The notes below the pieces were generated by a model. That model saw only the letters and a program-made list of their open reading frames with translations. It searched no databases and had not been told where the DNA came from. Shown one piece after another: positions 1 through 64,000 of a stretch of DNA of 64,000 nucleotides. The translations under genes were made by a program, and so were the position numbers. The DNA comes from Hyphomicrobiales bacterium (GTDB taxonomy: Bacteria > Pseudomonadota > Alphaproteobacteria > Rhizobiales > Ancalomicrobiaceae): assembly GCA_021286855.1 (NCBI GenBank), contig JAJTBO010000001.1, forward strand, positions 62,001 through 126,000. The letters run 5' to 3'. The stretch's first letter is position 1. Each line of letters begins with the position of its first letter.

Positions 1-265
1 GGCGCTCGCCGGAACCGGCCGCGCCCGCTTCGTGCCGCCGGCCGGGGCCTTCTACCTGTTCTTCGGCGTCGAGGGCGAAGACGACGCCGGCGACCTCGCC
101 CTGCGCCTCGTCGACGAGGCCGGACTGGGGCTCGCCCCGGGCCTCGCCTTCGGCCGCGCCGGCGCGGGATTCCTGCGCCTGTGCTACGCCCGCGGACCCG
201 ACAGCATGCGCGAGGCGAGCCGGCGTCTCGCCGACTGGCTCTCGGCGCGTCCGCTTCGGGCTTGA
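1..265 (+). CDS. C-terminal part of a PLP-dependent class I/II aminotransferase (5' end outside window)
   Basis: Open from the window edge (reading frame from base 2) to a TGA at 263-265, so only about 87 C-terminal residues are present. The segment contains the small-domain pattern of fold-type I aminotransferases: a G-x-F-Y-L-F strand, a helix, then 'GLAPGLAFG', a conserved Arg in 'FLRLCYA' that would hold the substrate alpha-carboxylate, and a closing amphipathic helix. The PLP lysine lies upstream of the window, so the substrate cannot be told. It ends about 100 bp before fixL and is probably a separate transcription unit. The class assignment is fairly safe; the exact enzyme is unknown. 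Confidence 0.7.
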   Translation, partial: ALAGTGRARFVPPAGAFYLFFGVEGEDDAGDLALRLVDEAGLGLAPGLAFGRAGAGFLRLCYARGPDSMREASRRLADWLSARPLRA

Positions 266-368
266 GAATCGCGACAATTCCGTCTGATATGTGTAGATCT
301 TCGGATGTCCGGGGAGCGGGCGGGCCGTCGCGGCCCGTTCGCAGGTATCGCGTGGGGAGCCGTCGCTC

Positions 369-1508
369 GTGTCAGTTCAGTCGCCGACCGTCTCGGAGGC
401 GCGTCTTCTCTCGGTCCTCGACACCGCCGTCGACGGCATCGTCGTCATCGACGAGCGCGGCCGCATCATGGTGTTCAACAAGGCCTGCGAGGAGCTCTTC
501 GGCCGCACCGCGGCGGAAGTGACCGGCCTCGGCATCGCCGTCCTGATGCCGCCGGAATTCTCCGATCATCACGACGCCTGGGTGAACCACTATCTGCGCA
601 CCGGCGAGAAGAAGATCATCGGCATCGGCCGCGAGGTGCGCGGCCGTCACGCCGACGGCACGGTGTTTCCGATCGAACTGTCGGTCGGCGAATGCCGCAC
701 CCCCGAAGGGCGTCAATTCATCGGCATCATCCGCGACCTGCGCTCCCGCAAGGCGGTCGAGCAGCGGCTCAACCAACTCCAGGCGCAGCTCGTCCAGATG
801 GCCCGCGTCAACGCCATGGACGAAATGGGCGCGGCCATCGCCCATGAGCTCAATCAGCCGTTGACCGCGGTGATGCTCTATCTCCAGGCGCTTTCGCGCA
901 AGCTGAAGCTCGGCGAGGAGGAGGGCGCGATCGACGCCTCGCTCGTCGAGATCGTCGCCAAGACGGTGCGCGAGGCCGAGCGCGCCGGCGCGATCATCCA
1001 GAAGATGCGCCACTTCGTCGAGAAGCGTGAACCCGATCGACAGGCCGTCGACGTCGGCAAGCTGGTCGACGAGGCGCTCGAGCTGACCCTGCTCGGCCAC
1101 GACGGCGCCGGCATCGAGGTGGTGCGCGACCTCGCGGACCATCTGCCGCTGCTCGACGTCGATCCGGTGCAGATCCAGCAGGTCCTGATCAACCTGATCC
1201 GCAACGGCATCGAGGCGGTGCGGGGACGCGACGATCGCTGGATCCGCATCGCGGCGCGCGTCGACGACGGTCGTCTGCTGTTCGAAGTGGAAGACAGCGG
1301 CGACGGCATCCCCAAGGAGAAGGTGCGCGATCTGTTCAAGGCCTTTGCGACGTCGAAGAAGCAGGGTCTCGGACTCGGGCTTGCGATTTCGCGTTCGATC
1401 GCTCAGAACCACGGTGGCGACCTGCTCGTCGAGCCGGGCGGGGCAGGGCGTGGCGCGACCTTCGTGCTGTCGCTGCCGCTCGAGACGGCCGATCCGCGGA
1501 CCGAATGA
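369..1508 (+). CDS. fixL: Oxygen-sensing PAS-heme histidine kinase FixL
   Basis: 379 residues, GTG start with 'GGGGA' about 10 bases ahead. A single PAS domain (about 12-125) carries the FixL heme pocket: by alignment to remembered Bradyrhizobium FixL, the heme-ligand His200 matches His68 and the signalling Arg220 matches Arg88 in 'IIGIGR' (same spacing of 20). Arg206 of that protein is His74 here. A coiled linker leads to the dimerization helix with phospho-acceptor His159 in 'AHELNQPL', then the N box, the G1 box 'DSGDGI' and the G2 box 'GLGLGLAIS'. There is no membrane segment, so this is the soluble Bradyrhizobium-like type. fixJ follows after 55 bp. The family role is to autophosphorylate when oxygen leaves the heme and pass the phosphate to FixJ. 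Confidence 0.93.
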   Translation: MSVQSPTVSEARLLSVLDTAVDGIVVIDERGRIMVFNKACEELFGRTAAEVTGLGIAVLMPPEFSDHHDAWVNHYLRTGEKKIIGIGREVRGRHADGTVFPIELSVGECRTPEGRQFIGIIRDLRSRKAVEQRLNQLQAQLVQMARVNAMDEMGAAIAHELNQPLTAVMLYLQALSRKLKLGEEEGAIDASLVEIVAKTVREAERAGAIIQKMRHFVEKREPDRQAVDVGKLVDEALELTLLGHDGAGIEVVRDLADHLPLLDVDPVQIQQVLINLIRNGIEAVRGRDDRWIRIAARVDDGRLLFEVEDSGDGIPKEKVRDLFKAFATSKKQGLGLGLAISRSIAQNHGGDLLVEPGGAGRGATFVLSLPLETADPRTE

Positions 1509-1563
1509 GGAAGACGACGTCGCCGCCCACGCGCGGCGTCGCGGAGTGTAGCGAGGGTAAGAC

Positions 1564-2196
1564 ATGATGGGTCGCACGCAGAAGACCGAGCAGACGATCT
1601 ACGTCGTCGACGACGAGCCTGCCGTCCGCGACGCGCTCGCGGTGGTCTTCGAGATGGAAGGCTTCGCCGTCACCGGCTTCGAATCCGGCGACGCCTTCCT
1701 CGAGGCGGCCAAGTCTCACCCGCCGGCCTGCGTCTTCCTCGACGTCCACATGCCCGGCCGCTCCGGCCTGGACATCCTGAAGGCGCTCAACGCCGATCAC
1801 TATCCGGTTCCGATCTTCATCATCTCCGGTCAGGGCGACATCCCGATGGCGGTGACGGCGATCAAGTACGGCGCCTTCGACTTCATCGAGAAGCCCTTCG
1901 ACGCCGGCCAGATCGTCGACCGCGTCCGCGAGGCGCTCGCCGCCCAGGCCCGTCGCGCCGACGGCGAGACCCATCAGGGCATGCCGGCCGACTTCCCCGG
2001 TCACGATCTGCTCACGCCGCGCGAGCTCGAAGTGCTCGGCCAGATCACCGCCGGCGCCTCCAACAAGGAGGCCGGCCGCCATCTCGGCATTTCGCCCCGC
2101 ACCATCGAGGTGCATCGCGCCCGCATCATGGAGAAGCTCGGCGCCCGCAACGCCGCCGATCTCGTCCGCATCGTCCTGACCGGCGAGCACGGGTGA
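1564..2196 (+). CDS. fixJ: Two-component response regulator FixJ (receiver plus LuxR-type HTH)
   Basis: 210 residues with a purine-rich RBS ahead of ATGATG; the second ATG (1567) is an equally possible start. The receiver domain (about 11-125) has the acidic pair Asp16/Asp17, phospho-acceptor Asp60 in 'VFLDVHMPG', and Lys110 in 'FIEKPFD', all as in FixJ. The C-terminal LuxR/GerE helix-turn-helix (about 145-205) includes 'LTPRELEVL' and 'SNKEAGRHLGISPRTIEVH'. It lies directly downstream of fixL and would be phosphorylated by it. The likely target in this window is the fixK promoter, which has a FixJ-like site at 2726-2739. Confidence 0.94.
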   Translation: MMGRTQKTEQTIYVVDDEPAVRDALAVVFEMEGFAVTGFESGDAFLEAAKSHPPACVFLDVHMPGRSGLDILKALNADHYPVPIFIISGQGDIPMAVTAIKYGAFDFIEKPFDAGQIVDRVREALAAQARRADGETHQGMPADFPGHDLLTPRELEVLGQITAGASNKEAGRHLGISPRTIEVHRARIMEKLGARNAADLVRIVLTGEHG

Positions 2197-2313
2197 GGAG
2201 CGCCGGCCTCGGCCGGCGATGACGTCTTCTCGAGCGGCCTCCTCGCAACACTACGGATGCCGCGCCCGCCCGTTTCGGCCCACATTGGTCGAACCACGTG
2301 GCGAGGAAGCTCC

Positions 2314-2691
2314 ATGACGGAAGAACCGCCGGCGGCGCGCCTCGCGCCCCCGGGAACTGTCCATATCGTCGAAGACGACCCCGGCGTGTCCGACAGCCTG
2401 CGCTTTCTGCTGCAGGCGCTCGGCCACGACGTCGTGTCGCATCCCGACGCCGAGAGTTTCTTCGAATGTCCGCCGCCGGGCGAAGACGACGTGGTGATCG
2501 TCGATCTCGGCCTGCCCGGCATCGGCGGAGCGCAGGTGATCCGTTGGCTGCAGCGGTTGACGCCGCGCCCGCGCATCGTCGCCATCTCCGGCCAGGCGCA
2601 GAAGGTCATCGAAGACGAATTGCGCGGTCTGCCGCTGGTTCGGCTGCTGCGCAAGCCGCTGTCGGGCGACACGCTGGTCGCGGTGCTGTGA
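2314..2691 (+). CDS. Stand-alone receiver-domain protein between fixJ and fixK
   Basis: 125 residues from the ATG at 2314, chosen because 'GAGGAAG' sits 6 bases ahead; an in-frame ATG at 2257 has no such site. The whole protein is one CheY-like receiver: acidic pair Asp21/Asp22, phospho-acceptor Asp64 in 'VIVDLGLPG', switch Ser92 and Lys114 in 'LLRKPLSG'. There is no output domain. All phosphorylation residues are present, so it should be able to take phosphate. Its place inside the fixLJ-fixK locus suggests it tunes this cascade, for example as a phosphate sink or as a FixT-like inhibitor of FixL. That role is inferred from position only; FixT itself is not recognisably homologous here. Confidence 0.85.
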   Translation: MTEEPPAARLAPPGTVHIVEDDPGVSDSLRFLLQALGHDVVSHPDAESFFECPPPGEDDVVIVDLGLPGIGGAQVIRWLQRLTPRPRIVAISGQAQKVIEDELRGLPLVRLLRKPLSGDTLVAVL

Positions 2692-2725
2692 GCGCCGCGC
2701 TGCGTCGCCGTTTAGGCCCTTCGAC

Positions 2726-2739
2726 GTAAGTAGGGCACC
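2726..2739 (+). promoter_or_regulatory. FixJ-like binding site upstream of fixK
   Basis: The sequence GTAAGTAGGGCACC resembles the FixJ site as I recall it from rhizobial fixK promoters (GTA-N-GTA followed by a T/C-rich stretch). The first eight bases fit well; the following TTTCC part is poorly kept. It starts about 240 bp upstream of the fixK ATG, leaving room for a promoter and a leader of more than 150 nt. Confidence 0.5.
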
Positions 2740-2966
2740 GGGATTGTGAAGGCCCAGCCTTCTTTCTAGCTTTTTTACCGTCGAGGACCGCGATCCTCGC
2801 GTCCCTGCGACCCCGGAGACGGGCCGGCGTCGCACCATGAGGGCGAGGAGAGATGGCGGACGTCGAACGGATGGGGCGCCCCGCGGCGCCCCCGGATCGA
2901 GAGCCCACGGACGACCGGCACGGTTTCTGTGACGGGTGGGAGTCGATCGACGAGGAGGGACGAGAC

Positions 2967-3671
2967 ATGGCCTATTCCGATCGCGCCTTCGGCAACGCCG
3001 GCGCACTGCCTCAGACCACCGGCGCCGACGCCGCGTGGTCGACCTTCGCCCGCTCGCAGCGGGTCAAGACCCAGCGCCTCGCCGAGCACGACGCCGTCTT
3101 CTACGAAGGCGATCCGGCCGATCGCGTCTACGAACTGATCGAAGGCGCGGTGATGCTGTTCAAGCTGCTGCCCGACGGCCGCCGTCAGGTGGTCGAGGTG
3201 GTCGCGCCCAACGCCCTGTTCGGCATCGTCGCCGGCGCGCTCTACGACTGCAACGCCGAGACCCTGACGCCGAGCGTGGTGCGCATTCTCGACCGCCGCG
3301 AACTCGAGGCCTCGAACGAATACCAGGGTCACGTCGCCGAATGCCTGCGCGAGCAGATCGAGCGCCTGCACGACCACGCCGTCCTGCTCGGCCGCAAGTC
3401 GGCTTTCGAGCGAGTGGCGAGCTTCCTGATGCGCTTCGTGCCGAAGCGCGGCGTGCCCGGCTGCCTCGGCCCGCAGAACGGCAAGGACGAGCAGGTCATC
3501 GAACTGACCATGACGCGTCAGGAGATCGCCGACTATCTCGGCCTCACCATCGAGACGGTGAGCCGCGTCATCTCCGATCTGAAACGCCGCGGCCTGCTGT
3601 CGATCGAGCGTCAGGACCGCATCCGCCTGACCGACGTCTGCGGCATCTGCCGGCTGACCGGCGCGCACTGA
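2967..3671 (+). CDS. fixK: FixK-type CRP/FNR family transcription activator
   Basis: 234 residues from the ATG at 2967, preceded by a strong 'AGGAGGG'; a longer in-frame start at 2853 lacks this. There is an N-terminal cyclic-nucleotide-fold domain (about 30-140), a dimer helix, and a C-terminal HTH. The recognition helix contains 'ETVSR', the E--SR signature of FNR/FixK proteins that bind TTGA-N6-TCAA. No cysteines occur before the HTH region that could form the FNR iron-sulfur cluster, so this is the FixK class, which is controlled through its transcription by FixJ. A cysteine pair (CGIC) lies near the C-terminus. Candidate targets in the window are hemN and hemA, which both have matching boxes. 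Confidence 0.92.
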   Translation: MAYSDRAFGNAGALPQTTGADAAWSTFARSQRVKTQRLAEHDAVFYEGDPADRVYELIEGAVMLFKLLPDGRRQVVEVVAPNALFGIVAGALYDCNAETLTPSVVRILDRRELEASNEYQGHVAECLREQIERLHDHAVLLGRKSAFERVASFLMRFVPKRGVPGCLGPQNGKDEQVIELTMTRQEIADYLGLTIETVSRVISDLKRRGLLSIERQDRIRLTDVCGICRLTGAH

Positions 3672-3693
3672 GCGAACCGACGCGCTTCGAACG

Positions 3694-3725
3694 AGACCCG
3701 CGAGGCAGGCGCCGCGCGGGTCTTT
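3694..3725 (+). terminator. Probable rho-independent terminator after fixK
   Basis: Inverted repeat AGACCCGCG ... CGCGGGTCT (9 bp stem, 12-base loop) followed by a short T run, 23 bp after the fixK stop. Confidence 0.55.
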
Positions 3726-3778
3726 GCACATCGGCGCGGCGCGGCTAGGTTCGACCGGTCCCACGATCGGAGCGTCCC

Positions 3779-4255
3779 TTGGCCGCCACCCCCGCCACCA
3801 CCTTCCTGAAGGCGAAGAAGATCGCCTTCGAACTCCTCGAATACGCCCACGACCCGCGCGCCGAAGCCTATGGCCTCGAGGCGGCGGAGAAGCTCGGCCT
3901 AGATCCGGCAAGCGTCTTCAAGACTTTGGTGGTCTGCGATGGGGGAAAGGCGCACGCCCTCGCCCTGGTGCCGGTCGCCCGCAAGCTCGGTCTGCCGCTG
4001 GTCGCCCGCGCCCTCGGCTGGAAGCGCGCCGAGATGGGCGACAAGGCCGACGCCCAACGCCTCACCGGCTACGTGCTCGGCGGCATCTCGCCCTTCGGGA
4101 CGAAACGCCCCCTGCCGGTCGCCGTCGACGAGATGTTGCTGACGCCGGAGAAGGTCCATGTCTCCGGCGGGCGCCGTGGCTTGGAGATCCGCATCGCGCC
4201 CACCGATCTCGTCGCCGTCCTCGCCGCTGTCGCCGCGCCGATCGCCGTCGACTGA
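3779..4255 (+). CDS. ybaK: Cys-tRNA(Pro)/Cys-tRNA(Cys) deacylase YbaK
   Basis: 158 residues with a TTG start at 3779; no better start is present in frame. It is a single YbaK/ProRS-associated editing domain and includes the typical 'DPASVFKTLVV', 'YVLGGISPFGTK' and 'VHVSGGRRGLEIRI' motifs. The family hydrolyses cysteine wrongly attached to tRNA-Pro in the cytosol. Length is normal for the family. It sits between fixK and the oppositely oriented hemN with no clear functional link, and is probably its own unit. Confidence 0.88.
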   Translation: MAATPATTFLKAKKIAFELLEYAHDPRAEAYGLEAAEKLGLDPASVFKTLVVCDGGKAHALALVPVARKLGLPLVARALGWKRAEMGDKADAQRLTGYVLGGISPFGTKRPLPVAVDEMLLTPEKVHVSGGRRGLEIRIAPTDLVAVLAAVAAPIAVD

Positions 4256-4267
4256 ACCTCGCCCGAC

Positions 4268-4306
4268 GAAAACGAAACGGCCGGCGCCCGCGAGGGATCC
4301 GGCCGT
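4268..4306 (-). terminator. Probable terminator for hemN
   Basis: Inverted repeat ACGGCCGG ... CCGGCCGT (4277-4306); read on the minus strand it is followed by a T-rich stretch (TTTCGTTTTCG). It lies between the convergent ybaK and hemN stop codons. Confidence 0.5.
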
Positions 4307-4333
4307 CGTCGTCGAAACCGAGGCGGAGAGGCG

Positions 4334-5686
4334 TCACACCGCCACGGAATGCCGCGCCGCCGCCCGCGCCAGATAGACGTCGAAGGCCGCCGCGACGATC
4401 CGAACCAGCGGCCGGCCGAACTCGCCGACCGTCAGCCGGTGTCCCTCGATCGTCACCAGACCGTCTCGCGCCGGCTCCTCGAGCCGGGCGAAGGCGTCGG
4501 CGACCGCGTCGACGGTGGTCCCGTGCGCGGCGCAGACGGCGTCGAGATCGACGGCGTAGTCGCACATGATCTTCTCGATGATCGCGGCGCGCAGCCGGTC
4601 GTCGGCGTCGAGCGCCTTGCCCTTGGCGATCGGCAGCGCGCCCTTCTCGATCGCCCTGCGCCACCGCCCGATGTCCGGATCGTTCTGGGCGAAGCCGAAG
4701 GCCGATTGTCCGATCGAGGACGCGCCGAAGCCGATCAGCGTGTCGCAGGCGTCGGTGGTGTAGCCCTGGAAGTTGCGGTGCAGGTCGCCCGACTTGGCCG
4801 CCACCGCCATGTCGTCCTCCGGACGGGCGAAGTGGTCGAGCCCGATCGCCTCGTAGCCGAATTCGGCCAGCGCCGCCCGGGCCGTGCGCTCGAGCGCGAT
4901 CCGCTCGGTCGCCCCCGGCAGCGCCGCCTCGTCGATCAGCCGCTGATGCTTCTTGAACCACGGCACGTGGGCGTAGCCGAACAACGCGATTCGCGACGGC
5001 GCAAAGTCGTGCGCCAGCTCCACGGTGCGCCGGATCGTCGCCGCGTTCTGGTGCGGCAGGCCGTACATCAGGTCGAAGTTGATCGCCGAGATGCCGGCCC
5101 CCCGCAGCGCCTCGACCGCCGCGGTCACCGTCTCGATCGGCTGGATCCGCCCGATCGCCGCCTGCACGGTCTCGTCGAAGTCCTGCACGCCGAGGCTGGC
5201 CCGGGTCACCCCGGCCTCCGCCAGCGCCGCCGCCAGCTCGGGCGTGACGGTGCGCGGATCGAGCTCCATCGCGTGTTCCGCCGTCGGCAGGATCTCGAAG
5301 GCCTCGCGCAGCGCCGTCACGACGGCTCGGAACGACGGGACCGGCAACAGGCTCGGCGTGCCGCCGCCCCAATGGATGTGGCCGACCGGCAGACGCCGCC
5401 CGATCGCCGCCCGCACGAGGCGGATCTCCGCGACCAGCCCTTCGGCGTAGTCGATCACCGGATCGTCCTTCAGCGCCGCCTTGGTGTGACAGCCGCAGTA
5501 GTGGCAGATCGCCCGGCAGTAGGGCACGTGAAGATAGAGCGAAACCGGCGCGTCGCCGGGAAGCGCCTCGAGCCAGGAGCCGTAGAGCGCGCCGTCGACG
5601 CCGTCGCCGAAGTGCGGCGCGGTCGGATAGCTGGTGTAGCGCGGCACGCTGCGCGTCGCATATTTCAGTTCGATCGTGTTCGACAT
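4334..5686 (-). CDS. hemN: Oxygen-independent coproporphyrinogen III dehydrogenase HemN
   Basis: 450 residues from the ATG at 5686; an in-frame ATG four codons earlier (5698) is possible, but homologs as I remember them begin near this point. It is a radical SAM enzyme: the cluster ligands Cys57, Cys61 and Cys64 (C-x3-C-x2-C, followed by Cys66) are in 'YCRAICHYCGCH', and the SAM-binding 'GGGTPS' follows. A HemN C-terminal domain is present. It converts coproporphyrinogen III to protoporphyrinogen IX without oxygen, supplying heme under microoxic conditions. A FixK/FNR box lies just upstream, which agrees with known FixK/FnrL control of hemN in related bacteria. Stands alone, convergent with ybaK. 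Confidence 0.94.
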   Translation of the reverse strand: MSNTIELKYATRSVPRYTSYPTAPHFGDGVDGALYGSWLEALPGDAPVSLYLHVPYCRAICHYCGCHTKAALKDDPVIDYAEGLVAEIRLVRAAIGRRLPVGHIHWGGGTPSLLPVPSFRAVVTALREAFEILPTAEHAMELDPRTVTPELAAALAEAGVTRASLGVQDFDETVQAAIGRIQPIETVTAAVEALRGAGISAINFDLMYGLPHQNAATIRRTVELAHDFAPSRIALFGYAHVPWFKKHQRLIDEAALPGATERIALERTARAALAEFGYEAIGLDHFARPEDDMAVAAKSGDLHRNFQGYTTDACDTLIGFGASSIGQSAFGFAQNDPDIGRWRRAIEKGALPIAKGKALDADDRLRAAIIEKIMCDYAVDLDAVCAAHGTTVDAVADAFARLEEPARDGLVTIEGHRLTVGEFGRPLVRIVAAAFDVYLARAAARHSVAV

Positions 5687-5721
5687 GGGCGCCACCATGG
5701 CGGTTCGGTCCTCGCGCGGCC

Positions 5722-5735
5722 TTGACCCGGATCAA
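5722..5735 (-). promoter_or_regulatory. FixK/FNR box upstream of hemN
   Basis: TTGACCCGGATCAA fits TTGAT-N4-ATCAA with one change. It is 36 bp from the chosen hemN start and 729 bp from ccoN on the other side, so hemN is the natural target. Confidence 0.75.
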
Positions 5736-6464
5736 CTCCGGCGGACGAAGTGAAAGATCGTTCCGCCCCGGCCGAGGCCGGGCGGGCCGATCCGACGATG
5801 GACCCGATTCGCCGATCGCCCGCCGCCGCCGACCCGGCGGCGCGTCGTCGCGACCTCGAGCGGACATGCCTCGACATGCCCGTACCGGCCCCTCCGATTC
5901 CGTCGCTTTTCCGAGACGACCCACTCCGTCGCCGAAAGAGGGGATCTCCTCCGACGTCTCGAAGCCGTCACGAGTCCGTCACGGATCGGCGACCGCATCC
6001 ACTCTATTCCGCCCGCATCGCTTTGGAAACCGTGGCTTTCCGGATTCCGGTGGCGACGTGTCGCGTTTCCCGGACGTCATTCCGGATTGCGGCCGGGCGT
6101 CGCGAGGGCTAAGGGATTGAACGTTAGGCTGTAGGTATTTCGACCGTCTGCTGAGGGGGGCCGCCCGCGGGTATTCTGCGCTCCGCGTCCGGTCTCTCGA
6201 TCGCGATCGTCCCTGCGGCCCATGCGGGTTCCGGTCTTTCGGCCGGGGCCGGAGTCGCCGGGAAGAGGTCGATCTCAGGGTCGGACCGATACCCGATCGG
6301 CGCGTCGACGCCGCTCACCGGGGGGGTTCTCGGTGAACGTCGTAGGCACGCCGAGGAAAGAGGCGGACGGCCGTCGCGGGCGTCACGGGAGCGGAGCGAT
6401 CTGCGAACGGGGCGACGGGGCGGGCCGTCCGGGGGCGTATCGAACATAAGAAACGGGGCGAACG
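5736..6464. other. Long intergenic region between hemN and ccoN
   Basis: About 730 bp without a convincing gene. The small open frames here have no recognisable protein pattern and no RBS. Visible elements: a direct repeat TTCCGGATT about 40 bp apart (near 6039 and 6080), a short inverted repeat GGAAA-N7-TTTCC at 6025-6041, and a less GC-rich patch at 6112-6145 with a FixJ-like motif. No second TTGA-N6-TCAA box is present. The long leader before ccoN could hold an RNA element, but I see no clear structure. Confidence 0.5.
6131..6145 (+). promoter_or_regulatory. Possible FixJ-like site upstream of ccoN (weak)
   Basis: GTAGGTATTTCGACC shares the GTA-N-GTA start with the site before fixK and keeps a TTTC, but one base out of register. 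It is about 320 bp upstream of ccoN, a distance comparable to the site before fixK. It is tentative. Confidence 0.25.
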
Positions 6465-8120
6465 ATGGCTCGAGCAGTCGAGACAAAGTCATTCACGCTC
6501 GAGGAGATGGGATATTCCGTCTTTCTCGCGCTTCTCGCCGTCGTCTGCGTGATCCTCGCCGGAAAGGCGTGGGATTGGCAGCTCGCGGTCCACGCCACCG
6601 TCGGCGCGATCTTCGCGGCGGCCGGCATCTTCCTGATCATCAAGGGCTATCAGTCTCGCCTCGCCAATCCGGCGCAGGAGATCGACGGTAAGCCCAACTA
6701 CAACATGGGCCCGGTGAAGTTCGCGGCGATCGCCGCGATGTTCTGGGGCGTGGCGGGCTTCCTGGTCGGCGTCTACATCGCCTCCGAACTGGCCTTCCCC
6801 TTCCTCAACTTCGACCTGCCGTTCCTGAACTTCGGCCGTCTGCGGCCGCTGCACACCTCGGCGGTGATCTTCGCCTTCGGCGGCAACGCGCTTCTGGCGA
6901 CGTCGTTCTACGTGGTGCAGCGCACCTCGCAGGCGCGCATGCCCGGCATCGTGACGCCCTGGTTCGTCATGCTCGGCTACAACGCCTTCATCGTGATCGC
7001 CGGCACCGGCTACCTGATGGGCGTCACCCAGTCGAAGGAATATGCCGAGCCGGAATGGTACGCCGACCTCTGGCTGACCGTCGTCTGGGTCGTCTATCTC
7101 CTCGCCTTCCTCGGCACCCTGTGGAAGCGTAAGGAGAGCCACATCTACGTGGCCAACTGGTTCTACCTGTCCTTCATCGTCACCGTCGCGATGCTGCATC
7201 TCGGCAACAACGTGTCGGTTCCGGTCTCCATCTACTCCGTCAAGTCGGTGCAGGCCTTCTCGGGCGTGCAGGACGCGATGGTGCAGTGGTGGTACGGCCA
7301 CAACGCGGTCGGCTTCTTCCTGACCGCCGCCTTCCTCGGCATCATGTATTACTTCGTGCCGAAGCGGGCCGAGCGTCCGGTCTACTCGTATCGTCTGTCG
7401 ATCGTGCACTTCTGGGCGCTGATCTTCATCTACATCTGGGCCGGTCCGCATCACCTCCACTACACCGCGCTGCCCGAATGGGCCGGCACGCTGGGCATGA
7501 CCTTCTCGGTCATCCTGTGGATGCCCTCCTGGGGCGGCATGATCAACGGCCTGATGACGCTGTCCGGCGCCTGGGACAAGCTGCGCACCGACCCGGTCCT
7601 GCGCATGCTCGTCGTCTCCGTCGCCTTCTACGGCATGTCGACCTTCGAAGGCCCGCTCATGTCGATCAAGGCGGTCAACGGCCTGTCGCACTACACCGAC
7701 TGGACCGTCGGTCACGTGCATTCCGGCGCGCTCGGCTGGGTCGGCTTCGTCTCCTTCGGCGCTCTCTACTGCCTCTTCCCGTGGCTGTGGAACAAGAAGG
7801 GCGTGTACTCCCTGAAGCTGGTCAGCTGGCACTTCTGGACCGCCACCATCGGCATCGTGTTCTACATCTGCGCCATGTGGGTGTCGGGCATCATGCAGGG
7901 CCTGATGTGGCGCGCCTACGACAAGCTCGGCTTCCTCGAGTACTCGTTCATCGAGACCGTCGCGGCCATGCACCCCTACTACGCGATCCGCGCTCTCGGC
8001 GGCGGCCTGTTCCTCGTCGGTTCGCTGATCATGGTCTACAACCTGTACATGACCGTGGTTCATGGTGAAGACGCCGAAGGCGTCGCCGCCGGCTCCCCGG
8101 CTCTGGCTCCGGCCGAGTGA
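6465..8120 (+). CDS. ccoN: cbb3-type cytochrome c oxidase subunit I (FixN/CcoN)
   Basis: 551 residues, about 12-14 membrane segments. This is the heme-copper catalytic subunit of the high-affinity cbb3 oxidase of the inner membrane. Conserved histidines for the low-spin heme, CuB and heme b3 are visible in '[10 protein letters not shown]', '[11 protein letters not shown]', '[12 protein letters not shown]' and '[12 protein letters not shown]'. It reduces oxygen to water and pumps protons at low oxygen. First gene of a compact ccoNOQP operon; ccoO starts 13 bp after its stop. An N-terminal extra membrane helix (about 15-35) precedes the core, giving a length slightly above the usual. No FixK box is found close by, unlike related operons. 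Confidence 0.97.
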
Positions 8121-8133
8121 GGAGAAACGATCC

Positions 8134-8859
8134 ATGTCCATGATCGAAAAGCACGCCATTTTCGAGAAGAACTCGATCGTTCTGCTCGTCGGTATCCTGA
8201 TCGCCGTGGCGATCGGCGGTCTGGTCGAAATCGTGCCTCTCTTCTATCTGAAGAGCACGATCGAGAAGGTGGAGGGCGTCCGTCCCTACACTCCGCTCGA
8301 ACTGGCCGGCCGCAACATCTACATCCGCGAAGGCTGCTACCTGTGCCACAGCCAGATGATCCGTCCGATGCGCGACGAGATCGAACGCTACGGCCACTAC
8401 TCCCTCGCGGCTGAATCCATGTACGACCACCCCTTCCAGTGGGGTTCCAAGCGCACGGGGCCCGACCTCGCCCGCGTCGGCAACAAATATTCCGACAAGT
8501 GGCACGTCGAGCATCTGATCAACCCGCGCGCGGTCGTGCCGGACAGCGTCATGCCGGGATATCCCTTCCTGGCGAAGGCCGAGCTCGACACCAAGCATCT
8601 GGTCGACGTGATGAAGGCCAACCGTCTGGTCGGCGTCCCCTACACGGACGAAGAGATCGCCAACGCCGCGGCCGACGCCGTCGCGCAGGCGACCCCCGAC
8701 GACACCACGGTTGCGAAGCGTTACGGCAAGGCGGTTTCGCGTGACTTCGACGGCAACCCCGCCAAGGTCACCGAACTCGACGCCGTGATCGCCTACCTTC
8801 AGGTGCTCGGAACCATGGTGGATTTCACGACCTACGACGACAAGGCGAACGTGCGCTGA
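8134..8859 (+). CDS. ccoO: cbb3-type cytochrome c oxidase subunit II, mono-heme (FixO/CcoO)
   Basis: 241 residues from the ATG at 8134, which has a 'GGAG' RBS at the end of ccoN; an in-frame start at 8062 would lie inside ccoN. One N-terminal membrane anchor (about 14-38) is followed by a periplasmic cytochrome c domain with the heme motif at Cys68-His72 (C-Y-L-C-H) and 'MPGYPFL' supplying the axial Met. It passes electrons from CcoP to CcoN. Second gene of ccoNOQP. Confidence 0.97.
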
Positions 8860-8877
8860 TCCAGGGAGGGTCTCATC

Positions 8878-9030
8878 ATGACCACCTATGAATCCGTAGC
8901 TCGCTTCGCCCAGACGTGGGGACTGATCTACTTCTTCGTCATCTTCGCGGGTGTCCTCGTCTACGCTCTGTGGCCGAAAAACAAACGGTCGTTCGACGAG
9001 GCCTCGCGTATCCCCCTGCGGGAGGATTGA
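8878..9030 (+). CDS. ccoQ: cbb3-type oxidase small subunit FixQ/CcoQ
   Basis: 50 residues, ATG at 8878 with 'GGAGGG' nine bases ahead. One membrane helix (about residues 15-32, 'GLIYFFVIFAGVLVYALW') is followed by 'PKNKRSFDEA', the hallmark of CcoQ. It stabilises the cbb3 complex, especially in the presence of oxygen. It lies 18 bp after ccoO and 4 bp before ccoP, in the expected order. Confidence 0.95.
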   Translation: MTTYESVARFAQTWGLIYFFVIFAGVLVYALWPKNKRSFDEASRIPLRED

Positions 9031-9034
9031 TCCT

Positions 9035-9895
9035 ATGGCACAACAGGAACTCGACCATCTGTCGGGTCAGACCACGACCGGACACGAATGGGACGGTCTG
9101 AAGGAGTTGAACACGCCGCTGCCGAAGTGGTGGCTGTACGTGTTCTACGCCTGCATCATCTGGGCGATCGGTTACATGGTCGTCTATCCGTCCTGGCCGC
9201 TGGTGTCGGACTATGCGCACGGCATCGTCGGTCCGCAGGAGCGTCTCCACGCGGTCGCCGACTATGAGAACGGCAAGGCCGCTCGTCTCGCCAACGCCGC
9301 CGGCCTCGCCGATGCGCCGCTCGACAAGATCAAGTCGACCCCGGCCTTCCTCGAGTTCGCGATGGCCAACGGCAAGGCGGCCTTCGGCGACAACTGCGCT
9401 CCGTGCCACGGCTCGGGCGCGACCGGCGGTCCGGGCTTCCCGAACCTGCAGGACGACGACTGGATGTGGGGCGGCAAGCTGGACGACATCTACCAGACGA
9501 TCCGCTTCGGCATCCGCTCCGGCAACGACAAGATGCGCGACATGACCATGCCGAACTTCGGCAAGGACGGCATCTTGACCAAGGAGCAGATCGCTTCGGT
9601 CGCCTCCTACGTGATGTCGCTCTCCGACACCACGGTGAAGGCGGCGGCGGACGGCAAGCAGCTCTTCGCCGACAACTGCGCCTCGTGCCACGGCGAAGAC
9701 GCGCACGGCAACCAGGAGATGGGCGCCCCGAACCTCGCCGACAAGATCTGGCTCTACGGCGCCGGCGTCGACAAGGTCGCGGCTCAGATCTCCGAACCCA
9801 AGCACGGCGTCATGCCGGCCTGGGAAGGTCGTCTCGACCCGATCACCATCAAGTCGCTGGCCGTCTACATCCACTCGCTGGGTGGCGGCAAGTGA
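9035..9895 (+). CDS. ccoP: cbb3-type cytochrome c oxidase subunit III, di-heme (FixP/CcoP)
   Basis: 286 residues from the ATG at 9035, 4 bp after ccoQ. One membrane helix (about 31-53) is followed by two cytochrome c domains with heme motifs at Cys121-His125 and Cys215-His219. Axial methionines are likely in 'MTMPNF' and 'HGVMPAW'. It accepts electrons from the bc1 complex or soluble cytochrome c and feeds CcoO. Last gene of the operon, followed by a strong terminator. Confidence 0.97.
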   Translation: MAQQELDHLSGQTTTGHEWDGLKELNTPLPKWWLYVFYACIIWAIGYMVVYPSWPLVSDYAHGIVGPQERLHAVADYENGKAARLANAAGLADAPLDKIKSTPAFLEFAMANGKAAFGDNCAPCHGSGATGGPGFPNLQDDDWMWGGKLDDIYQTIRFGIRSGNDKMRDMTMPNFGKDGILTKEQIASVASYVMSLSDTTVKAAADGKQLFADNCASCHGEDAHGNQEMGAPNLADKIWLYGAGVDKVAAQISEPKHGVMPAWEGRLDPITIKSLAVYIHSLGGGK

Positions 9896-9911
9896 TCCGA
9901 AGGGGTCTCGA

Positions 9912-9948
9912 GAGGGAGGTGGGCGACCACCTCCCTCTTCTCTTTTTT
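9912..9948 (+). terminator. Rho-independent terminator after ccoNOQP
   Basis: Perfect 11 bp stem GAGGGAGGTGG/CCACCTCCCTC with a GCGA loop, followed by TTCTCTTTTTT. It begins 17 bp after the ccoP stop and separates ccoNOQP from ccoGHIS. Confidence 0.9.
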
Positions 9949-10011
9949 GGGGACGGCGAGAGGGGCTCTCCGTCTCGTGACGGCCGCGACACGTCGCCGC
10001 CGTCTCATCGA

Positions 10012-10026
10012 ATTTGACTTTCAAAT
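10012..10026. promoter_or_regulatory. Short AT-rich palindrome upstream of ccoG, possible operator
   Basis: ATTTGACTTTCAAAT is a perfect 6 bp inverted repeat with a 3-base centre, about 145 bp before ccoG. It resembles a FixK box with the spacer cut from 6 to 3 bases, which FixK would not be expected to bind. It is unusual in this GC-rich sequence. Function unknown. Confidence 0.3.
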
Positions 10027-10171
10027 CGAAGTTCGTCGCGATTGTGATCGAAGATCGCCGGATGGCGGGCTTGCCCGCGTCGGCGCGACGCCCTAGGACG
10101 AGCCTGGAGAGCTCGACGTCGAGCCGCGAGCGCGCGGCCGATCTACTGCGGATGGAAGGACGGACCCCACG

Positions 10172-11617
10172 ATGAGCCTGGACACGGCCGGCGATCCGAG
10201 CGGAAAGCTCTTCGCCGAACACAAGAAGATCCGTCCGGCGGCCGTCAGCGGTTTCTTCCGCCGCCTCAAGTGGGCGATCCTCGTCGTCGGCATGGCGATC
10301 TACTATTTCCTGCCCTTCGTCCGCTGGGATCGTGGCGTCGGTCATCCCGATCAGGCGGTGCTGCTCGACCTGCCGGGTCGCCGCTTCTACTTCTTCTTCA
10401 TCGAGATCTGGCCGCAGGAGGTCTACTACGTCACCGGCCTGCTGATCGTCGCCTCCTTCGTCCTGTTCCTGATGAACGCGCTCGCCGGCCGCGTCTGGTG
10501 CGGCTATCTCTGCCCGCAGACGGTGTGGACCGATCTCTATTTCGCGGTCGAGCGCTTCGTCGAAGGCGCCGATCGCCGCAAACGCGAAAAGCTCGACGAG
10601 GGTCCGTGGACCCTCGAGAAGATGGGACGCAAGGCCGCGAAGCATGCGATCTGGCTGCTCATCGCCTGGTGGACCGGCGGCGCCTGGGTGCTCTACTTCG
10701 CCGACGCGCCGACCCTGGTGAAGGATCTGGCGACCCTGCAGGCCCCGGCCGTCGCCTACATGTGGATCGGCGCGCTCACTTTTTCGACCTATCTGATGGC
10801 CGGTTTCGCCCGTGAGCAGGTGTGCATCTACATGTGCCCCTGGCCGCGCATTCAGGCCGCGCTCACCGACGAATGGGCCTACAACGTCTCCTATCGCGTC
10901 GACCGAGGCGAGCCGCGCGGCTCCCTGAAGCAGAACAAGAAGCTGCGCGCAGAAGGCGTCGCCGCCGGCGACTGCGTCGATTGCGGCCAGTGCGTCGTGG
11001 TCTGCCCGACCGGCACCGACATCCGCAACGGACCGCAGCTCTCCTGCATCCAGTGCGGGTTGTGCATCGACGCCTGCGACGCGGTGATGGCCAAGACCGG
11101 TCAGGCGCCGCGCCTGATCGCCTACGACAACGACATCAACATCGAGCGGCGTGAGCAGGGGCTCGGCGAGATCCATCGCTTCGTCCGGCCCCGCACCATC
11201 ATCTATGTCGTGCTGATCTCGGCGATCTGCGGTCTGATGGCCTGGAAGCTCGGCACCCGCGCCACCATCGGCCTGAACGTCCTGCACGATCGCAATCCCC
11301 AGTATGTGCAGAATTCTGACGGGTCGATCCGCAACGGCTATACCGTGCGTCTGCTCAACAAGAAGGGCACGGCGCAGGATCTGACCCTGTCGGTCGCCGG
11401 CGTTCCCGCCGACAGCGACCTGGAGACGGCGAGCCCGGCGATCCGCGACGGCCGCGCCCTGGTGCTTCGTGTCGAACCCGACCAGACCCGCGAGATCCGC
11501 GTCACGGTCACGGCGCCGGCGAACGCCAAGATCGAAGCGTCGCAGGGCGTCGTCTTCACGCTGCTCGACAAGGATGGCGAGAAGGTCGAGACGCGCGACT
11601 TCTTCAAGGCGCCGTAA
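10172..11617 (+). CDS. ccoG: cbb3 oxidase accessory iron-sulfur protein FixG/CcoG (RdxA-like)
   Basis: 481 residues, ATG at 10172 after 'GGAAGGA'. Membrane segments are spread through the N-terminal half and near residue 345; a cytoplasmic loop has two 4Fe-4S ferredoxin motifs in 'CVDCGQCVVVCP' and 'SCIQCGLCIDACD', and an additional C-x3-C-P ('CGYLCPQTVW') is typical of the family. An Ig-like C-terminal domain (FixG_C) follows. CcoG is known as a copper-reducing step in delivering Cu to CcoN. First of ccoGHIS; ccoH follows after 103 bp. Confidence 0.95.
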   Translation: MSLDTAGDPSGKLFAEHKKIRPAAVSGFFRRLKWAILVVGMAIYYFLPFVRWDRGVGHPDQAVLLDLPGRRFYFFFIEIWPQEVYYVTGLLIVASFVLFLMNALAGRVWCGYLCPQTVWTDLYFAVERFVEGADRRKREKLDEGPWTLEKMGRKAAKHAIWLLIAWWTGGAWVLYFADAPTLVKDLATLQAPAVAYMWIGALTFSTYLMAGFAREQVCIYMCPWPRIQAALTDEWAYNVSYRVDRGEPRGSLKQNKKLRAEGVAAGDCVDCGQCVVVCPTGTDIRNGPQLSCIQCGLCIDACDAVMAKTGQAPRLIAYDNDINIERREQGLGEIHRFVRPRTIIYVVLISAICGLMAWKLGTRATIGLNVLHDRNPQYVQNSDGSIRNGYTVRLLNKKGTAQDLTLSVAGVPADSDLETASPAIRDGRALVLRVEPDQTREIRVTVTAPANAKIEASQGVVFTLLDKDGEKVETRDFFKAP

Positions 11618-11720
11618 GAGGAAGACCGCTGCGTTCATCAGATCGCAGCGGTCGAACCGAGAAACGAGCGGAGCGGCCGGAGCGCCGGCCTGCCGCGCTC
11701 ACGTCCGGAGGGACATTCCC

Positions 11721-12248
11721 ATGCCGACCACGCTCGAAACGCCGAATGCGCCGAAGGAGGACGGTTTCCGTCTGACCGGACGCCACGTCCTCCTGATTCT
11801 GGTCGGCTGTTTCGGCCTCGTCTTCGCCGTCAACGGTTACATGACCTGGCGGGCGATCAACTCCTACCCCGGCGTCGTCACCGAATCTTCGTACCGCGAA
11901 AGCCAGCGCTTCAACCAGGAGCTCGCCGCCGCCAAGGCGCAGGCCGATCGCGGTTGGAAGGTCGAGGCGGTCGCCGAGCGCGCCGAGGACGGCACGGCGC
12001 TCCTCCGCCTCACCGCGCGCGACCGCGACGAGCGCCCCCTGACCGGCGTCGCTTTCCGCGCCCGGCTCGAACATCCCGCCGATCGCTCGCGCGACCATGT
12101 CGCGGTTCTCACGGCGGTCGCCGGTGCGAACGATCGCTTCGAGGCGCGCCTGACCGGCGTCACCCCGGGCAAGTGGGGCCTCGTCATCGAAGGCGACGGA
12201 GCGGGCGGGCGGCTCTATCTGTCGCAGAACACCGTCTTCTTCAAGTGA
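11721..12248 (+). CDS. ccoH: cbb3 oxidase assembly protein FixH/CcoH
   Basis: 175 residues from the ATG at 11721, which follows 'GGAGGGA'; longer in-frame starts overlap ccoG. One N-terminal membrane helix (about 22-44) with 'NGYMTWRAINSYPGVV' is followed by a periplasmic domain, as in FixH. It assists late assembly of the cbb3 oxidase. It lies between ccoG and ccoI in the standard order. Confidence 0.93.
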   Translation: MPTTLETPNAPKEDGFRLTGRHVLLILVGCFGLVFAVNGYMTWRAINSYPGVVTESSYRESQRFNQELAAAKAQADRGWKVEAVAERAEDGTALLRLTARDRDERPLTGVAFRARLEHPADRSRDHVAVLTAVAGANDRFEARLTGVTPGKWGLVIEGDGAGGRLYLSQNTVFFK

Positions 12249-12297
12249 CCGCCGCTGCGGGTCGCGCGGTCCGCCGACACTGCGAACGGACGGCGCC

Positions 12298-14535
12298 ATG
12301 AACGCCCCCTCACCGAGCCCAGAGCCGCCGAACGTCGCCTCGTCGCAGGAGCGCGACTGGAACGCCTTCGCCACGCCGGGCGTCGAGGGGCGGCTGCACA
12401 TGGATCTGGCGGTCGAGGGCATCACCTGCGCCGCCTGCATGTCGACCATCGAGCGCGGCCTGAAGGGCCTCGACGGCGTCGCCGCCGCGCGGGTCAATCT
12501 GACCACCCGCCGCCTCGCCGTCGATTGGTCGCCCGACGCCGTCGACGCCGGTGAGATCGTGCGCCGCCTGGAACGGCTCGGCTATCGCGCCCATCCCTTC
12601 GACCCCGGCCGGATGACCGCGGAGGAGGAGGCCGAATCGAAGGAGCTGCTGCGCTGCATGGGCGCGGCCGGCTTCGGCGCGATGAACATCATGCTGCTGT
12701 CGGTCTCCGTCTGGGCCGGCAACGCCACCGACATCGACGCCCCGACCCGCGACCTGTTCCACTGGATCTCGGCGTTGATCGCCATTCCGGTCGTCGCCTA
12801 TTCCGGCCGTCCCTTCTTCCGCTCGGCGGCCCGCGCGCTCGCCGCCTTCCGCACCAACATGGACGTGCCGATTTCGATCGGCGTCGTCCTCACCCTCGGC
12901 CTGTCGATCTTCGAGACGATGCGTTCGTCGCGCGAAGCCTTCTTCGACTCGGTCGTGATGCTGCTGTTCTTCCTGCTGGTCGGCCGCTTCCTCGATCAGA
13001 ACATGCGCCGACGCACCCGCTCGGTCGCCGAGAACATCGCTGCGCTCCGGGTCGAATCCGCCGCGCTGATCCAGCCGGACGGAGCGATCCGCGACGTGCC
13101 GCTGTCCAAGGTCGATCCCGGCGCCCTGGTCCTGGTGCGTCCCGGCGAACGCGTCTCGGTCGACGGCGTCGTCGAGGAGGGAACCTCCGACATCGATCAG
13201 AGCCTGATCACCGGCGAGACCGATCTCGTCGCCGTCGGCCCCGGCGACCGCGTCTGGGCCGGCACGCTCGACGTCGGCGGCCTCTTGAAGGTGCGCGTCA
13301 CCGCGGCCGCGGCCGGCACGCTGCTCGACGAGGTCAATCGCCTGCTCGAGGCGGCGGCGCAGGCCAAGTCGAAATACATGCGGCTCGCCGATCGCGCCGC
13401 CCGGCTCTACGCGCCGGTGGTCCATACCGCGGCGCTGACCACCTTCCTCGGCTGGTGGCTCCTCGGCGGCAAGGCCTTCGCCGACGCCGGCATCGTCGCC
13501 GTCTCGGTGCTGATCATCACCTGCCCCTGCGCCCTCGCCCTCGCCATCCCGGCGGTGCAGGTCGTCGCCTCGGGCATCTTGTTCCGCGCCGGCGTGCTGA
13601 TCCATTCCGGCGACGCCATCGAACGGCTGGCGAGCGTCGACACGATCGTCTTCGACAAGACCGGCACGCTGACCCTGCCCGAGGCGCGGCTGCTCAACGC
13701 CGAGGAATTCACCGTCGAGCGCCTGATGGCCGCCGGCCGCCTCGCCCGCGCCAGCCGCCATCCGCTCGGCGTCGCGCTCGCCGAGGCGACCCGCGCCGTC
13801 GCGCCGCCGGCCGAGGTGCGCGAAGTCGCCGGCCACGGCATCGAGACCGTCGGCGACGGCCCGAGCGAACGGCTCGGCGCGCCCGAGTTCTGCGGCCTCG
13901 ATCCCGAACGCGTCGAGGCGCTGCACGCCCGTTTCCCCGGCGCCTCGCTGGTCGCTCATCGCGACGCGAGCGGCGACGTCGTCGTCTGCGCCCTGCGCCA
14001 GGGCCTGCGCGAGGACGCTGCGAAGTTGATCGCCGATCTCGCCGCTTCGGGCTACGCCGTCGAGATCCTCTCCGGCGATCGCGAAGCGGCGGTCGCCGCC
14101 GTCGCCGCCGAGATCGGCGTGACGCGGTGGCGCGCCGGCCTGAAGCCGGCCGACAAGATCGCCCGTATCGAGGCGCTGAAGGCCGAAGGCCGCAGGGTGC
14201 TGATGGTCGGCGACGGCCTCAACGACGCGCCCGCTCTCGCCGCCGCCACGGTGTCGCTGTCGCCGGTGACCGGCGTGCATCTCTCCCAGGCCGCCGCCGA
14301 CGCGGTCTTCCTCGGCGATCGGCTCGCCCCGGTCGTCGCCGCGCTGCGCGTCTCGCGCCGCGCCAAGACGGCGATGGTCCAGAACCTCGGGCTGTCGGTC
14401 GTCTACAACTTCGTCGCCGTTCCGATCGCCGTCGTCGGTCTGGTGACGCCGCTGATCGCCGCGCTCGCCATGTCGGGTTCGTCGATCCTGGTGACGCTCA
14501 ACGCCCTGAGGCTGCGGCTCGGCGAGACCCGCTGA
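12298..14535 (+). CDS. ccoI: Copper-translocating P1B-type ATPase FixI/CcoI
   Basis: 745 residues. Domains in order: N-terminal heavy-metal-associated domain with Cys44-x2-Cys47 ('GITCAACMS'), membrane segments, actuator domain with 'TGET' ('LITGETDLVAV'), the metal-binding C-P-C in the membrane at 409-411, phosphorylation site Asp453 in 'DKTGTLT', and the hinge 'VGDGLNDAPAL'. FixI-type ATPases move copper toward the periplasm for the CuB centre of CcoN and are not general copper detoxification pumps. It lies 49 bp after ccoH and 21 bp before ccoS. Confidence 0.95.
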   Translation: MNAPSPSPEPPNVASSQERDWNAFATPGVEGRLHMDLAVEGITCAACMSTIERGLKGLDGVAAARVNLTTRRLAVDWSPDAVDAGEIVRRLERLGYRAHPFDPGRMTAEEEAESKELLRCMGAAGFGAMNIMLLSVSVWAGNATDIDAPTRDLFHWISALIAIPVVAYSGRPFFRSAARALAAFRTNMDVPISIGVVLTLGLSIFETMRSSREAFFDSVVMLLFFLLVGRFLDQNMRRRTRSVAENIAALRVESAALIQPDGAIRDVPLSKVDPGALVLVRPGERVSVDGVVEEGTSDIDQSLITGETDLVAVGPGDRVWAGTLDVGGLLKVRVTAAAAGTLLDEVNRLLEAAAQAKSKYMRLADRAARLYAPVVHTAALTTFLGWWLLGGKAFADAGIVAVSVLIITCPCALALAIPAVQVVASGILFRAGVLIHSGDAIERLASVDTIVFDKTGTLTLPEARLLNAEEFTVERLMAAGRLARASRHPLGVALAEATRAVAPPAEVREVAGHGIETVGDGPSERLGAPEFCGLDPERVEALHARFPGASLVAHRDASGDVVVCALRQGLREDAAKLIADLAASGYAVEILSGDREAAVAAVAAEIGVTRWRAGLKPADKIARIEALKAEGRRVLMVGDGLNDAPALAAATVSLSPVTGVHLSQAAADAVFLGDRLAPVVAALRVSRRAKTAMVQNLGLSVVYNFVAVPIAVVGLVTPLIAALAMSGSSILVTLNALRLRLGETR

Positions 14536-14556
14536 GCCGCGAGGAGGTTCGAACCG

Positions 14557-14760
14557 ATGGCAGTGCTGATCTTCCTCATCCCGATCGCGATCGGCCTCGG
14601 CCTCGCTGGCCTCTTCGCCTTCATGTGGACGCTGAAGTCGGGCCAGTACGACGATCTCGAGGGCGCCAAATGGCGCATCCTCGCCGACGACGATCTGCCC
14701 GCGGGCAAGTCGCCCTGCGACGGCGCGAAAGACGCCGCGGCGCCCGCAAAGGACGCCTGA
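14557..14760 (+). CDS. ccoS: cbb3 oxidase assembly protein FixS/CcoS
   Basis: 67 residues. One membrane helix at the start is followed by 'FMWTLKSGQYDDLEGAKWRIL', in which 'SGQ(Y/F)DDLEG' is the CcoS signature. Needed for cofactor insertion into CcoN. Last gene of ccoGHIS, with an Ala/Lys-rich tail that is not conserved. Confidence 0.95.
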   Translation: MAVLIFLIPIAIGLGLAGLFAFMWTLKSGQYDDLEGAKWRILADDDLPAGKSPCDGAKDAAAPAKDA

Positions 14761-14805
14761 AAAAAGAGAAGGCCTCGGTCGCGACGTCCGTCGGCGGCCG
14801 AGGCC
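14761..14805 (-). terminator. Rho-independent terminator of hemA
   Basis: Stem GGCCTCGG/CCGAGGCC (14771-14805), followed on the minus strand by TTCTCTTTTT. It lies between the convergent ccoS and hemA and may also slow transcription from ccoS. Confidence 0.8.
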
Positions 14806-14852
14806 AGGGTCGGCGACGGCCCTCGCCGTCGCTCTCGGGATCGCAGGACGCG

Positions 14853-16136
14853 TCAGCCGCCCGACCGCGGCACCGCCAGATGGGCCACCGGCTCGTCCTC
14901 TTCGGCGAGCGCGGCGAGGTCGATCGGGCCAGAGAGCGGCAGCTCGAGCCGGGTCCACACGTCGGTGAGCGCCGTCTTCAGCCGGTCGATCAGATCGTCG
15001 TCGTGGAACGGCGTCGGCGTGATCCGGAGCCGCTCGGTGCCGCGCGGCACGGTCGGGTAGTTGATCGGCTGAATGTAGATGCCGTGCATCTCGAGCAGCA
15101 TGTCCGACGCCTGTTTGCACAGGTCCGGATCGCCGACCAGGATCGGCACGATGTGCGTCGACGACGGCATCACCGGCAGTCCGGCCCCGCCGAGCACGTC
15201 CTTGGCGCGCTGCGCCTGCCGCTGCTGCATGTCGCGCTCGGTCGACGACCGCTTCAGATGCCGGATCGAAGCCGCCGCCGCCGCCGCGATCGCCGGGGGC
15301 AACGCCGTCGTGAAGATGAAGCCCGGCGCATAGGAACGCACCGCGTCGCAGATCGCCTTGGTCGAGGTGATGTAGCCGCCGAGCGTGCCGAACGCCTTGG
15401 CCAGCGTCCCCTCGATCACGTCGATGCGATGCATCAGGCCTTCGCGATCGGCGATGCCGCCGCCGCGCGGGCCGTACATGCCGACCGCATGGACCTCGTC
15501 GATGTAGGTCAGCGCGCCGTATTTTTCGGCGAGATCACAGATCTCCTTGATCGGCGAGACGTCGCCGTCCATCGAATAGACGCTCTCGAAGACGATCAGC
15601 TTGGCCCGGCCCGGCTCGGCCGCGGCCAGCAGTTCCTCGAGATGTTCGACGTCGTTGTGGCGGAAGAGCTTCTTCTCGCAACCCGACCGGCGGATGCCCT
15701 CGATCATCGAGGCGTGGTTGAGCTCGTCCGACAGGATCAGACAGTTCGGCATCAGCCGGGCGATGGTCGAGATCGCCGCCTCGTTGGAGACGAAGCCGGA
15801 GGTGAAGACGAGGCCGGCCTCCTTGCCGTGCAGGTCGGCGAGTTCGGCCTCGAGCTCGACCAGCGGATGGTTGGTGCCGGAGATGTTGCGGGTGCCGCCG
15901 GCGCCGGCGCCCATGCCGAGCGCGGTGTCGACCATCGTGCCGAGCACGCTCTGGTGCTGGCCCATGCCGAGATAGTCGTTCGAGCACCAGATCACGACTT
16001 CACGGGCCTGCTCGTCCTTGCGCCAGATCGCGTGCGGAAAGCGGCCGACGATGCGCTCGAGGTCGGCGAAAACCCTGTAGCGCTTCTCGGCCTTGAGCTG
16101 GTCGATCGCGCCCTCGAAAATCGACTGATAATCCAT
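14853..16136 (-). CDS. hemA: 5-aminolevulinate synthase (C4 pathway)
   Basis: 427 residues. PLP-dependent alpha-oxoamine synthase that condenses glycine with succinyl-CoA to give 5-aminolevulinate, the first heme precursor in Alphaproteobacteria. The PLP lysine is Lys247 in '[14 protein letters not shown]'; 'DEVHAVG' supplies the cofactor-binding Asp and His, and '[16 protein letters not shown]' is the glycine-binding region of ALAS. There is an additional C-terminal tail of about 25 residues. Its start has 'GAGGAC' ahead. A FixK/FNR box lies 219 bp upstream, consistent with raising heme supply together with the adjacent cbb3 genes. Confidence 0.96.
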
Positions 16137-16483
16137 ACGTCCGTCCTCGAGCTCTTCTGGTTCGAAAGACCCGTCCGTTCGCCGGCCGTCCGCGTTCCGC
16201 CCTCGGGCGTTTCGCGCGGCGACCCCTCTGCGGCGAACCGGCGGCGCTTCCGTCCGCGGTTTCCCTCTCAGAGATCCTCGCGGAAGCGGGCGACCGCACG
16301 CCGCCTCCGATCTCCTCGGATCCCTTCATTAGACTTACAGGATTTCGAAGCACTTTGACCATGATCAAGGCCTCGACTTTTGCCCATACGCGGATCCACG
16401 GACCGTGGTCCGTCGTCGCAGTCGGTTCGGAAACCGCTCGTTCACCTTTCTGAGCGAGTCTCGGTGCGGCTAGGGAGAGGCCG
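16137..16483. other. Divergent intergenic region hemA / receiver gene
   Basis: 347 bp holding the promoters of hemA (leftward) and the receiver gene at 16484 (rightward). It includes the FixK/FNR box at 16355-16368 and a less GC-rich stretch around 16320-16375. No small gene is convincing. Confidence 0.6.
16355..16368. promoter_or_regulatory. FixK/FNR box upstream of hemA
   Basis: TTGACCATGATCAA fits TTGAT-N4-ATCAA with one change, the same change (T to C at position 5) as in the hemN box. It is 219 bp before hemA and 116 bp before the rightward receiver gene, so it could serve either. Confidence 0.75.
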
Positions 16484-16984
16484 GTGAATCTCGATCTTTC
16501 GTCTCTGACCTTCCTCGTCGTCGAGGACAGCGCCTATATGCGGACCATTCTGCGCACGATGCTGCAGGGCTTCGGCGCGCGCCGCATCGTCGAGGCGGAG
16601 GACGGCGCGTCCGGCCTCGAAGCGATGGACCGCGCCAATCCCGACATTCTCATCCTCGACTGGGTGATGCCGATCCTCGACGGCGCCGACATGGTGCGGA
16701 TGATCCGCAATCCGCAGAACCCCTTCGCCTATGTGCCGGTGATCATGGTCACCGCCCATACCGAACGCTCGCGCATCATGGAGGCGCGAAAGCTCGGCAT
16801 TCACGAATTGTTGTGCAAGCCGATCTCCGCCAAGGCGCTCTATCAGCGCATCGCCTCGGTGATCCTGCACCCGCGCGAATTCGTGAAGACGCCGACCTAT
16901 TTCGGGCCCGCCCCGCGCGCCATCCGCAATCGCCAGAAGATCTGGCAGACCAAGCCCGGCGCGCCTCCCGGTCAGGCCGCCTGA
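16484..16984 (+). CDS. Single-domain response regulator with a C-terminal tail (CheY-like)
   Basis: 166 residues, GTG start with 'GGGAGAGG' ahead. The receiver domain (about 7-125) has Glu14/Asp15, phospho-acceptor Asp59 in 'LILDWVMP', Thr90 and Lys112 ('LLCKPIS'). A basic tail of about 40 residues includes 'TYFGPAPRAIRNRQ', a pattern I recall from alphaproteobacterial receiver proteins of unknown output. No kinase gene is adjacent. It could be a partner of the orphan CheZ at 61253, but that is only a guess. Confidence 0.88.
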   Translation: MNLDLSSLTFLVVEDSAYMRTILRTMLQGFGARRIVEAEDGASGLEAMDRANPDILILDWVMPILDGADMVRMIRNPQNPFAYVPVIMVTAHTERSRIMEARKLGIHELLCKPISAKALYQRIASVILHPREFVKTPTYFGPAPRAIRNRQKIWQTKPGAPPGQAA

Positions 16985-17068
16985 TCGCGCCGCCGCTTGC
17001 CGGAGGCGACGACCCGCCTTAATCGGGGGGCGAGCCCGTCTTCCCCTCGAGCCGATCCGAGCCCCCCC

Positions 17069-18424
17069 ATGCCGAACCTTCGCCCGACCGGCCCCGCCGC
17101 CAAGTTTCTCGCGCGGGTCGGCACCGTGTCCGGCTTCACCATGATCTCGCGCGTCACCGGCTTCCTGCGCGACGTGGTGCTCGCCTGGGTGATCGGCGCC
17201 GGACCGCTCGCCGACGCCTTCTTCGTGGCGCTGCGCATCCCCAACCACTTCCGCGCGCTCTTCGCCGAGGGCGCCTTCAACGCCGCCTTCGTTCCGACCT
17301 ATGCCGGCATCCTCGAACGCGACGGCGTCGACCGGGCGATGCGCTTCGCCGCCCACGTGCTCGGCGCGCTGATCCTCGTCCAGATCGCGGTGCTCGCCGC
17401 CGCCGAGCTCTGGACCGGCGGCCTGCTCGCGCTGATCGCGCCGGGCTTCGCCAAGGACGCCGCGCTCGGCGATCTCACCGTACGGCTGACCCGCGTCACC
17501 TTTCCCTATCTCCTCTTCGTCACCCTGGTGACGGTGTGGGGGGCGGTGCTCAACGCCCATCATCGCTACGCGGCGGCGGCCGGCGCGCCGGTCCTGTTCA
17601 ATCTGGCGATCGTCGCCGGCGTCTTCGCGGCTGTTCCCTTCGCCGCCGGTTCCGCCGAAGCGCCGGTCTGGGGCGCGGCGATCGGCGTGACGGTCGCGGG
17701 CGTCGCCGAACTCCTCCTGCTCGTCTGGGCGATGCGACCGGCGGGGCTTTCCCTGAAGCCGGCGCGGCCGGTCCTCGACGGCGAGGTGAAGACCTTCCTG
17801 AAACGCCTCGGACCCGCGACGATCGGCTCCGGCGCGGCCCAGATCGCCATGTTCGTCGACACCATCCTGGCGAGCGCGCTGCCCTTCGGCGCGGTCTCGG
17901 CGCTCTACTACGCCGATCGGCTCTACCAGTTGCCGATCGGCGTGATCGCCATCGCCATCGGCACGGTGCTCCTGCCCGAACTCTCCCGCCGTTTCGCCGC
18001 CGGCGACGACGCCGGCGCGCGCCGCGCCCAGAAACGTGCGGTGTTCTGGTCGATCGTTCTGACCGCCCCCTTCGTCGTCGCCTTCCTGGCCTTCCCCGAC
18101 CTGCTGGTCCGCCTCGCCTTCGCCCGCGGCGCCTTCGACGAGACCGCGGCGCTGCGCGCCGGCGCGACGCTGCAGGCCTATGGCGTCGGCCTTCTCGCCA
18201 TCGTGCTGCTGCGCTCGGTGGTGCCCGGCTTCCACGCCCGCGGCGACACCCGCACGCCGATGTGGGTGGCGATCTTCGGCATCGCCGTCAACGTCGCGCT
18301 GAAGTTCGTCCTCTCCGACCGGTTCGACGTCGCCGGCCTCGCCTTCGCCACCTCGGTCGGGGCCTGGGTCAATCTGATCACGCTCACCATCCTCGATCGC
18401 CGCCGCGCCGCCGCTTCCCCCTGA
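17069..18424 (+). CDS. murJ: Lipid II flippase MurJ (MviN)
   Basis: 451 residues from the ATG at 17069; no clear RBS. MATE-like membrane protein with about 12-14 helices and the MurJ start 'SGFTMISRVTGFLRDVVLAWVIGAGPLADAF' region (positions about 17-47), including the conserved R-x-x-G-x-x-R-D. It flips lipid-linked peptidoglycan precursor across the inner membrane. Slightly shorter than many homologs (about 510-530), lacking the last helices. Unlinked to its neighbours in function. Confidence 0.93.
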   Translation: MPNLRPTGPAAKFLARVGTVSGFTMISRVTGFLRDVVLAWVIGAGPLADAFFVALRIPNHFRALFAEGAFNAAFVPTYAGILERDGVDRAMRFAAHVLGALILVQIAVLAAAELWTGGLLALIAPGFAKDAALGDLTVRLTRVTFPYLLFVTLVTVWGAVLNAHHRYAAAAGAPVLFNLAIVAGVFAAVPFAAGSAEAPVWGAAIGVTVAGVAELLLLVWAMRPAGLSLKPARPVLDGEVKTFLKRLGPATIGSGAAQIAMFVDTILASALPFGAVSALYYADRLYQLPIGVIAIAIGTVLLPELSRRFAAGDDAGARRAQKRAVFWSIVLTAPFVVAFLAFPDLLVRLAFARGAFDETAALRAGATLQAYGVGLLAIVLLRSVVPGFHARGDTRTPMWVAIFGIAVNVALKFVLSDRFDVAGLAFATSVGAWVNLITLTILDRRRAAASP

Positions 18425-18498
18425 ACGGGGGCTTGCGACTTCCTTGCGCGCGCGCGACAGTGCTCGAACCCCCATGGGTTGGGGAAGGGAGGCTGCGC

Positions 18499-19410
18499 TT
18501 GCGCGCCGATGCGTCCATCCTGTCGACGGCCTTCCGCTATTTCCTGGCGGTCGCCGACGCCGGTTCGATCCGCGCCGCCGCGCGCGAGCTGAACATCGTC
18601 TCCTCCGCCGTCAACCGACAGATCCTGTTGCTCGAGGAGAACCTCGGCATCCGCCTGTTCGATCGGGTCGGACGCGGCCTGCGGCTCTCGGAGGCGGGCG
18701 CCCTGCTCGCCCGGCAGGTGCGCGAGACGCTCGATCGTTTCGACGACGTCGTCTCCGAGCTCGACACGCTGCGGGGCCTCAAACGGGGCCGCATCCGCAT
18801 CGCTTCGGTCGAGAGCCTCGCGGTCGAGCGCGTCCCCGACCTCCTCGCCGAGTTCTGGCGTCGCCATCCCGGCATCGAGGTGGTGCTCACCCTCGCCGGC
18901 GCGGAAGAAGTGACGCGGCTCGTCGACGAGGGCCGCGCCGACGTTGGTTTCGCCTTCTCCACCCATCCGCTGGAGGGACTGCGCCTCGTCCACGAGGAGG
19001 CCCATCGCATCGGCGCGCTGATGGCCGCCGATCACCCGCTCGCCGAGCAGGACGATCTCGCCTTCGCCGACCTTCTCGGCCGACCGCTGATCCTGCCGGC
19101 GCGCGGCATGTCGCTGCGCGCCGCCCTCGAGACCCTGCTCGATCCGGTGCGCCGCGATCTCCAGGTGCGGGCGGAAGTGAACTCGCTGCGGTTGATGTCC
19201 GCCCTGGTGCGCCGCACCGCCTCGATCGGCTTCCTCACCCGCGTCGGCATCGAGCGCGAGCTGCGCGACGGCGAACTGGTCTGGAAACCGCTCGCCGACG
19301 CCGCCCTGCCGGCCGATCGACTGATGGTCGTCTCCCGCATCGGCGTGATCCCGAGCCTCGCCGTCGCCGCCTTCACCGATCTCGTCGAGGAGCGGTGGAG
19401 GCTTCCGTAG
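18499..19410 (+). CDS. LysR-type transcriptional regulator, probably of the purine genes downstream
   Basis: 303 residues with a TTG start at 18499, chosen because 'GGGAAGGGA' lies about 9 bases ahead and no in-frame ATG fits. N-terminal HTH (about 6-65; 'GSIRAAARELNIVSSAVNRQI') and a periplasmic-binding-like effector domain (about 95-295). It stands immediately ahead of hiuH-xdhABC on the same strand, so control of purine catabolism is likely. The effector is unknown; urate or xanthine would be candidates. Confidence 0.85.
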   Translation: MRADASILSTAFRYFLAVADAGSIRAAARELNIVSSAVNRQILLLEENLGIRLFDRVGRGLRLSEAGALLARQVRETLDRFDDVVSELDTLRGLKRGRIRIASVESLAVERVPDLLAEFWRRHPGIEVVLTLAGAEEVTRLVDEGRADVGFAFSTHPLEGLRLVHEEAHRIGALMAADHPLAEQDDLAFADLLGRPLILPARGMSLRAALETLLDPVRRDLQVRAEVNSLRLMSALVRRTASIGFLTRVGIERELRDGELVWKPLADAALPADRLMVVSRIGVIPSLAVAAFTDLVEERWRLP

Positions 19411-19517
19411 CGGAATTTTGCTCGAGCCGCGGGCAGGGGCGAGCGGCCTTGCATGAAATGCCGGCCGGCGCGACAATCGATGCCGAAAAGTGATCCGATT
19501 GATCGAAATTCTCCGCT

Positions 19518-19527
19518 CGTTCGAACG
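19518..19527. promoter_or_regulatory. Palindrome in the hiuH promoter region, possible operator
   Basis: CGTTCGAACG is a perfect 10 bp palindrome about 80 bp before hiuH, in the 199 bp gap after the LysR gene. It could be part of a LysR site, but short palindromes arise by chance in such sequence. Confidence 0.2.
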
Positions 19528-19609
19528 ATCCGTTTTCCGCATTCTCTCTGCGAAGGCCACCGAGGCGACCGAATCGGAGCGATGCGTCGTGTCGTCGGCC
19601 GGAGGGACC

Positions 19610-19966
19610 ATGGGTAGACTGACCACGCACGTGCTCGACACCTCGACCGGCCTTCCGGCCGCAGATCTCTCGATCCTCCTCTGGGCGATCGGCGCGGATG
19701 GCGAACGCAACCTTCTGAAGGAGGCGCGCACCAACGCCGACGGTCGGGTCGATGCGCCGCTGCTCGAGGGCGAGAGCTTCACGCCCGGCTTCTACGAGCT
19801 GACCTTCCGCGTCGGCTCCTATTTCTGGGCGCGCGGCGTCGATCTGCCCGATCCCGCCTTCCTCGACGAGATCCCCCTGCGCTTCGGCGTCGCCGACGCC
19901 GATCGCCATCTCCACGTCCCTCTGCTGGTGTCGCCCTACGGCTACTCCACCTATCGCGGGAGCTGA
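19610..19966 (+). CDS. hiuH: 5-hydroxyisourate hydrolase (transthyretin-like)
   Basis: 118 residues from the ATG at 19610, which follows 'GGAGGG'; an upstream in-frame ATG at 19490 lacks an RBS. It has the HIUase signature: '[11 protein letters not shown]' near the N-terminus, an Arg/Asn-containing central loop ('RTNADGR'), '[11 protein letters not shown]' and the C-terminal tetrapeptide Y-R-G-S that distinguishes HIUase from transthyretin. It hydrolyses 5-hydroxyisourate to OHCU, the step between PuuD and UraD. xdhA starts 3 bp after its stop. Confidence 0.95.
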
Positions 19967-19969
19967 ACC

Positions 19970-21454
19970 ATGCGCGAGGCGATCCGGTATCTCTCGCGCG
20001 GACGCCTCGTCGAACTGCGCGACGTCGCGCCGACCGAGATGTTGCTCGATCACCTGCGCCTACGCCTCGGCCGCACCGGGACCAAGGAGGGCTGCGGCGA
20101 GGGCGACTGCGGCGCCTGCACGGTGGCGCTCGGCCGGCTCGAAGACGGCCGCATGGTCTACGAGCCGATCTGCGCCTGCATCCGTCCGACCGCCACCATC
20201 GACGGCTGCGAGCTGGTGACGATCGAGGATCTCGCCGCCGAAGGCGCGCTGCACCCGATCCAGGAGGCGTTGGTGCGCCACCACGGCGCGCAATGCGGCT
20301 TCTGCACCCCCGGCATCGTCATGAGCCTGTTCACGCTCTGGGCGAACGAGGGCGAGGTCGACCGCGAGGCGGTGCTCGATCGGCTCGCCGGCAACCTCTG
20401 CCGCTGCACCGGCTATCGCCCGATCGTCGACGCCGCGCTGGAGGCCTGCGACGCCCGCGCCGACGCTCGGCCGCCGGTCCCCTTCGCCGCCCGGGCGGGC
20501 GCGAGCGCCGAAGCTCTCGCCGCGCTCGCCGCCGATGACGACGATCTCTTTCTCGGCGACGAGACCCGCTTCTTCGCCGCCCCGCGCCGGATGGAGACGC
20601 TTCTCGCCCTCGCCGGGGCCTTCCCCGATGCGACCCTCCTCGCCGGAGCCACCGACGTCGGCTTGTGGGTGACCAAGCAGGGCCGCGATCTCGCCCGGGT
20701 GATCCATCTCGGCCGGGTCGAGGGGCTCGACGCGATCGAGGAAGACGGCGACGCGATCACCCTCGGCGCGACGGTGAGCCTGGAGCGCGCCGGCCATGCC
20801 CTCGGCCGGCTCGATCCGGACGTCGCCGAGGTCTTTCGCCGCATCGGCGGCGCGCAGGTCCGCGCCTCCGGCACGATCGGCGGCAACATCGCCAACGGCT
20901 CGCCGATCGGCGACACGCCGCCCATGTTGATCGCCCTCGACGCCAGCCTCGAATTGGTCGGAGGCGACCGCGTCCGCCATGTCGCGCTGGAGGACTTCTT
21001 CCTCGACTACGGCCGCCAGGACCGCGCCCCGGGTGAGATCCTGACCCGCATCCGCGTGCCGCGGCTCGGCCCCGGCCAGGCCTTCCGCGCCTACAAGATC
21101 GCCAAGCGGCACGATCAGGACATCTCCACCCTGCTCGCCGCGATTCGCCTGACCATCGCCGATCGCCGCATCGTCGAGGCGCGCATCGCCTTCGGCGGCA
21201 TGGCGGGCACGCCGCGCCGGGCGCTCGGCGCCGAGGCGGCCCTGGTCGGCGCCTCGCTCGACGAGGCGGCGAGCTGGCGCGCCGCGCTCGAGGATCTGCG
21301 CGCCGACTTCACGCCGCTCTCCGATCTGCGCGGCGCGGCCGACTATCGCACCGAGGTCTCCGTCGCCCTGCTCGGCAAGGCGCTCGCCGAGATCGCCGGC
21401 ACCGAAAGCGGCAAGACCCGCATCCGACCGCGGCGCGAGGAGGCCGGCCGATGA
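19970..21454 (+). CDS. xdhA: Xanthine dehydrogenase small subunit (2Fe-2S and FAD)
   Basis: 494 residues. The N-terminal ferredoxin-like domain has Cys42/Cys47/Cys50 in 'GCGEGDCGAC'; a second 2Fe-2S domain has Cys109/Cys112 ('CGFC') and Cys144/Cys146 ('CRC'). A FAD-binding domain (about 190-370; 'LLAGATDVGLWVTK') and a CO-dehydrogenase-like C-terminal domain follow. It takes electrons from the molybdenum centre in XdhB to NAD+. Its last 4 bases overlap the xdhB start (ATGA). Confidence 0.96.
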   Translation: MREAIRYLSRGRLVELRDVAPTEMLLDHLRLRLGRTGTKEGCGEGDCGACTVALGRLEDGRMVYEPICACIRPTATIDGCELVTIEDLAAEGALHPIQEALVRHHGAQCGFCTPGIVMSLFTLWANEGEVDREAVLDRLAGNLCRCTGYRPIVDAALEACDARADARPPVPFAARAGASAEALAALAADDDDLFLGDETRFFAAPRRMETLLALAGAFPDATLLAGATDVGLWVTKQGRDLARVIHLGRVEGLDAIEEDGDAITLGATVSLERAGHALGRLDPDVAEVFRRIGGAQVRASGTIGGNIANGSPIGDTPPMLIALDASLELVGGDRVRHVALEDFFLDYGRQDRAPGEILTRIRVPRLGPGQAFRAYKIAKRHDQDISTLLAAIRLTIADRRIVEARIAFGGMAGTPRRALGAEAALVGASLDEAASWRAALEDLRADFTPLSDLRGAADYRTEVSVALLGKALAEIAGTESGKTRIRPRREEAGR

Positions 21455-23814
21455 GCGAGACCGTCGCCCCCGCCATCGCCACCGCCCAGGGCCAGGCCCA
21501 GGTCGGCCGCCCCGTCGTCCACGAATCGTCGCTGCGCCATGTCACCGGCTCGGCCCCCTACATCGACGATCTGCGCGAACCGGCCGGCACGCTGCACGTC
21601 GCGCCGGGCTGGTGCCGCGAGGCGGCGCGCGGACGGATCCGCGCCGTCGATCTCGCCGCCGTGCGCGCCCATCCCGGCGTCGTCGCGGTGCTCACCGCCG
21701 CCGACGTGCCGGGCATCAACGACTGTTCGCCCTCGGTCGGCGGCGATCCGGTCTTCGCCGACGAGAGCATCCGCTTCCACGGACAGGTCGTCTTCGCGGT
21801 CGTCGCCGAGACCCGCGCGAGCGCCCGCGCCGCCGCGCGCCTCGCCCGTTTCGACGTCGAGGTCGAGCGCCCCGCCGTCACCGTCGCCGACGCGGTCGAT
21901 CGCGACAGCGACGTCCTGCCCCCCTACGAGTTCGTCAAGGGCGACGCCGAGGCGGCGATCGCCGCCGCGCCGCATCGCCTCGCCGAGAGCGTCTTCGTCG
22001 GCGGTCAGGAGCACTTCTATCTGGAGACCCAGATCGCCTTCGCCGAACCGCTCGACGGCGGCGAGATCCGCATCGTCTCCTCGACCCAGCATCCGACCGA
22101 GGTCTCCCACGTCGCCGCCCGCGTCCTCGCTCTGCCCGAGGCGATGACGCCGTGCGAATGCCGGCGCATGGGCGGCGGCTTCGGCGGCAAGGAGAGCCAG
22201 GCGACGCAATGGGCGGTGATCGCCGCGCTCGCCGCCCGCCTCACCGGTCGGCCGGCGAAACTGCGCCTCGACCGCGACGACGACATGATCATGACCGGCA
22301 AGCGGCACGACATGCGCGTCGACTGGCGCGCCGGCTTCGACGACGCCGGCCGGGTCGCCGCCGTCGACGTCTGCTTCCTCGCCCGCTGCGGCCATTCCGC
22401 CGATCTGTCGCAGGGCGTCGTCGACCGCACGCTGTTCCACGCCGACAACGCCTACGACTATCCCGCCGCCGCCGTGCGGTCGCGGCGTCTACTGACCGAT
22501 ACGGTCTCCAACACCGCCTTCCGCGGCTTCGGCGGTCCGCAGGGCGTCGCCTTCGCCGAACGCCTGATGGACGCGATCGCGATCCGGCTCGACCGCGACC
22601 CGCTCGACGTCCGCTACGCCAACCTCTACCCCGATCACGACGCGCCGACGCACGGGGCGACGCCCTACGGCCAGAGCGTCGACGACGGCGTCCTCGGCCG
22701 CCTGATGCGCGAGCTCGAGCGGACCTCGTCCTATCGCGCCCGCGTCGAGGAGATCGACGCTTTCAATCTCACGAGCCCGTTCCTGCGGCGCGGCATCGCC
22801 CTGACCCCGGTCAAGTTCGGCATCTCCTTCACCCTGATGCACCTCAATCAGGCCGGCGCGCTGGTCCACGTCTACGCCGACGGTTCGGTCGCGGTGAACC
22901 ACGGCGGCACCGAGATGGGGCAGGGGCTCAACACCAAGATCCTACAGATCGTCGCCGACGTCTTCGGCCTGCCGCTCGGCCGCGTCCGCATCGCCGCCAC
23001 CTCGACCGCCAAGGTGCCCAACACCGCTCCGACCGCGGCGTCCTCCGGTTCGGATCTGAACGGCATGGCGGCGCTGAACGCGGCTTCGGCGATCCGCGAA
23101 CGCCTCGCCGTCACCGCCGCCGGCCTCCTCGGCTGCGCCGTCGCCGAGGTTCGCTTCGCCGGCGGCCGCGTCCACGGACCCGACCGCAGCTTCTCCTTCG
23201 CCGACGTCGCTCGTCAGGCCCATCTCGCCCGCGTCTCGCTGTCGGCGACCGGCTTCTACGCGACGCCGGACATCGTCTGGGATCGCGCCGCCGCTCACGG
23301 CCGCCCGTTCTTCTACTTCGCGCAAGGGGCCGCCTGCGCGGAGGTGTTGCTCGACACCCTGACCGGCGAGATGCGGGTCGTTCGGGTCGACCTGCTGCAC
23401 GACGTCGGCCGCTCGCTCAATCCGGCGATCGACCTCGGTCAGATCGAGGGCGCCTTCATCCAGGGCATGGGTTGGCTGACCAGCGAGGAACTGGTCTTCG
23501 ACGCCGCCGGTCGGCTGAAGACCCACGCGCCCTCGACCTACAAGATCCCCACCGCCCGCGACACGCCGGCCGACTTCCGCGTCCGCCTGTGGGAGGGCGG
23601 CGGCGCGGCGGCCGAGACCGTGCACCATTCGAAGGCGGTCGGCGAACCGCCGTTGATGCTGGCTCTGTCGGTCCATTCGGCGATCCTCCGAGCGCTCACG
23701 AGCCTCGCTCCCGGCCGACTGCCGCCGCTCGACCTGCCGGCCACGCCGCAGGCGATCGTCGCCGCGGTCCGGGCGTTGCGCCACCCCGCCGCCGATGCGG
23801 GAGGCGCGGCGTGA
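21451..23814 (+). CDS. xdhB: Xanthine dehydrogenase molybdopterin-binding subunit
   Basis: 787 residues. Molybdenum cofactor domains of the xanthine oxidase family, with 'MGGGFGGKE' binding the cofactor, 'AFRGFGGPQG' in the substrate region, and the catalytic Glu in 'VGEPPLML' near the C-terminus. It oxidises hypoxanthine to xanthine and xanthine to urate in the cytosol. Full family length. Overlaps xdhA by 4 bases upstream and xdhC by 4 bases downstream. Confidence 0.96.
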   Translation: MSETVAPAIATAQGQAQVGRPVVHESSLRHVTGSAPYIDDLREPAGTLHVAPGWCREAARGRIRAVDLAAVRAHPGVVAVLTAADVPGINDCSPSVGGDPVFADESIRFHGQVVFAVVAETRASARAAARLARFDVEVERPAVTVADAVDRDSDVLPPYEFVKGDAEAAIAAAPHRLAESVFVGGQEHFYLETQIAFAEPLDGGEIRIVSSTQHPTEVSHVAARVLALPEAMTPCECRRMGGGFGGKESQATQWAVIAALAARLTGRPAKLRLDRDDDMIMTGKRHDMRVDWRAGFDDAGRVAAVDVCFLARCGHSADLSQGVVDRTLFHADNAYDYPAAAVRSRRLLTDTVSNTAFRGFGGPQGVAFAERLMDAIAIRLDRDPLDVRYANLYPDHDAPTHGATPYGQSVDDGVLGRLMRELERTSSYRARVEEIDAFNLTSPFLRRGIALTPVKFGISFTLMHLNQAGALVHVYADGSVAVNHGGTEMGQGLNTKILQIVADVFGLPLGRVRIAATSTAKVPNTAPTAASSGSDLNGMAALNAASAIRERLAVTAAGLLGCAVAEVRFAGGRVHGPDRSFSFADVARQAHLARVSLSATGFYATPDIVWDRAAAHGRPFFYFAQGAACAEVLLDTLTGEMRVVRVDLLHDVGRSLNPAIDLGQIEGAFIQGMGWLTSEELVFDAAGRLKTHAPSTYKIPTARDTPADFRVRLWEGGGAAAETVHHSKAVGEPPLMLALSVHSAILRALTSLAPGRLPPLDLPATPQAIVAAVRALRHPAADAGGAA

Positions 23815-24796
23815 CGGGGGACTGGGCGCTCCTTCTCGCCGCGCTCGAAGAGCACGGGCGCGCCGTGCGCGTGAGCGTCGCCGCGCTCGAGGGCTCGGCC
23901 CCGCGCGAAGTCGGCGCGGCGATGGTCGTCCACCCCGATCTGGGCTTTCGCGGCACCGTCGGCGGCGGCGCGCTCGAGTGGCGCGCCCTGCGCCTCGCCG
24001 CCGCGGCGCTCGGCGCGCGCGACGCCGCCGTCTCGCTGCACGACGTGACGCTCGGTCCCGAGCTCGGCCAGTGCTGCGGCGGCCGCGTCACCCTGGCGAT
24101 CGAGGTCTTCGAGGCGAGCGACCTCGCCGCCGTCCGCGCTTTCGCCGCGCGCGAGGCCGAACGCCCCTTCGCCACCCTGGGCCGGAACGTCGGCGCCCGC
24201 CTCGACCGTGTCGTCCTCGACGCGCCGCCGGCGGCGATCGGCCTCGCGCCGGACGGCGCATTGATCGAGCGGTTCGGCGACGAGCGCCGGCCGCTCCTGC
24301 TCTTCGGCGCCGGCCATCTCGGCCGCGCTCTGGTCCTGGCGCTGGCGCCCTTGCCCTTTCGGCTCGACTGGATCGACGGCCGCGTCGACGCCTTCCCGGC
24401 GGCGCATCCGGCCAACGCTCATCCGCGCCGCTTCGCCGACCCGGTCGAGGCGGTCGCCGCCGCCCCCGCCGACGCCTTCGTCCTCGCCGTCACCCATGAC
24501 CACGGCCTCGACTTCGCGCTGCTCGACGCGGCCTTGCGGCGCGACGATCTCGGCTGGATCGGTTGCGTCGGCTCGAAAAGCAAGCGCGCTCGTTTCTCGA
24601 GCAAATTTCGCGAATTGAGGCATACGGACGCCGCGATCCGTCGTATGGTCATGCCGATCGGATCGGGTGGGCCGCGGTCGAAGACGCCGGCGGCGATCGC
24701 CGCGGCGGTGGCGGTGGAGCTCCTGATCGCCGACGAAGCGGTGCGGGACGTGCGGGCGCGACGGTCGACCTCGTCCCGAGCGAGTGGAGTGGCGGA

Positions 24797-24800
<4 letters not shown>
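23811..24800 (+). CDS. xdhC: Xanthine dehydrogenase accessory protein XdhC
   Basis: 329 residues with a GTG start overlapping the xdhB stop (GTGA). XdhC N-terminal domain with 'GSAPREVGAAMVV' and 'GGGALEWRAL', a C-C pair in 'GQCCGGRV', and a C-terminal Rossmann domain ('LLLFGAGHLGRAL'). It binds sulfurated molybdenum cofactor and inserts it into XdhB. Its stop codon overlaps the start of the ABC ATPase gene (ATGA), so enzyme and transporter genes form one coupled transcript. Confidence 0.93.
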
Positions 24801-26402
<1,602 letters not shown>

Positions 26403-26413
<11 letters not shown>

Positions 26414-27482
26414 ACTGGAGAAACGCGCCGAGCGCTCGAAGACGCTCGCCTGGGCGTCGCCGGTGATCGCGGTCCTGGCCACCATGGTGACCGGCGGGTT
26501 GATCTTCGCGGCGCTCGGCAAGCCGCCGCTCGCCGCGCTCTGGGTGTTCTTCGTCGAGCCCTTCGCGTCGCTGTGGAGCCTCGAGGAGCTGGTGGTCAAG
26601 GCGACGCCGCTGATCCTGATCGGCGTCGGCCTCTCGGTCGCCTATCGCGCCAATGTCTGGAACATCGGCGCGGAGGGGCAGTTGACCGCCGGCGCGCTGC
26701 TCGGCTCGACCGTGCCGATCCTTTTCAACGCCTGGAACACCCCGGCGACGCTCCTCGCCATGCTGGTCCTCGGCGCGATCGGCGGCATGCTCTGGGCGCT
26801 GATCCCGGCGGTCCTGAAGATCAAGGCCGGCGCCAACGAGATCCTGGTCTCCCTGATGCTCGTCTATGTCGCGCAGCTGCTGCTCGATTGGCTGGTGCGC
26901 GGCCCCTGGCGCGACCCGCACGGCTACAACTTCCCGAAGTCGGTCGCCTTCGAGAATTGGCAGACCATGCCGACCATCGGCGAGGGGCGGCTCAATCTCG
27001 GCATCTTCATCGCGGTGCTGATCGCCGTCGTGCTGGCGGTGGTGATGCGGCGCACCATCAAGGGCTACGAGGTCCGCGTCATGGGCGAGGCGCCGCGCGC
27101 CGGCCGCTTCGCCGGCTTCTCGGCCGATCGCATGGTGCTCTTCTCCTTCCTGCTCTCCGGCGGCCTCGCCGGCCTCGCCGGCGTGATCGAGGTCGCCTCC
27201 ACCGTCGGCCAGCTCCAGCCCAACATCTCGCCCGGCTACGGCTTCACCGCGATCATCGTCGCCTTCCTCGGCCGGCTCGATCCGGTCGGCGTGGTCATCG
27301 CGGCGCTGATGCTGGCGGCGAGCTATCTCGGCGGCGAGGCGGCGCAGATCGCGCTGGGCATCTCCGACAAGGCGGCGCGCGTCTTCCAGGGCGTCCTGTT
27401 GTTCTGGGTGCTCGCCTGCGACACGCTGATCCTCTATCGCCCCCGCCTCGTCCGGGGCCCGACCGCGGAAGCCGCCCGATGA
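26403..27482 (+). CDS. ABC transporter permease (BMP/nucleoside importer, subunit 1)
   Basis: 359 residues, about 9-10 membrane helices, branched-chain-type permease family (BPL_transp_2). Shows 'VAYRANVWNIGAEGQLTAGALLG' region (positions about 79-101) and 'INIGxEGQ'-like loop typical of NupB/YufP proteins. Overlaps the ATPase gene by 11 bases and the next permease by 4, which implies translational coupling and balanced synthesis. Forms the channel with the second permease. Confidence 0.92.
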
Positions 27483-28408
27483 CGATCGACGCCAGCGCCC
27501 TCCAGGCGGTCCTCCTCACCATCGTCACCGCTTCGACGCCGCTGCTTCTCGCAGCGCTCGGCGAGCTCGTCACCGAACGCGCCGGCGTCCTCAACCTCGG
27601 CGTCGAGGGCATGATGGTGATGGGCGCGGTCGCCGGCTTCGCCGTCGCGCTGACGACCGGCAATCCCTATCTCGGCGTCGTCGCGGCGGCGCTGGCGGGC
27701 GCGGCGCTGGCCGCGCCCTTCGGCTTCCTGACGCTCAATCTCGTCGCCAATCAGGTCGCGACCGGCCTCGCCCTGACCCTGCTCGGCCTCGGCCTCTCCG
27801 GCCTGATCGGCGAAGCCTTCGTCGGTCAGCCCGGTGTCCGCCTCGCCAAACTGCACATCCCCGGCCTCTCCGATCTGCCCTTCGTCGGGCCGCTCCTCTT
27901 CGGCCAGGATCTGCTCGTCTATCTGTCGATCGCTCTGGCGGTCGCGGTGTGGCGGTTCCTGTTCGCCAGCCGGGCCGGCCTCGTCCTGCGCGCCGTCGGC
28001 GACAACCACGCCTCCGCCCATGCGCTCGGCTATTCGGTGGTCCGGGTCCGTTGGGCGGCGGTGCTGTTCGGCGGCGCGTTGGCCGGCCTCGGCGGCGGCT
28101 ACCTGTCGCTCGCCTACACGCCGCAATGGATCGAGAACATGACGGCCGGACGCGGCTGGATCGCGCTCGCCCTGGTCGTCTTCTCGTCCTGGCGGCCGGG
28201 CCGTCTGGTGATCGGCGCCTATCTCTTCGGCGCGGTGACGATCCTCGGCTTCTTCGTCCAGGGCCTCGGCGTCGGCGTGCCGGCGCAGCTCCTCTCGGCG
28301 CTGCCCTATCTCGTCACCGTCGTCGCCCTCGTCGCGATCTCCCGCCGGCGGGGGCGCGGCGACGCCGCCCCGGCCTGTCTCGGCAAGTCTTTCGTGCCGG
28401 ATCGCTGA
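27479..28408 (+). CDS. ABC transporter permease (BMP/nucleoside importer, subunit 2)
   Basis: 309 residues, about 8-9 membrane helices. It has 'ERAGVLNLGVEGMMVMGAV' (about 33-51), the second-permease signature of NupC/YufQ-type importers. Starts with ATGA overlapping the previous stop. It ends 81 bp before the binding-protein gene. Confidence 0.92.
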   Translation: MTIDASALQAVLLTIVTASTPLLLAALGELVTERAGVLNLGVEGMMVMGAVAGFAVALTTGNPYLGVVAAALAGAALAAPFGFLTLNLVANQVATGLALTLLGLGLSGLIGEAFVGQPGVRLAKLHIPGLSDLPFVGPLLFGQDLLVYLSIALAVAVWRFLFASRAGLVLRAVGDNHASAHALGYSVVRVRWAAVLFGGALAGLGGGYLSLAYTPQWIENMTAGRGWIALALVVFSSWRPGRLVIGAYLFGAVTILGFFVQGLGVGVPAQLLSALPYLVTVVALVAISRRRGRGDAAPACLGKSFVPDR

Positions 28409-28489
28409 TTCCGTTTCGCGACGCCGCCGTTCGCGGTCGGCGGCGTCGCGGGAAAGTCCAGACCGCCCCTTCGGATGGAGGAAGTCCCC

Positions 28490-29578
28490 ATGCAGAACTG
28501 GTCCGCGCTCACCCGTCGTGACGCGATGAAGGCCGCCCTTCTCGGCTCCGTGGCGCTCGCCGCCGGCAACACCGGCGCGGCTCGGGCCGCCGACAAGCTC
28601 AAGGCCGCCTGGGTCTACGTCGGCCCGGTCGGCGACTTCGGTTATTCCTACCAGCACGACCAGGGCCGCATCGCGGTCGAGAAGGCGCTCGGCGACAAGG
28701 TCGCGACCACCTTCGTCGAGAACGTGCCGGAAGGCCCCGACGCCGAACGCGCCATCGAGCGCCTCGCCCGCGACGGCAATCAGATCATCTTCACCACCTC
28801 GTTCGGCTTCATGGATCCGACCCTCAAGGTCGCCAAGAAGTTCCCCAAGGTGAAGTTCTGCCACGCCACCGGCTACAAGCGCGCCGACAACGTTTCGACC
28901 TATTCGGCCCGCTTCTACGAAGGCCGCTACGTCATCGGCCAGATCGCCGGCAAGATGACGAAGTCGAACGTCGTCGGCTACATCGTCTCCTTCCCGATCC
29001 CGGAAGTGGTCTCCGGCATCAACGCCTTCATGCTCGGCGCCCAGTCGGTCAACCCGAACGTCAAGGTCAAGATCGTCTGGGTGAACTCCTGGTACGATCC
29101 GGGCAAGGAAGCCGACGCGGCGAAGGTCCTGATCGGCCAGGGCGCCGACATCATGGTCCAGCACACCGACTCCACCGCGCCCCTTCAGGTCGCGCAGGAG
29201 AAGGGCATCCTCGGCTTCGGTCAGTCCTCCGACATGGCCAAGTTCGCGCCGAAGGCCCAGATCACCGCCATCACCGACGACTGGGACGGCTATTACGTCG
29301 ACCAGGTCAAAGAGATGCTGGCCGGGACCTGGAAGTCGACCGACACCTGGGACGGCATGGCCAAGGGCATGGTCGTCCTGCCGCCGATCGTCAACGTCCC
29401 CGACGACGTCAAGGCCATGGCCGAAAAGACCATCGCCGGCATCAAGGACGGCTCGATCAAGCCCTTCGGCGGCAAGATCACCAAGCAGGACGGGTCGGTC
29501 GTCGAGAACCTCGACGACGGCGCGATCCTGTCGATGAACTGGTACGTCAAGGGCATCGACGACAAGCTGCCGGGCTGA
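28490..29578 (+). CDS. BMP-family substrate-binding protein, Tat-exported
   Basis: 362 residues from the ATG at 28490 ('GGAGGAAG' ahead). The N-terminus is a twin-arginine signal ('TRRDAMKAALLGSVALAA') with likely cleavage after 'ARAA' near residue 35. The mature part is the PnrA/Bmp fold that binds purine nucleosides or related compounds in the periplasm: 'VYVGPVGDFGYSYQHD' near the start and 'GADIMVQHTDS' in the middle. Tat export of a binding protein is less common than Sec. The context (xdh, puuD, guaD) suggests a purine ligand. Confidence 0.92.
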   Translation: MQNWSALTRRDAMKAALLGSVALAAGNTGAARAADKLKAAWVYVGPVGDFGYSYQHDQGRIAVEKALGDKVATTFVENVPEGPDAERAIERLARDGNQIIFTTSFGFMDPTLKVAKKFPKVKFCHATGYKRADNVSTYSARFYEGRYVIGQIAGKMTKSNVVGYIVSFPIPEVVSGINAFMLGAQSVNPNVKVKIVWVNSWYDPGKEADAAKVLIGQGADIMVQHTDSTAPLQVAQEKGILGFGQSSDMAKFAPKAQITAITDDWDGYYVDQVKEMLAGTWKSTDTWDGMAKGMVVLPPIVNVPDDVKAMAEKTIAGIKDGSIKPFGGKITKQDGSVVENLDDGAILSMNWYVKGIDDKLPG

Positions 29579-29591
29579 TCCCTTCGATCGC

Positions 29592-29624
29592 CTCCCGGCG
29601 CGCGACGCTTTCGCGCGCCGGGAG
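29592..29624 (+). terminator. Strong hairpin after the importer operon
   Basis: Stem CTCCCGGCGCGCG/CGCGCGCCGGGAG (13 bp) with a 7-base loop, 13 bp after the binding-protein stop. There is no T run behind it, so it may be a transcript-end stabiliser or a weak terminator. Confidence 0.55.
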
Positions 29625-29709
29625 CGCCCGGTCACGCCTCGGGCCGACGCCGCGTCTCTGCGCCTGCCTGCAATTTGAGCGACCGCCCCGGGAGCGTGTC
29701 GGCCAATAA

Positions 29710-29719
29710 TCGTATACAA
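29710..29719. promoter_or_regulatory. TCGTATACAA element upstream of puuD, possible GntR-type operator
   Basis: TCGTATACAA fits the FadR-type GntR half-site pattern T-N-GTATAC-N-A, 70 bp before puuD in a locally AT-rich stretch. The TATACA part could instead be a -10 element. No dedicated GntR gene is adjacent. Confidence 0.3.
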
Positions 29720-29788
29720 AATGGGAGGGGTCGAATTCCGTGCCGCGCTCGGCGCGCGCCCGTCCGTCGTGATCGATGGGAGAGACCG

Positions 29789-30967
29789 ATGCTCGCCTAT
29801 GCCGCCGATTGGCTGAACATTCTGACGCGTTGGTTCCACCTGATCGTCGGCATCGGCTGGATCGGCACGTCGTTCTTCTTCATCGCCCTCGACGTCTCCT
29901 TCCGCAAGGACGAGACCTCGCCCTCCGACCTCTACGGCACGGCTTGGCTCGTCCACGGCGGCGGCTTCTATCACGTCGACAAGTATCAGGTCGCCCCGGC
30001 GAAACTTCCCGATCGGCTGAAATGGTACAAGTGGGACGCCTACCTGACCTTCGTCTCCGGCGTCGTGCTGATGGGGGTTCAGTATTGGCTGAACGCCCGC
30101 GCCTACATGATCGACCCGAAGGTGTTGCCGCTGGAGCCTTGGCAAGCGGTGGCGTTGTCGGCGGCCATGCTCGCCGTCGGGTGGTTCACCTATGACGCGA
30201 TCTGCCGCTCGCCCCTCGGCCACATGACCCTGCCGCTCGCCGGCGTGGTCTTCACTCTGATCGTCGGCGCGGCCTTCGTCTTCACCCACGTCTTCTCCGG
30301 TCGCGGGGCCTTCCTGCACATCGGCGCCTTCGTCGGCACGATCATGGCGGCCAACGTCTTCCGGGTGATCATCCCGAACCAGCGCAAGATGGTCGAACAA
30401 CTGGTCGCCGGCGAGACGCCGAACGGCGAGCTCGGCCGCCTCGCCAAGCAGCGCTCCGTCCACAACACCTATCTGACGCTGCCGGTGCTGCTGATGATGG
30501 TGTCGAACCACTATCCGATCCTGTCGAACCACCCGCAGTCCTGGCTGGTGGCGGCGCTGATCCTGGTCGTCGGCGGGCCGCTGCGCCACTTCATCGTCCG
30601 CCACGAGGCCGGCGATCATCTCGGCAAGATCCTCTGGGCTCCGGCGATCGCCGCCCTCGGCCTCGTCGCGGCGCTGGTCATGACCGCGCCGAAGACGGTG
30701 ACGATCTCCGGCGCCGCCGTCTCCGACGCCGAGGTTTTGTCCCTGACCGCGAAACACTGCATCATGTGCCATGCGCTCAAGCCGACGCACGAGGGCTTCA
30801 CCGAAGCGCCGAAGGGCGTGACGCTCGGCTCGCTCGATGACCTCGTCCGCTTCGCGCCGTTGATCAAGGCGCAGGCGATCGACACCGACGCCATGCCGCT
30901 CGGCAACGAGACCGGCTTCACCGACGAGGATCGGGCGACGCTCGCCCGCTGGCTCGCCGCGCATTGA
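29789..30967 (+). CDS. puuD: Membrane-bound urate oxidase PuuD with C-terminal cytochrome c domain
   Basis: 392 residues from the ATG at 29789 ('GGGAGAG' ahead). The N-terminal Urate_ox_N domain has about 8 membrane helices, beginning 'WLNILTRWFHLIVGIGWIGTS'-like (residues 7-27) with conserved histidines and a W-x-x-H-G-G-G-F ('WLVHGGGFYH'). The C-terminal cytochrome c domain has the heme motif Cys324-His328 ('CIMCH') and a probable Met ligand at 369. It oxidises urate to 5-hydroxyisourate and, unlike soluble uricase, passes electrons to the respiratory chain instead of making hydrogen peroxide. uraD follows after 11 bp. Confidence 0.93.
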   Translation: MLAYAADWLNILTRWFHLIVGIGWIGTSFFFIALDVSFRKDETSPSDLYGTAWLVHGGGFYHVDKYQVAPAKLPDRLKWYKWDAYLTFVSGVVLMGVQYWLNARAYMIDPKVLPLEPWQAVALSAAMLAVGWFTYDAICRSPLGHMTLPLAGVVFTLIVGAAFVFTHVFSGRGAFLHIGAFVGTIMAANVFRVIIPNQRKMVEQLVAGETPNGELGRLAKQRSVHNTYLTLPVLLMMVSNHYPILSNHPQSWLVAALILVVGGPLRHFIVRHEAGDHLGKILWAPAIAALGLVAALVMTAPKTVTISGAAVSDAEVLSLTAKHCIMCHALKPTHEGFTEAPKGVTLGSLDDLVRFAPLIKAQAIDTDAMPLGNETGFTDEDRATLARWLAAH

Positions 30968-30978
30968 CGGGAGGAACC

Positions 30979-31491
30979 GTGACGATCTCGCTCGCCGACG
31001 CGAACGCGCTTCTCCCCGCCGACTTCATCGCCCGCTTCGGCGACGTCGCCGAGCATTCGCCCTGGGTCGCCGAACGGGCCGCCGCCGCGCGCCCCTGGCC
31101 GACCCGCGAGGCGATGATCGCCGCCTTCGTCGCGGCGATCGAGGCGGCCTCCGTCGCCGAACGGCTGGCGCTGATCCGCGCCCATCCCGACCTCGCCGGC
31201 AAGGCGGCGCGGGCCGGCGACATGGCGGCGGACTCGAAGAAGGAACAGGCCGGCGCCGGGCTCTCGGCCCTGAGCGACGCCGACTTCGATCGCTTCACGC
31301 ACCTCAACGCCGCCTATCGTGAGAAGTTCGGCTTCCCCTTCATCCTGGCCGTCAAGGGCGCGACCAAGGAGGTGATCTTCGACGCCTTCGAGGCGCGCCT
31401 CGAATACGAGCCGCCGTCCGAATTCGCCGAGGCGATCCGCCAGATCGGCCGGATCGTCCGCTTCCGTCTCGAGGAGCGCGTGACGTCGTGA
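30979..31491 (+). CDS. uraD: OHCU decarboxylase UraD
   Basis: 170 residues from the GTG at 30979, which follows 'GGGAGG'; the TTG at 30964 would place that RBS inside the gene. It contains the catalytic His in 'AHPDLAGKAA', 'LNAAYREKFGFPFILAVKG' (about 110-128) and the terminal 'EIIRFRL'-like helix. It converts OHCU to S-allantoin, directly after HiuH. Overlaps the next gene by 4 bases (GTGA). Confidence 0.95.
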   Translation: MTISLADANALLPADFIARFGDVAEHSPWVAERAAAARPWPTREAMIAAFVAAIEAASVAERLALIRAHPDLAGKAARAGDMAADSKKEQAGAGLSALSDADFDRFTHLNAAYREKFGFPFILAVKGATKEVIFDAFEARLEYEPPSEFAEAIRQIGRIVRFRLEERVTS

Positions 31492-32753
31492 CCGAGCCCG
31501 CTCGCCCGCCGGAGGAGCTCGGCGCTCTCGCCCAACGCCTCCTCGACGATCTCGCCCTCGTCACCGACGAGCCGGGGCGGGTGACCCGCGCCTATCTCTC
31601 GCCCGCCCACGGCCGCTCGATCGAGCTGGTCGGCGGATGGATGCGCGAGCGCGGCCTCGACGCCCGCCTCGACGCCGTCGCCACCCTGCGCGGCCGTCGC
31701 GCCGCCGACGCGCCGGGGCGCGGCCGCACTCTGCTCCTCGGCTCCCACATCGACACCGTCGTCGACGCCGGCAAGCTCGACGGCTGCCTCGGCGTCGCCG
31801 CCGCGATCCTGGCGCTGGAGGAGATCGACCGGCGCGGCGAGCGGCTGCCCTTCGCCGTCGAGATCCTCGCCTTCGGCGACGAGGAGGGCGTGCGCTTTCC
31901 CTCGCCGCTCTCCTCCTCCTCGGCCGCCACCGGCACCTACCGCCGCGATTGGCTGGTGGTGAAGGACCGCGACGGCGTGCCGCTCGAACGCGCCCTGCGC
32001 GCCTTCGGCTGCGATCCCGCCAAGATCGACGAAGCGGCGATCGACCCGGCCGGCGTCCTCGGCTTCCTCGAGCTGCACATCGAGCAGGGGCCCAGGCTCG
32101 AGCACTGGGGCCTGCCGCTCGGCGTCGTCACTTCGATCGCAGGCCAGACCCGGATGGGGATGACCGTCGTCGGCATGGCCGGCCACGCCGGCACCGTGCC
32201 GATGGAGCTGCGCCGCGACGCCTTCGCCGGCCTCGCCGAGATCGCGCTGACGGTGGAGCGGATCGGCCGCCAGGGCGCCAACGACCTCGTCGCCACCATC
32301 GGCCGCGTCGCCGTCCTGCCCGGCGCCGGCAACACCGTGCCCGGCCGGGTCGAGGCGAGCCTCGACGTGCGCGCCGGCGTCGACGCCTCCCGCCTCGTCG
32401 CCCTCGACCGCATCCGCCACGAGGCCGAACGGATCGCGGCGCGACGCGGCCTGACGATCGCCTTCGAACGTCATGTCGACGTGCCGACCGTGGCGATGGA
32501 CGGCAATCTCCAGAACGCCTTCGCCGCCGCCGTCGCCTCGCTCGGCCTCGACGTGCGGCGGCTGCCCTCCGGCGCCGGCCACGACGCCATGGCGATGGCG
32601 CGGGCCTTCCCCTCCGCCATGCTGTTCGTTCGCTCCAAGGCGGGAATCAGTCACAATCCGCTGGAATGGTCGGATCCCCTCGACCTCGGCCTCGGCGTCG
32701 AGGCGATGATCCGCACGATCCTCGACCTCGCCGCTCGGGAGCGCGCGCCGTGA
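31488..32753 (+). CDS. Allantoate amidohydrolase / N-carbamoyl amino acid hydrolase family (M20-type)
   Basis: 421 residues, GTG start overlapping uraD. Two-zinc hydrolase of the AllC/HyuC group: 'GSHIDTV' and 'DGCLGV' hold the metal ligands, 'FGDEEGVRF' holds the catalytic Glu, and 'GMAGHAGTVPM' and 'SGAGHDAM' complete the site. In this purine locus hydrolysis of allantoate to ureidoglycine or ureidoglycolate is the best guess. Related enzymes act on N-carbamoyl-beta-alanine, so the substrate is not proven. Overlaps guaD by 4 bases. Confidence 0.88.
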   Translation: MTEPARPPEELGALAQRLLDDLALVTDEPGRVTRAYLSPAHGRSIELVGGWMRERGLDARLDAVATLRGRRAADAPGRGRTLLLGSHIDTVVDAGKLDGCLGVAAAILALEEIDRRGERLPFAVEILAFGDEEGVRFPSPLSSSSAATGTYRRDWLVVKDRDGVPLERALRAFGCDPAKIDEAAIDPAGVLGFLELHIEQGPRLEHWGLPLGVVTSIAGQTRMGMTVVGMAGHAGTVPMELRRDAFAGLAEIALTVERIGRQGANDLVATIGRVAVLPGAGNTVPGRVEASLDVRAGVDASRLVALDRIRHEAERIAARRGLTIAFERHVDVPTVAMDGNLQNAFAAAVASLGLDVRRLPSGAGHDAMAMARAFPSAMLFVRSKAGISHNPLEWSDPLDLGLGVEAMIRTILDLAARERAP

Positions 32754-34057
32754 CGGACGTCCATCTCGCCCGAACCCTCACCTTCGACGACGATCCGACG
32801 ATCGCCGGCCCCTCCGCCGTGCGCTTCCACGAACGCGGCGCGGTGGTGGTCGACGACGCCGGCCGCATCGCCTGGGCGGGCCCCGCCGACGATCTGCCGC
32901 GCCCCTTCGCCAATGCGCCGCGCATCGATCACGCCGACCGTCTCCTGACGCCCGGCTTCGTCGACGCCCACGCCCATTTCCCGCAGTGGCGCATGCTCGC
33001 CGCGCCGGGCCGCGATCTGCTCGAATGGTTGGAGCGCTTCACCTTCCGCGAGGAGGCTCGTTATGCGGACCGCATGCATGCGGAAGCCGCCGCCGAGACT
33101 TTCCTCGACCGCCTGTTGGAGAACGGCACGACCTGCGTGGCCGCCTATTCCTCCTCGCACGCGACCGCCTGCGACGCGCTCTTCGCCGCTGCCGAACGGC
33201 GCTCCATGGCGATCGCCACCGGCAAGACCCTGATGGATCGCGCCTGTCCGGAGAGCGTGCGCGACGACCCGGAGAAGGGGATCGAGGAGAGCCTCGACCT
33301 GATCGGCCGCTGGCACGGCAAGGGCCGGGCGACCTATGCGATCACGCCGCGCTTCGCCATCACCTCGACCCGGACCCAGCTGCGCCTCGCCGGCGAGCTC
33401 CTGCGCGATCACCCGACCTGTCTGATGCAGACCCATCTCTCCGAGAGCGTCCGCGAGATCGAGACGGTCCGGGCGCTGTTTCCGGAGGCCGCCAGCTACG
33501 TCGACGTCTACGATCGTTTCGGCCTGACCGGTCCCCGCTCCCTCTTCGGCCACGCCATCCACCTCGACGAGGCCGAACTCACGCGGCTGTCGCAGACCGG
33601 CTCGGTCGCGGTCCACTGCCCGACCTCGAACCTCTTCCTCGGCTCCGGCCTGTTCGACCTCGCCCGGCTCGCGAACCTCGATCGCCCGGTCCGCGTCGCC
33701 TTCGCCACCGATGTCGGCGGCGGCACGTCCTGGTCGATGCTTGCGACCTGCGGCCGAGCGATCGAGATCGCGCGGCTGAAGGGCGGCGATCTCGACGCCG
33801 CCGGCGCCTTCTTCCACGCCACTCTCGGCGGCGCTCGCGCCCTCGGCCTCGATCGCGAAATCGGTCGGTTGGCGCAAGGGTTTTGGGCCGATTTCGTCGT
33901 GCTCGACCCGCGCGCAACCGATGTTCTCGCCGTCCGCGACGATCTCTCCGAGACGCTCGAGGATCGACTCTTCGCCCTCGCCGTGCTCGGCGACGAGCGT
34001 TGCGTCGTCGAGACCCGCGTCGCCGGCCGCCGCCTCCATTCCCGTTCCCGAACCTGA
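32750..34057 (+). CDS. guaD: Guanine deaminase
   Basis: 435 residues with a GTG start (GTGA overlap). Amidohydrolase fold with zinc ligands in 'GFVDAHAHFPQ', 'THLSES', 'GHAIHLDE' and the Asp in 'ATDVGGG'. The guanine deaminase pattern 'FPQ..ML.APG.DLLEWL' is clear. It converts guanine to xanthine, the substrate of XdhAB, so it feeds the same pathway. The next gene starts 13 bp later. Confidence 0.94.
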   Translation: MTDVHLARTLTFDDDPTIAGPSAVRFHERGAVVVDDAGRIAWAGPADDLPRPFANAPRIDHADRLLTPGFVDAHAHFPQWRMLAAPGRDLLEWLERFTFREEARYADRMHAEAAAETFLDRLLENGTTCVAAYSSSHATACDALFAAAERRSMAIATGKTLMDRACPESVRDDPEKGIEESLDLIGRWHGKGRATYAITPRFAITSTRTQLRLAGELLRDHPTCLMQTHLSESVREIETVRALFPEAASYVDVYDRFGLTGPRSLFGHAIHLDEAELTRLSQTGSVAVHCPTSNLFLGSGLFDLARLANLDRPVRVAFATDVGGGTSWSMLATCGRAIEIARLKGGDLDAAGAFFHATLGGARALGLDREIGRLAQGFWADFVVLDPRATDVLAVRDDLSETLEDRLFALAVLGDERCVVETRVAGRRLHSRSRT

Positions 34058-34070
34058 CGGACGCCTCTCC

Positions 34071-35300
34071 ATGACCGATCTCGCCGCCCGCATCTCCGCC
34101 ATCGTCGACGCCGCCTTCGACGACGAGGTCGCCATGGTCGCCGCGCTGGTGAAGTGCCCCTCCGACAACCCGCCCGGCGATTGCGCTGTTCATGCCGAGG
34201 TGACGGCGAAGGAGCTCGAGGCGCGCGGCTTCGCGGTCGAGCGCCATGTCGTGCCGAAGGCCCTGGTCGAGGCGAACGGCATGATCACCGCGACCAACCT
34301 GATCGCCCGCCGCGTCTTCGGCTCCGGCGGCCCGACGATCGCCCTCAACGCCCATGGCGACGTGGTTCCCCCGGGCGAGGGCTGGACCGCCGACCCCTAC
34401 GGCGCCGAGATCCGCGACGGCTGGATGTACGGCCGCGGCGTCGCGGTGTCGAAATGCGACTTCGCCACCTACGCCTTCGCCATCTTGGCGCTGGAGAAGG
34501 CCGGCGTGCCCCTGAACGGCGTGCTCGAGATCCACGGCACCTGGGACGAGGAGGCCGGCGGCGAGATCGGTCCGAAGTGGCTCCTCGACGAGGGCCTGTC
34601 GAAGCCCGACTACGCCGTCGCCGCCAGCTTCTCCTACGCGGTGGTCGACGCCCACAACGGCTGCCTGCATCTCGAGGTGGTGGTCGAGGGCAAGTCGGCC
34701 CATGCCGCCATCCCCTATACCGGCGTCGACGCGCTCGAGGCCGCCAACGGCGTGCTCGGCGCGCTCTACGCCTTCCGCAAGTCGCTCGCCAGCAAGGTCT
34801 CGGCGACGCCGGGCATCGGCAGCCCGCAGATGACCGTCGGCCTGATCGAGGGCGGCATCAACACCAACGTCGTTCCAGACAAGGTCGCGTTGCGCCTCGA
34901 TCGCCGCATGATCCCGGAGGAGAACGCCGAGGCCGTCGAAGCCGAGCTGCGCGGTGTGATCGAGGGCGCGATGAAGGCCTTTCCGGCCGCCCACGTCACC
35001 GTGAATCGCATCCTGCTCGCCCGCCCGCTGACCCCGCTTCCGGGGTCGGGGAAACTCTCCGAGGCCTTCCGCCGCCGGGCGAGCGAGGTCTTCGGCGAGG
35101 AGATCGGCGTCAAGGGGCTGCCGCTCTATACCGACGCCCGTCACTACGCCGACGCCGGCGTGCCGATCGTCCTCTACGGCGCCGGGCCCCGCTCGATCAC
35201 CGAGGCCAACGCCCACCGCGCCGACGAGCGCCTGCCGCTCGAGGATCTGCGCAAGGCGACCAAGGTGGTCGCGCTGGCGCTCGCCGATCTGATGGCGTGA
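34071..35300 (+). CDS. M20 family metallohydrolase (ArgE/DapE/ACY1 type), substrate unknown
   Basis: 409 residues from the ATG at 34071; a longer frame runs back into guaD. M20 fold: 'NAHGDVVPPGEGW' with the first metal His and Asp, 'YGRGVAVSKCD' with the bridging Asp region altered (usually G-x-x-D-x-K/G), and 'WDEEAGGEIG' with the catalytic Glu pair. A dimerization domain sits around 175-290. It is the sixth gene of the catabolic group and may hydrolyse a ureido or acylated intermediate; the exact reaction is not known to me. The Ser-Lys-Cys-Asp arrangement at the bridging Asp deserves a check. Confidence 0.82.
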   Translation: MTDLAARISAIVDAAFDDEVAMVAALVKCPSDNPPGDCAVHAEVTAKELEARGFAVERHVVPKALVEANGMITATNLIARRVFGSGGPTIALNAHGDVVPPGEGWTADPYGAEIRDGWMYGRGVAVSKCDFATYAFAILALEKAGVPLNGVLEIHGTWDEEAGGEIGPKWLLDEGLSKPDYAVAASFSYAVVDAHNGCLHLEVVVEGKSAHAAIPYTGVDALEAANGVLGALYAFRKSLASKVSATPGIGSPQMTVGLIEGGINTNVVPDKVALRLDRRMIPEENAEAVEAELRGVIEGAMKAFPAAHVTVNRILLARPLTPLPGSGKLSEAFRRRASEVFGEEIGVKGLPLYTDARHYADAGVPIVLYGAGPRSITEANAHRADERLPLEDLRKATKVVALALADLMA

Positions 35301-35325
35301 GCGGCGTCGAGAAGGAACAGGGCCG

Positions 35326-35658
35326 ATGAAGATCCCCGAACTCGCCTTCACCCTCACCGATTGGAGCGAGGTTCCCGCGACCCGCCACCCCGGCGAGACC
35401 GGCGAGGCGTGGTGGCGCACCTTCCAGATCGGCGATCTCCGGGTGCGGATGGTCGAATATTCGCCGGGGTATCTCGCCGATCACTGGTGCGATCGCGGCC
35501 ATGTCCTCCTGGTGCTCGAGGGCGAACTGACCACCGAGCTGCGCGACGGCCGCCGCTTCACCCTGTCCGCCGGGACCAGCTATCAGGTCTCCGACTTCGG
35601 CGACGCGGCGCATCGCTCCTCGACCCTCGGTGGGGCCAAGCTCTTCATCGTCGATTGA
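35326..35658 (+). CDS. Small cupin-fold protein (DHCW-motif type)
   Basis: 110 residues. A single cupin with 'LADHWCDRGHVLLVLEGEL', 'LSAGTSYQVSD' and 'AHRSSTLGGAKLFIVD'. This matches small proteins annotated as DHCW-motif cupins, whose function is not established. Metal ligands would be the His residues of the first motif and 'AHRS'. It follows the M20 gene by 25 bp and closes the purine locus, so it may act on a ureido product, but this is inferred from position only. A palindromic repeat follows. Confidence 0.8.
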   Translation: MKIPELAFTLTDWSEVPATRHPGETGEAWWRTFQIGDLRVRMVEYSPGYLADHWCDRGHVLLVLEGELTTELRDGRRFTLSAGTSYQVSDFGDAAHRSSTLGGAKLFIVD

Positions 35659-35719
35659 TGGGAGAGGGGCGGGGGAGTTCCTGTCTCTCGCGCGACCGTC
35701 GGTTCGAGGGGCGACGGGG

Positions 35720-35842
35720 TGCGCGATGCTTCGAGACGCGCCTGGCGGCGCTCCTCAGCATGAGGCGTATCTATTTGTTCGAAAATGAAAAACGCCTCAT
35801 GCTGAGGAGCGGGCCGCTGGCCCGCGTCTCGAAGCGTCGCAC
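35720..35842. repeat. Long intergenic palindromic repeat, copy 1
   Basis: About 123 bp imperfect palindrome. Inner arms CTCCTCAGCATGAGGCGT / ACGCCTCATGCTGAGGAG flank an AT-rich centre containing TATTTGTTCGAAAATG; outer arms carry GATGCTTCGAGACGCG and CGCGTCTCGAAGCGTC. A second copy with the same architecture is at 46261-46385. It lies between the convergent cupin and ThDP-enzyme genes. This looks like the abundant REP-like family of Hyphomicrobiales. Confidence 0.85.
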
Positions 35843-35886
35843 ACCCTCGCGCCGACCCGACCGCCGTTGCACGTCTCCTCGACCGC

Positions 35887-37569
35887 TCACGCCTTCAGCG
35901 CCGCCTCACGGATCTTCGCAAGCGTCGTGCGCGGCGTGATCGCCTCCGGGTCGATCAGAATGTGGAGGAGCGCCGGCCCGCCACTCGCCATCGCCGCGTC
36001 GAACGCGGGCGCGAACTCCTCGGACGTCCGCACCGTCGCGGCAAACGCCCCGTGCGCCCGCGCCACCGCCGCGAAGTCCGGATTGACCAGCTTCGTCGCA
36101 TGGACGCGGCCGGGAAACTCACGCTCCTGATGCATCCGGATCGTGCCCCAGATGCCGTTGTCGAAGAGCAGCACGATCACCGCCGCGCCGGCCTGCGCCG
36201 CGGTCGCGAACTCCTGGCTGGTCATCTGGAAGTCGCCGTCGCCGGTCAGCACAACGACGGGGCGCTCCGGGAAGGTGAGCTTCGCTCCGATCCCGGCCGG
36301 CAGTCCGTAGCCCATCGACCCCGACACCGGCGAGGCCTGCGTCGCCCACTGCCGGAACCGCCAGAACCGATGCAGCCAGATCGAGAAGTTGCCCGCCCCG
36401 GTCGTCATGATCGTCTCGGGCGGCAGCACCTTGCGCAGGTGCGCGTAGATCGCCGCCATCTGCACCGCGCCGGGGTTCTCGGCGATCTCCTCCGACCAGG
36501 CGAGATAATCGGTCCGCGCCGCCGCACGCCATTCTCCCCAGGCGACGCCGGCCGGCGGCGGCTCGAGCCCTTCCGCGGACGCCGCGAAGGCCGCCCCGGT
36601 CGCGTGGATGGCGAGGTCGGCCCGATAGACCCGGCCGAGCTCCTCGGCGTCGGCGTGGACGTGGACGAGGCTCTGGGCGGGGAAGGGGATGTCGAGGAGC
36701 GCGTAGCTCTGGCTCGGCGCCTCCGCGAACCGTCCGCCGACCATCAGGATCAGATCGGCCGCTCGGATCCGCTCGGCCAGCGCCGGATTGACGCCGAGCC
36801 CGACGTCGCCGGCGTAGTGCGGATCGGCGTGATCGAACAGCATCTGCCGGCGGAACGAGCAGGCGACCGGCAGGTCGAACTTTTCGGCGAAGCGGGCGAA
36901 CTGGCGCACCGCCTTCTCGCTCCACCGCGACCCGCCGAGGATCGCCAGCGGCCGCTCCGCCTTCCACAGCCGCTTCTGCAGCTCCCACATCTGCGCCGCG
37001 CCGGGATGCGTCTCGACCGCGAGGGCGGGGCGGATCTCGACCGGCTCGGGCGCCGTCTCGGTCAGCATGTCCTCCGGCAGCACCAACACGACCGGCCCCG
37101 GTCGGCCCGAGGTCGCCACCGCGAAGGCGCGGTTGACCATCTCCACCATCCGGTCGGCCGTGTCGATCTCGGCGACCCATTTGCAGAACGAGCCGAAGAC
37201 CTTGCGGAAGTCCATCTCCTGGAAGGCGCCGCGCTCGCGGAAGGAGCGTTCGATCTGGCCGACGAACAGGATCAGCGGCGTCGAATCGTGCTCGGCGACG
37301 TGCAGGCCGGCGGCCGCGTTCATCGCGCCGGGCGCGCGCGTCACCATGCAGACGCCGGGTTTGCCGGTGAGCTTGGCCGCGGCCTCCGCCATGAAGGCCG
37401 CCCCCGATTCCTGGCGCGCCGGCACGCTCGCGATCGGACTGTCGGAAAGCGCGTCGATGACGGCGAGATAGCTCTCGCCCGGCACCAGGAACACCCGCTC
37501 GACGCCGTTCGCCTCGAGGGTGGCCACCAGAAGCCGCGCCGCGCTGGTCTCGTTCGTCCCGTCCGCCAT
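35887..37569 (-). CDS. Thiamine diphosphate-dependent enzyme (acetolactate synthase-like)
   Basis: 560 residues, 'GAGGAG' ahead of the ATG. Three ThDP-enzyme domains: N-terminal PYR domain with the catalytic Glu in 'ARQESGAAFMAEAAAKLTG', a central FAD/CoA-like domain, and a C-terminal PP domain with 'GDGDFQMTSQEF' and 'NGIWGTI' binding ThDP and Mg. Similar to large subunits of acetolactate synthase, but no small regulatory subunit is nearby, so it is probably a catabolic or unassigned member (pyruvate or other 2-oxo acid). Stands alone on the minus strand after the repeat. Confidence 0.88.
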   Translation of the reverse strand: MADGTNETSAARLLVATLEANGVERVFLVPGESYLAVIDALSDSPIASVPARQESGAAFMAEAAAKLTGKPGVCMVTRAPGAMNAAAGLHVAEHDSTPLILFVGQIERSFRERGAFQEMDFRKVFGSFCKWVAEIDTADRMVEMVNRAFAVATSGRPGPVVLVLPEDMLTETAPEPVEIRPALAVETHPGAAQMWELQKRLWKAERPLAILGGSRWSEKAVRQFARFAEKFDLPVACSFRRQMLFDHADPHYAGDVGLGVNPALAERIRAADLILMVGGRFAEAPSQSYALLDIPFPAQSLVHVHADAEELGRVYRADLAIHATGAAFAASAEGLEPPPAGVAWGEWRAAARTDYLAWSEEIAENPGAVQMAAIYAHLRKVLPPETIMTTGAGNFSIWLHRFWRFRQWATQASPVSGSMGYGLPAGIGAKLTFPERPVVVLTGDGDFQMTSQEFATAAQAGAAVIVLLFDNGIWGTIRMHQEREFPGRVHATKLVNPDFAAVARAHGAFAATVRTSEEFAPAFDAAMASGGPALLHILIDPEAITPRTTLAKIREAALKA

Positions 37570-37665
37570 GTCTCGTCTCCTCGCTCGTCGTGACGACGTC
37601 TTCTCACGCCCGCCCCGGCCTTTGAAGGGGGAGCGCGCCGAGCCGCCATGCGGGAGCCGAGCGCA

Positions 37666-38043
37666 TCACGCCTCGAGCACCGTGACCACCGTGAAGGTGT
37701 TGAGATCGCCGTCCTCGTCCTTGATCGAGACGTATTCGCCGACCTTGAAGGGATGCGCGCCGAAGCGATAGCCGGCCTCGTCGTCCTCGTCGCCGGCGAT
37801 GTCGTAGCGAAACGCCCAACTGCCGCCCGGCCGATGCACCAGATGGCCGACGTCCTCCTCCTCGCCGCCCCAGAACCGCCGGACCCGACACTTCTCGCGC
37901 TGCTTCTTCCAGGCCTCCGGATCGATCCGTCCTTCCGGGTCGAGCGGTGCGAAGAATTCGTAGCCGTGGCGCGCCGAACCCATCGGGTGTTCCTTGGTGC
38001 GGGCGAGGTTGAGACGAATCTTCTTCAGGCCGGAAGCGGTCAT
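37666..38043 (-). CDS. Conserved hypothetical protein, small and acidic
   Basis: 125 residues; ATG at 38043 (six bases after 'GGAGG') preferred over the adjacent ATG at 38046. Soluble, rich in Asp/Glu and aromatic residues, no signal peptide or membrane helix. Motifs such as 'RRFWGGEEEDVGHLVHRPGG' and 'HPFKVGEYVSIKD' suggest a compact beta-rich domain; 'F-x-V-x-x-V' at the end repeats this. I recognise it as a type of protein frequent in Hyphomicrobiales but know no function. Confidence 0.75.
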   Translation of the reverse strand: MTASGLKKIRLNLARTKEHPMGSARHGYEFFAPLDPEGRIDPEAWKKQREKCRVRRFWGGEEEDVGHLVHRPGGSWAFRYDIAGDEDDEAGYRFGAHPFKVGEYVSIKDEDGDLNTFTVVTVLEA

Positions 38044-38276
38044 CATGTCCTCCCATTGACCGTGTCATTCTATCGCCCGGGGCGTCGCGAACGACATTGA
38101 GATGCGTCAACGCGTCGGTCGACGAGGCGTTTCTGGCGCCGCTCGCACGTTGTCGCTCGATCGGCGCGAGGTAGGTTCGTCGCCGGAGGATCCGGACCGG
38201 ACATCGAATGGATGCACCCGGTTCGCGAACCGCATTAGGATGGCGTCGGCCCGAACGATCGCGAAAGGAACGACCG

Positions 38277-40007
38277 ATGTCCGCCGACGATCTCGAGCCG
38301 ACCGCCGCCGTTGACGCCGCCGCCGTTGACGCCGCCGCCGGTCGGCGGATCTGGGAGGAGGTCGCCGCCTTCCTCGGCGATCCCGCCACCCATGGGTTGG
38401 ACGAGCCGGTGGTGCGGATCGACACGCATTGCGCGGCGGTCTTCCTCGCCGGCGCCATCGCCTACAAGATCAAGCGCCCGGTGCGCTTCCCCTTCCTCGA
38501 TTTCTCGACCCTGGAGCGGCGGGCGAGCTTCTGTCGCCGCGAGATCTGCGTCGATCGGGCGATCGCGCCGTCGATCTATCGCCGCGTCGTTCCGATCACC
38601 CGCGAGGCCGACGACCGCTTGGCGATCGACGGCCGTGGCGAGACCGTCGAATGGGCGGTCGAGATGAACCGCTTCGACGAGACCGCCACCCTCGATCGCG
38701 TCGTCGGCCGCACGCCGCTCGATCCGCTGTTCTCCGAAGCCCTCGCCGACGAGATCGTCCGCGCGCAGAGCCACGCCCGCATTCGCGAAGCCGGTCCCTG
38801 GATGGCGGACGTCCGCGCCTATCTCGATCAGAACCGCGACGCCTTCGCCGAGCGGCCCGACCTCTTCCCGCCCGCCGCCGCCGCCCGCCTCGACCAACTG
38901 GCGCGGGCGCGTTGGGAGGACGCTCGCGATCTCGTCGAGGACCGCGGTCGGCTCGGCCGTATCCGTCTCGGCCACGGCGACCTGCATTGCGCCAACGTCG
39001 TGGTGATGGACGGTCGGCCCCAACTCTTCGACGCGGTCGAATTCGACGACGCCATAGCGACCGGCGACGTGCTCTACGACGTCGGCTACCTGATCATGGA
39101 TCTCGACGTGCGCGGCGATCAGCCCGCCGCCCGTCGCCTGCTCAACCGTTGGCTCCAGGCGGCCGCCAAGGCCGAATCGCGCGGCCCCTCGCTGCGCGAC
39201 CCGGAAGACGCCTTCCTCACCGAGATCGACGGACTCGCCGCGCTGCCGCTCTGGCTCTGCGTGCGCGCCGGCCTGCGCGCCAAGATCGCCGCCGCCACCG
39301 CGCCCCATCTCGAAGGCGACGCGCGCGCCGAGCAGGAGGAATGGGCGCGGCGCTTCTTCGTCGCGGCCTGCGACTATGTCGAGCCCTATCGCCCTCGGCT
39401 CCTCGCGCTCGGCGGCATGTCGGGGGCCGGCAAGACGACCCTCGCCCGCGCCATCGCCTCCGACTTCGGGCCGCGTCCCGGCGCCATCGTGCTGCGCTCC
39501 GACACGATCCGCAAGGTCGTCGCCGGCGTCGCCGACACGGTGCGGCTCGGTCCCGAGCACTACACGCGCGAGGCCTCCGACCGCGTCTATCGCCTGCTGG
39601 TCGCCTCCGCCGCCGCCGCGCTCGCCGCCGGCTTCTCGGTCGTCACCGACGCGGTATCGCTGCACCCCGAGGAGCGCTCCCGCTTCGCCGCGATCGCGCG
39701 GGCGGCGGAAGCCGAGTTCACCGGCCTGTGGCTCGAGATCGATCCGGACGTCGCCTCGAAGCGGGTCGGCGAACGCCGCAACGACGCCTCCGACGCCGAC
39801 GCGACGGTGGTCGCCTTCCAGAGCCGCCGCGATCCTGGCGCCATCGACTGGCACCGCATCGACGCCGGCGGCGCCCAGGCGGAGACGCTGGCCGCCGCCC
39901 GCGCCGTCCTCCACGAGGAGTTCCGCCTCTCCGCCCTCGCCGAGGACCTCCGCCTCACTGACCCGGCAGGGCCTCGGCCGAGACGACACGATCGATCGGC
40001 AGAGTGA
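38277..40007 (+). CDS. APH-like phosphotransferase fused to an AAA/gluconate-kinase-like P-loop domain
   Basis: 576 residues from the ATG at 38277. N-terminal half is an aminoglycoside-phosphotransferase-like kinase with the catalytic 'GHGDLHCANVVV' and metal-binding 'FDAVEFDD'. C-terminal half (about 375-560) is a zeta-toxin/gluconate-kinase-like P-loop domain with Walker A 'GGMSGAGKTT'. The start has an 'AAVDAA' repeat encoded by a 15 bp direct repeat. The fusion is widespread but its substrate is unknown. I recall a similar protein (Rv2004c) in the mycobacterial hypoxia (DosR) regulon. The 3' end overlaps the oppositely oriented acetyltransferase gene by 53 bp. Confidence 0.88.
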   Translation: MSADDLEPTAAVDAAAVDAAAGRRIWEEVAAFLGDPATHGLDEPVVRIDTHCAAVFLAGAIAYKIKRPVRFPFLDFSTLERRASFCRREICVDRAIAPSIYRRVVPITREADDRLAIDGRGETVEWAVEMNRFDETATLDRVVGRTPLDPLFSEALADEIVRAQSHARIREAGPWMADVRAYLDQNRDAFAERPDLFPPAAAARLDQLARARWEDARDLVEDRGRLGRIRLGHGDLHCANVVVMDGRPQLFDAVEFDDAIATGDVLYDVGYLIMDLDVRGDQPAARRLLNRWLQAAAKAESRGPSLRDPEDAFLTEIDGLAALPLWLCVRAGLRAKIAAATAPHLEGDARAEQEEWARRFFVAACDYVEPYRPRLLALGGMSGAGKTTLARAIASDFGPRPGAIVLRSDTIRKVVAGVADTVRLGPEHYTREASDRVYRLLVASAAAALAAGFSVVTDAVSLHPEERSRFAAIARAAEAEFTGLWLEIDPDVASKRVGERRNDASDADATVVAFQSRRDPGAIDWHRIDAGGAQAETLAAARAVLHEEFRLSALAEDLRLTDPAGPRPRRHDRSAE

Positions 40008-42681
40008 CCAGCGCGATCGATTCGTCGTCCGGCGACGACTTGACCGAGAAGCCGAGCGCTTCGCACATCTGGATCATCACCCGGTTCTCGCGCAGGATCT
40101 CGCCCTTGACCGCCGACAGGCCGTCGGCCTTGGCCCATTCGATCATCAGCTTCATCAGCTTCCAGCCGAGCCCCTGCCCCTTGAGGTTGGAGCGCAGCAG
40201 GATGGCGTATTCGCCGGTGACGTGATCGGGATCGGCGTGCAGGCGCACCGCGCCGAGCAGCTTGCCGGTCGCCACCTCGATCGCCGCGAAGGCGATCGCG
40301 CGTTCGTAGTCGAGCTGGGTCAGCTTGGCCAGGAAGGCGTGGGTGAAGTCCTTGATCGGGGCGAAGAAGCGCAGTCTGAGATCCTGCGGCGTCACCTCGG
40401 TGAAGAAGTCGGGATAGAGCGCCTCGTCCTCCGGCCGGATCGGCCGCATGAAGACCTCGCGGCCGTCCTTGAGGTGCGTCGTCCGCTCCCAGTCCTTCGG
40501 ATAGGGGCGGATGGCGAGGCGCGGATGGCCGAGCTTGCCGGAGCGGGTGGTGATCGGCTGGACCCGCACGCGCGCATCGAGCACGACGACGCCCTCGTGG
40601 TCCGCGACGATCGGGTTGAGATCGAGTTCGCGGATCTCGGGGATGTCGCAGGCGAGCTGACTGAGCTTGCACAGGGTCAGCGCCACCGCATATTCGTCGA
40701 CCGGCGGGCGGTTGCGGTAGCCGGCCATCAGCTTCGAAACCCGCGTCTCGGCGATCATCGCATGGGCGAGGTTCATGTCGATCGGCGCGAGGTCGAGGGC
40801 GCGGTCGCCGACCACCTCGACCGAGGTGCCGCCCTGGCCGAACACCACCACCGGCCCGAACACGAAGTCGTCGGCGATGCCGGCGAGCAGTTCGATGCCG
40901 AAGCGCTTCTCGATCATCGGCATGACGATGACGCCGTCGACCGTCTTGTCGGGGAAGCGGGCGCGGATGCGGTTCAGCATCTCGCAGGTGGCGTCGGCCA
41001 CCTCCTCTTCGCTTTCCAGGCCGAGCCGGACGCCGTCGACGTCCGATTTGAACGCGATCTCGCGCGACGCGATCTTCAGCACCACCCGTTGGTTCTGACT
41101 GAGCCACGGCCGCGCCGCCTCCGCCGCCGCCTTCGCGTCGGGGGCGAGGATGGTCGGCAGCACCGGAATGTCGTAGGCCGCGAGCAGGTCGCGCACAGCC
41201 ACCGGCGACAGCCATTCCCGACCCTCGGCCAGCGCCGCCTCGACGATCGCCCGCGCCTCCGTCGGATCGGGCTGGAATTCGGCCGGCAGCGGCTCCGGGA
41301 TCGCCATCAGCCGCTCCTGCGCCGTCATGTAGCGCACCAGATGGCCGAAGGAGCGCACCGCCTCTTCCGGCGTCGGATGACAGGGCACGCCGGCGGCGTG
41401 CAGGATCGCGTCGGCGTCCTCGGTCAGATCGAGGAACGAGGTCAGGATCGGCCGCTTGCGTCCGACCTTCTTGGCCTGCGCCTGGGCGAGCCCGGCGATT
41501 CGCTTGGCCACTTCCGCTGCGTCGACGAAGGCGGACGGCGCGTGCAGCGCCAGCACCGATTCGACGCTCGGATCGGTCACCACCGCCTCGATCGCCCGCC
41601 CGAAGGCTTCGGCGTCGGCGTCGTCGGGCAGGGTCAGCGGATTGGCCGCCTCGCGCCCCTGCCGAACCAGCGGCGCCAGCGCCTCGGTCGTCTCGGCCGA
41701 GAAGTCGGCGAGCACGCCGCCGTTCTTCGCCAGATGGTCGATGGCGATGGTGGCGAGGCTGCGCCCGTTGGCGATCACCGCCACCTTGCGGCAGGGCGTC
41801 GGCTTCACCCGGGTGATCGTCTCGGCCGCGTCGAAGAGTTCGTCGACCGAATCGACGCGCACCAGGCCGGCCCGCCGGAAGGCGGCGTCGTAGACCCAGT
41901 CGGTGGTGGCGAGCCGCGAGGAGTGCGTGTTGCCGACCATGCGGTCGTCGCGGCTGATGCCCGAGCGGATCACGATCACCGGCTTGGTGCGGGCGCAGGC
42001 GCGCGCCGCCGACAGGAACTTCGACGGCGACCAGATGCTCTCCAGATGGACGAGCACCGCGCGGGTGCGATAGTCGGCGCAGAAATGGTCGAGCAGATCG
42101 CCGATGTCGACGTCGACCTTCTGGCCGAGCGAGACGACGGCGGAAAAGCCGATGCCGTTCGCCTCGGCCCACGACAGCGTCGAGTTGACCACCGCCGCCG
42201 AACGCGAGATCAGGGCGAGCTCGCCCTTCTTCGCCGCCCGCCCGGCGAGCGACAGATCGAGCCCGACGTGCGGGCTGATCACGCCGAGGCTGCCCGGCCC
42301 GATCAGGCGGATGCCTTCCCGACGCGCCGCGGCGAGCACTTGGCGCGTCGTGAAGAATGGCCATTCGTCGAAACCGCGCGACAGGAACAGCGCCGCCTTC
42401 ATGCCGCGCGCGCCGAGCGCCTCGATCACCGAGAGCGCATCGTCGGCGCCGGAGAGCACGACGGCGAGGTCCGCCGCGCCCTCGAAGGCCTCGAAGTTCG
42501 GCACGACGCCGCCGGTCCAGCCCTCCGGCGGCTCCAGGCCGGCGAGCGTCGCCTTGCCCTTGAAGCCGCTGCGGGCGAAGTTGCGGAAGAACAGGTCGAG
42601 CGCGGCCGAACCGATGTGGTCCGGTCCGATCACGACGATCGAACGCGGCTGAAAGATGCCGTCGAGATTGCGTATGGCCAT
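39955..42681 (-). CDS. Pat-type protein: acyl-CoA synthetase (NDP-forming)-like fused to GNAT acetyltransferase
   Basis: 908 residues. Order: CoA-binding Rossmann domain (about 5-130; 'PRSIVVIGPDHIGSAA'), succinyl-CoA-ligase-like domains (about 145-460), ATP-grasp domain (about 490-700) and a C-terminal GNAT domain (about 735-890; 'RSNLKGQGLGWKLM' binds acetyl-CoA). This is the PatZ/YfiQ architecture, which acetylates lysines such as that of acetyl-CoA synthetase and so links acetyl-CoA status to metabolism. The tail overlaps the APH-AAA gene 3' end by 53 bp. The universal stress gene lies upstream on the same strand, 197 bp away. Confidence 0.92.
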   Translation of the reverse strand: MAIRNLDGIFQPRSIVVIGPDHIGSAALDLFFRNFARSGFKGKATLAGLEPPEGWTGGVVPNFEAFEGAADLAVVLSGADDALSVIEALGARGMKAALFLSRGFDEWPFFTTRQVLAAARREGIRLIGPGSLGVISPHVGLDLSLAGRAAKKGELALISRSAAVVNSTLSWAEANGIGFSAVVSLGQKVDVDIGDLLDHFCADYRTRAVLVHLESIWSPSKFLSAARACARTKPVIVIRSGISRDDRMVGNTHSSRLATTDWVYDAAFRRAGLVRVDSVDELFDAAETITRVKPTPCRKVAVIANGRSLATIAIDHLAKNGGVLADFSAETTEALAPLVRQGREAANPLTLPDDADAEAFGRAIEAVVTDPSVESVLALHAPSAFVDAAEVAKRIAGLAQAQAKKVGRKRPILTSFLDLTEDADAILHAAGVPCHPTPEEAVRSFGHLVRYMTAQERLMAIPEPLPAEFQPDPTEARAIVEAALAEGREWLSPVAVRDLLAAYDIPVLPTILAPDAKAAAEAARPWLSQNQRVVLKIASREIAFKSDVDGVRLGLESEEEVADATCEMLNRIRARFPDKTVDGVIVMPMIEKRFGIELLAGIADDFVFGPVVVFGQGGTSVEVVGDRALDLAPIDMNLAHAMIAETRVSKLMAGYRNRPPVDEYAVALTLCKLSQLACDIPEIRELDLNPIVADHEGVVVLDARVRVQPITTRSGKLGHPRLAIRPYPKDWERTTHLKDGREVFMRPIRPEDEALYPDFFTEVTPQDLRLRFFAPIKDFTHAFLAKLTQLDYERAIAFAAIEVATGKLLGAVRLHADPDHVTGEYAILLRSNLKGQGLGWKLMKLMIEWAKADGLSAVKGEILRENRVMIQMCEALGFSVKSSPDDESIALVTLPIDRVVSAEALPGQ

Positions 42682-42837
42682 GTGCCCCCCGGGCGTCGAT
42701 CGCAGAAGAGCGTCGACCCCGGTCGTCGAGACCGCGATCGCGCCTCCTCGTGGATGAGGATCGGCCGCTCCCGAATTTTCCCCCCTCGGTCGGTCGCCGT
42801 CGGGCGATCTTCAGCGTCGCCTCGTCGGACCGGCCGT

Positions 42838-42864
42838 CGCGCGCCCGCTCCTCCCGGGCGCGCG
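42838..42864 (-). terminator. GC-rich hairpin after the universal stress gene
   Basis: Inverted repeat CGCGCGCCC/GGGCGCGCG with a 9-base centre, 15 bp after the usp stop on the minus strand. No T run follows, so termination is uncertain. Confidence 0.35.
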
Positions 42865-42878
42865 CCTTTCCGTACCTC

Positions 42879-43745
42879 TCAGTGCGCCATCAGGACCGGA
42901 AGGGTCATGGAGGCGAGAATGCCGCGGGTCGCCCCGCCGAGCAGGAATTCGCGCACCCGGCTGTGGCCGTAACCGCCCATCACCAGGAGGTCGAAGGACA
43001 TGTCGGCCGCCTTGTCGAGCAGCGCGTCGGCGACCGCGATCTCCGGCGCTTCGATCTGTTCGACGTCGACGTCGAGCCCGTGCCGGGCGAGCCAGGTGGC
43101 GAGGTCGGCCCCCGGTTGGCCCGGATCCGAGCCGGCGCGGTCGACCATCACCACGGCGATCTTCTTGGCCATGTGCAGGATCGGCAGCGCCGCATGCACG
43201 GCGCGGGCGGCGGTGCGTCCGCCGTCCCAGCCGATCATGATGCGGTCGAAGGCGAGCGCGCCGCGCGAGATGTAGGGCACCAGCAGCGCCGGCGCCGCGC
43301 CTTCGAACAGCGCCGTCTCGATCATCGCCTCGCGCATCGGCTCGGGATGGTCGGGATCGTCCTGACCGATCACCACCAGATCGGTGGTGCGCGACGCGGC
43401 GGCGAAGCCTTCCGGCACGCCGCCCATCAGAATTTCGGAGATGCGCGATTCGTGCGAGACGTCGAGCCGTTTCGCCTCCGCCGTGAAGGCGGCGGCGGCC
43501 TCTTCCGCCACGTGCAGCGCCTGGGTGCGCGCCTGCTCGATCACTTCGACCGGCAGCGGCGCCACCACGAAACCCGGGACGATCGGATCGACCGCCAGCG
43601 CCACCGCGGTGACGTGGGCGCCGATTCGCGCCGCCAGTTCCAGCGCGGCGGTGGGGGCCGGGCCGAGGGAGGCGCCTTCCGTGTCGGACCCCGCGCCGGC
43701 GCGGGGTCCGTTGTCGAGCAGCACCAGCATGTCCTTGATCGTCAT
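42879..43745 (-). CDS. Universal stress protein, two tandem UspA domains
   Basis: 288 residues from the ATG at 43745 ('GGAGGG' ahead on the minus strand); an in-frame start at 43850 has no RBS. Two UspA folds: residues 1-160 with a weak ATP site, and 165-288 with the full ATP-binding pattern G-x2-G-x9-G-G-x-T in 'GGYGHSRVREFLLGGAT'. Proteins of this type respond to stress, often low oxygen. Upstream is a degenerate FixK-like box (43830-43843) and a palindrome at 43868. Same strand as the SDR and xseA genes upstream. Confidence 0.92.
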   Translation of the reverse strand: MTIKDMLVLLDNGPRAGAGSDTEGASLGPAPTAALELAARIGAHVTAVALAVDPIVPGFVVAPLPVEVIEQARTQALHVAEEAAAAFTAEAKRLDVSHESRISEILMGGVPEGFAAASRTTDLVVIGQDDPDHPEPMREAMIETALFEGAAPALLVPYISRGALAFDRIMIGWDGGRTAARAVHAALPILHMAKKIAVVMVDRAGSDPGQPGADLATWLARHGLDVDVEQIEAPEIAVADALLDKAADMSFDLLVMGGYGHSRVREFLLGGATRGILASMTLPVLMAH

Positions 43746-43829
43746 GACGGGTCCCTCCTGGTGAGACCTCCCGCGGCGTTCTTCGACGCCGCGGAACCGA
43801 GCATCGCACGTCCCGACCCGCCGCCGCTT

Positions 43830-43843
43830 TGATCGATCGCAAG
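43830..43843 (-). promoter_or_regulatory. Degenerate FixK/FNR-like box upstream of the universal stress gene
   Basis: TTGATCGATCGCAA keeps TTGA-N6-NCAA with one mismatch from the TTGA-N6-TCAA core. Its centre is about 92 bp before the start codon, suitable for a site at -41.5 with a 50-nt leader. Confidence 0.35.
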
Positions 43844-43867
43844 ATCGCACGGTTGGGCGGGAAAGTC

Positions 43868-43879
43868 GACGTATACGTC
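43868..43879. promoter_or_regulatory. GACGTATACGTC palindrome
   Basis: A perfect 12 bp palindrome that touches the SDR stop codon and lies about 125 bp upstream of the universal stress gene. Possible operator; no evidence beyond symmetry. Confidence 0.25.
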
Positions 43880-44657
43880 AAAATGTTCCCGGATACTTCC
43901 CGCCGTCGAGCAGGATGTTCTGTCCGACCAGAAAGGCGGCCTGGACCGAACAGAGGAAGGCGCAGACCTCGCCGAATTCGGCCGGGTCGCCGAGCCGCCC
44001 GACCGGGATCGCCGCCGCCATGCGCCGGCGGGATTCGTCCTGCGAGATCCCGTGCCGCGCCGCTTCCGCGTTCACCATGGTGGCGATCCGGTCGGTCGCG
44101 AACTGACCGGGGAGCAGATTGTTGATCACCACGCCCTTCGCCGCCATGTCGCGGGCGAGCCCGGCCATGAACCCGGTCAGTCCCGAGCGGGCGCCGTTCG
44201 ACAGGCCCAGCACCGCGATCGGCGCCTTCACCGCGCCGGAGGTGATGTTGACGATCCGCCCGAAGCCGCGCGCCGCCATGCCGTCGACGACCGCCTTGGT
44301 CAGCATGATCGGCGCGACCATGTTGGCTTCGACCGCCGCGTGCCAGTCCTCCTCCGCCCAGTCGTGGAAGTCGCCGGCCGGCGGGCCGCCGGCGTTGTTG
44401 ACCAGGATGTCGGGATCCGGCCGCGCCGCGACGATCGCCGCCCGTCCGTCCCTGGTGGTGACGTCGGCGGCGAGCGTCGAGACCGCGCCGCCGGTCTCCC
44501 GTCGGATCGCCTCGGCGGTCGCCTCGAGCGTCTCCGCTCCACGCGCCACGATCAGCACGTCGACCCCGGCGCGGGCCAGCGACGTGGCCGAGGCCCGTCC
44601 CAATCCCTTCGAAGCGGCGCAGACGATGGCCTTGCGGCCGGCGATCCCGAGATCCAT
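43878..44657 (-). CDS. Short-chain dehydrogenase/reductase
   Basis: 259 residues, 'AGGAGA' ahead of the ATG. Classical SDR Rossmann fold; the cofactor motif is 'AASKGLGRAS' (T-G-x3-G-x-G with Ala-Ala at the start), 'NNAGG' is present, and the C-terminal 'GQNILLDGG' is typical. The catalytic region has 'NITSGAVKAP...LSNGARSGL': the usual Tyr of Y-x3-K is replaced by Asn (NGARS), so it may not be a normal reductase. Starts 33 bp after xseA and could share its transcript. Substrate unknown. Confidence 0.88.
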   Translation of the reverse strand: MDLGIAGRKAIVCAASKGLGRASATSLARAGVDVLIVARGAETLEATAEAIRRETGGAVSTLAADVTTRDGRAAIVAARPDPDILVNNAGGPPAGDFHDWAEEDWHAAVEANMVAPIMLTKAVVDGMAARGFGRIVNITSGAVKAPIAVLGLSNGARSGLTGFMAGLARDMAAKGVVINNLLPGQFATDRIATMVNAEAARHGISQDESRRRMAAAIPVGRLGDPAEFGEVCAFLCSVQAAFLVGQNILLDGGKYPGTF

Positions 44658-44690
44658 GGCGTGTCTCCTGTTCGCGCCAGAATAGAAAGA

Positions 44691-46160
44691 TCAGAACAAC
44701 GAGCCCTGCGACGGCGGCGGATCGGCCTTGCGGCGGGGCTTCGCCGAGCGGCGGTTCGGTTCCGCTGGCGTCGTCGAGGCAGGCGTCGTGGGCGCAGGCG
44801 TATCGCCCGCCTCCGTCCGCGCCGCGATCCGGCCGTCGGCGAACTCCAGGACGAGCGCCCCGCTCGCCGCCGCCGCCGCCGCGCTCGCCAGCGCCCGCCC
44901 GCCGGGATCGCGGACCAGCGCGAAACCGCGCGCCAACACGCTGCGATAGGACAACGCCGAGAGCACCTGCGCCAGCCCGGCGAGGCGGTCGGCGCGCCGC
45001 TGCACGACGAGGCGAACCGCCCGATCGGCCCGATCGCCGAGGAGCCGCAGCCGTTCGCCCTCACGCCCGATCCGTTGCGTCACGAGCCCCGGCGAAAGAC
45101 GCCCCGAGACGCGGGCGAAGCGCGTCGCATGGACCCTCGTCGCCGCGTCCAGCGCCCGGCCGAGCCGACCGCCGGCGATGTCGAGGCGCTGACGCGCCGT
45201 CTCGATCATCGCCCGCGCCGACGGCAGCGCCCGACCGGCCGAGCGCAGTTCCGCCCGCTTCGCCTCCAACGACCGTCGCACCGCCCCGCCGAGCCGGCCG
45301 CCGAGGCTCTCCACCTGATCGAGGAGATCGGCGCGCACCGGCACGACCATCTCGGCCGCCCCCGTCGGCGTCGGCGCGCGCAGGTCGCTCGCGAGATCGA
45401 TCAGCGTCCAGTCGGTCTCGTGGCCGATCGCCGAGACGAGCGGGATCGGCGAAGCCGCCGCCGCCCGCACGACGATCTCTTCGTTGAAGCTCCACAGGTC
45501 TTCGAGGCTGCCGCCGCCGCGCGCCACGATCAGCACGTCCGGCCGCGGCGTCGGCCCCGATCCGTCGGCCGGCAGGGCTCCGAAGCCCTCGATCGCGTCG
45601 GCGACCTCGCGCGCCGAGGTCTCGCCCTGCACCCGGACCGGCCAGACGATCACCCGGACCGGGAAGCGATCGGAGATGCGATGCAGGATGTCGCGGATCA
45701 CCGCGCCGGTCGGCGAAGTGACGACTCCGACGACCTTGGGCAGGCGCGGCAAGGTCCGCTTGCGCGCCGGATCGAACAGGCCCTCGGCGGCGAGCTGTTT
45801 CTTGCGCTCCTCGAGCAGCGCCATCAGCGCGCCGATACCGGCCGGCTCGAGATTTTCGATGACGATCTGATACTTCGACGAGCCGGGGAAGGTGGTCAGC
45901 CGCCCGGTGGCGACGACCTCGAGCCCTTCCTGCGGCTTGAACTTGAGCTTCAGGAAACTGCCGCGCCAGATCACCGCGTCGATCTTGGCGTTGGCGTCCT
46001 TCAGCGAGAAATAGGCGTGGCCGGAGGAATGGGCCCCGCGCCAACCGGAGACCTCGCCGCGCACTCGGACCCAGCCGAACCCGTCCTCGATCGCCCGCTT
46101 CACCGCCTGCGAGAGCTCCGAGACGGAGAATTCGACGACGTTGGGCTGGGCGTCGGACAA
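44691..46160 (-). CDS. xseA: Exodeoxyribonuclease VII large subunit
   Basis: 489 residues from a TTG at 46160 ('GAGGA' ahead). The longer in-frame start at 46304 would lie inside the palindromic repeat, so it is rejected. N-terminal OB fold ('[25 protein letters not shown]', about 24-48) binds DNA, then the catalytic domain with '[14 protein letters not shown]', '[16 protein letters not shown]' and 'IGHETDWTL', then a long coiled coil. It degrades single-stranded DNA with the small subunit XseB, which is not in the window. The C-terminal tail is rich in Pro, Thr and basic residues. Confidence 0.94.
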
Positions 46161-46260
46161 GGTCGATTCCTCGGTCGAACGAAGGGACGGGGGAGGGTGA
46201 CGGCGCGGCGCGCGCCCGTCAAGGCGGCGACGGGGCGAAGCGGGTCGGGGAAGCGCCGCC

Positions 46261-46385
46261 GTGCGCGATGGCTCGAGACGCCGCCAGCGGCGGCTCCTCA
46301 CCATGAGGCATAAGTATTTGTCGGAATTATAAAAAGCGCCTCATGGTGAGGAGGCGCGCAGCGCCGTCTCCAGCCATCGCGCACC
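46261..46385. repeat. Long intergenic palindromic repeat, copy 2
   Basis: About 125 bp, same build as the copy at 35720: outer arms GTGCGCGATGGCTCGAGACG and GCCATCGCGCAC, inner arms CTCCTCACCATGAGGC / GCCTCATGGTGAGGAG, and a centre containing TATTTGTCGGAATTATAAAA. Differences between the copies are mirrored on both arms (CAGCATG/CATGCTG against CACCATG/CATGGTG), a sign that pairing is conserved. It lies between divergent xseA and rsmE. Confidence 0.85.
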
Positions 46386-46483
46386 GCGTCGAAACCTCGT
46401 CCGGCCCGCCCGCGCCCTCGCCCTGCCGCCGCCTGCATGCCCGTGCTATGACGAACCGTCACCCAGCCGAAGAGCCGAAGCCG

Positions 46484-47230
46484 ATGGCCCGCTATGATTT
46501 CCGCCTGCAACGCCTTCATCTCCGCGCGCCTCTCGCCGAGGCCGCCGACGTCGAGCTCGACCGCGAACAGGCGAACTATCTCCTCAACGTGCTGCGCATG
46601 GGCGAGGGCGACCGCCTGCTCGTCTTCAACGGCGAGGACGGCGAATGGCTGGCCCATGTCGCGCCCGCCGGTCGGCGCGCCTGCCGGCTGACCCTCGTCG
46701 AGAAGGTGCGAGAGCAGACCCCGACGCCGGATCTCGACTGGCTGTTCGCGCCGCTGAAACACGCCCGCCTCGACTACATGGTGCAGAAGGCGGTGGAGAT
46801 GGGGGCGGGACGCCTGCGCCCGGTGATCACCCGCCACACTCAGGTGACACGGATCAACACCGAGCGGATGCAGGCCAACGTCGTCGAGGCGGCGGAGCAG
46901 TGCGGCGTCATCTCGCTGCCGAGCGTCGCCGAGCCGGAGACGCTCGACCAACTCCTCGACACGTGGCCCGTCGACGACGCCGGTCGCCGCATCCTCTTCT
47001 GCGACGAACACGAAGAGACGACCAACCCGCTGAAGATCCTCGCCGGCCTGGAGCGCGGTCCGCTCGCGGTGCTGATCGGCCCCGAGGGCGGCTTCTCGAA
47101 GGAGGAGCGCGCTGCGTTGCGTGCGAAGCCCTTCGTCACGCCGATCCCGCTCGGCCCCCGCATCCTGCGCGCCGACACCGCCGCCGTGGCGGCGCTGGCG
47201 GTCGTCCAGGCGAGCCTCGGCGACTGGTAG
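46484..47230 (+). CDS. rsmE: 16S rRNA (uracil1498-N3)-methyltransferase RsmE
   Basis: 248 residues from the ATG at 46484; an in-frame ATG at 46448 would add 12 residues. N-terminal PUA-like domain ('[16 protein letters not shown]' type) and C-terminal SPOUT knot with '[20 protein letters not shown]', '[12 protein letters not shown]' and '[13 protein letters not shown]', which form the SAM site. It modifies 16S rRNA. It abuts the oppositely oriented gshA stop, with no intergenic space. Confidence 0.95.
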
Positions 47231-48601
47231 TCACATCTCGGTCGTGCGCAGCACCCGGTCGAGGTCGCGGCCGTTCGCCTCGAAGTCGGCGATCAGCCGC
47301 TCGGCGAAGGTCTTGCCCGAGGCGACGATCTCGTCGAGCACGTCGAGATGGACGGCCTCGTCGCGCCCCTCGGCGTCGCGCCGTCCGCGTCGCTTCAAGC
47401 CCTCGCGCGAGATCGCCAGCGCCTCGCGCGCCACCTCGCGCACGGTCCGATCCCGGAACGGCGTGGCGAGCGCCGAGCGCGGAACCGCGTCGCGCAGGGC
47501 CTGACGTTCCTCCGCCGTCCAATCGGCGACGAGCCGGCCGGCCGCGTCGAGCGCTTCGGCATCGTAGAGAAGGCCCACCCAGAAGGCCGGCAGCGCCGCG
47601 ACATGGGCGCGCGGGCCCGCGTCGGCGCCGCGCATCTCGAGGTAGCGCTTCAGCCGCACTTCGGGGAAGAGCGTGCCGACGTGGTTCACCCAGTCGCCCA
47701 TCTCCGGCACGACGCCGGGCAGCCGCTCGGCGAGCGCCCCGTCCATGAACTGCCGGAAGGTCGTCCCCGTCACGTCGTGATAGGTCGCGCCGCGCTTGAC
47801 GAAATACATCGGCACGTCGAGCGCCCAGTCGACGTAGGACCCGTAGCCGAAGCCGGGTTCGAAGGCCTGCGGCAACATGCCGGTGCGGTTTCCGTCGGTG
47901 TCGCGCCAGATCTCCGAGCGGGTCGAGAGGAACCCGGTCGGCCGCCCGTCGAGGAAGGGCGAGGCGGCGAACAGCGCGGTGGCGATCGGCTGCAGGGCGA
48001 GGCCGACCCGCATCTTCGTCGCCATGTCGGCTTCGCTCGAGAAATCGAGGTTCACCTGCACCGTCGAGGTGCGGAACATCATGTCGAGGCCGCGCGTGCC
48101 GACCTTCGGCATATAGTTCATCATGATCCGATAGCGCGACTTCGGCATGATCGGCGTCTCGGCGAGCCGCCACTTCGGCGACGTTCCGAGCCCCGAGAAG
48201 CCGAGGCCGAGCGGCTCGGCGACCGCCGCGACGTCGGCGAGGTGCTGCGCGAGCTCGCTCGCCGTCGCATGGACGTCGTCGACCGGCGCGCCGGACAGTT
48301 CGAACTGCCCGCCCGGCTCCAGGCTGATCGCGCCGCCGCCGTGGTCGTCGGCGAGGCCGATGATCGCTTCGCCGTCGAAGATCGGCTCCCAACCGGTCCG
48401 CGCCTGGAGGCCCTCGAGCAGCGCCCGAATGCCGGCCGCGCCGTCATAGGCGACGGCCGAACCGTCGGCGCGGTGGAACGGAAACTTCTCGTGTTCGGCG
48501 CCGAGCCGCCACCGCTCGGCCGGTTTCTCGCCGGCCGCGATCCATCGGACGAGGTCGTCGCGGCTCTCCAGGGGGCGGTCATCGGTGGTGTCGCGAGCCA
48601 T
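47231..48601 (-). CDS. gshA: Glutamate-cysteine ligase (plant/alphaproteobacterial type)
   Basis: 456 residues from the ATG at 48601. Starts with 'WRLGAEHEKFPF', the ATP and glutamate-binding start of GCS2-type enzymes, followed by 'GGAISLEPGGQFELSGAP' and 'MPKVGTRGLDMMFRTSTVQVNLDF' (about 172-195). It joins glutamate and cysteine in the first step of glutathione synthesis. Length fits the plant-like class. Convergent and directly touching rsmE. gshB is not in the window. Confidence 0.94.
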   Translation of the reverse strand: MARDTTDDRPLESRDDLVRWIAAGEKPAERWRLGAEHEKFPFHRADGSAVAYDGAAGIRALLEGLQARTGWEPIFDGEAIIGLADDHGGGAISLEPGGQFELSGAPVDDVHATASELAQHLADVAAVAEPLGLGFSGLGTSPKWRLAETPIMPKSRYRIMMNYMPKVGTRGLDMMFRTSTVQVNLDFSSEADMATKMRVGLALQPIATALFAASPFLDGRPTGFLSTRSEIWRDTDGNRTGMLPQAFEPGFGYGSYVDWALDVPMYFVKRGATYHDVTGTTFRQFMDGALAERLPGVVPEMGDWVNHVGTLFPEVRLKRYLEMRGADAGPRAHVAALPAFWVGLLYDAEALDAAGRLVADWTAEERQALRDAVPRSALATPFRDRTVREVAREALAISREGLKRRGRRDAEGRDEAVHLDVLDEIVASGKTFAERLIADFEANGRDLDRVLRTTEM

Positions 48602-48745
48602 GGTCGGTTCCGGCTGGGGTCGGGGCGGCGCAACATACAGAGCGCGCCCGCCGCCGACAAATGCGAATTCCTGATCGAAGCCGGACACACGATTGACGGA
48701 TCGCGTCCTTCTCCCGATTTGACGCCGCCGTGGCGGCGGAGGATG

Positions 48746-49561
48746 ATGGCCGAACGAATTCCGGGTCGGGCGGTCGAGATGAACGAAGCTCTGAATACGC
48801 TGGCGAAATTGATGGACCCGGCGAAGTTTTCCGAGACCCTCGCCTCGGCCGGGGTGGCGGCCGAGCAGGGCCGCGCCGCCTTCGACGCGCTGTGGCCGGC
48901 GCTGGCCGCCACGATGCGCCGCCGCGCCGCCGATCCGCGCGGCCTCGCCGAGATGATGGGTCTGGTCAAGCCGAAGCCGGACTTCGCCGCGTCCTTGCCG
49001 GGCGGCGAGGCGCTCGGCCGTCTGTTCGGCTCGCGCGAGGTCACGGCGGCGGTGATCGACACGGTCGCCGCCACCTCAGGCGTCGATCGCCGCGTCTTGG
49101 AGATCGCCCTGCCGCTCGCCACCGAGCAGACCATGGCGGCCTTCGCCGAAACGCTGAAGGCCAATCCGCTCACCGAGGCGCTCGCGCCCCTCGTCGAGCC
49201 GAAGCCGCGCAGCGCGCCGACCCTCGACGAGATCCTGACCGACACCATCGGCCCCAACACGTCGCGCCTCGTCGGCGAGACGTTGAAGAAGACGCCCAAT
49301 CCGATCGGACCGACCAACGTCTTCGGCGAGATCCTCGGCGAGTTCCTGCGCGGCTTCAACAACGGTGGGCCGCCGATCGACGAGCCGGTCGCGCCGGAAG
49401 ACGAGGTGCCGCCGCCCGGGCGGACCGTCGGCCGGCTGTTCGAAGCCGGCCGCTTCGCCCAGTCGGAACAGCAGAAGGCGATCGAGGCGATCCTCGACCG
49501 CTTCTGGGCGGATGCGGCGGAGCTCGCCGCCGCATCGAAGGCCGGCGACGCTCCGGCCTGA
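48746..49561 (+). CDS. Conserved hypothetical protein, helical, DUF937-like
   Basis: 271 residues from the ATG at 48746; ATGs at 48743 and 48779 are alternatives ('GGCGGAGG' lies just ahead of the first two). No signal peptide. Two helical regions, 'LAKLMDPAKF...WPALAATMRRRA' and 'GSREVTAAVIDTVAATSGVD...LPLATEQTMAAF', resemble the DUF937 pattern repeated. The C-terminal half is Pro-rich with 'GPTNVFGEILGEFLRGFN'. Function unknown. It divides the divergent gshA promoter from a DUF1127 gene that ends immediately after it. Confidence 0.7.
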   Translation: MAERIPGRAVEMNEALNTLAKLMDPAKFSETLASAGVAAEQGRAAFDALWPALAATMRRRAADPRGLAEMMGLVKPKPDFAASLPGGEALGRLFGSREVTAAVIDTVAATSGVDRRVLEIALPLATEQTMAAFAETLKANPLTEALAPLVEPKPRSAPTLDEILTDTIGPNTSRLVGETLKKTPNPIGPTNVFGEILGEFLRGFNNGGPPIDEPVAPEDEVPPPGRTVGRLFEAGRFAQSEQQKAIEAILDRFWADAAELAAASKAGDAPA

Positions 49562-49918
49562 TCACGCGATCGAGCGTTGTCCGTCGACGTTGTCGCCTTC
49601 CACGATCGTCGCGCCGCCCTCGCGCAGCGCCCTCAGCGTCTCGCGACGCTGGGCGCGGAAGGCCGCGCGCCGCTCCACCGCCAGGATCCTGAGCCGGGTC
49701 GACGGGTCGTCGAGGAGCGGCATCGACAACGCCGCCGCGACGTCGCCCGGAGTCAGGCCGATGTCGCGCAACATGTGTTCGTCGAAGCCGAGCATGTCGC
49801 GCACCACACGGCGATGGCGGTAGGTCGTCCAACCGCGTGCGAAGACCGCCTTGCCGTTCGCGATCGCGCCCGAAAGGCCGGCGAGAAGGGCGGAGGGGAA
49901 GCTCTTCGAACGGGGCAT
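49562..49918 (-). CDS. DUF1127 domain protein
   Basis: 118 residues from the ATG at 49918 ('AGGAGA' ahead). The DUF1127 pattern 'YRHRRVVRDMLGFDEHMLRDIGLTPGDV' region spans about 42-70; the remaining C-terminal part is basic and helical. Most members are 45-60 residues and affect RNA or phosphate metabolism in Alphaproteobacteria; this longer form is not characterised to my knowledge. It is divergent from a LysR gene, an arrangement I recall from other Hyphomicrobiales. Confidence 0.85.
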   Translation of the reverse strand: MPRSKSFPSALLAGLSGAIANGKAVFARGWTTYRHRRVVRDMLGFDEHMLRDIGLTPGDVAAALSMPLLDDPSTRLRILAVERRAAFRAQRRETLRALREGGATIVEGDNVDGQRSIA

Positions 49919-50064
49919 GGGACTCTCCTGTGGTCGCTCCGTTTTCGCGTGGTCGCCGCCCGATGACGAAACGACCGCCGAATCGGACGATTCGGCGGCG
50001 CGTTGAAGGGTTGCGACCGGAACGAGCGCACCATGCCCGGTTTCGATTGATCGATCCAACGAAT

Positions 50065-50080
50065 GTTCGTAATTTCGAAC
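50065..50080. promoter_or_regulatory. Palindrome between DUF1127 and LysR genes, probable LysR operator
   Basis: GTTCGTAATTTCGAAC: perfect 5 bp arms around a 6-base AT-rich centre, 27 bp before the LysR start in the 188 bp divergent gap. Position and symmetry suit autoregulation and control of the DUF1127 gene. Confidence 0.5.
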
Positions 50081-50106
50081 TTCAAAAATTTTGATGGAGG
50101 GCCGAG

Positions 50107-50991
50107 ATGCCCGCGACCCTCGACCTCGACCAGTTGAAGACCTTCGTCGCCATCGCCGAGACCGGTTCGTTCACCCGCGCCGCCGATCGCGTCGCCAAGA
50201 CCCAGTCGGCGGTGTCGATGCAGATGCGTCGGCTGGAGGAGCGGGTCGGCAAACCGATCTTCGCCCGCGACGGGCGCGGGTCGCGGCTGTCGGAAGACGG
50301 CGACCGCCTGCTCGCCTACGCCCGCCGCCTGCTGCGCCTCAACGACGAGACCCTCGCCGCCTTCGAGGAGGCCGAGCTCACCGGCCGCGTCCGCCTCGGC
50401 ACGCCGGACGACTACGCCGACCGCTTCCTGCCGGAGATCCTCGCCCGCTTCGCCGCCTCCAACCCGCGCGCCGAGGTGACGGTGGTCTGCGCGCCGACCC
50501 CGGCGCTGGTCGACGCGATCACGGCGGGCGACCTCGACGTCGCGATCATCACCCACGTCCGCGAGAAGGGGCCGGCCGAGATCATCCGACGCGAGCCCCT
50601 GCTCTGGGTCGGATCGCAGCGCCATGCCGCGCACGATCTCGATCCGTTGCCGGTGGCGCTCGGCCGTCCGACCTGCGACTGGCGTCGCGCCGCGCTCGAC
50701 GGGCTCGAGACCGCCGGCCGGCGTCATCGTCTGCTCTACGTGTCGTGGAATTCGACCGCCGTCGGCGCGGCGGTCCTCGCCGGACTGGCGATTTCGGTGT
50801 TGCCGGAATCGGCGCTGCGTCCCGGCATGCGGGTGCTCGGCGAACGCGAGGCTCTGCCGCGCCTGCCGATGGTCGAGATCGGGCTTCTGCGTTCGCGCGA
50901 GCGGCCGACCGTCGTCGTCGAAGCGCTCACCGGCCACATCGTCTCGTCGCTCGACAATCTCTCGGCGACGCAGTTCGCGACCGTCGATTGA
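50107..50991 (+). CDS. LysR-type transcriptional regulator
   Basis: 294 residues, 'GGAGGG' ahead. HTH at about 8-66 ('GSFTRAADRVAKTQSAVSMQMRRLEE') and effector domain at about 90-285. It is divergent from the DUF1127 gene, with a palindrome between them. Target and effector are unknown, but the partner gene suggests a general or stress-linked role. Confidence 0.92.
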   Translation: MPATLDLDQLKTFVAIAETGSFTRAADRVAKTQSAVSMQMRRLEERVGKPIFARDGRGSRLSEDGDRLLAYARRLLRLNDETLAAFEEAELTGRVRLGTPDDYADRFLPEILARFAASNPRAEVTVVCAPTPALVDAITAGDLDVAIITHVREKGPAEIIRREPLLWVGSQRHAAHDLDPLPVALGRPTCDWRRAALDGLETAGRRHRLLYVSWNSTAVGAAVLAGLAISVLPESALRPGMRVLGEREALPRLPMVEIGLLRSRERPTVVVEALTGHIVSSLDNLSATQFATVD

Positions 50992-51002
50992 TGCCGAGCG
51001 CA

Positions 51003-51029
51003 CGAAGTTTCGACCTGCTCGAAACTTCG
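51003..51029. terminator. Perfect hairpin between convergent genes
   Basis: CGAAGTTTCGA/TCGAAACTTCG, 11 bp perfect stem with a CCTGC loop, between the LysR stop and the stop of the minus-strand gene. Likely a shared transcript end, though no T run follows on either strand. Confidence 0.5.
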
Positions 51030-51047
51030 CGTGACGGCCAGGAAGCT

Positions 51048-51530
51048 TCAGCGGAAGGCGCTGCCGAGCGCGTTGACCCGGTCGGAGGCGTTGGTGTCGG
51101 TCTTGCGCGACGACATCGCGCCTTCGCCGTTCATGTTCTCGGCGAAGGGCAGCTCGCTCTTGGAGATCGCGCCCTTGAGGCGGGTTCCCTCCGGTCCGAC
51201 CTCGTAGACCAGGACGCGGCCGTCGCGCATGTCCTTGTACATCACCGTCGGCGCGCTGCCGCGGGATCCACCGTCGACGGCGCCGTTCGGGATCGCGACG
51301 GCCGGAACGGGGATGGTCCGCGCCGCGCCGAACTCCCAGATCACGCCGATCGCGATCGCCGCGCCGATCGCCACCGCGATCGCGATGAGGACATAGCCGA
51401 GCGAACCGTTCGAGGCCGGCTTCGAGGCCGCGCCGTGGGCGTGCGCCGGGGTCTTGGCCGGCGTCGGTCGACGGGCCGGCGCGGGCCGTACGGCGACGGA
51501 CCGGGGCAATGGGCGTGCGGTGGCGACCAT
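51048..51530 (-). CDS. Hypothetical single-pass membrane protein
   Basis: 160 residues, 'GGAGA' ahead. N-terminal 42 residues are Pro/Ala/Arg-rich, one membrane helix follows (about 43-66, 'LGYVLIAIAVAIGAAIAIGVIW'-like), then a polar C-terminal domain with 'RDGRVLVYEVGPEGTRLKGAISKSEL' region. The basic start suggests the N-terminus is inside. No family recognised. Separate from its neighbours, function unknown. Confidence 0.72.
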   Translation of the reverse strand: MVATARPLPRSVAVRPAPARRPTPAKTPAHAHGAASKPASNGSLGYVLIAIAVAIGAAIAIGVIWEFGAARTIPVPAVAIPNGAVDGGSRGSAPTVMYKDMRDGRVLVYEVGPEGTRLKGAISKSELPFAENMNGEGAMSSRKTDTNASDRVNALGSAFR

Positions 51531-51612
51531 GGCGAAATCTCCCTTTGGCGACCATTTTGGACCGCCAACCCCTTCGGGAGGGTAAAGCCGACATTTTTTC
51601 CGGGATGTTTTC

Positions 51613-52515
51613 TCAGCGTCGGAGCACGAAGAGATTGCCCGACAGCACGGCGAGGAGCCCGACGACCGCCGGCGCGCTCCATTGATAACCTTCGAACACC
51701 GTCGAGATGGCCAGGGCGAACACCGGGAACATCACCGTCGAATAGCCCGCGCGCGCCGCGCCGATCCGCCCGAGCAACGTCAGATAGGCCCAGAACGCCG
51801 CGACCGACGAGACGAGCGACAGCCACAGCAAGGACCCGACCCACGGGACCGAGAGGTCGACGCCGAAGCCGGCGCCGGAGATCAGCGTGGCGACGCCCAG
51901 AATGCCGACCGCCCAGGTCATCCCCCAGGCGGTGGCCGAGATCACCGGCGCGCCGCGCTTCTGGATCGCCGTCGACAACATGTTGCCGGTGCAGAAGAAG
52001 GTCGTGCCGAGGACGCACAGCGCCAGGCCCGTCGCCGCCGCCGCGTCGAAGTCGGCCCCGGCGATGCGCGGCCAGAACATCGCCGCGACGCCGGAAAATC
52101 CGAGCAGGCCGCCGATCAGAACCCGCGGCGCGATCCTCTGGCCGAAGATCGCCCGGCCCATCAGGAGATTGATCACCGAGGCGAGCGAGAAGACGACCGA
52201 CAGGAGGCCCGAAGGCAGCCCCTTGGCGCCGTGATAGAAGAGATCGAAGTTCATCGAGAAGATGAAGAAGCCCATCGCCGCGAAGCCGAGATGCAGCCGC
52301 CACGGAAACCGCACCGGCAGCCGCTTCACCGCCACCCACCCCCACATCACCGTCGCCGACAGGACGAAGCGCCAGAACAGCGCCGGCTCCGCCGCGACGG
52401 TGGCGACCTGCGCCTTCATCGCGATCCAACTGGTCGACCAGGCGAACACCGTCACCGCATAGAGCGTCGCCTCGAACGCTCCGAAACGTCCGGCGGAGGG
52501 GGAAACGGTGGACAT
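51613..52515 (-). CDS. DMT-superfamily transporter (EamA type)
   Basis: 300 residues from the ATG at 52515; the frame continues upstream without an RBS. Ten membrane helices in two EamA repeats, the first starting 'YAVTVFAWSTSWIAMK'. Usually exporters of amino acids or small metabolites, or nucleotide-sugar carriers; substrate cannot be told. Not obviously linked to its neighbours. Confidence 0.9.
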   Translation of the reverse strand: MSTVSPSAGRFGAFEATLYAVTVFAWSTSWIAMKAQVATVAAEPALFWRFVLSATVMWGWVAVKRLPVRFPWRLHLGFAAMGFFIFSMNFDLFYHGAKGLPSGLLSVVFSLASVINLLMGRAIFGQRIAPRVLIGGLLGFSGVAAMFWPRIAGADFDAAAATGLALCVLGTTFFCTGNMLSTAIQKRGAPVISATAWGMTWAVGILGVATLISGAGFGVDLSVPWVGSLLWLSLVSSVAAFWAYLTLLGRIGAARAGYSTVMFPVFALAISTVFEGYQWSAPAVVGLLAVLSGNLFVLRR

Positions 52516-52649
52516 GACACCTCTTGCGATCCGGCCGACGCCGGAAGGGGCGCGAGGCGAGGGGGACGGGAGGCTCGACGATCCTTCGGCCGGGCCCGCC
52601 CGGTCCAGCGAAAATTGGTGATCGGTTCGATGAGCCGCGTTGATGAGCC

Positions 52650-53117
52650 TCAGTCGGCTCCACCGCCGCCGCCGTCTCCTCCTCCGCCGTCTCCACCTCC
52701 ACCGTCGCCGGAACCGCCGTCGAAGCCGCCGCCGAAGCCGCCGAAGCCGCCGTCGCTGGCGGCGCTGCCGTCCGCTCCGTCGGGCGCGTCGAGGCTCGGT
52801 TCGCCGGTCTCGGCGGGATCGTGGCCGCCGTCTTCCGCCGCCTCCCGCTCGATCCGCTCCGCATGGGCGACGCCGGCCGCCACCGCGAGCGCGCCTCCGG
52901 CCGCCGCGGCCGCCGCAGCCGCGCCCGAAGACGCCGGCTCGTCCGACCGCGCCGGAGGCGCGTCCGTCGGCGCATCCGAGAACATCGGAAGGTCGGACGT
53001 CCGCGCCGCGCGCCGCACGTCCTTCGGCGTCTCGTCCTTCGAGCGCTCGACGACCGCCGGGCGCGTCTCGCGCCGGTTTCGCCCGCCGCCGAACAACCAC
53101 GCGAACAATCCCGACAT
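52650..53117 (-). CDS. Hypothetical protein with a Gly/Asp-rich tail
   Basis: 155 residues, 'GGAGGGG' ahead. Begins 'MSGLFAWLFGGGRNRR', a short amphipathic start, then a charged region, an Ala-rich stretch (about 84-105) and a final 40 residues almost wholly Gly, Asp and Phe ('GGFGGFGGGFDGG'). The glycine tail resembles those of small membrane-associated proteins such as the TPM-domain group, but no domain is seen. The only solid evidence is the RBS and position; translation is likely, not certain. Confidence 0.6.
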   Translation of the reverse strand: MSGLFAWLFGGGRNRRETRPAVVERSKDETPKDVRRAARTSDLPMFSDAPTDAPPARSDEPASSGAAAAAAAAGGALAVAAGVAHAERIEREAAEDGGHDPAETGEPSLDAPDGADGSAASDGGFGGFGGGFDGGSGDGGGGDGGGGDGGGGGAD

Positions 53118-53143
53118 GGCCCCTCCGTCGTCGCCGTCCGCCC

Positions 53144-53815
53144 TCAGCCGACGACGATCAGATGCAGCGAGCGCGGTCCGTGCGCGCCGAGCAGCATCGT
53201 CTGTTCGATGTCGCCGGAGCGCGACGGACCGGTGATCATGTTGAGGGCGCGCGGCATCCGCCCCTCGCCCCAGATCGACCGCACCCGCGCCCAGACGCTC
53301 TCGTAGTCGCCGACCATTTCATCGCAGCGGACCACGACGAGATGATGTTCGGGCAGAAAATTGAGCGTCGTCGGGTTGTCGCGCCCCGAGGCGAGCGCCA
53401 CCGTGCCGGTCTCCGCGATACCGGCGAGCGCATGGCTGAGCCCGACCAGATCGGTCCCATCCGATGGTCCGACGGCGACGGTGAGCTGCGGCTCGCTGTC
53501 GAACGGCAGGGCCGCGAGGCGCGGATCCTCGCCGCGCCGAACCGCCTGCGGCAGGTTCTTCGAGCGCAGGTAGTCGGCGACCGCCTTCGGTACCTCGGCG
53601 TCGGAGGCGACGCGGACGACCGAGGCGAAGACGCTCTCCGCCTTCTCGGTGAAGAGGGCGACGCGCTCCTCGCCTTCGAGCTTGGCGCGCCCCGGCACGA
53701 TGCCCGTCGGGTGAGCGGCGAGCCGCTCGGCGACGGTGGCGCGACGGCCGCTGTCGTCCTGGCGCGAGGCGTTGGCTCGGCGGATCTTGGAGAGAATGGT
53801 GTCGCGCCCGGTCAC
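53144..53815 (-). CDS. lutC: L-lactate utilization protein LutC (LUD domain)
   Basis: 223 residues with a GTG start overlapping the lutB stop (GTGA). LUD-domain protein: 'RDTILSKIRRAN' at the start and 'GIAETGTVAL', 'HHLVVV' and 'ARVRSIWGEG' later. In LutABC the three proteins together oxidise L-lactate to pyruvate. Last gene of gntR-lutABC. Confidence 0.92.
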   Translation of the reverse strand: MTGRDTILSKIRRANASRQDDSGRRATVAERLAAHPTGIVPGRAKLEGEERVALFTEKAESVFASVVRVASDAEVPKAVADYLRSKNLPQAVRRGEDPRLAALPFDSEPQLTVAVGPSDGTDLVGLSHALAGIAETGTVALASGRDNPTTLNFLPEHHLVVVRCDEMVGDYESVWARVRSIWGEGRMPRALNMITGPSRSGDIEQTMLLGAHGPRSLHLIVVG

Positions 53816-55266
53816 GATTGCGCCTCCGTCTGCGAAGGGGTCGGACGCGACGGCCGTTCGCCCGCCGCCCAACGGTCCATGAAGGTCGCGCCTTGCGGCG
53901 CCGGCATGTCGCGGTGCCTGGTCCAGCCGCCGCCGAGCGGCAGCCGGGCGATCCGCCCGCGTCCGCCGGCGAGCCAGCCGAGACCCCATCGTCCGGCCCG
54001 CGCCGCCAGCCGATAGAGCGCCGGCCGCTTGGCCAGAAACGCCCAGAGCTTCAGCCCGAAGCGTTGCGTGCCCGGATTGAGCGCCTTCTCCCATTCGCGC
54101 GCCCGCCACGCCCGCATCATCCGCGGCAACGGGATGCGCATCGGGCAGACGCTCTCGCAGCGTCCGCACAGCGTCGAGGCGTTCGGCAGATGGCCGGTCT
54201 TCTCGATGCCGACCAGCGTCGGCGTCAGGACCGAACCCATCGGGCCGGGATAGACCCAGCCATAGGCGTGCCCGCCGATCTGTTGATAGACCGGGCAGTG
54301 GTTCATGCAGGCGCCGCAACGGATGCAGCGGAGCATGTCCTCGAACTCGGTGCCGAGCATCGACGAGCGGCCGTTGTCGAGCAGCACGACGTGATATTCG
54401 CCCGGCCCGTCCGGATCGTCGCTGCGGCGAGGGCCGGTCGAGAACGTCGTGTAGACGCTCATCTCCTGGCCGGTCGCGGATCGGGCGAGCACCCGCATCA
54501 GCGTGTCGACGTCCTCGAGCGTCGGCACGATCTTCTCGATCGAGGCGAGCACGACATGCGCCTTGGGCAGCGTCTGGGTGAGATCGCCGTTGCCCTCGTT
54601 GGTGACGATCACCGAAGTGCCGGTCTCCGCGATCAGGAAGTTCGCGCCGGTGATGCCGACGTCGGCGACCTGGAACTCGCGGCGGAGCACCGTGCGCGCC
54701 TCCGAGAGCAGCGTCGTCGGCTCGGTCAGGTCGCGGTCCGGCGCGAGATGATCGTGCACGCGGCGGAAGTCGCTCGCCACCTGCTCCTTGGTCAGATGCA
54801 CCGCCGGCGCGATGATGTGGGAGGGATGTTCGCCGCGGAGCTGGATGATGTATTCGCCGAGATCGGTCTCGACCGGCCGGATGCCTTCCGCCTCCAGATG
54901 GTCGTTGAGCGCGATCTCCTCGGTGATCATGCTCTTGCCCTTGGTGACGGTCTTCGCCCCCAATCGCTTGCAGATGTCGGTGACGATCCGGCGCGCGTCC
55001 TCGGCGCTCTCCGCCCAGTGCACCTTGCCGCCCGAGGCGATCACCTTGCGCTCGTAGGCTTCGAGATAGAGGTCGAGGTGCTTCAGCACGTGGATCTTCA
55101 GATCGCGCGCCGCGTCGCGCAACTCCTCGAACTCCGGCAGGCTCGCCGCGCCCTTCTTGCGCTTGGCGACGAAGCCGCGTTCGACGTTGCCGAGCGCCTT
55201 CTGCAGGATCGGATCCCGCATCGCTTCGGTCGCCTTTTCCTTGAAGGCGGGGGTGGTGACCTTCAT
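53812..55266 (-). CDS. lutB: L-lactate utilization iron-sulfur protein LutB
   Basis: 484 residues. N-terminal LUD domain ('ITGANFLIAETGTSVIVTNEGNG' region) and two 4Fe-4S motifs near residue 315 ('CIRCGACMNHCPVYQ') and 365 ('CGRCESVCPMRIPLPRM'). The C-terminal part after residue 400 is less conserved. It starts 4 bp after lutA and overlaps lutC by 4 bases. Transfers electrons from lactate toward the membrane chain. Confidence 0.94.
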   Translation of the reverse strand: MKVTTPAFKEKATEAMRDPILQKALGNVERGFVAKRKKGAASLPEFEELRDAARDLKIHVLKHLDLYLEAYERKVIASGGKVHWAESAEDARRIVTDICKRLGAKTVTKGKSMITEEIALNDHLEAEGIRPVETDLGEYIIQLRGEHPSHIIAPAVHLTKEQVASDFRRVHDHLAPDRDLTEPTTLLSEARTVLRREFQVADVGITGANFLIAETGTSVIVTNEGNGDLTQTLPKAHVVLASIEKIVPTLEDVDTLMRVLARSATGQEMSVYTTFSTGPRRSDDPDGPGEYHVVLLDNGRSSMLGTEFEDMLRCIRCGACMNHCPVYQQIGGHAYGWVYPGPMGSVLTPTLVGIEKTGHLPNASTLCGRCESVCPMRIPLPRMMRAWRAREWEKALNPGTQRFGLKLWAFLAKRPALYRLAARAGRWGLGWLAGGRGRIARLPLGGGWTRHRDMPAPQGATFMDRWAAGERPSRPTPSQTEAQS

Positions 55267-55270
55267 CGTC

Positions 55271-56053
55271 TCACTCTCCTTCGCCCCGTCCGATCGCCGG
55301 ACCGTCGGCCATGCCGGCGAGCACTTCGGCGACGTGCCGAACTTCGACCTTCGAGCCGTTGCGGGTCAGCCGCCCGGCCATGTTCATCAGACAGCCGAGA
55401 TCGCCGGCCAGCACCGTCGCCGCGCCGGTCTCCTCGATCGTGCCGACCTTCTTCTCGACGATCGCGCCGGAGAGGTCGGAATATTTGACCGCGAAAGTGC
55501 CGCCGAAACCACAGCACACGTCCGGATCCTTCATCTCGGTCAGCGTCAGTCCCTCGATCGCCGCGAGCAGCTTGCGCGGCTGCGCCTGGACGCCGAGTTC
55601 GCGCAGACCCGAGCAGCTGTCGTGATAGGTCACCGCGCCGTCGAAGCGCGCGCCGGTCGAACTCACGCCCATCTGTTCGACCAGGAAGGAGACGAGCTCG
55701 TGCGACTTGGCGGCGAGGCTTTCGGCCCGCGCCCTCCACGGGTCGCCCTCGGCGAAGAGCTCCGGATAGTGCTTGGCGATCTGCCCGGCGCAGGAGCCCG
55801 ACGGGGCCACCAGGAAGTCGTAGGGCTCGAACTCGGCGATCACCTGTTTCGCCAACGCCGCCGCGTCGGCGGTGTCGCCGGAGTTGAAGGCGGGTTGGCC
55901 GCAGCAGGTCTGGCCCGGCGGCACGACCACCTCGCAACCGGCGTCCTCGAGCAGTTTGACGGCGGCGAACCCGATCGTCGGCCGCATCGCGTCGACGAGA
56001 CAGGTGACGAACAGGGCCACCGTGGGGCGGCGGGGGGAGGGCGAGGCGGTCAT
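55271..56053 (-). CDS. lutA: L-lactate utilization protein LutA (CCG-motif iron-sulfur)
   Basis: 260 residues from the ATG at 56053, which overlaps the gntR stop (ATGA). Two CCG domains, 'CCGQPAFNSGD' and 'CCGFGGTFAVKYSDLS', which bind iron-sulfur clusters as in GlcF and LutA, and 'HDSCSGLRELG' between. First enzyme gene of lutABC. Confidence 0.94.
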   Translation of the reverse strand: MTASPSPRRPTVALFVTCLVDAMRPTIGFAAVKLLEDAGCEVVVPPGQTCCGQPAFNSGDTADAAALAKQVIAEFEPYDFLVAPSGSCAGQIAKHYPELFAEGDPWRARAESLAAKSHELVSFLVEQMGVSSTGARFDGAVTYHDSCSGLRELGVQAQPRKLLAAIEGLTLTEMKDPDVCCGFGGTFAVKYSDLSGAIVEKKVGTIEETGAATVLAGDLGCLMNMAGRLTRNGSKVEVRHVAEVLAGMADGPAIGRGEGE

Positions 56054-56904
56054 GCGGCGCTTTCGTCGGTGTCCGGTTGAGGGGCGAGGCGAGAGGGAGC
56101 GGCGGGCTCGGCGTCCGGCCGTCGGCGGCGATCGGCCTTGCGCGAGGAAAACTGTTCGAACCGCTCGCGCGACACCCGCGTCCGCGCGTCGGCCGCTTCG
56201 AGATCGGCGAGGTCGGCGACGACCATGTCGACATGCGCCTCCGCGCTGCGCCGCGCGCGCGCCGGATCGCCGGCCAGGATCGCCGCCGCCACCGCGGCGT
56301 GTTGACCGAGCAGTCGCTCCCGCGCTCGCGGCACGTGGTAGAGCTTCGGCCGGTTGACCGCGACGCCGTCGGCCAGGAGCCGATAGAGCGCATGCGCCAC
56401 GTGCAGCGCCACCACGTTGTGCGCGGCCTCCGCGATCGTCATGTGCAGCTCGACGTCGAGATCGGCCTCGCGCTCGGCGTCGCGGGCGTCGTGCGCCTCG
56501 CGCATCGCCGCCACGATCCGCTCGATCATCGCGCGGTCCTCGTCGGTGGCGCGCCGCGCCGCCGTCTCCGCCGCCCAACCGTCGAAGGCGCGGCGGAATT
56601 CGAGCGTGTCCCGTCCGGCGCGGCCGTCGCGCGCCAGGAGGTCGGCGAGCGGCGGCGCGAAGGCCGGCGCCACCAGCTCGGCGACGAAGGTGCCGTCGCC
56701 CTGCCGTCCGATCAGGAGGCCGGCCTCCTCCAGCCGCTTCAGCGCCTCGCGGAGCACCGGCCGCGACACGCCGAGACGCTGCGCCAACTCCCGCTCGCCG
56801 GGCAACCGGTCGCCGGAGCGCAGCGCGCCCTCGAGGATCAGATCCTCCAGGCGGCGCACCACCAGATCGGCGGCGCGGTCGTGTTCGATCGGGCGAAACA
56901 GCAA
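56050..56904 (-). CDS. GntR/FadR-family regulator of the lut operon (LldR-like)
   Basis: About 284 residues from a proposed TTG at 56904 (start 'LLFRPIEHDRAADLVV'); in-frame codons run back to 57057 but would cover the operator-like dyad. Winged HTH (about 10-75; 'GERELAQRLGVSRPVLREALKRLEEAGLL') and an all-helical FCD effector domain with Asp/His metal ligands, as in LldR. It is the first gene of gntR-lutABC, and its stop overlaps lutA. Likely a lactate-responsive repressor of its own operon. Confidence 0.82.
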   Translation of the reverse strand: MLFRPIEHDRAADLVVRRLEDLILEGALRSGDRLPGERELAQRLGVSRPVLREALKRLEEAGLLIGRQGDGTFVAELVAPAFAPPLADLLARDGRAGRDTLEFRRAFDGWAAETAARRATDEDRAMIERIVAAMREAHDARDAEREADLDVELHMTIAEAAHNVVALHVAHALYRLLADGVAVNRPKLYHVPRARERLLGQHAAVAAAILAGDPARARRSAEAHVDMVVADLADLEAADARTRVSRERFEQFSSRKADRRRRPDAEPAAPSRLAPQPDTDESAA

Positions 56905-56993
56905 GCGGGCATCCCGTGGGCGTGAAGACGTCGGATCGTCGCCGATCCCAGCCTCGGACTGTGGTCCGCCGCGCGCGCTCGGGTCAAGTCGAC

Positions 56994-57012
56994 TGGTCAA
57001 GAAAATGGACCA
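56994..57012. promoter_or_regulatory. TGGTC-N9-GACCA dyad upstream of gntR-lutABC, probable GntR operator
   Basis: Inverted repeat TGGTC/GACCA with a 9-base AT-rich centre, flanked on both sides by GTCGAC. It is 90 bp before the proposed gntR start and 174 bp before the divergent DUF3422 gene. A further TGGTCC lies at 56972. Confidence 0.5.
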
Positions 57013-57185
57013 CTCGTCGACCGGAAGGGGCGTTGCCGCGATATTGCGCCGCAGCATGAGACGTGGCGCGGCGCGCGCCGCTCCAGTATGCCTCGATCGA
57101 GCGGGCGACCTCTGCGTCGAGCGCTCGGCCGTTGCGCGACGGGAGCGCAGGCGGCAATCTCGCCGGGACCCGAGGGGAGGGACGC

Positions 57186-58499
57186 ATGGCGCAGGAAACG
57201 GGACCGGGACTGCCGCGGGGCTTCGCGCCGCATCCGCGCCGCGCCGAAATCCTCGGCGAGGTTCATGCGCGCCCCTTCCGCCCGACCGAGGCGCCGCGCG
57301 TCTTCCTCGCCTATGCCTTCGCCGTCGATCGCGAACGCCTCGAGGCCGATCGCGACTTTCTCGACCGCCTGTGTCGCTCGCGCGGCGAGCCCGGACCGGG
57401 CCCGGCGACGCGCCATCACGTCGTGCCTTTCGGCGGCGGCGCGTTGAAATGGGAGCGTCACGCCGAATTCGTCGCCTACACCTGGGACGGACCGCTCGCC
57501 TCCGCCGACCTTCCCTTCGGTCCGTTGCCGTCGACCCATCCCTTCGGCGTCGACTTCGTCCAGCCCGGCCCGCTCCTGTCGGCGGTCCGGCTCGATCTGC
57601 TGCCCGGCGGCGGCGCGGCCGTCGAGGCCGACGTGGAGCGCTTCGACCCGGTCAGCCGCTGCGTCGCCGAGGCCTATGGCGGGGCCGGACTGGCCTTGAC
57701 CGACTTCCGCCAGGACGGCGACGGCCATACCCGCATTCTGGTCCGCGACCGCGGCCTCAATCCGCAGCAGGCCGGCGCGCTCATTCAGCGTCTGATCGAA
57801 ATCGAGACCTATCGCACCTTGTCGATGCTCGGCCTGCCGGTCGCGCAGGGGATCGCCCCCGAGGTCCGCAACATCGAGCGCTCGCTCGCCGAGATCACCG
57901 CCGAAATCCGTTCGACCAGCGGCCTCGCCGCCAATCGCGGCCTGCTCGAACGCCTCTCCGGCCTCACCGCCGATCTCGAGGCGCACGCCGCCGACGTCTC
58001 CTATCGTTTCGGCGCGACCCGCGCCTACGACCAGATCGTCAAGGACCTGCTCGCCGCCCTGCACGAACACCACGTGCCCGGCTACGGCACCTGGACCAAC
58101 TTCCTCGCCCGCCGCTCCGATCCGGCGATGCGCACCGTGGTCTCGATCCAGGAGCGGATGAACGACCTCTCCCGCAAGCTCGCTCGCGCCGCGCAACTGC
58201 TCCGCACGCGCGTCGACGTCGATCTCGAACAGCAGAACCGCGATCTGCTCGAGAGCATGAACCAGCGCGCGCGCCGTCAGCTCCTGTTGCAACAGACCGT
58301 CGAGGGCCTGTCGGTGGCGGCGGTGAGCTACTACGTCGTCGGCCTCGCCGGCTATGTGCTGAAGGCGATGAAGGAGGCCCATCTCCTGCCGATCGACGCC
58401 GGGATCGCCACCGGCCTCGTCGTGCCGGTGGTGCTCGCCGGCGTCTTCCTGCTGGTCCGCTCGATCCGCAAGGCGCATGCGCCGGACGGCGAGCACTGA
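57186..58499 (+). CDS. DUF3422 family membrane protein
   Basis: 437 residues from the ATG at 57186 ('GGGAGGGA' ahead). A long soluble N-terminal part (about 1-370) with 'FAPHPRRAEILGEVHARPF' near the start, the DUF3422 hallmark, a helical middle ('RMNDLSRKLARAAQLLRTRVDVDLE' region, likely coiled coil) and two C-terminal membrane helices (about 375-397 and 405-428). Function is not known in any organism I can recall. It is divergent from the lactate operon. Confidence 0.88.
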   Translation: MAQETGPGLPRGFAPHPRRAEILGEVHARPFRPTEAPRVFLAYAFAVDRERLEADRDFLDRLCRSRGEPGPGPATRHHVVPFGGGALKWERHAEFVAYTWDGPLASADLPFGPLPSTHPFGVDFVQPGPLLSAVRLDLLPGGGAAVEADVERFDPVSRCVAEAYGGAGLALTDFRQDGDGHTRILVRDRGLNPQQAGALIQRLIEIETYRTLSMLGLPVAQGIAPEVRNIERSLAEITAEIRSTSGLAANRGLLERLSGLTADLEAHAADVSYRFGATRAYDQIVKDLLAALHEHHVPGYGTWTNFLARRSDPAMRTVVSIQERMNDLSRKLARAAQLLRTRVDVDLEQQNRDLLESMNQRARRQLLLQQTVEGLSVAAVSYYVVGLAGYVLKAMKEAHLLPIDAGIATGLVVPVVLAGVFLLVRSIRKAHAPDGEH

Positions 58500-58527
58500 G
58501 CGCCCGAGACGGCCCGCGAAAACGAAA

Positions 58528-58551
58528 AAAGCCCCGGTCGCCCGGGGCTTT
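58528..58551. terminator. Bidirectional rho-independent terminator
   Basis: AAAGCCCCGG/CCGGGGCTTT with a TCGC loop, with A-rich sequence before and T-rich sequence after, between the convergent DUF3422 and cytochrome c genes. Confidence 0.85.
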
Positions 58552-58599
58552 CTCGTCTCCGAGGTCCGACGCCGTCGCGCCGGACGCTCGGAAGCCCGA

Positions 58600-58998
58600 T
58601 CACTTCTTCGCGCCGTCGGCGGCGAAGCCGGTGATGTAGGCGATCAGGTTCTCGCGCTCGGTGGCGTCCTTGACGCCGGCGAAGGCCATCTTGGTGCCCG
58701 GGTTGTAGGCCTTCGGGTCGGTCAGGTACTTGTCGAGCTCGGCCGCGTTCCACACGCCGCCCTTCTCGCCCATCGCCTTGAGGTCGGCGCCGTAGCCCTT
58801 GAAGGTGTCGATCGAGGCCTGCTTGCGGCCGTCGATGCCGTTCAGCTCGGGGCCGACGCGGTTCTGGGCGCCGGAGCCGATCATGTGGCAGGCCTTGCAC
58901 TTCGCGAACACCTTCTCGCCGGCGGCCGGATCGGCGGCGAAGGAGGCGCCGGTCGCGGCGATGAGACCGAGGGCGGCGAACAGGACGACTTTCTTCAT
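58600..58998 (-). CDS. Soluble class I cytochrome c (cytochrome c2/c550 type)
   Basis: 132 residues. Sec signal peptide (about 1-21, 'VVLFAALGLIAATGASFA'), heme motif Cys34-x2-Cys37-His38 ('CKACH') and axial Met104 in 'GTKMAFAG'. A periplasmic electron carrier between the bc1 complex and oxidases, suited to feed the cbb3 oxidase encoded at 6465-9895. The purine-rich RBS 'GGAGAT' lies 10 bases ahead. Monocistronic with a terminator. Confidence 0.95.
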   Translation of the reverse strand: MKKVVLFAALGLIAATGASFAADPAAGEKVFAKCKACHMIGSGAQNRVGPELNGIDGRKQASIDTFKGYGADLKAMGEKGGVWNAAELDKYLTDPKAYNPGTKMAFAGVKDATERENLIAYITGFAADGAKK

Positions 58999-59345
58999 TT
59001 GGAATCTCCGCTGGGCGTGATCATCGGGTTACCCGAGAATGCGTCTAAACGACGATGCGCAGAACTCCTACCCCGAAATTGGGCCAAAGCGCGGTCACCG
59101 TCGCGTCGCGAGCCGACGCTCTTCGACGATCGTCGTGGGAACGGTCGGCGTGCAACCGACAATTTGACACGAAATCGATGTTTGAGGCGCGCGAGACGCC
59201 TCGTTTTGAGGCCTCGCCGAAAATGAAGTGCGGAGAAGTACGGATACCGAGCGATCAAATCGGTTGAAATCCGCCAGTTATGTGGCACTCTGTCGCAGAG
59301 TGAAAATACGACCGCGAGAAGCGGCGAACCGATCCGGAGGAGCGC
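58999..59345. other. Divergent intergenic region cytochrome c / DUF2189 gene
   Basis: 347 bp with two promoters. A small hairpin GAGGCG-N7-CGCCTC followed by GTTTT lies at 59184-59206. No FixK box with correct spacing; TTGACACGAAATCGA near 59164 is only half right. Relatively AT-rich near 59250-59310. Confidence 0.5.
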
Positions 59346-60140
59346 ATGGACATCGTCGCAGGCCCCGTCTCGCCGTCCCGTCCCCTCGTCGAGCCCGAGA
59401 TCAGAGCGATCACCGTCGACGACGTCTCCGCCGCGCTCTCCGAGGGTCTGCGCGACTTCCGCGCCGCCCCCGCCTTCGGCCTGTTGATCGGCCTGGTCTA
59501 TGCGGTCGGCGGCAACCTCCTGTTCTGGACCGCGTCGTCGTTCGATCTCGTCTTTCTCGTCTACCCGCTCGCCGCCGGCTTCGCGCTCATCGCCCCCTTC
59601 GCGGCGGTCGGCACCTACGAGGCGAGCCGACGGATGGAGAAGGGCGAGAGCGTCGGACTTTCCGATCTCGTCGGCGCGGTGCCGCCGCACGCCCGCCGCG
59701 AGCTCGCCTACATGGCTCTGGTGACGCTGTTCGGCATGATCGTCTGGATCTATGCCGCGGGCTTCGCCTATGCGCTGTTCTTCGGAGTGCGGCCGTTGCC
59801 GGCCGACGATCTCGTCGGCCTGATCGTCTCGACGCCGCGTGGAGTGTTCTTTCTGATCGCCGGCAATCTGCTCGGCGGCCTGCTCGCCACCGCGATCTTC
59901 TCGGTCAGCGTCGTCTCCTATCCGATGCTGCTCGATCGCGACGTCGACTTCGTCACCGCGATGATCGCCTCGATCCGCGCCGTGCTCGCCGCGCCCTGGG
60001 TGATGCTCGGCTGGGGCGTCTTCATCGCCTCCATGCTGGCGATCGCCCTGGTGCCGATGTTCCTCGGCCTCGTCGTCATCCTGCCCTGGCTCGGCCACGC
60101 CAGCTGGCATCTCTACCGTCGCGCCGTGGCGCCGGCCTGA
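59346..60140 (+). CDS. DUF2189 family membrane protein
   Basis: 264 residues. Six membrane helices; 'ALSEGLRDFRAAPAFGLLIGLVYAVGG' region near 30-56 is the DUF2189 start, and the central 'YPLAAGFALIAPFAAVGTYEASRR' is its hallmark. Family members are often found next to cytochrome oxidase genes or called putative oxidase-related membrane proteins; function unproven. Its neighbour is a cytochrome c gene in the opposite direction. Confidence 0.88.
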   Translation: MDIVAGPVSPSRPLVEPEIRAITVDDVSAALSEGLRDFRAAPAFGLLIGLVYAVGGNLLFWTASSFDLVFLVYPLAAGFALIAPFAAVGTYEASRRMEKGESVGLSDLVGAVPPHARRELAYMALVTLFGMIVWIYAAGFAYALFFGVRPLPADDLVGLIVSTPRGVFFLIAGNLLGGLLATAIFSVSVVSYPMLLDRDVDFVTAMIASIRAVLAAPWVMLGWGVFIASMLAIALVPMFLGLVVILPWLGHASWHLYRRAVAPA

Positions 60141-60162
60141 GGATCCAGGCTCTCGAAACAGA

Positions 60163-60196
60163 GACGCCCCCGGAGCGGACCGCTCGCGGGGGCGTC
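60163..60196. terminator. Hairpin between convergent DUF2189 and L,D-transpeptidase genes
   Basis: GACGCCCCCG/CGGGGGCGTC, 10 bp stem with a 14-base loop. The minus strand continues into a moderately T-rich run (TCTCTGTTTC), so it may serve mainly the transpeptidase gene. Confidence 0.5.
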
Positions 60197-60223
60197 GTCG
60201 TCTTCGAAGGGACGGCCGAGGCG

Positions 60224-60967
60224 TCACATCACGATCACCTTGGTTCCGACCGGCACTCGGCCGTAGAGATCGGTGACGTCCTCGTTGCGCATCCGGATGC
60301 AGCCCGAGGAGACCGCCTGACCGATCGTCCACGGCTCGTTCGACCCGTGGATGCGATATTCGGTCGAGCCGAGATAGAGCGCCCGCGCGCCGAGCGGATT
60401 GTCCGGTCCGCCGTCCATGTGGCGCGGCAGGTCGGGCTTGCGCTTCAGCATCGCCGGCGGCGGCGTCCAGTCCGGCCACTCCGCCTTGCGGGTGACCTGA
60501 TGGACGCCGGCCCACTGGAAGCCGGGGCGGCCGACGCCGACGCCGTAGCGCCGCGCCTTGCCGCCGGTCATCACCAGATAGAGATGGCGCGTCGTGGTGT
60601 CGACGACGACCGTCCCCGGGGTCTCCTTGGTCGCGTAGTCGACGACGCTCGGCAGGAAGCGCGGATCGACCTCGTCGGCCGGCCGGCGCGGCTCGACCGC
60701 CGCCGAACGCACCGGCTGATCGGGGGCGAAGCGGCTGCGCGGCGCCACGTCGCTGCGGCCGGGGGCGTAGACCACCGGCCCGGTGACGTCGCGATAGGAG
60801 ACCGGCCGCGCCCGCAGCTGGTTGATCCAGGGCTCGGCGCGATCCGGCGACAACACCGCCGGCGGCCGTTCGACGTAGCGGTCGAGCGCTGCGGCCGAAG
60901 TCGGGGCGGCGAACGCGGCGCCGGTGGCGAGAACGACGAAAGTAATCGAACGGTACATGGCGCTCAT
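60224..60967 (-). CDS. L,D-transpeptidase (YkuD family)
   Basis: 247 residues; the ATG at 60958 is an alternative. Signal peptide (about 1-25). The YkuD catalytic domain covers about 110-247, with 'IHGSNEPWTIG' and the nucleophile Cys in 'SSGCIRMRNEDV'. It makes 3-3 cross-links in peptidoglycan or attaches proteins to it, in the periplasm. The N-terminal 90 residues are a Pro/Arg-rich linker. Length is ordinary for the family. Confidence 0.93.
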   Translation of the reverse strand: MSAMYRSITFVVLATGAAFAAPTSAAALDRYVERPPAVLSPDRAEPWINQLRARPVSYRDVTGPVVYAPGRSDVAPRSRFAPDQPVRSAAVEPRRPADEVDPRFLPSVVDYATKETPGTVVVDTTTRHLYLVMTGGKARRYGVGVGRPGFQWAGVHQVTRKAEWPDWTPPPAMLKRKPDLPRHMDGGPDNPLGARALYLGSTEYRIHGSNEPWTIGQAVSSGCIRMRNEDVTDLYGRVPVGTKVIVM

Positions 60968-61252
60968 CCGGTCACAGATGCGAGATTCGTGTCCCGGCCC
61001 GGCCGGGGGATCGACTGAGCTCCATCATGGTGAACGCGCGCCACCGAATGGTGAATGCGATTCACTTCGTGTCGACCATTTTCGGAAAGATTTCGTCATG
61101 GTTAGCGAAACGTATCTCGCAGCGGGCTTTCGAGATCGACGCGCCTGCCTCGTCGCGAATTCGTCCGTCGCGCCTCGCCGGAAAACCTTTCCTTAACGAC
61201 ACGCGGTCGATGATCCTGCGATCGACGCGACGAGAGGACGGGGCATCGGATC

Positions 61253-61960
61253 ATGGCTGCGAGAAAGATCTTCCGCATCGAGGCGCTCAATGCCGCGGAA
61301 GGCGCAGCCGCCGCATCGGGGCGCGACGAAGATCGTCATCGCGAACTGCTCGAAGAGATCAGAGGTCTGCGCCGCCTCGTGCAGCCGACCCAGGAGCTCG
61401 GCGAGAAGGCGCTCGAACAGCTGCGCCGCGAGCAGGCGGACGCGCTGAAGATCAAGGCCGAGATGGATCTGATCTACGAGGCGATCAACCGCACCAAGCG
61501 CGAGATCGCCACACTTCACGTCTCAGGCTGCAACGGCCAGGAGCTCTCCCGCGTCACCAACGAACTCGACGCGGTGGTGATCGGCACCGAAGGCGCGACC
61601 GAGACGATCCTCGCCGCGGCCGAGGCGATCGACGAACGCGCCGGCAATCTCGCCGCCAAGCTGAAGGGCGACGACCAGGGCCTCGCCAACGACATTCAGG
61701 AACAGACCATCCAGATCTTCGAGGCCTGCAACTTCCAGGACCTCACCGGTCAGCGCATCACCAAGGTGGTCGGCACGCTGCGCTTCGTCGAGGAACGCAT
61801 CATCAAGATGATGGACATCTGGGGCGGTGTGGAGAGCTTCAAGGAGATCGAGGTCGAGCTCGAGCACCGCATGGGCGATCAGAGCCTGCTCAACGGCCCG
61901 GCGCTCGAGACCGACGGCAACATCGCCTCGCAGGACGACATCGACGCCCTGTTCGCCTGA
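61253..61960 (+). CDS. cheZ: CheZ-type response regulator phosphatase, orphan
   Basis: 235 residues. All-helical; the catalytic motif 'FQDLTGQRI' has Asp163 and Gln167, equivalent to Asp143 and Gln147 of Escherichia coli CheZ. The C-terminus 'SQDDIDALFA' is the CheY-docking helix. A long N-terminal coiled coil precedes (about 30-130). It removes phosphate from CheY-like proteins. There is no chemotaxis or flagellar gene in the window, so its partner is not known here; the stand-alone receiver at 16484 is one possibility. Confidence 0.9.
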   Translation: MAARKIFRIEALNAAEGAAAASGRDEDRHRELLEEIRGLRRLVQPTQELGEKALEQLRREQADALKIKAEMDLIYEAINRTKREIATLHVSGCNGQELSRVTNELDAVVIGTEGATETILAAAEAIDERAGNLAAKLKGDDQGLANDIQEQTIQIFEACNFQDLTGQRITKVVGTLRFVEERIIKMMDIWGGVESFKEIEVELEHRMGDQSLLNGPALETDGNIASQDDIDALFA

Positions 61961-62067
61961 GGCGCGGGCGTCGCCGGGGTCGATGAGGCGTTTCGCCGAC
62001 CTGATCCGTGTTTCCTTTTTGTTCCTGATCGATTAGTCTCTCCCCGAAGGACGGGGAGGGGATCCGC

Positions 62068-62718
62068 ATGGACGACGCTTCGCTCGAGCGCGACGAAGGA
62101 ATTCGCCTCGGTTCGGACGGTCTGCCGCGCTGCTGGTGGCCCGGCGGCGACGAGCTCTACCGCCGCTATCACGACGAGGAATGGGGCCGCCCGGTCGCCG
62201 ACGACCGTCGTCTCTTCGAGAAGATCTGTCTCGAAGGCTTCCAGTCCGGCCTGTCCTGGATCACCATTCTGCGCAAACGCGAGAACTTCCGCCGCGCCTT
62301 CGCCGGCTTCGACGCCGAGGCGATCGTCCGCTTCGACGACGAGGACGTCGCCCGTCTCCTCGCCGACCCCGGCATCGTGCGCCACCGCGGCAAGATCGAG
62401 GCGGTCCTGACCAACGCCCGCCGTTTCCTCGACCTGCGCGATCGCGAGGGCTCCTTCGCCGCCTTCGTCTGGCGGCACGAGCCCGACGCCGCGCGTCGCC
62501 CCGCCCGTCTCACCAAGGCGGCGGTGTGCGAGCTGTCGAAGTCGAGGGAATCGGAAGCCCTGTCGAAGGAGCTGCGTCGGCGCGGCTGGGCCTTCGTCGG
62601 CCCGACCACCTGCTACGCCTTCATGCAGTCGATGGGCGTGGTGAACGATCATCTCGACGGGTGCGCCCTGCGCCCCGTCGTCGAAGCCGAGCGCGCCGCC
62701 TTCGTTCGGCCGGGCTGA
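62068..62718 (+). CDS. tag: DNA-3-methyladenine glycosylase I
   Basis: 216 residues ('GGAGGGG' ahead). Has 'YHDEEWGRPVADDRRLFEKICLEGFQSGLSWITILRKRENF' region (about 34-74), the full Tag signature including the zinc-binding His and Glu for base recognition, and 'CYAFMQSMGVVNDH'. It excises 3-methyladenine from alkylated DNA. Carries zinc ligand Cys in 'RCWWPG' near the N-terminus. Followed about 105 bp later by a dienelactone hydrolase-like gene. Confidence 0.95.
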   Translation: MDDASLERDEGIRLGSDGLPRCWWPGGDELYRRYHDEEWGRPVADDRRLFEKICLEGFQSGLSWITILRKRENFRRAFAGFDAEAIVRFDDEDVARLLADPGIVRHRGKIEAVLTNARRFLDLRDREGSFAAFVWRHEPDAARRPARLTKAAVCELSKSRESEALSKELRRRGWAFVGPTTCYAFMQSMGVVNDHLDGCALRPVVEAERAAFVRPG

Positions 62719-62823
62719 CGCGTGATTTTGCCTTTCTCGACGACCCGCCGCATGGTGCGGGAGCGACGAGATCCGCGAATCGCGACGCCGCCCCGTTCCG
62801 AAGGTCCCTGTTCGAAGCCGCCG

Positions 62824-63633
62824 ATGCCCGATTTCACCGCTCCCGATCGCCGCCGTTTCCTCCGCCTCGCCGCCGGCTTCGCGCTCGCGGGCGCGGCGTC
62901 CTCGGCGGCGGTCGCGCAGGAGGCCGAGGTCGCCGACCCGCGCCTGACCGTCGAGACGGTGACCTTCCAGGTCCGCCGGCAGGTCTACAAGGGCCGGCTC
63001 CTGCGGCTGCGCACCGGCGGCCGGCGGCCCGGCGTCCTGGTCCTGCCCGATCAGCGCGGTCCCGACGGCTTCTTTCGCGGCCACGCCAAGCGGCTGGCGC
63101 TCGACGGCTTCGTCGTGATGCTGCCGGATCTGTTGTCGCCGCAGGGCATTTCGCCGGATCAAACGGAAGAGGCGCGCAACGCTCTGTCGCGGCTGTCGCC
63201 GGTCGAGGCGATGCAGGCCTTCGAGGCCGCCGCCGATCTGCTCATGCGTCACGCCGAATGCACCGGCTCGATCGCCGCCGTCGGCTTCTCCTGGTCCGGC
63301 GCCTTCGCGCTGCAGTTCGCCATCGCCGGCAACCGGGTCAAGGCGGTGGTCGCCTACTACCCGCAACTGCCGTCGCTCGACCGCATGGCCGAGATCAAGA
63401 CGCCGGTGCTGTTCCACTGGTCGGAGAACGACCCGCGCACCGCGCCCCTCGTCGACGGACTGGAAAAGCGCCTGATCGGCGCCGGCAGACCCTTCGAGGC
63501 CTTCGTCTATCCCGACACCCAGAACGGCTTCGCCTCCGAGCCCGAGACCCGGCGTTGGGTCGCCGCCGCCGCCGACCGCGCCTACGAGCGCAGCGCCTTC
63601 TTCCTCAGGCGCCAGCTGGTCGGGGGCGTGTGA
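62824..63633 (+). CDS. Dienelactone hydrolase-like protein with altered catalytic site, Tat-exported
   Basis: 269 residues from the ATG at 62824. The N-terminus 'DRRRFLRLAAGFALAGAASS' is a twin-arginine signal. Alpha/beta-hydrolase of the DLH family: the nucleophile is Ser156 ('GFSWSG') where classical enzymes have Cys, the Asp is Asp203 ('ENDPRTAP'), but the expected catalytic His in 'HGF' is Asn234 ('QNGFASE'). It may be inactive, or use another base. The 3' end overlaps the opposite gene by 29 bp. Substrate unknown. Confidence 0.85.
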   Translation: MPDFTAPDRRRFLRLAAGFALAGAASSAAVAQEAEVADPRLTVETVTFQVRRQVYKGRLLRLRTGGRRPGVLVLPDQRGPDGFFRGHAKRLALDGFVVMLPDLLSPQGISPDQTEEARNALSRLSPVEAMQAFEAAADLLMRHAECTGSIAAVGFSWSGAFALQFAIAGNRVKAVVAYYPQLPSLDRMAEIKTPVLFHWSENDPRTAPLVDGLEKRLIGAGRPFEAFVYPDTQNGFASEPETRRWVAAAADRAYERSAFFLRRQLVGGV

Positions 63634-64000
63634 GGTCCGCGTCGCAGTCGGTCGGGTCGGCGAGCCGCAGAACCGGATGGGTCTCGATCAGGCGTCCGCC
63701 GGCGCGCCGTTCCAGGGCGCCGAGCGGCGTCACCGAACGCCAGTGGCCGCCGAGCAGTTCGGTCGGATCGCGTCCCTCGCGGTCGACGTAGAGGATCGGC
63801 CCGCACACCCGGCGCGGATCGAGCACCGGCAGATCGATGTAGCGTTCGCGCTCGTCGAAGGGCGCGGTCCGCGTCGCTCCGAGCCGGATCGCCAGCTGCG
63901 AGGAGAGCGTGTAGTTCCGCCCGCCGAACGCCGCCGCGCCCTCCTTGTCGCCGAGCGCGACGAGATCGCGGGCGAAGTCGTCCCATCCCCGCGTCTGCGC
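63605..64000 (-). CDS. C-terminal part of a probable ArnT/PMT-like membrane glycosyltransferase (5' end outside window)
   Basis: Open from the window edge to a TGA at 63605-63607, giving 131 residues. The sequence has no membrane helix and includes 'NYTLSSQLAIRLG', close to the 'Y-x-x-A/S-S-x-L-x-F/I-Y' pattern found in the periplasmic tail of GT39/PMT family proteins. It also has 'DRERYIDLP'-like and 'LGGHWRSV' motifs. The main catalytic part would lie outside the window, so this is a tentative call. Its last 29 bp overlap the convergent hydrolase gene. Confidence 0.5.
   Translation of the reverse strand, partial: AQTRGWDDFARDLVALGDKEGAAAFGGRNYTLSSQLAIRLGATRTAPFDERERYIDLPVLDPRRVCGPILYVDREGRDPTELLGGHWRSVTPLGALERRAGGRLIETHPVLRLADPTDCDADLTRPRPAGA

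Follow-up and report, generated by a model that had tools for sequence, protein, structure and literature searches.

A conserved stand-alone receiver in the fixT position of Hyphomicrobiales fixLJ-fixK loci, a candidate phosphoacceptor for FixL

A receiver gene in the fixLJ-fixK locus

The window analyzed here, a 64-kb stretch of DNA from a Hyphomicrobiales bacterium, carries a gene for a stand-alone receiver between fixJ and fixK (Table 1). Its 125-aa product matches Pfam Response_reg (PF00072) over residues 16-124 at 54.7 bits (E 1.3e-14; curated cut-off 30.2 bits), and Pfam found no second domain in it. An alignment-based structure model (pLDDT 88.5), used in place of a poor single-sequence model (pLDDT 68.7), has the (beta-alpha)5 receiver fold with a short alpha-5 at 118-124, and its top PDB matches are receiver folds throughout. 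By sequence, the nearest solved structures include FixJ (5xso, 1d5w). The phosphorylation pocket is complete: Asp21, Asp22, Asp64 and Lys114 stand where the first-pass annotation had placed them, and Ser92 is a fifth pocket residue that it had not mentioned. The gene is under strong purifying selection (dN/dS 0.13-0.17 against five relatives). A spurious ORF was ruled out by this ratio and by a strong match, one per genome, in 15/15 genomes of the window's family.

The names FixL, FixJ and FixK are given provisionally, on the best NCBIfam match, the domains, the synteny and, for FixL, the heme-PAS signature (HHDAWVNHY...IIGIGR), the scores lying far under the curated cut-offs (315 bits against 850 for FixL, 204 against 255 for FixJ, 141 against 300 for FixK). 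Beyond fixK lie ybaK, then hemN on the opposite strand, and then ORFs that by eye resemble a cbb3 oxidase set. Domains and neighbour annotation thus bear out the order fixL-fixJ-receiver-fixK that had been read from the sequence at first pass. The match of the window FixL to the rhizobial FixL model begins at model position 121 of 485, the N-terminal part being missing, so that the protein seems to be a soluble oxygen sensor with a single PAS. In the FixLs of these loci, position 206 (B. japonicum numbering) most often holds Asn or His in place of Arg.

Table 1. Features of the window discussed in the text
Feature	Position	Strand	Basis or remark
FixL, PAS-histidine kinase, presumed cognate kinase	369..1508	+	Pfam PAS, HisKA, HATPase_c
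FixJ, receiver and LuxR-type HTH	1564..2196	+	Pfam Response_reg and GerE
TACGGA element upstream of receiver start	2252..2257	+	TACG[AG]A kept in family
Stand-alone receiver gene	2314..2691	+	ORF ATG to TGA, 125 aa, family alignment
CGTAAGTAGG element upstream of fixK, FixJ-site-like	2725..2734	+	TA[AC]GTA kept in family
FixK, Crp/Fnr-family regulator	2967..3671	+	Pfam cNMP_binding and HTH_Crp_2
hemN	4334-5698	-
One-mismatch FixK box TTGACCCGGATCAA	5722-5735		just upstream of hemN
ORF resembling 5-aminolevulinate synthase (hemA)	14853-16136	-
Second one-mismatch FixK box	16355-16368		upstream of the hemA-like ORF
Receiver-like protein, 166 aa (LTFLVVEDSAYMRTILRTMLQGFG)	16484-16984		beside the hemA-like gene

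Distribution and descent

The family profile matched once per genome in 75 of 397 sampled Hyphomicrobiales genomes, representing 11 families. Seventy-four of these 75 loci were fetched; fixJ lies directly upstream of the receiver in 74/74 and fixK comes next in 70/74. A fixL is missing from some of the fetched loci, and these exceptions sit at contig ends; none of the fetched Hyphomicrobiales loci had a profile match without FixJ nearby. A scan of named genomes gave 80 loci, with fixJ directly upstream in 77 and fixK downstream in 76, and includes Siculibacillus, Blastochloris, Alsobacter, Ancylobacter, Stappia, Pannonibacter, Rhodoplanes, Roseibium and Salinarimonas. In the gene-order comparison across Hyphomicrobiales that had been proposed as a check, the receiver is therefore kept beside fixLJ, and the objection that it might not be conserved there falls away.

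FixJ-type proteins, part of which are not adjacent to a fixL, were found in 141/397 Hyphomicrobiales genomes, as against 75 with the receiver. Because about half of the FixJ-bearing genomes have no receiver, FixLJ works without it. When the receiver-negative, FixJ-positive loci were searched with a FixT profile, FixJ-type receivers only were returned, and no convincing small FixT-like ORF. In the f35/g41 genomes the FixJ-like match lies away from FixL, and a search with FixL led to a fixLJ locus in three of four.

The order fixL-fixJ-receiver-fixK was also found in three presumptive Bradyrhizobium genomes (G048, G386, G351), which fall within the family of Ancylobacter and Blastochloris. Their receivers have diverged, scoring 62-72 bits to the family profile, and have a full-length alpha-5 and Leu, not Arg, preceding Lys. 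Outside Hyphomicrobiales, single receivers follow fixJ in Azospirillum, Phenylobacterium and Sphingomonas plasmids and in further genomes. In a quick tree built on a short alignment of 116 columns, the fixJ-adjacent receivers group in a single clade (SH-aLRT 96), separate both from FixJ and from 29 further receivers encoded in the window genome. This supports, but does not prove, a single origin.

Two features of the presumptive Bradyrhizobium genomes were noted in passing. G048 has two complete fixL-fixJ-receiver-fixK loci (L343 and L342), and the fixL match of the second contains one in-frame TGA. L178-L182 and L201-L203 hold another FixJ-like regulator, which shares about 60% identity with the window FixJ and has no fixL beside it; it adjoins a protein of ~1200 aa that has a receiver match.

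Conserved residues and upstream elements

The pocket residues D21, D22, D64, S/T92 and K114 are invariant in 126/126 distinct Hyphomicrobiales receivers, so that the phosphate chemistry is under selection. The output face is altered. Three residues before the pocket Lys, at what we take to be the site of the aromatic switch (CheY Tyr106), all 123 partner FixJs have Phe, whereas 121/126 receivers have L, V, I or M. Immediately before the Lys, FixJ has Glu and 125/126 receivers have Arg. The receiver chain terminates at a median of 11.5 residues past Lys114 across the family. FixJ is the closest family match of the window receiver (best NCBIfam match, 55 bits), which differs from it by having no HTH, by the replaced Phe switch and Glu, and by belonging to a separate clade. 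Reasoning from the switch residue draws on general knowledge of receivers. From residues and model together we infer traits that would suit a protein taking phosphate without dimerising or switching as FixJ does.

Two short elements are kept upstream of the receiver and of fixK. Within the window's family, TACG[AG]A stands before the receiver in 14/15 loci (0.6 expected); in other families it does so in 4/60 (2.0 expected). The window copy is possibly part of the receiver's own promoter. TA[AC]GTA precedes fixK in every one of the 15 family loci (0.7 expected) and in 25/56 others (1.9 expected). The CGTAAGTAGG element that contains it resembles the published FixJ sites TAAGTAATTTCCCTTA (PMC4999443) and GTACGTAG (PMC13327599), and FixJ may bind at this putative site. 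Neither motif is enriched before fixL in the window's family, and a search of 1400-3800 for sigma-70 promoters and terminators returned none.

No FixK box with up to one mismatch was found before the window receiver. Among the 74 fetched loci, six have a perfect or one-mismatch box ahead of the receiver, where 0.1 would be expected. These six, from two families, have the box directly before the receiver (L090, L094, L096, L099, L100, L104), and the other 68 loci have none. Should FixK act at these boxes, the six loci would each form a ready FixK feedback loop.

The fixT slot and published relatives

S. meliloti (CP050559.1) is annotated with the gene order fixL-fixJ-fixT-fixK. Since fixT there lies exactly between fixJ and fixK, the window receiver occupies the FixT position. 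A small protein fills the same slot in Sinorhizobium numidicum, S. garamanticum and Rhizobium sp. SSA_523. Porphyrin levels are raised in a Caulobacter fixT mutant. Like the window protein, FixT consists of one receiver-like domain and is encoded alongside fixL, fixJ and fixK. It differs in the pocket: S. meliloti FixT has AAD for EDD after strand 1 and an Asp replacing Ser/Thr, whereas the acidic pair and the Ser/Thr are kept in 126/126 members of the window family. S. meliloti FixT scores just 7 bits against that family's profile, has no Pfam receiver match, and is by sequence a decayed receiver. The FixTs of S. meliloti and C. crescentus are described as missing the acidic residues and as unphosphorylated (PMC9430884).

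Membership of the window protein in FixT was rejected by profile, with 23.1 bits to NCBIfam NF051882 against a cut-off of 150; this model is narrow and among 240 genomes and 14 controls rings only in the Caulobacter control. A Caulobacter-type Fe-S FixT was likewise rejected: the 4-Cys motif is absent, with one Cys in the window protein and at most two in 125/126 relatives. Judged by sequence and pocket, the window protein is not a FixT. At first pass it had been compared with FixT and proposed as a functional replacement, such as a phosphate sink. The comparison holds insofar as FixT is itself receiver-like and shares the slot, but known FixT blocks FixL autophosphorylation and is no phosphoryl sink (PMC7078487). 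For that reason, to call the protein a functional replacement of FixT and to call it a phosphate sink are distinct proposals.

The view that the gene in this place has no described function was only partly upheld. In Bradyrhizobium, bll2758 sits between fixLJ and fixK2 (PMC4070659); its protein is strongly induced under microoxia (log2 4.8) and is absent from the list of direct FixK2 targets (PMC6515984). In Rhodopseudomonas palustris, RPA4249 is termed a FixT homologue and drawn in a FixLJ-FixK model (PMC13327599), and it is FixK-dependent (PMC2908626). The gene is thus not undescribed, but no tested biochemical function appeared in the literature searched. Both products resemble the window receiver as response regulators in the same place, a presumed orthology judged by gene place and genus; the presumptive Bradyrhizobium receivers stand where bll2758 is reported to lie and fall in the clade of the window receiver. 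Single-domain regulators of FixLJ systems as a class, the FixT slot, and two occupants by place are already known. Nothing relevant linking FixL to a phosphate sink was found in the literature searched. In the part of the literature covered, we also found no statement that the slot usually holds an intact receiver and that the studied FixTs are decayed, and we make no claim of priority.

Discussion

We propose that the receiver is a phosphoacceptor dedicated to FixL which, in the FixT position, acts as a negative modulator, either as a phosphate sink or as an aid to phosphatase activity; we give this proposal an even chance. The proposal builds on the conserved place of the gene, the invariant pocket, the altered output face and the separate clade. 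FixL~P would most likely phosphorylate both FixJ and Asp64 of the receiver. As the receiver has no output domain, lacks the aromatic switch and carries a shortened alpha-5, it would act as a drain on the phosphate of FixL, or it may instead assist FixL as a phosphatase on FixJ~P. Either way, FixJ~P and fixK expression would be limited. The receiver would hold the position of FixT in S. meliloti, but rely on a phosphate chemistry no longer present in FixT. A negative role gains support from the occupant of the same slot in S. meliloti, fixT, encoding a proven FixL antagonist. We further infer that FixJ or FixK regulates the receiver gene: the FixK dependence of RPA4249 and the induction of Bll2758 both fit feedback and, together with the FixK boxes at the six loci, are as feedback requires. 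Two observations count against the proposal, namely that the window receiver has no FixK box before it and that FixLJ works in genomes without a receiver. Osp of Rhodobacter sphaeroides is like the proposed role in being a single-domain receiver-like regulator that exerts negative feedback on its own kinase (CckA), but differs from the window protein by its degenerate pocket, its lack of phosphorylation and its different kinase (PMC9430884).

The slot alone predicts inhibition and not a sink, because both characterised FixTs act without phosphorylation. The receiver might therefore behave as FixT does, binding the transmitter domain of FixL and blocking autophosphorylation, with a pocket that serves only for Mg2+ binding, folding or regulatory input. 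The shared slot and the naming of RPA4249 as a FixT homologue speak for this, as do FixT and Osp as examples of receiver-like direct kinase inhibitors (PMC7078487, PMC9430884), and a quick tree with long branches joins FixT to receivers of this kind, not to FixJ. Yet the characterised FixT and Osp are without the acidic pair, which is the reason given for their non-phosphorylation (PMC9430884), while the window family keeps the pair and the S/T without exception; S. meliloti FixT has neither and barely registers against the family profile. We regard direct inhibition of this type as unlikely.

An invariant pocket would also suit a protein that is phosphorylated by FixL and then binds some different partner, be it an enzyme, a phosphotransfer protein or FixK, forming a second output branch for oxygen in the manner of MrrA, DivK or CheY. 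Single-domain regulators of alphaproteobacteria often signal by protein contact, with MrrA as a hub (PMC5964349). Here, however, the surface usually used for output (alpha4-beta5-alpha5) is shortened and lacks the aromatic switch, and we regard an output protein of this kind as unlikely, to about the same degree as direct inhibition. Least probable by far is a receiver that has no special tie to FixL and serves another kinase from the same operon. That FixLJ does not require the receiver agrees with such an arrangement, but its position is shared by 11 families and recurs in other orders, and purifying selection on the gene is strong.

FixT is a model for the inhibition of histidine kinases by single-domain receivers, and the two FixTs that have been studied are pseudo-receivers. 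The widespread presence in this slot of an intact receiver, with conserved pocket and weakened output face, makes it testable whether phosphate draining damps FixLJ in most lineages, and whether FixT originated by decay of such a receiver. If the proposed phosphoacceptor role is true, it would assign a function to bll2758 and RPA4249, which belong to two model organisms. A broader and unlikely extension is that the slot after fixJ ancestrally held a phosphorylation-competent, FixL-dedicated sink across the alphaproteobacteria, and that the known FixTs are its degenerate descendants, in which draining was swapped for direct inhibition.

Other FixK boxes and a second receiver-like gene

Proteins similar to the 166-aa receiver-like protein of the window (Table 1) are encoded after fixJ at L187 and L194, two loci that lack the receiver. 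The window also holds two one-mismatch FixK boxes, more than the 0.33 expected in 64 kb. One lies before the hemA-like ORF, and the other, before hemN, would fit control of heme synthesis by FixK.
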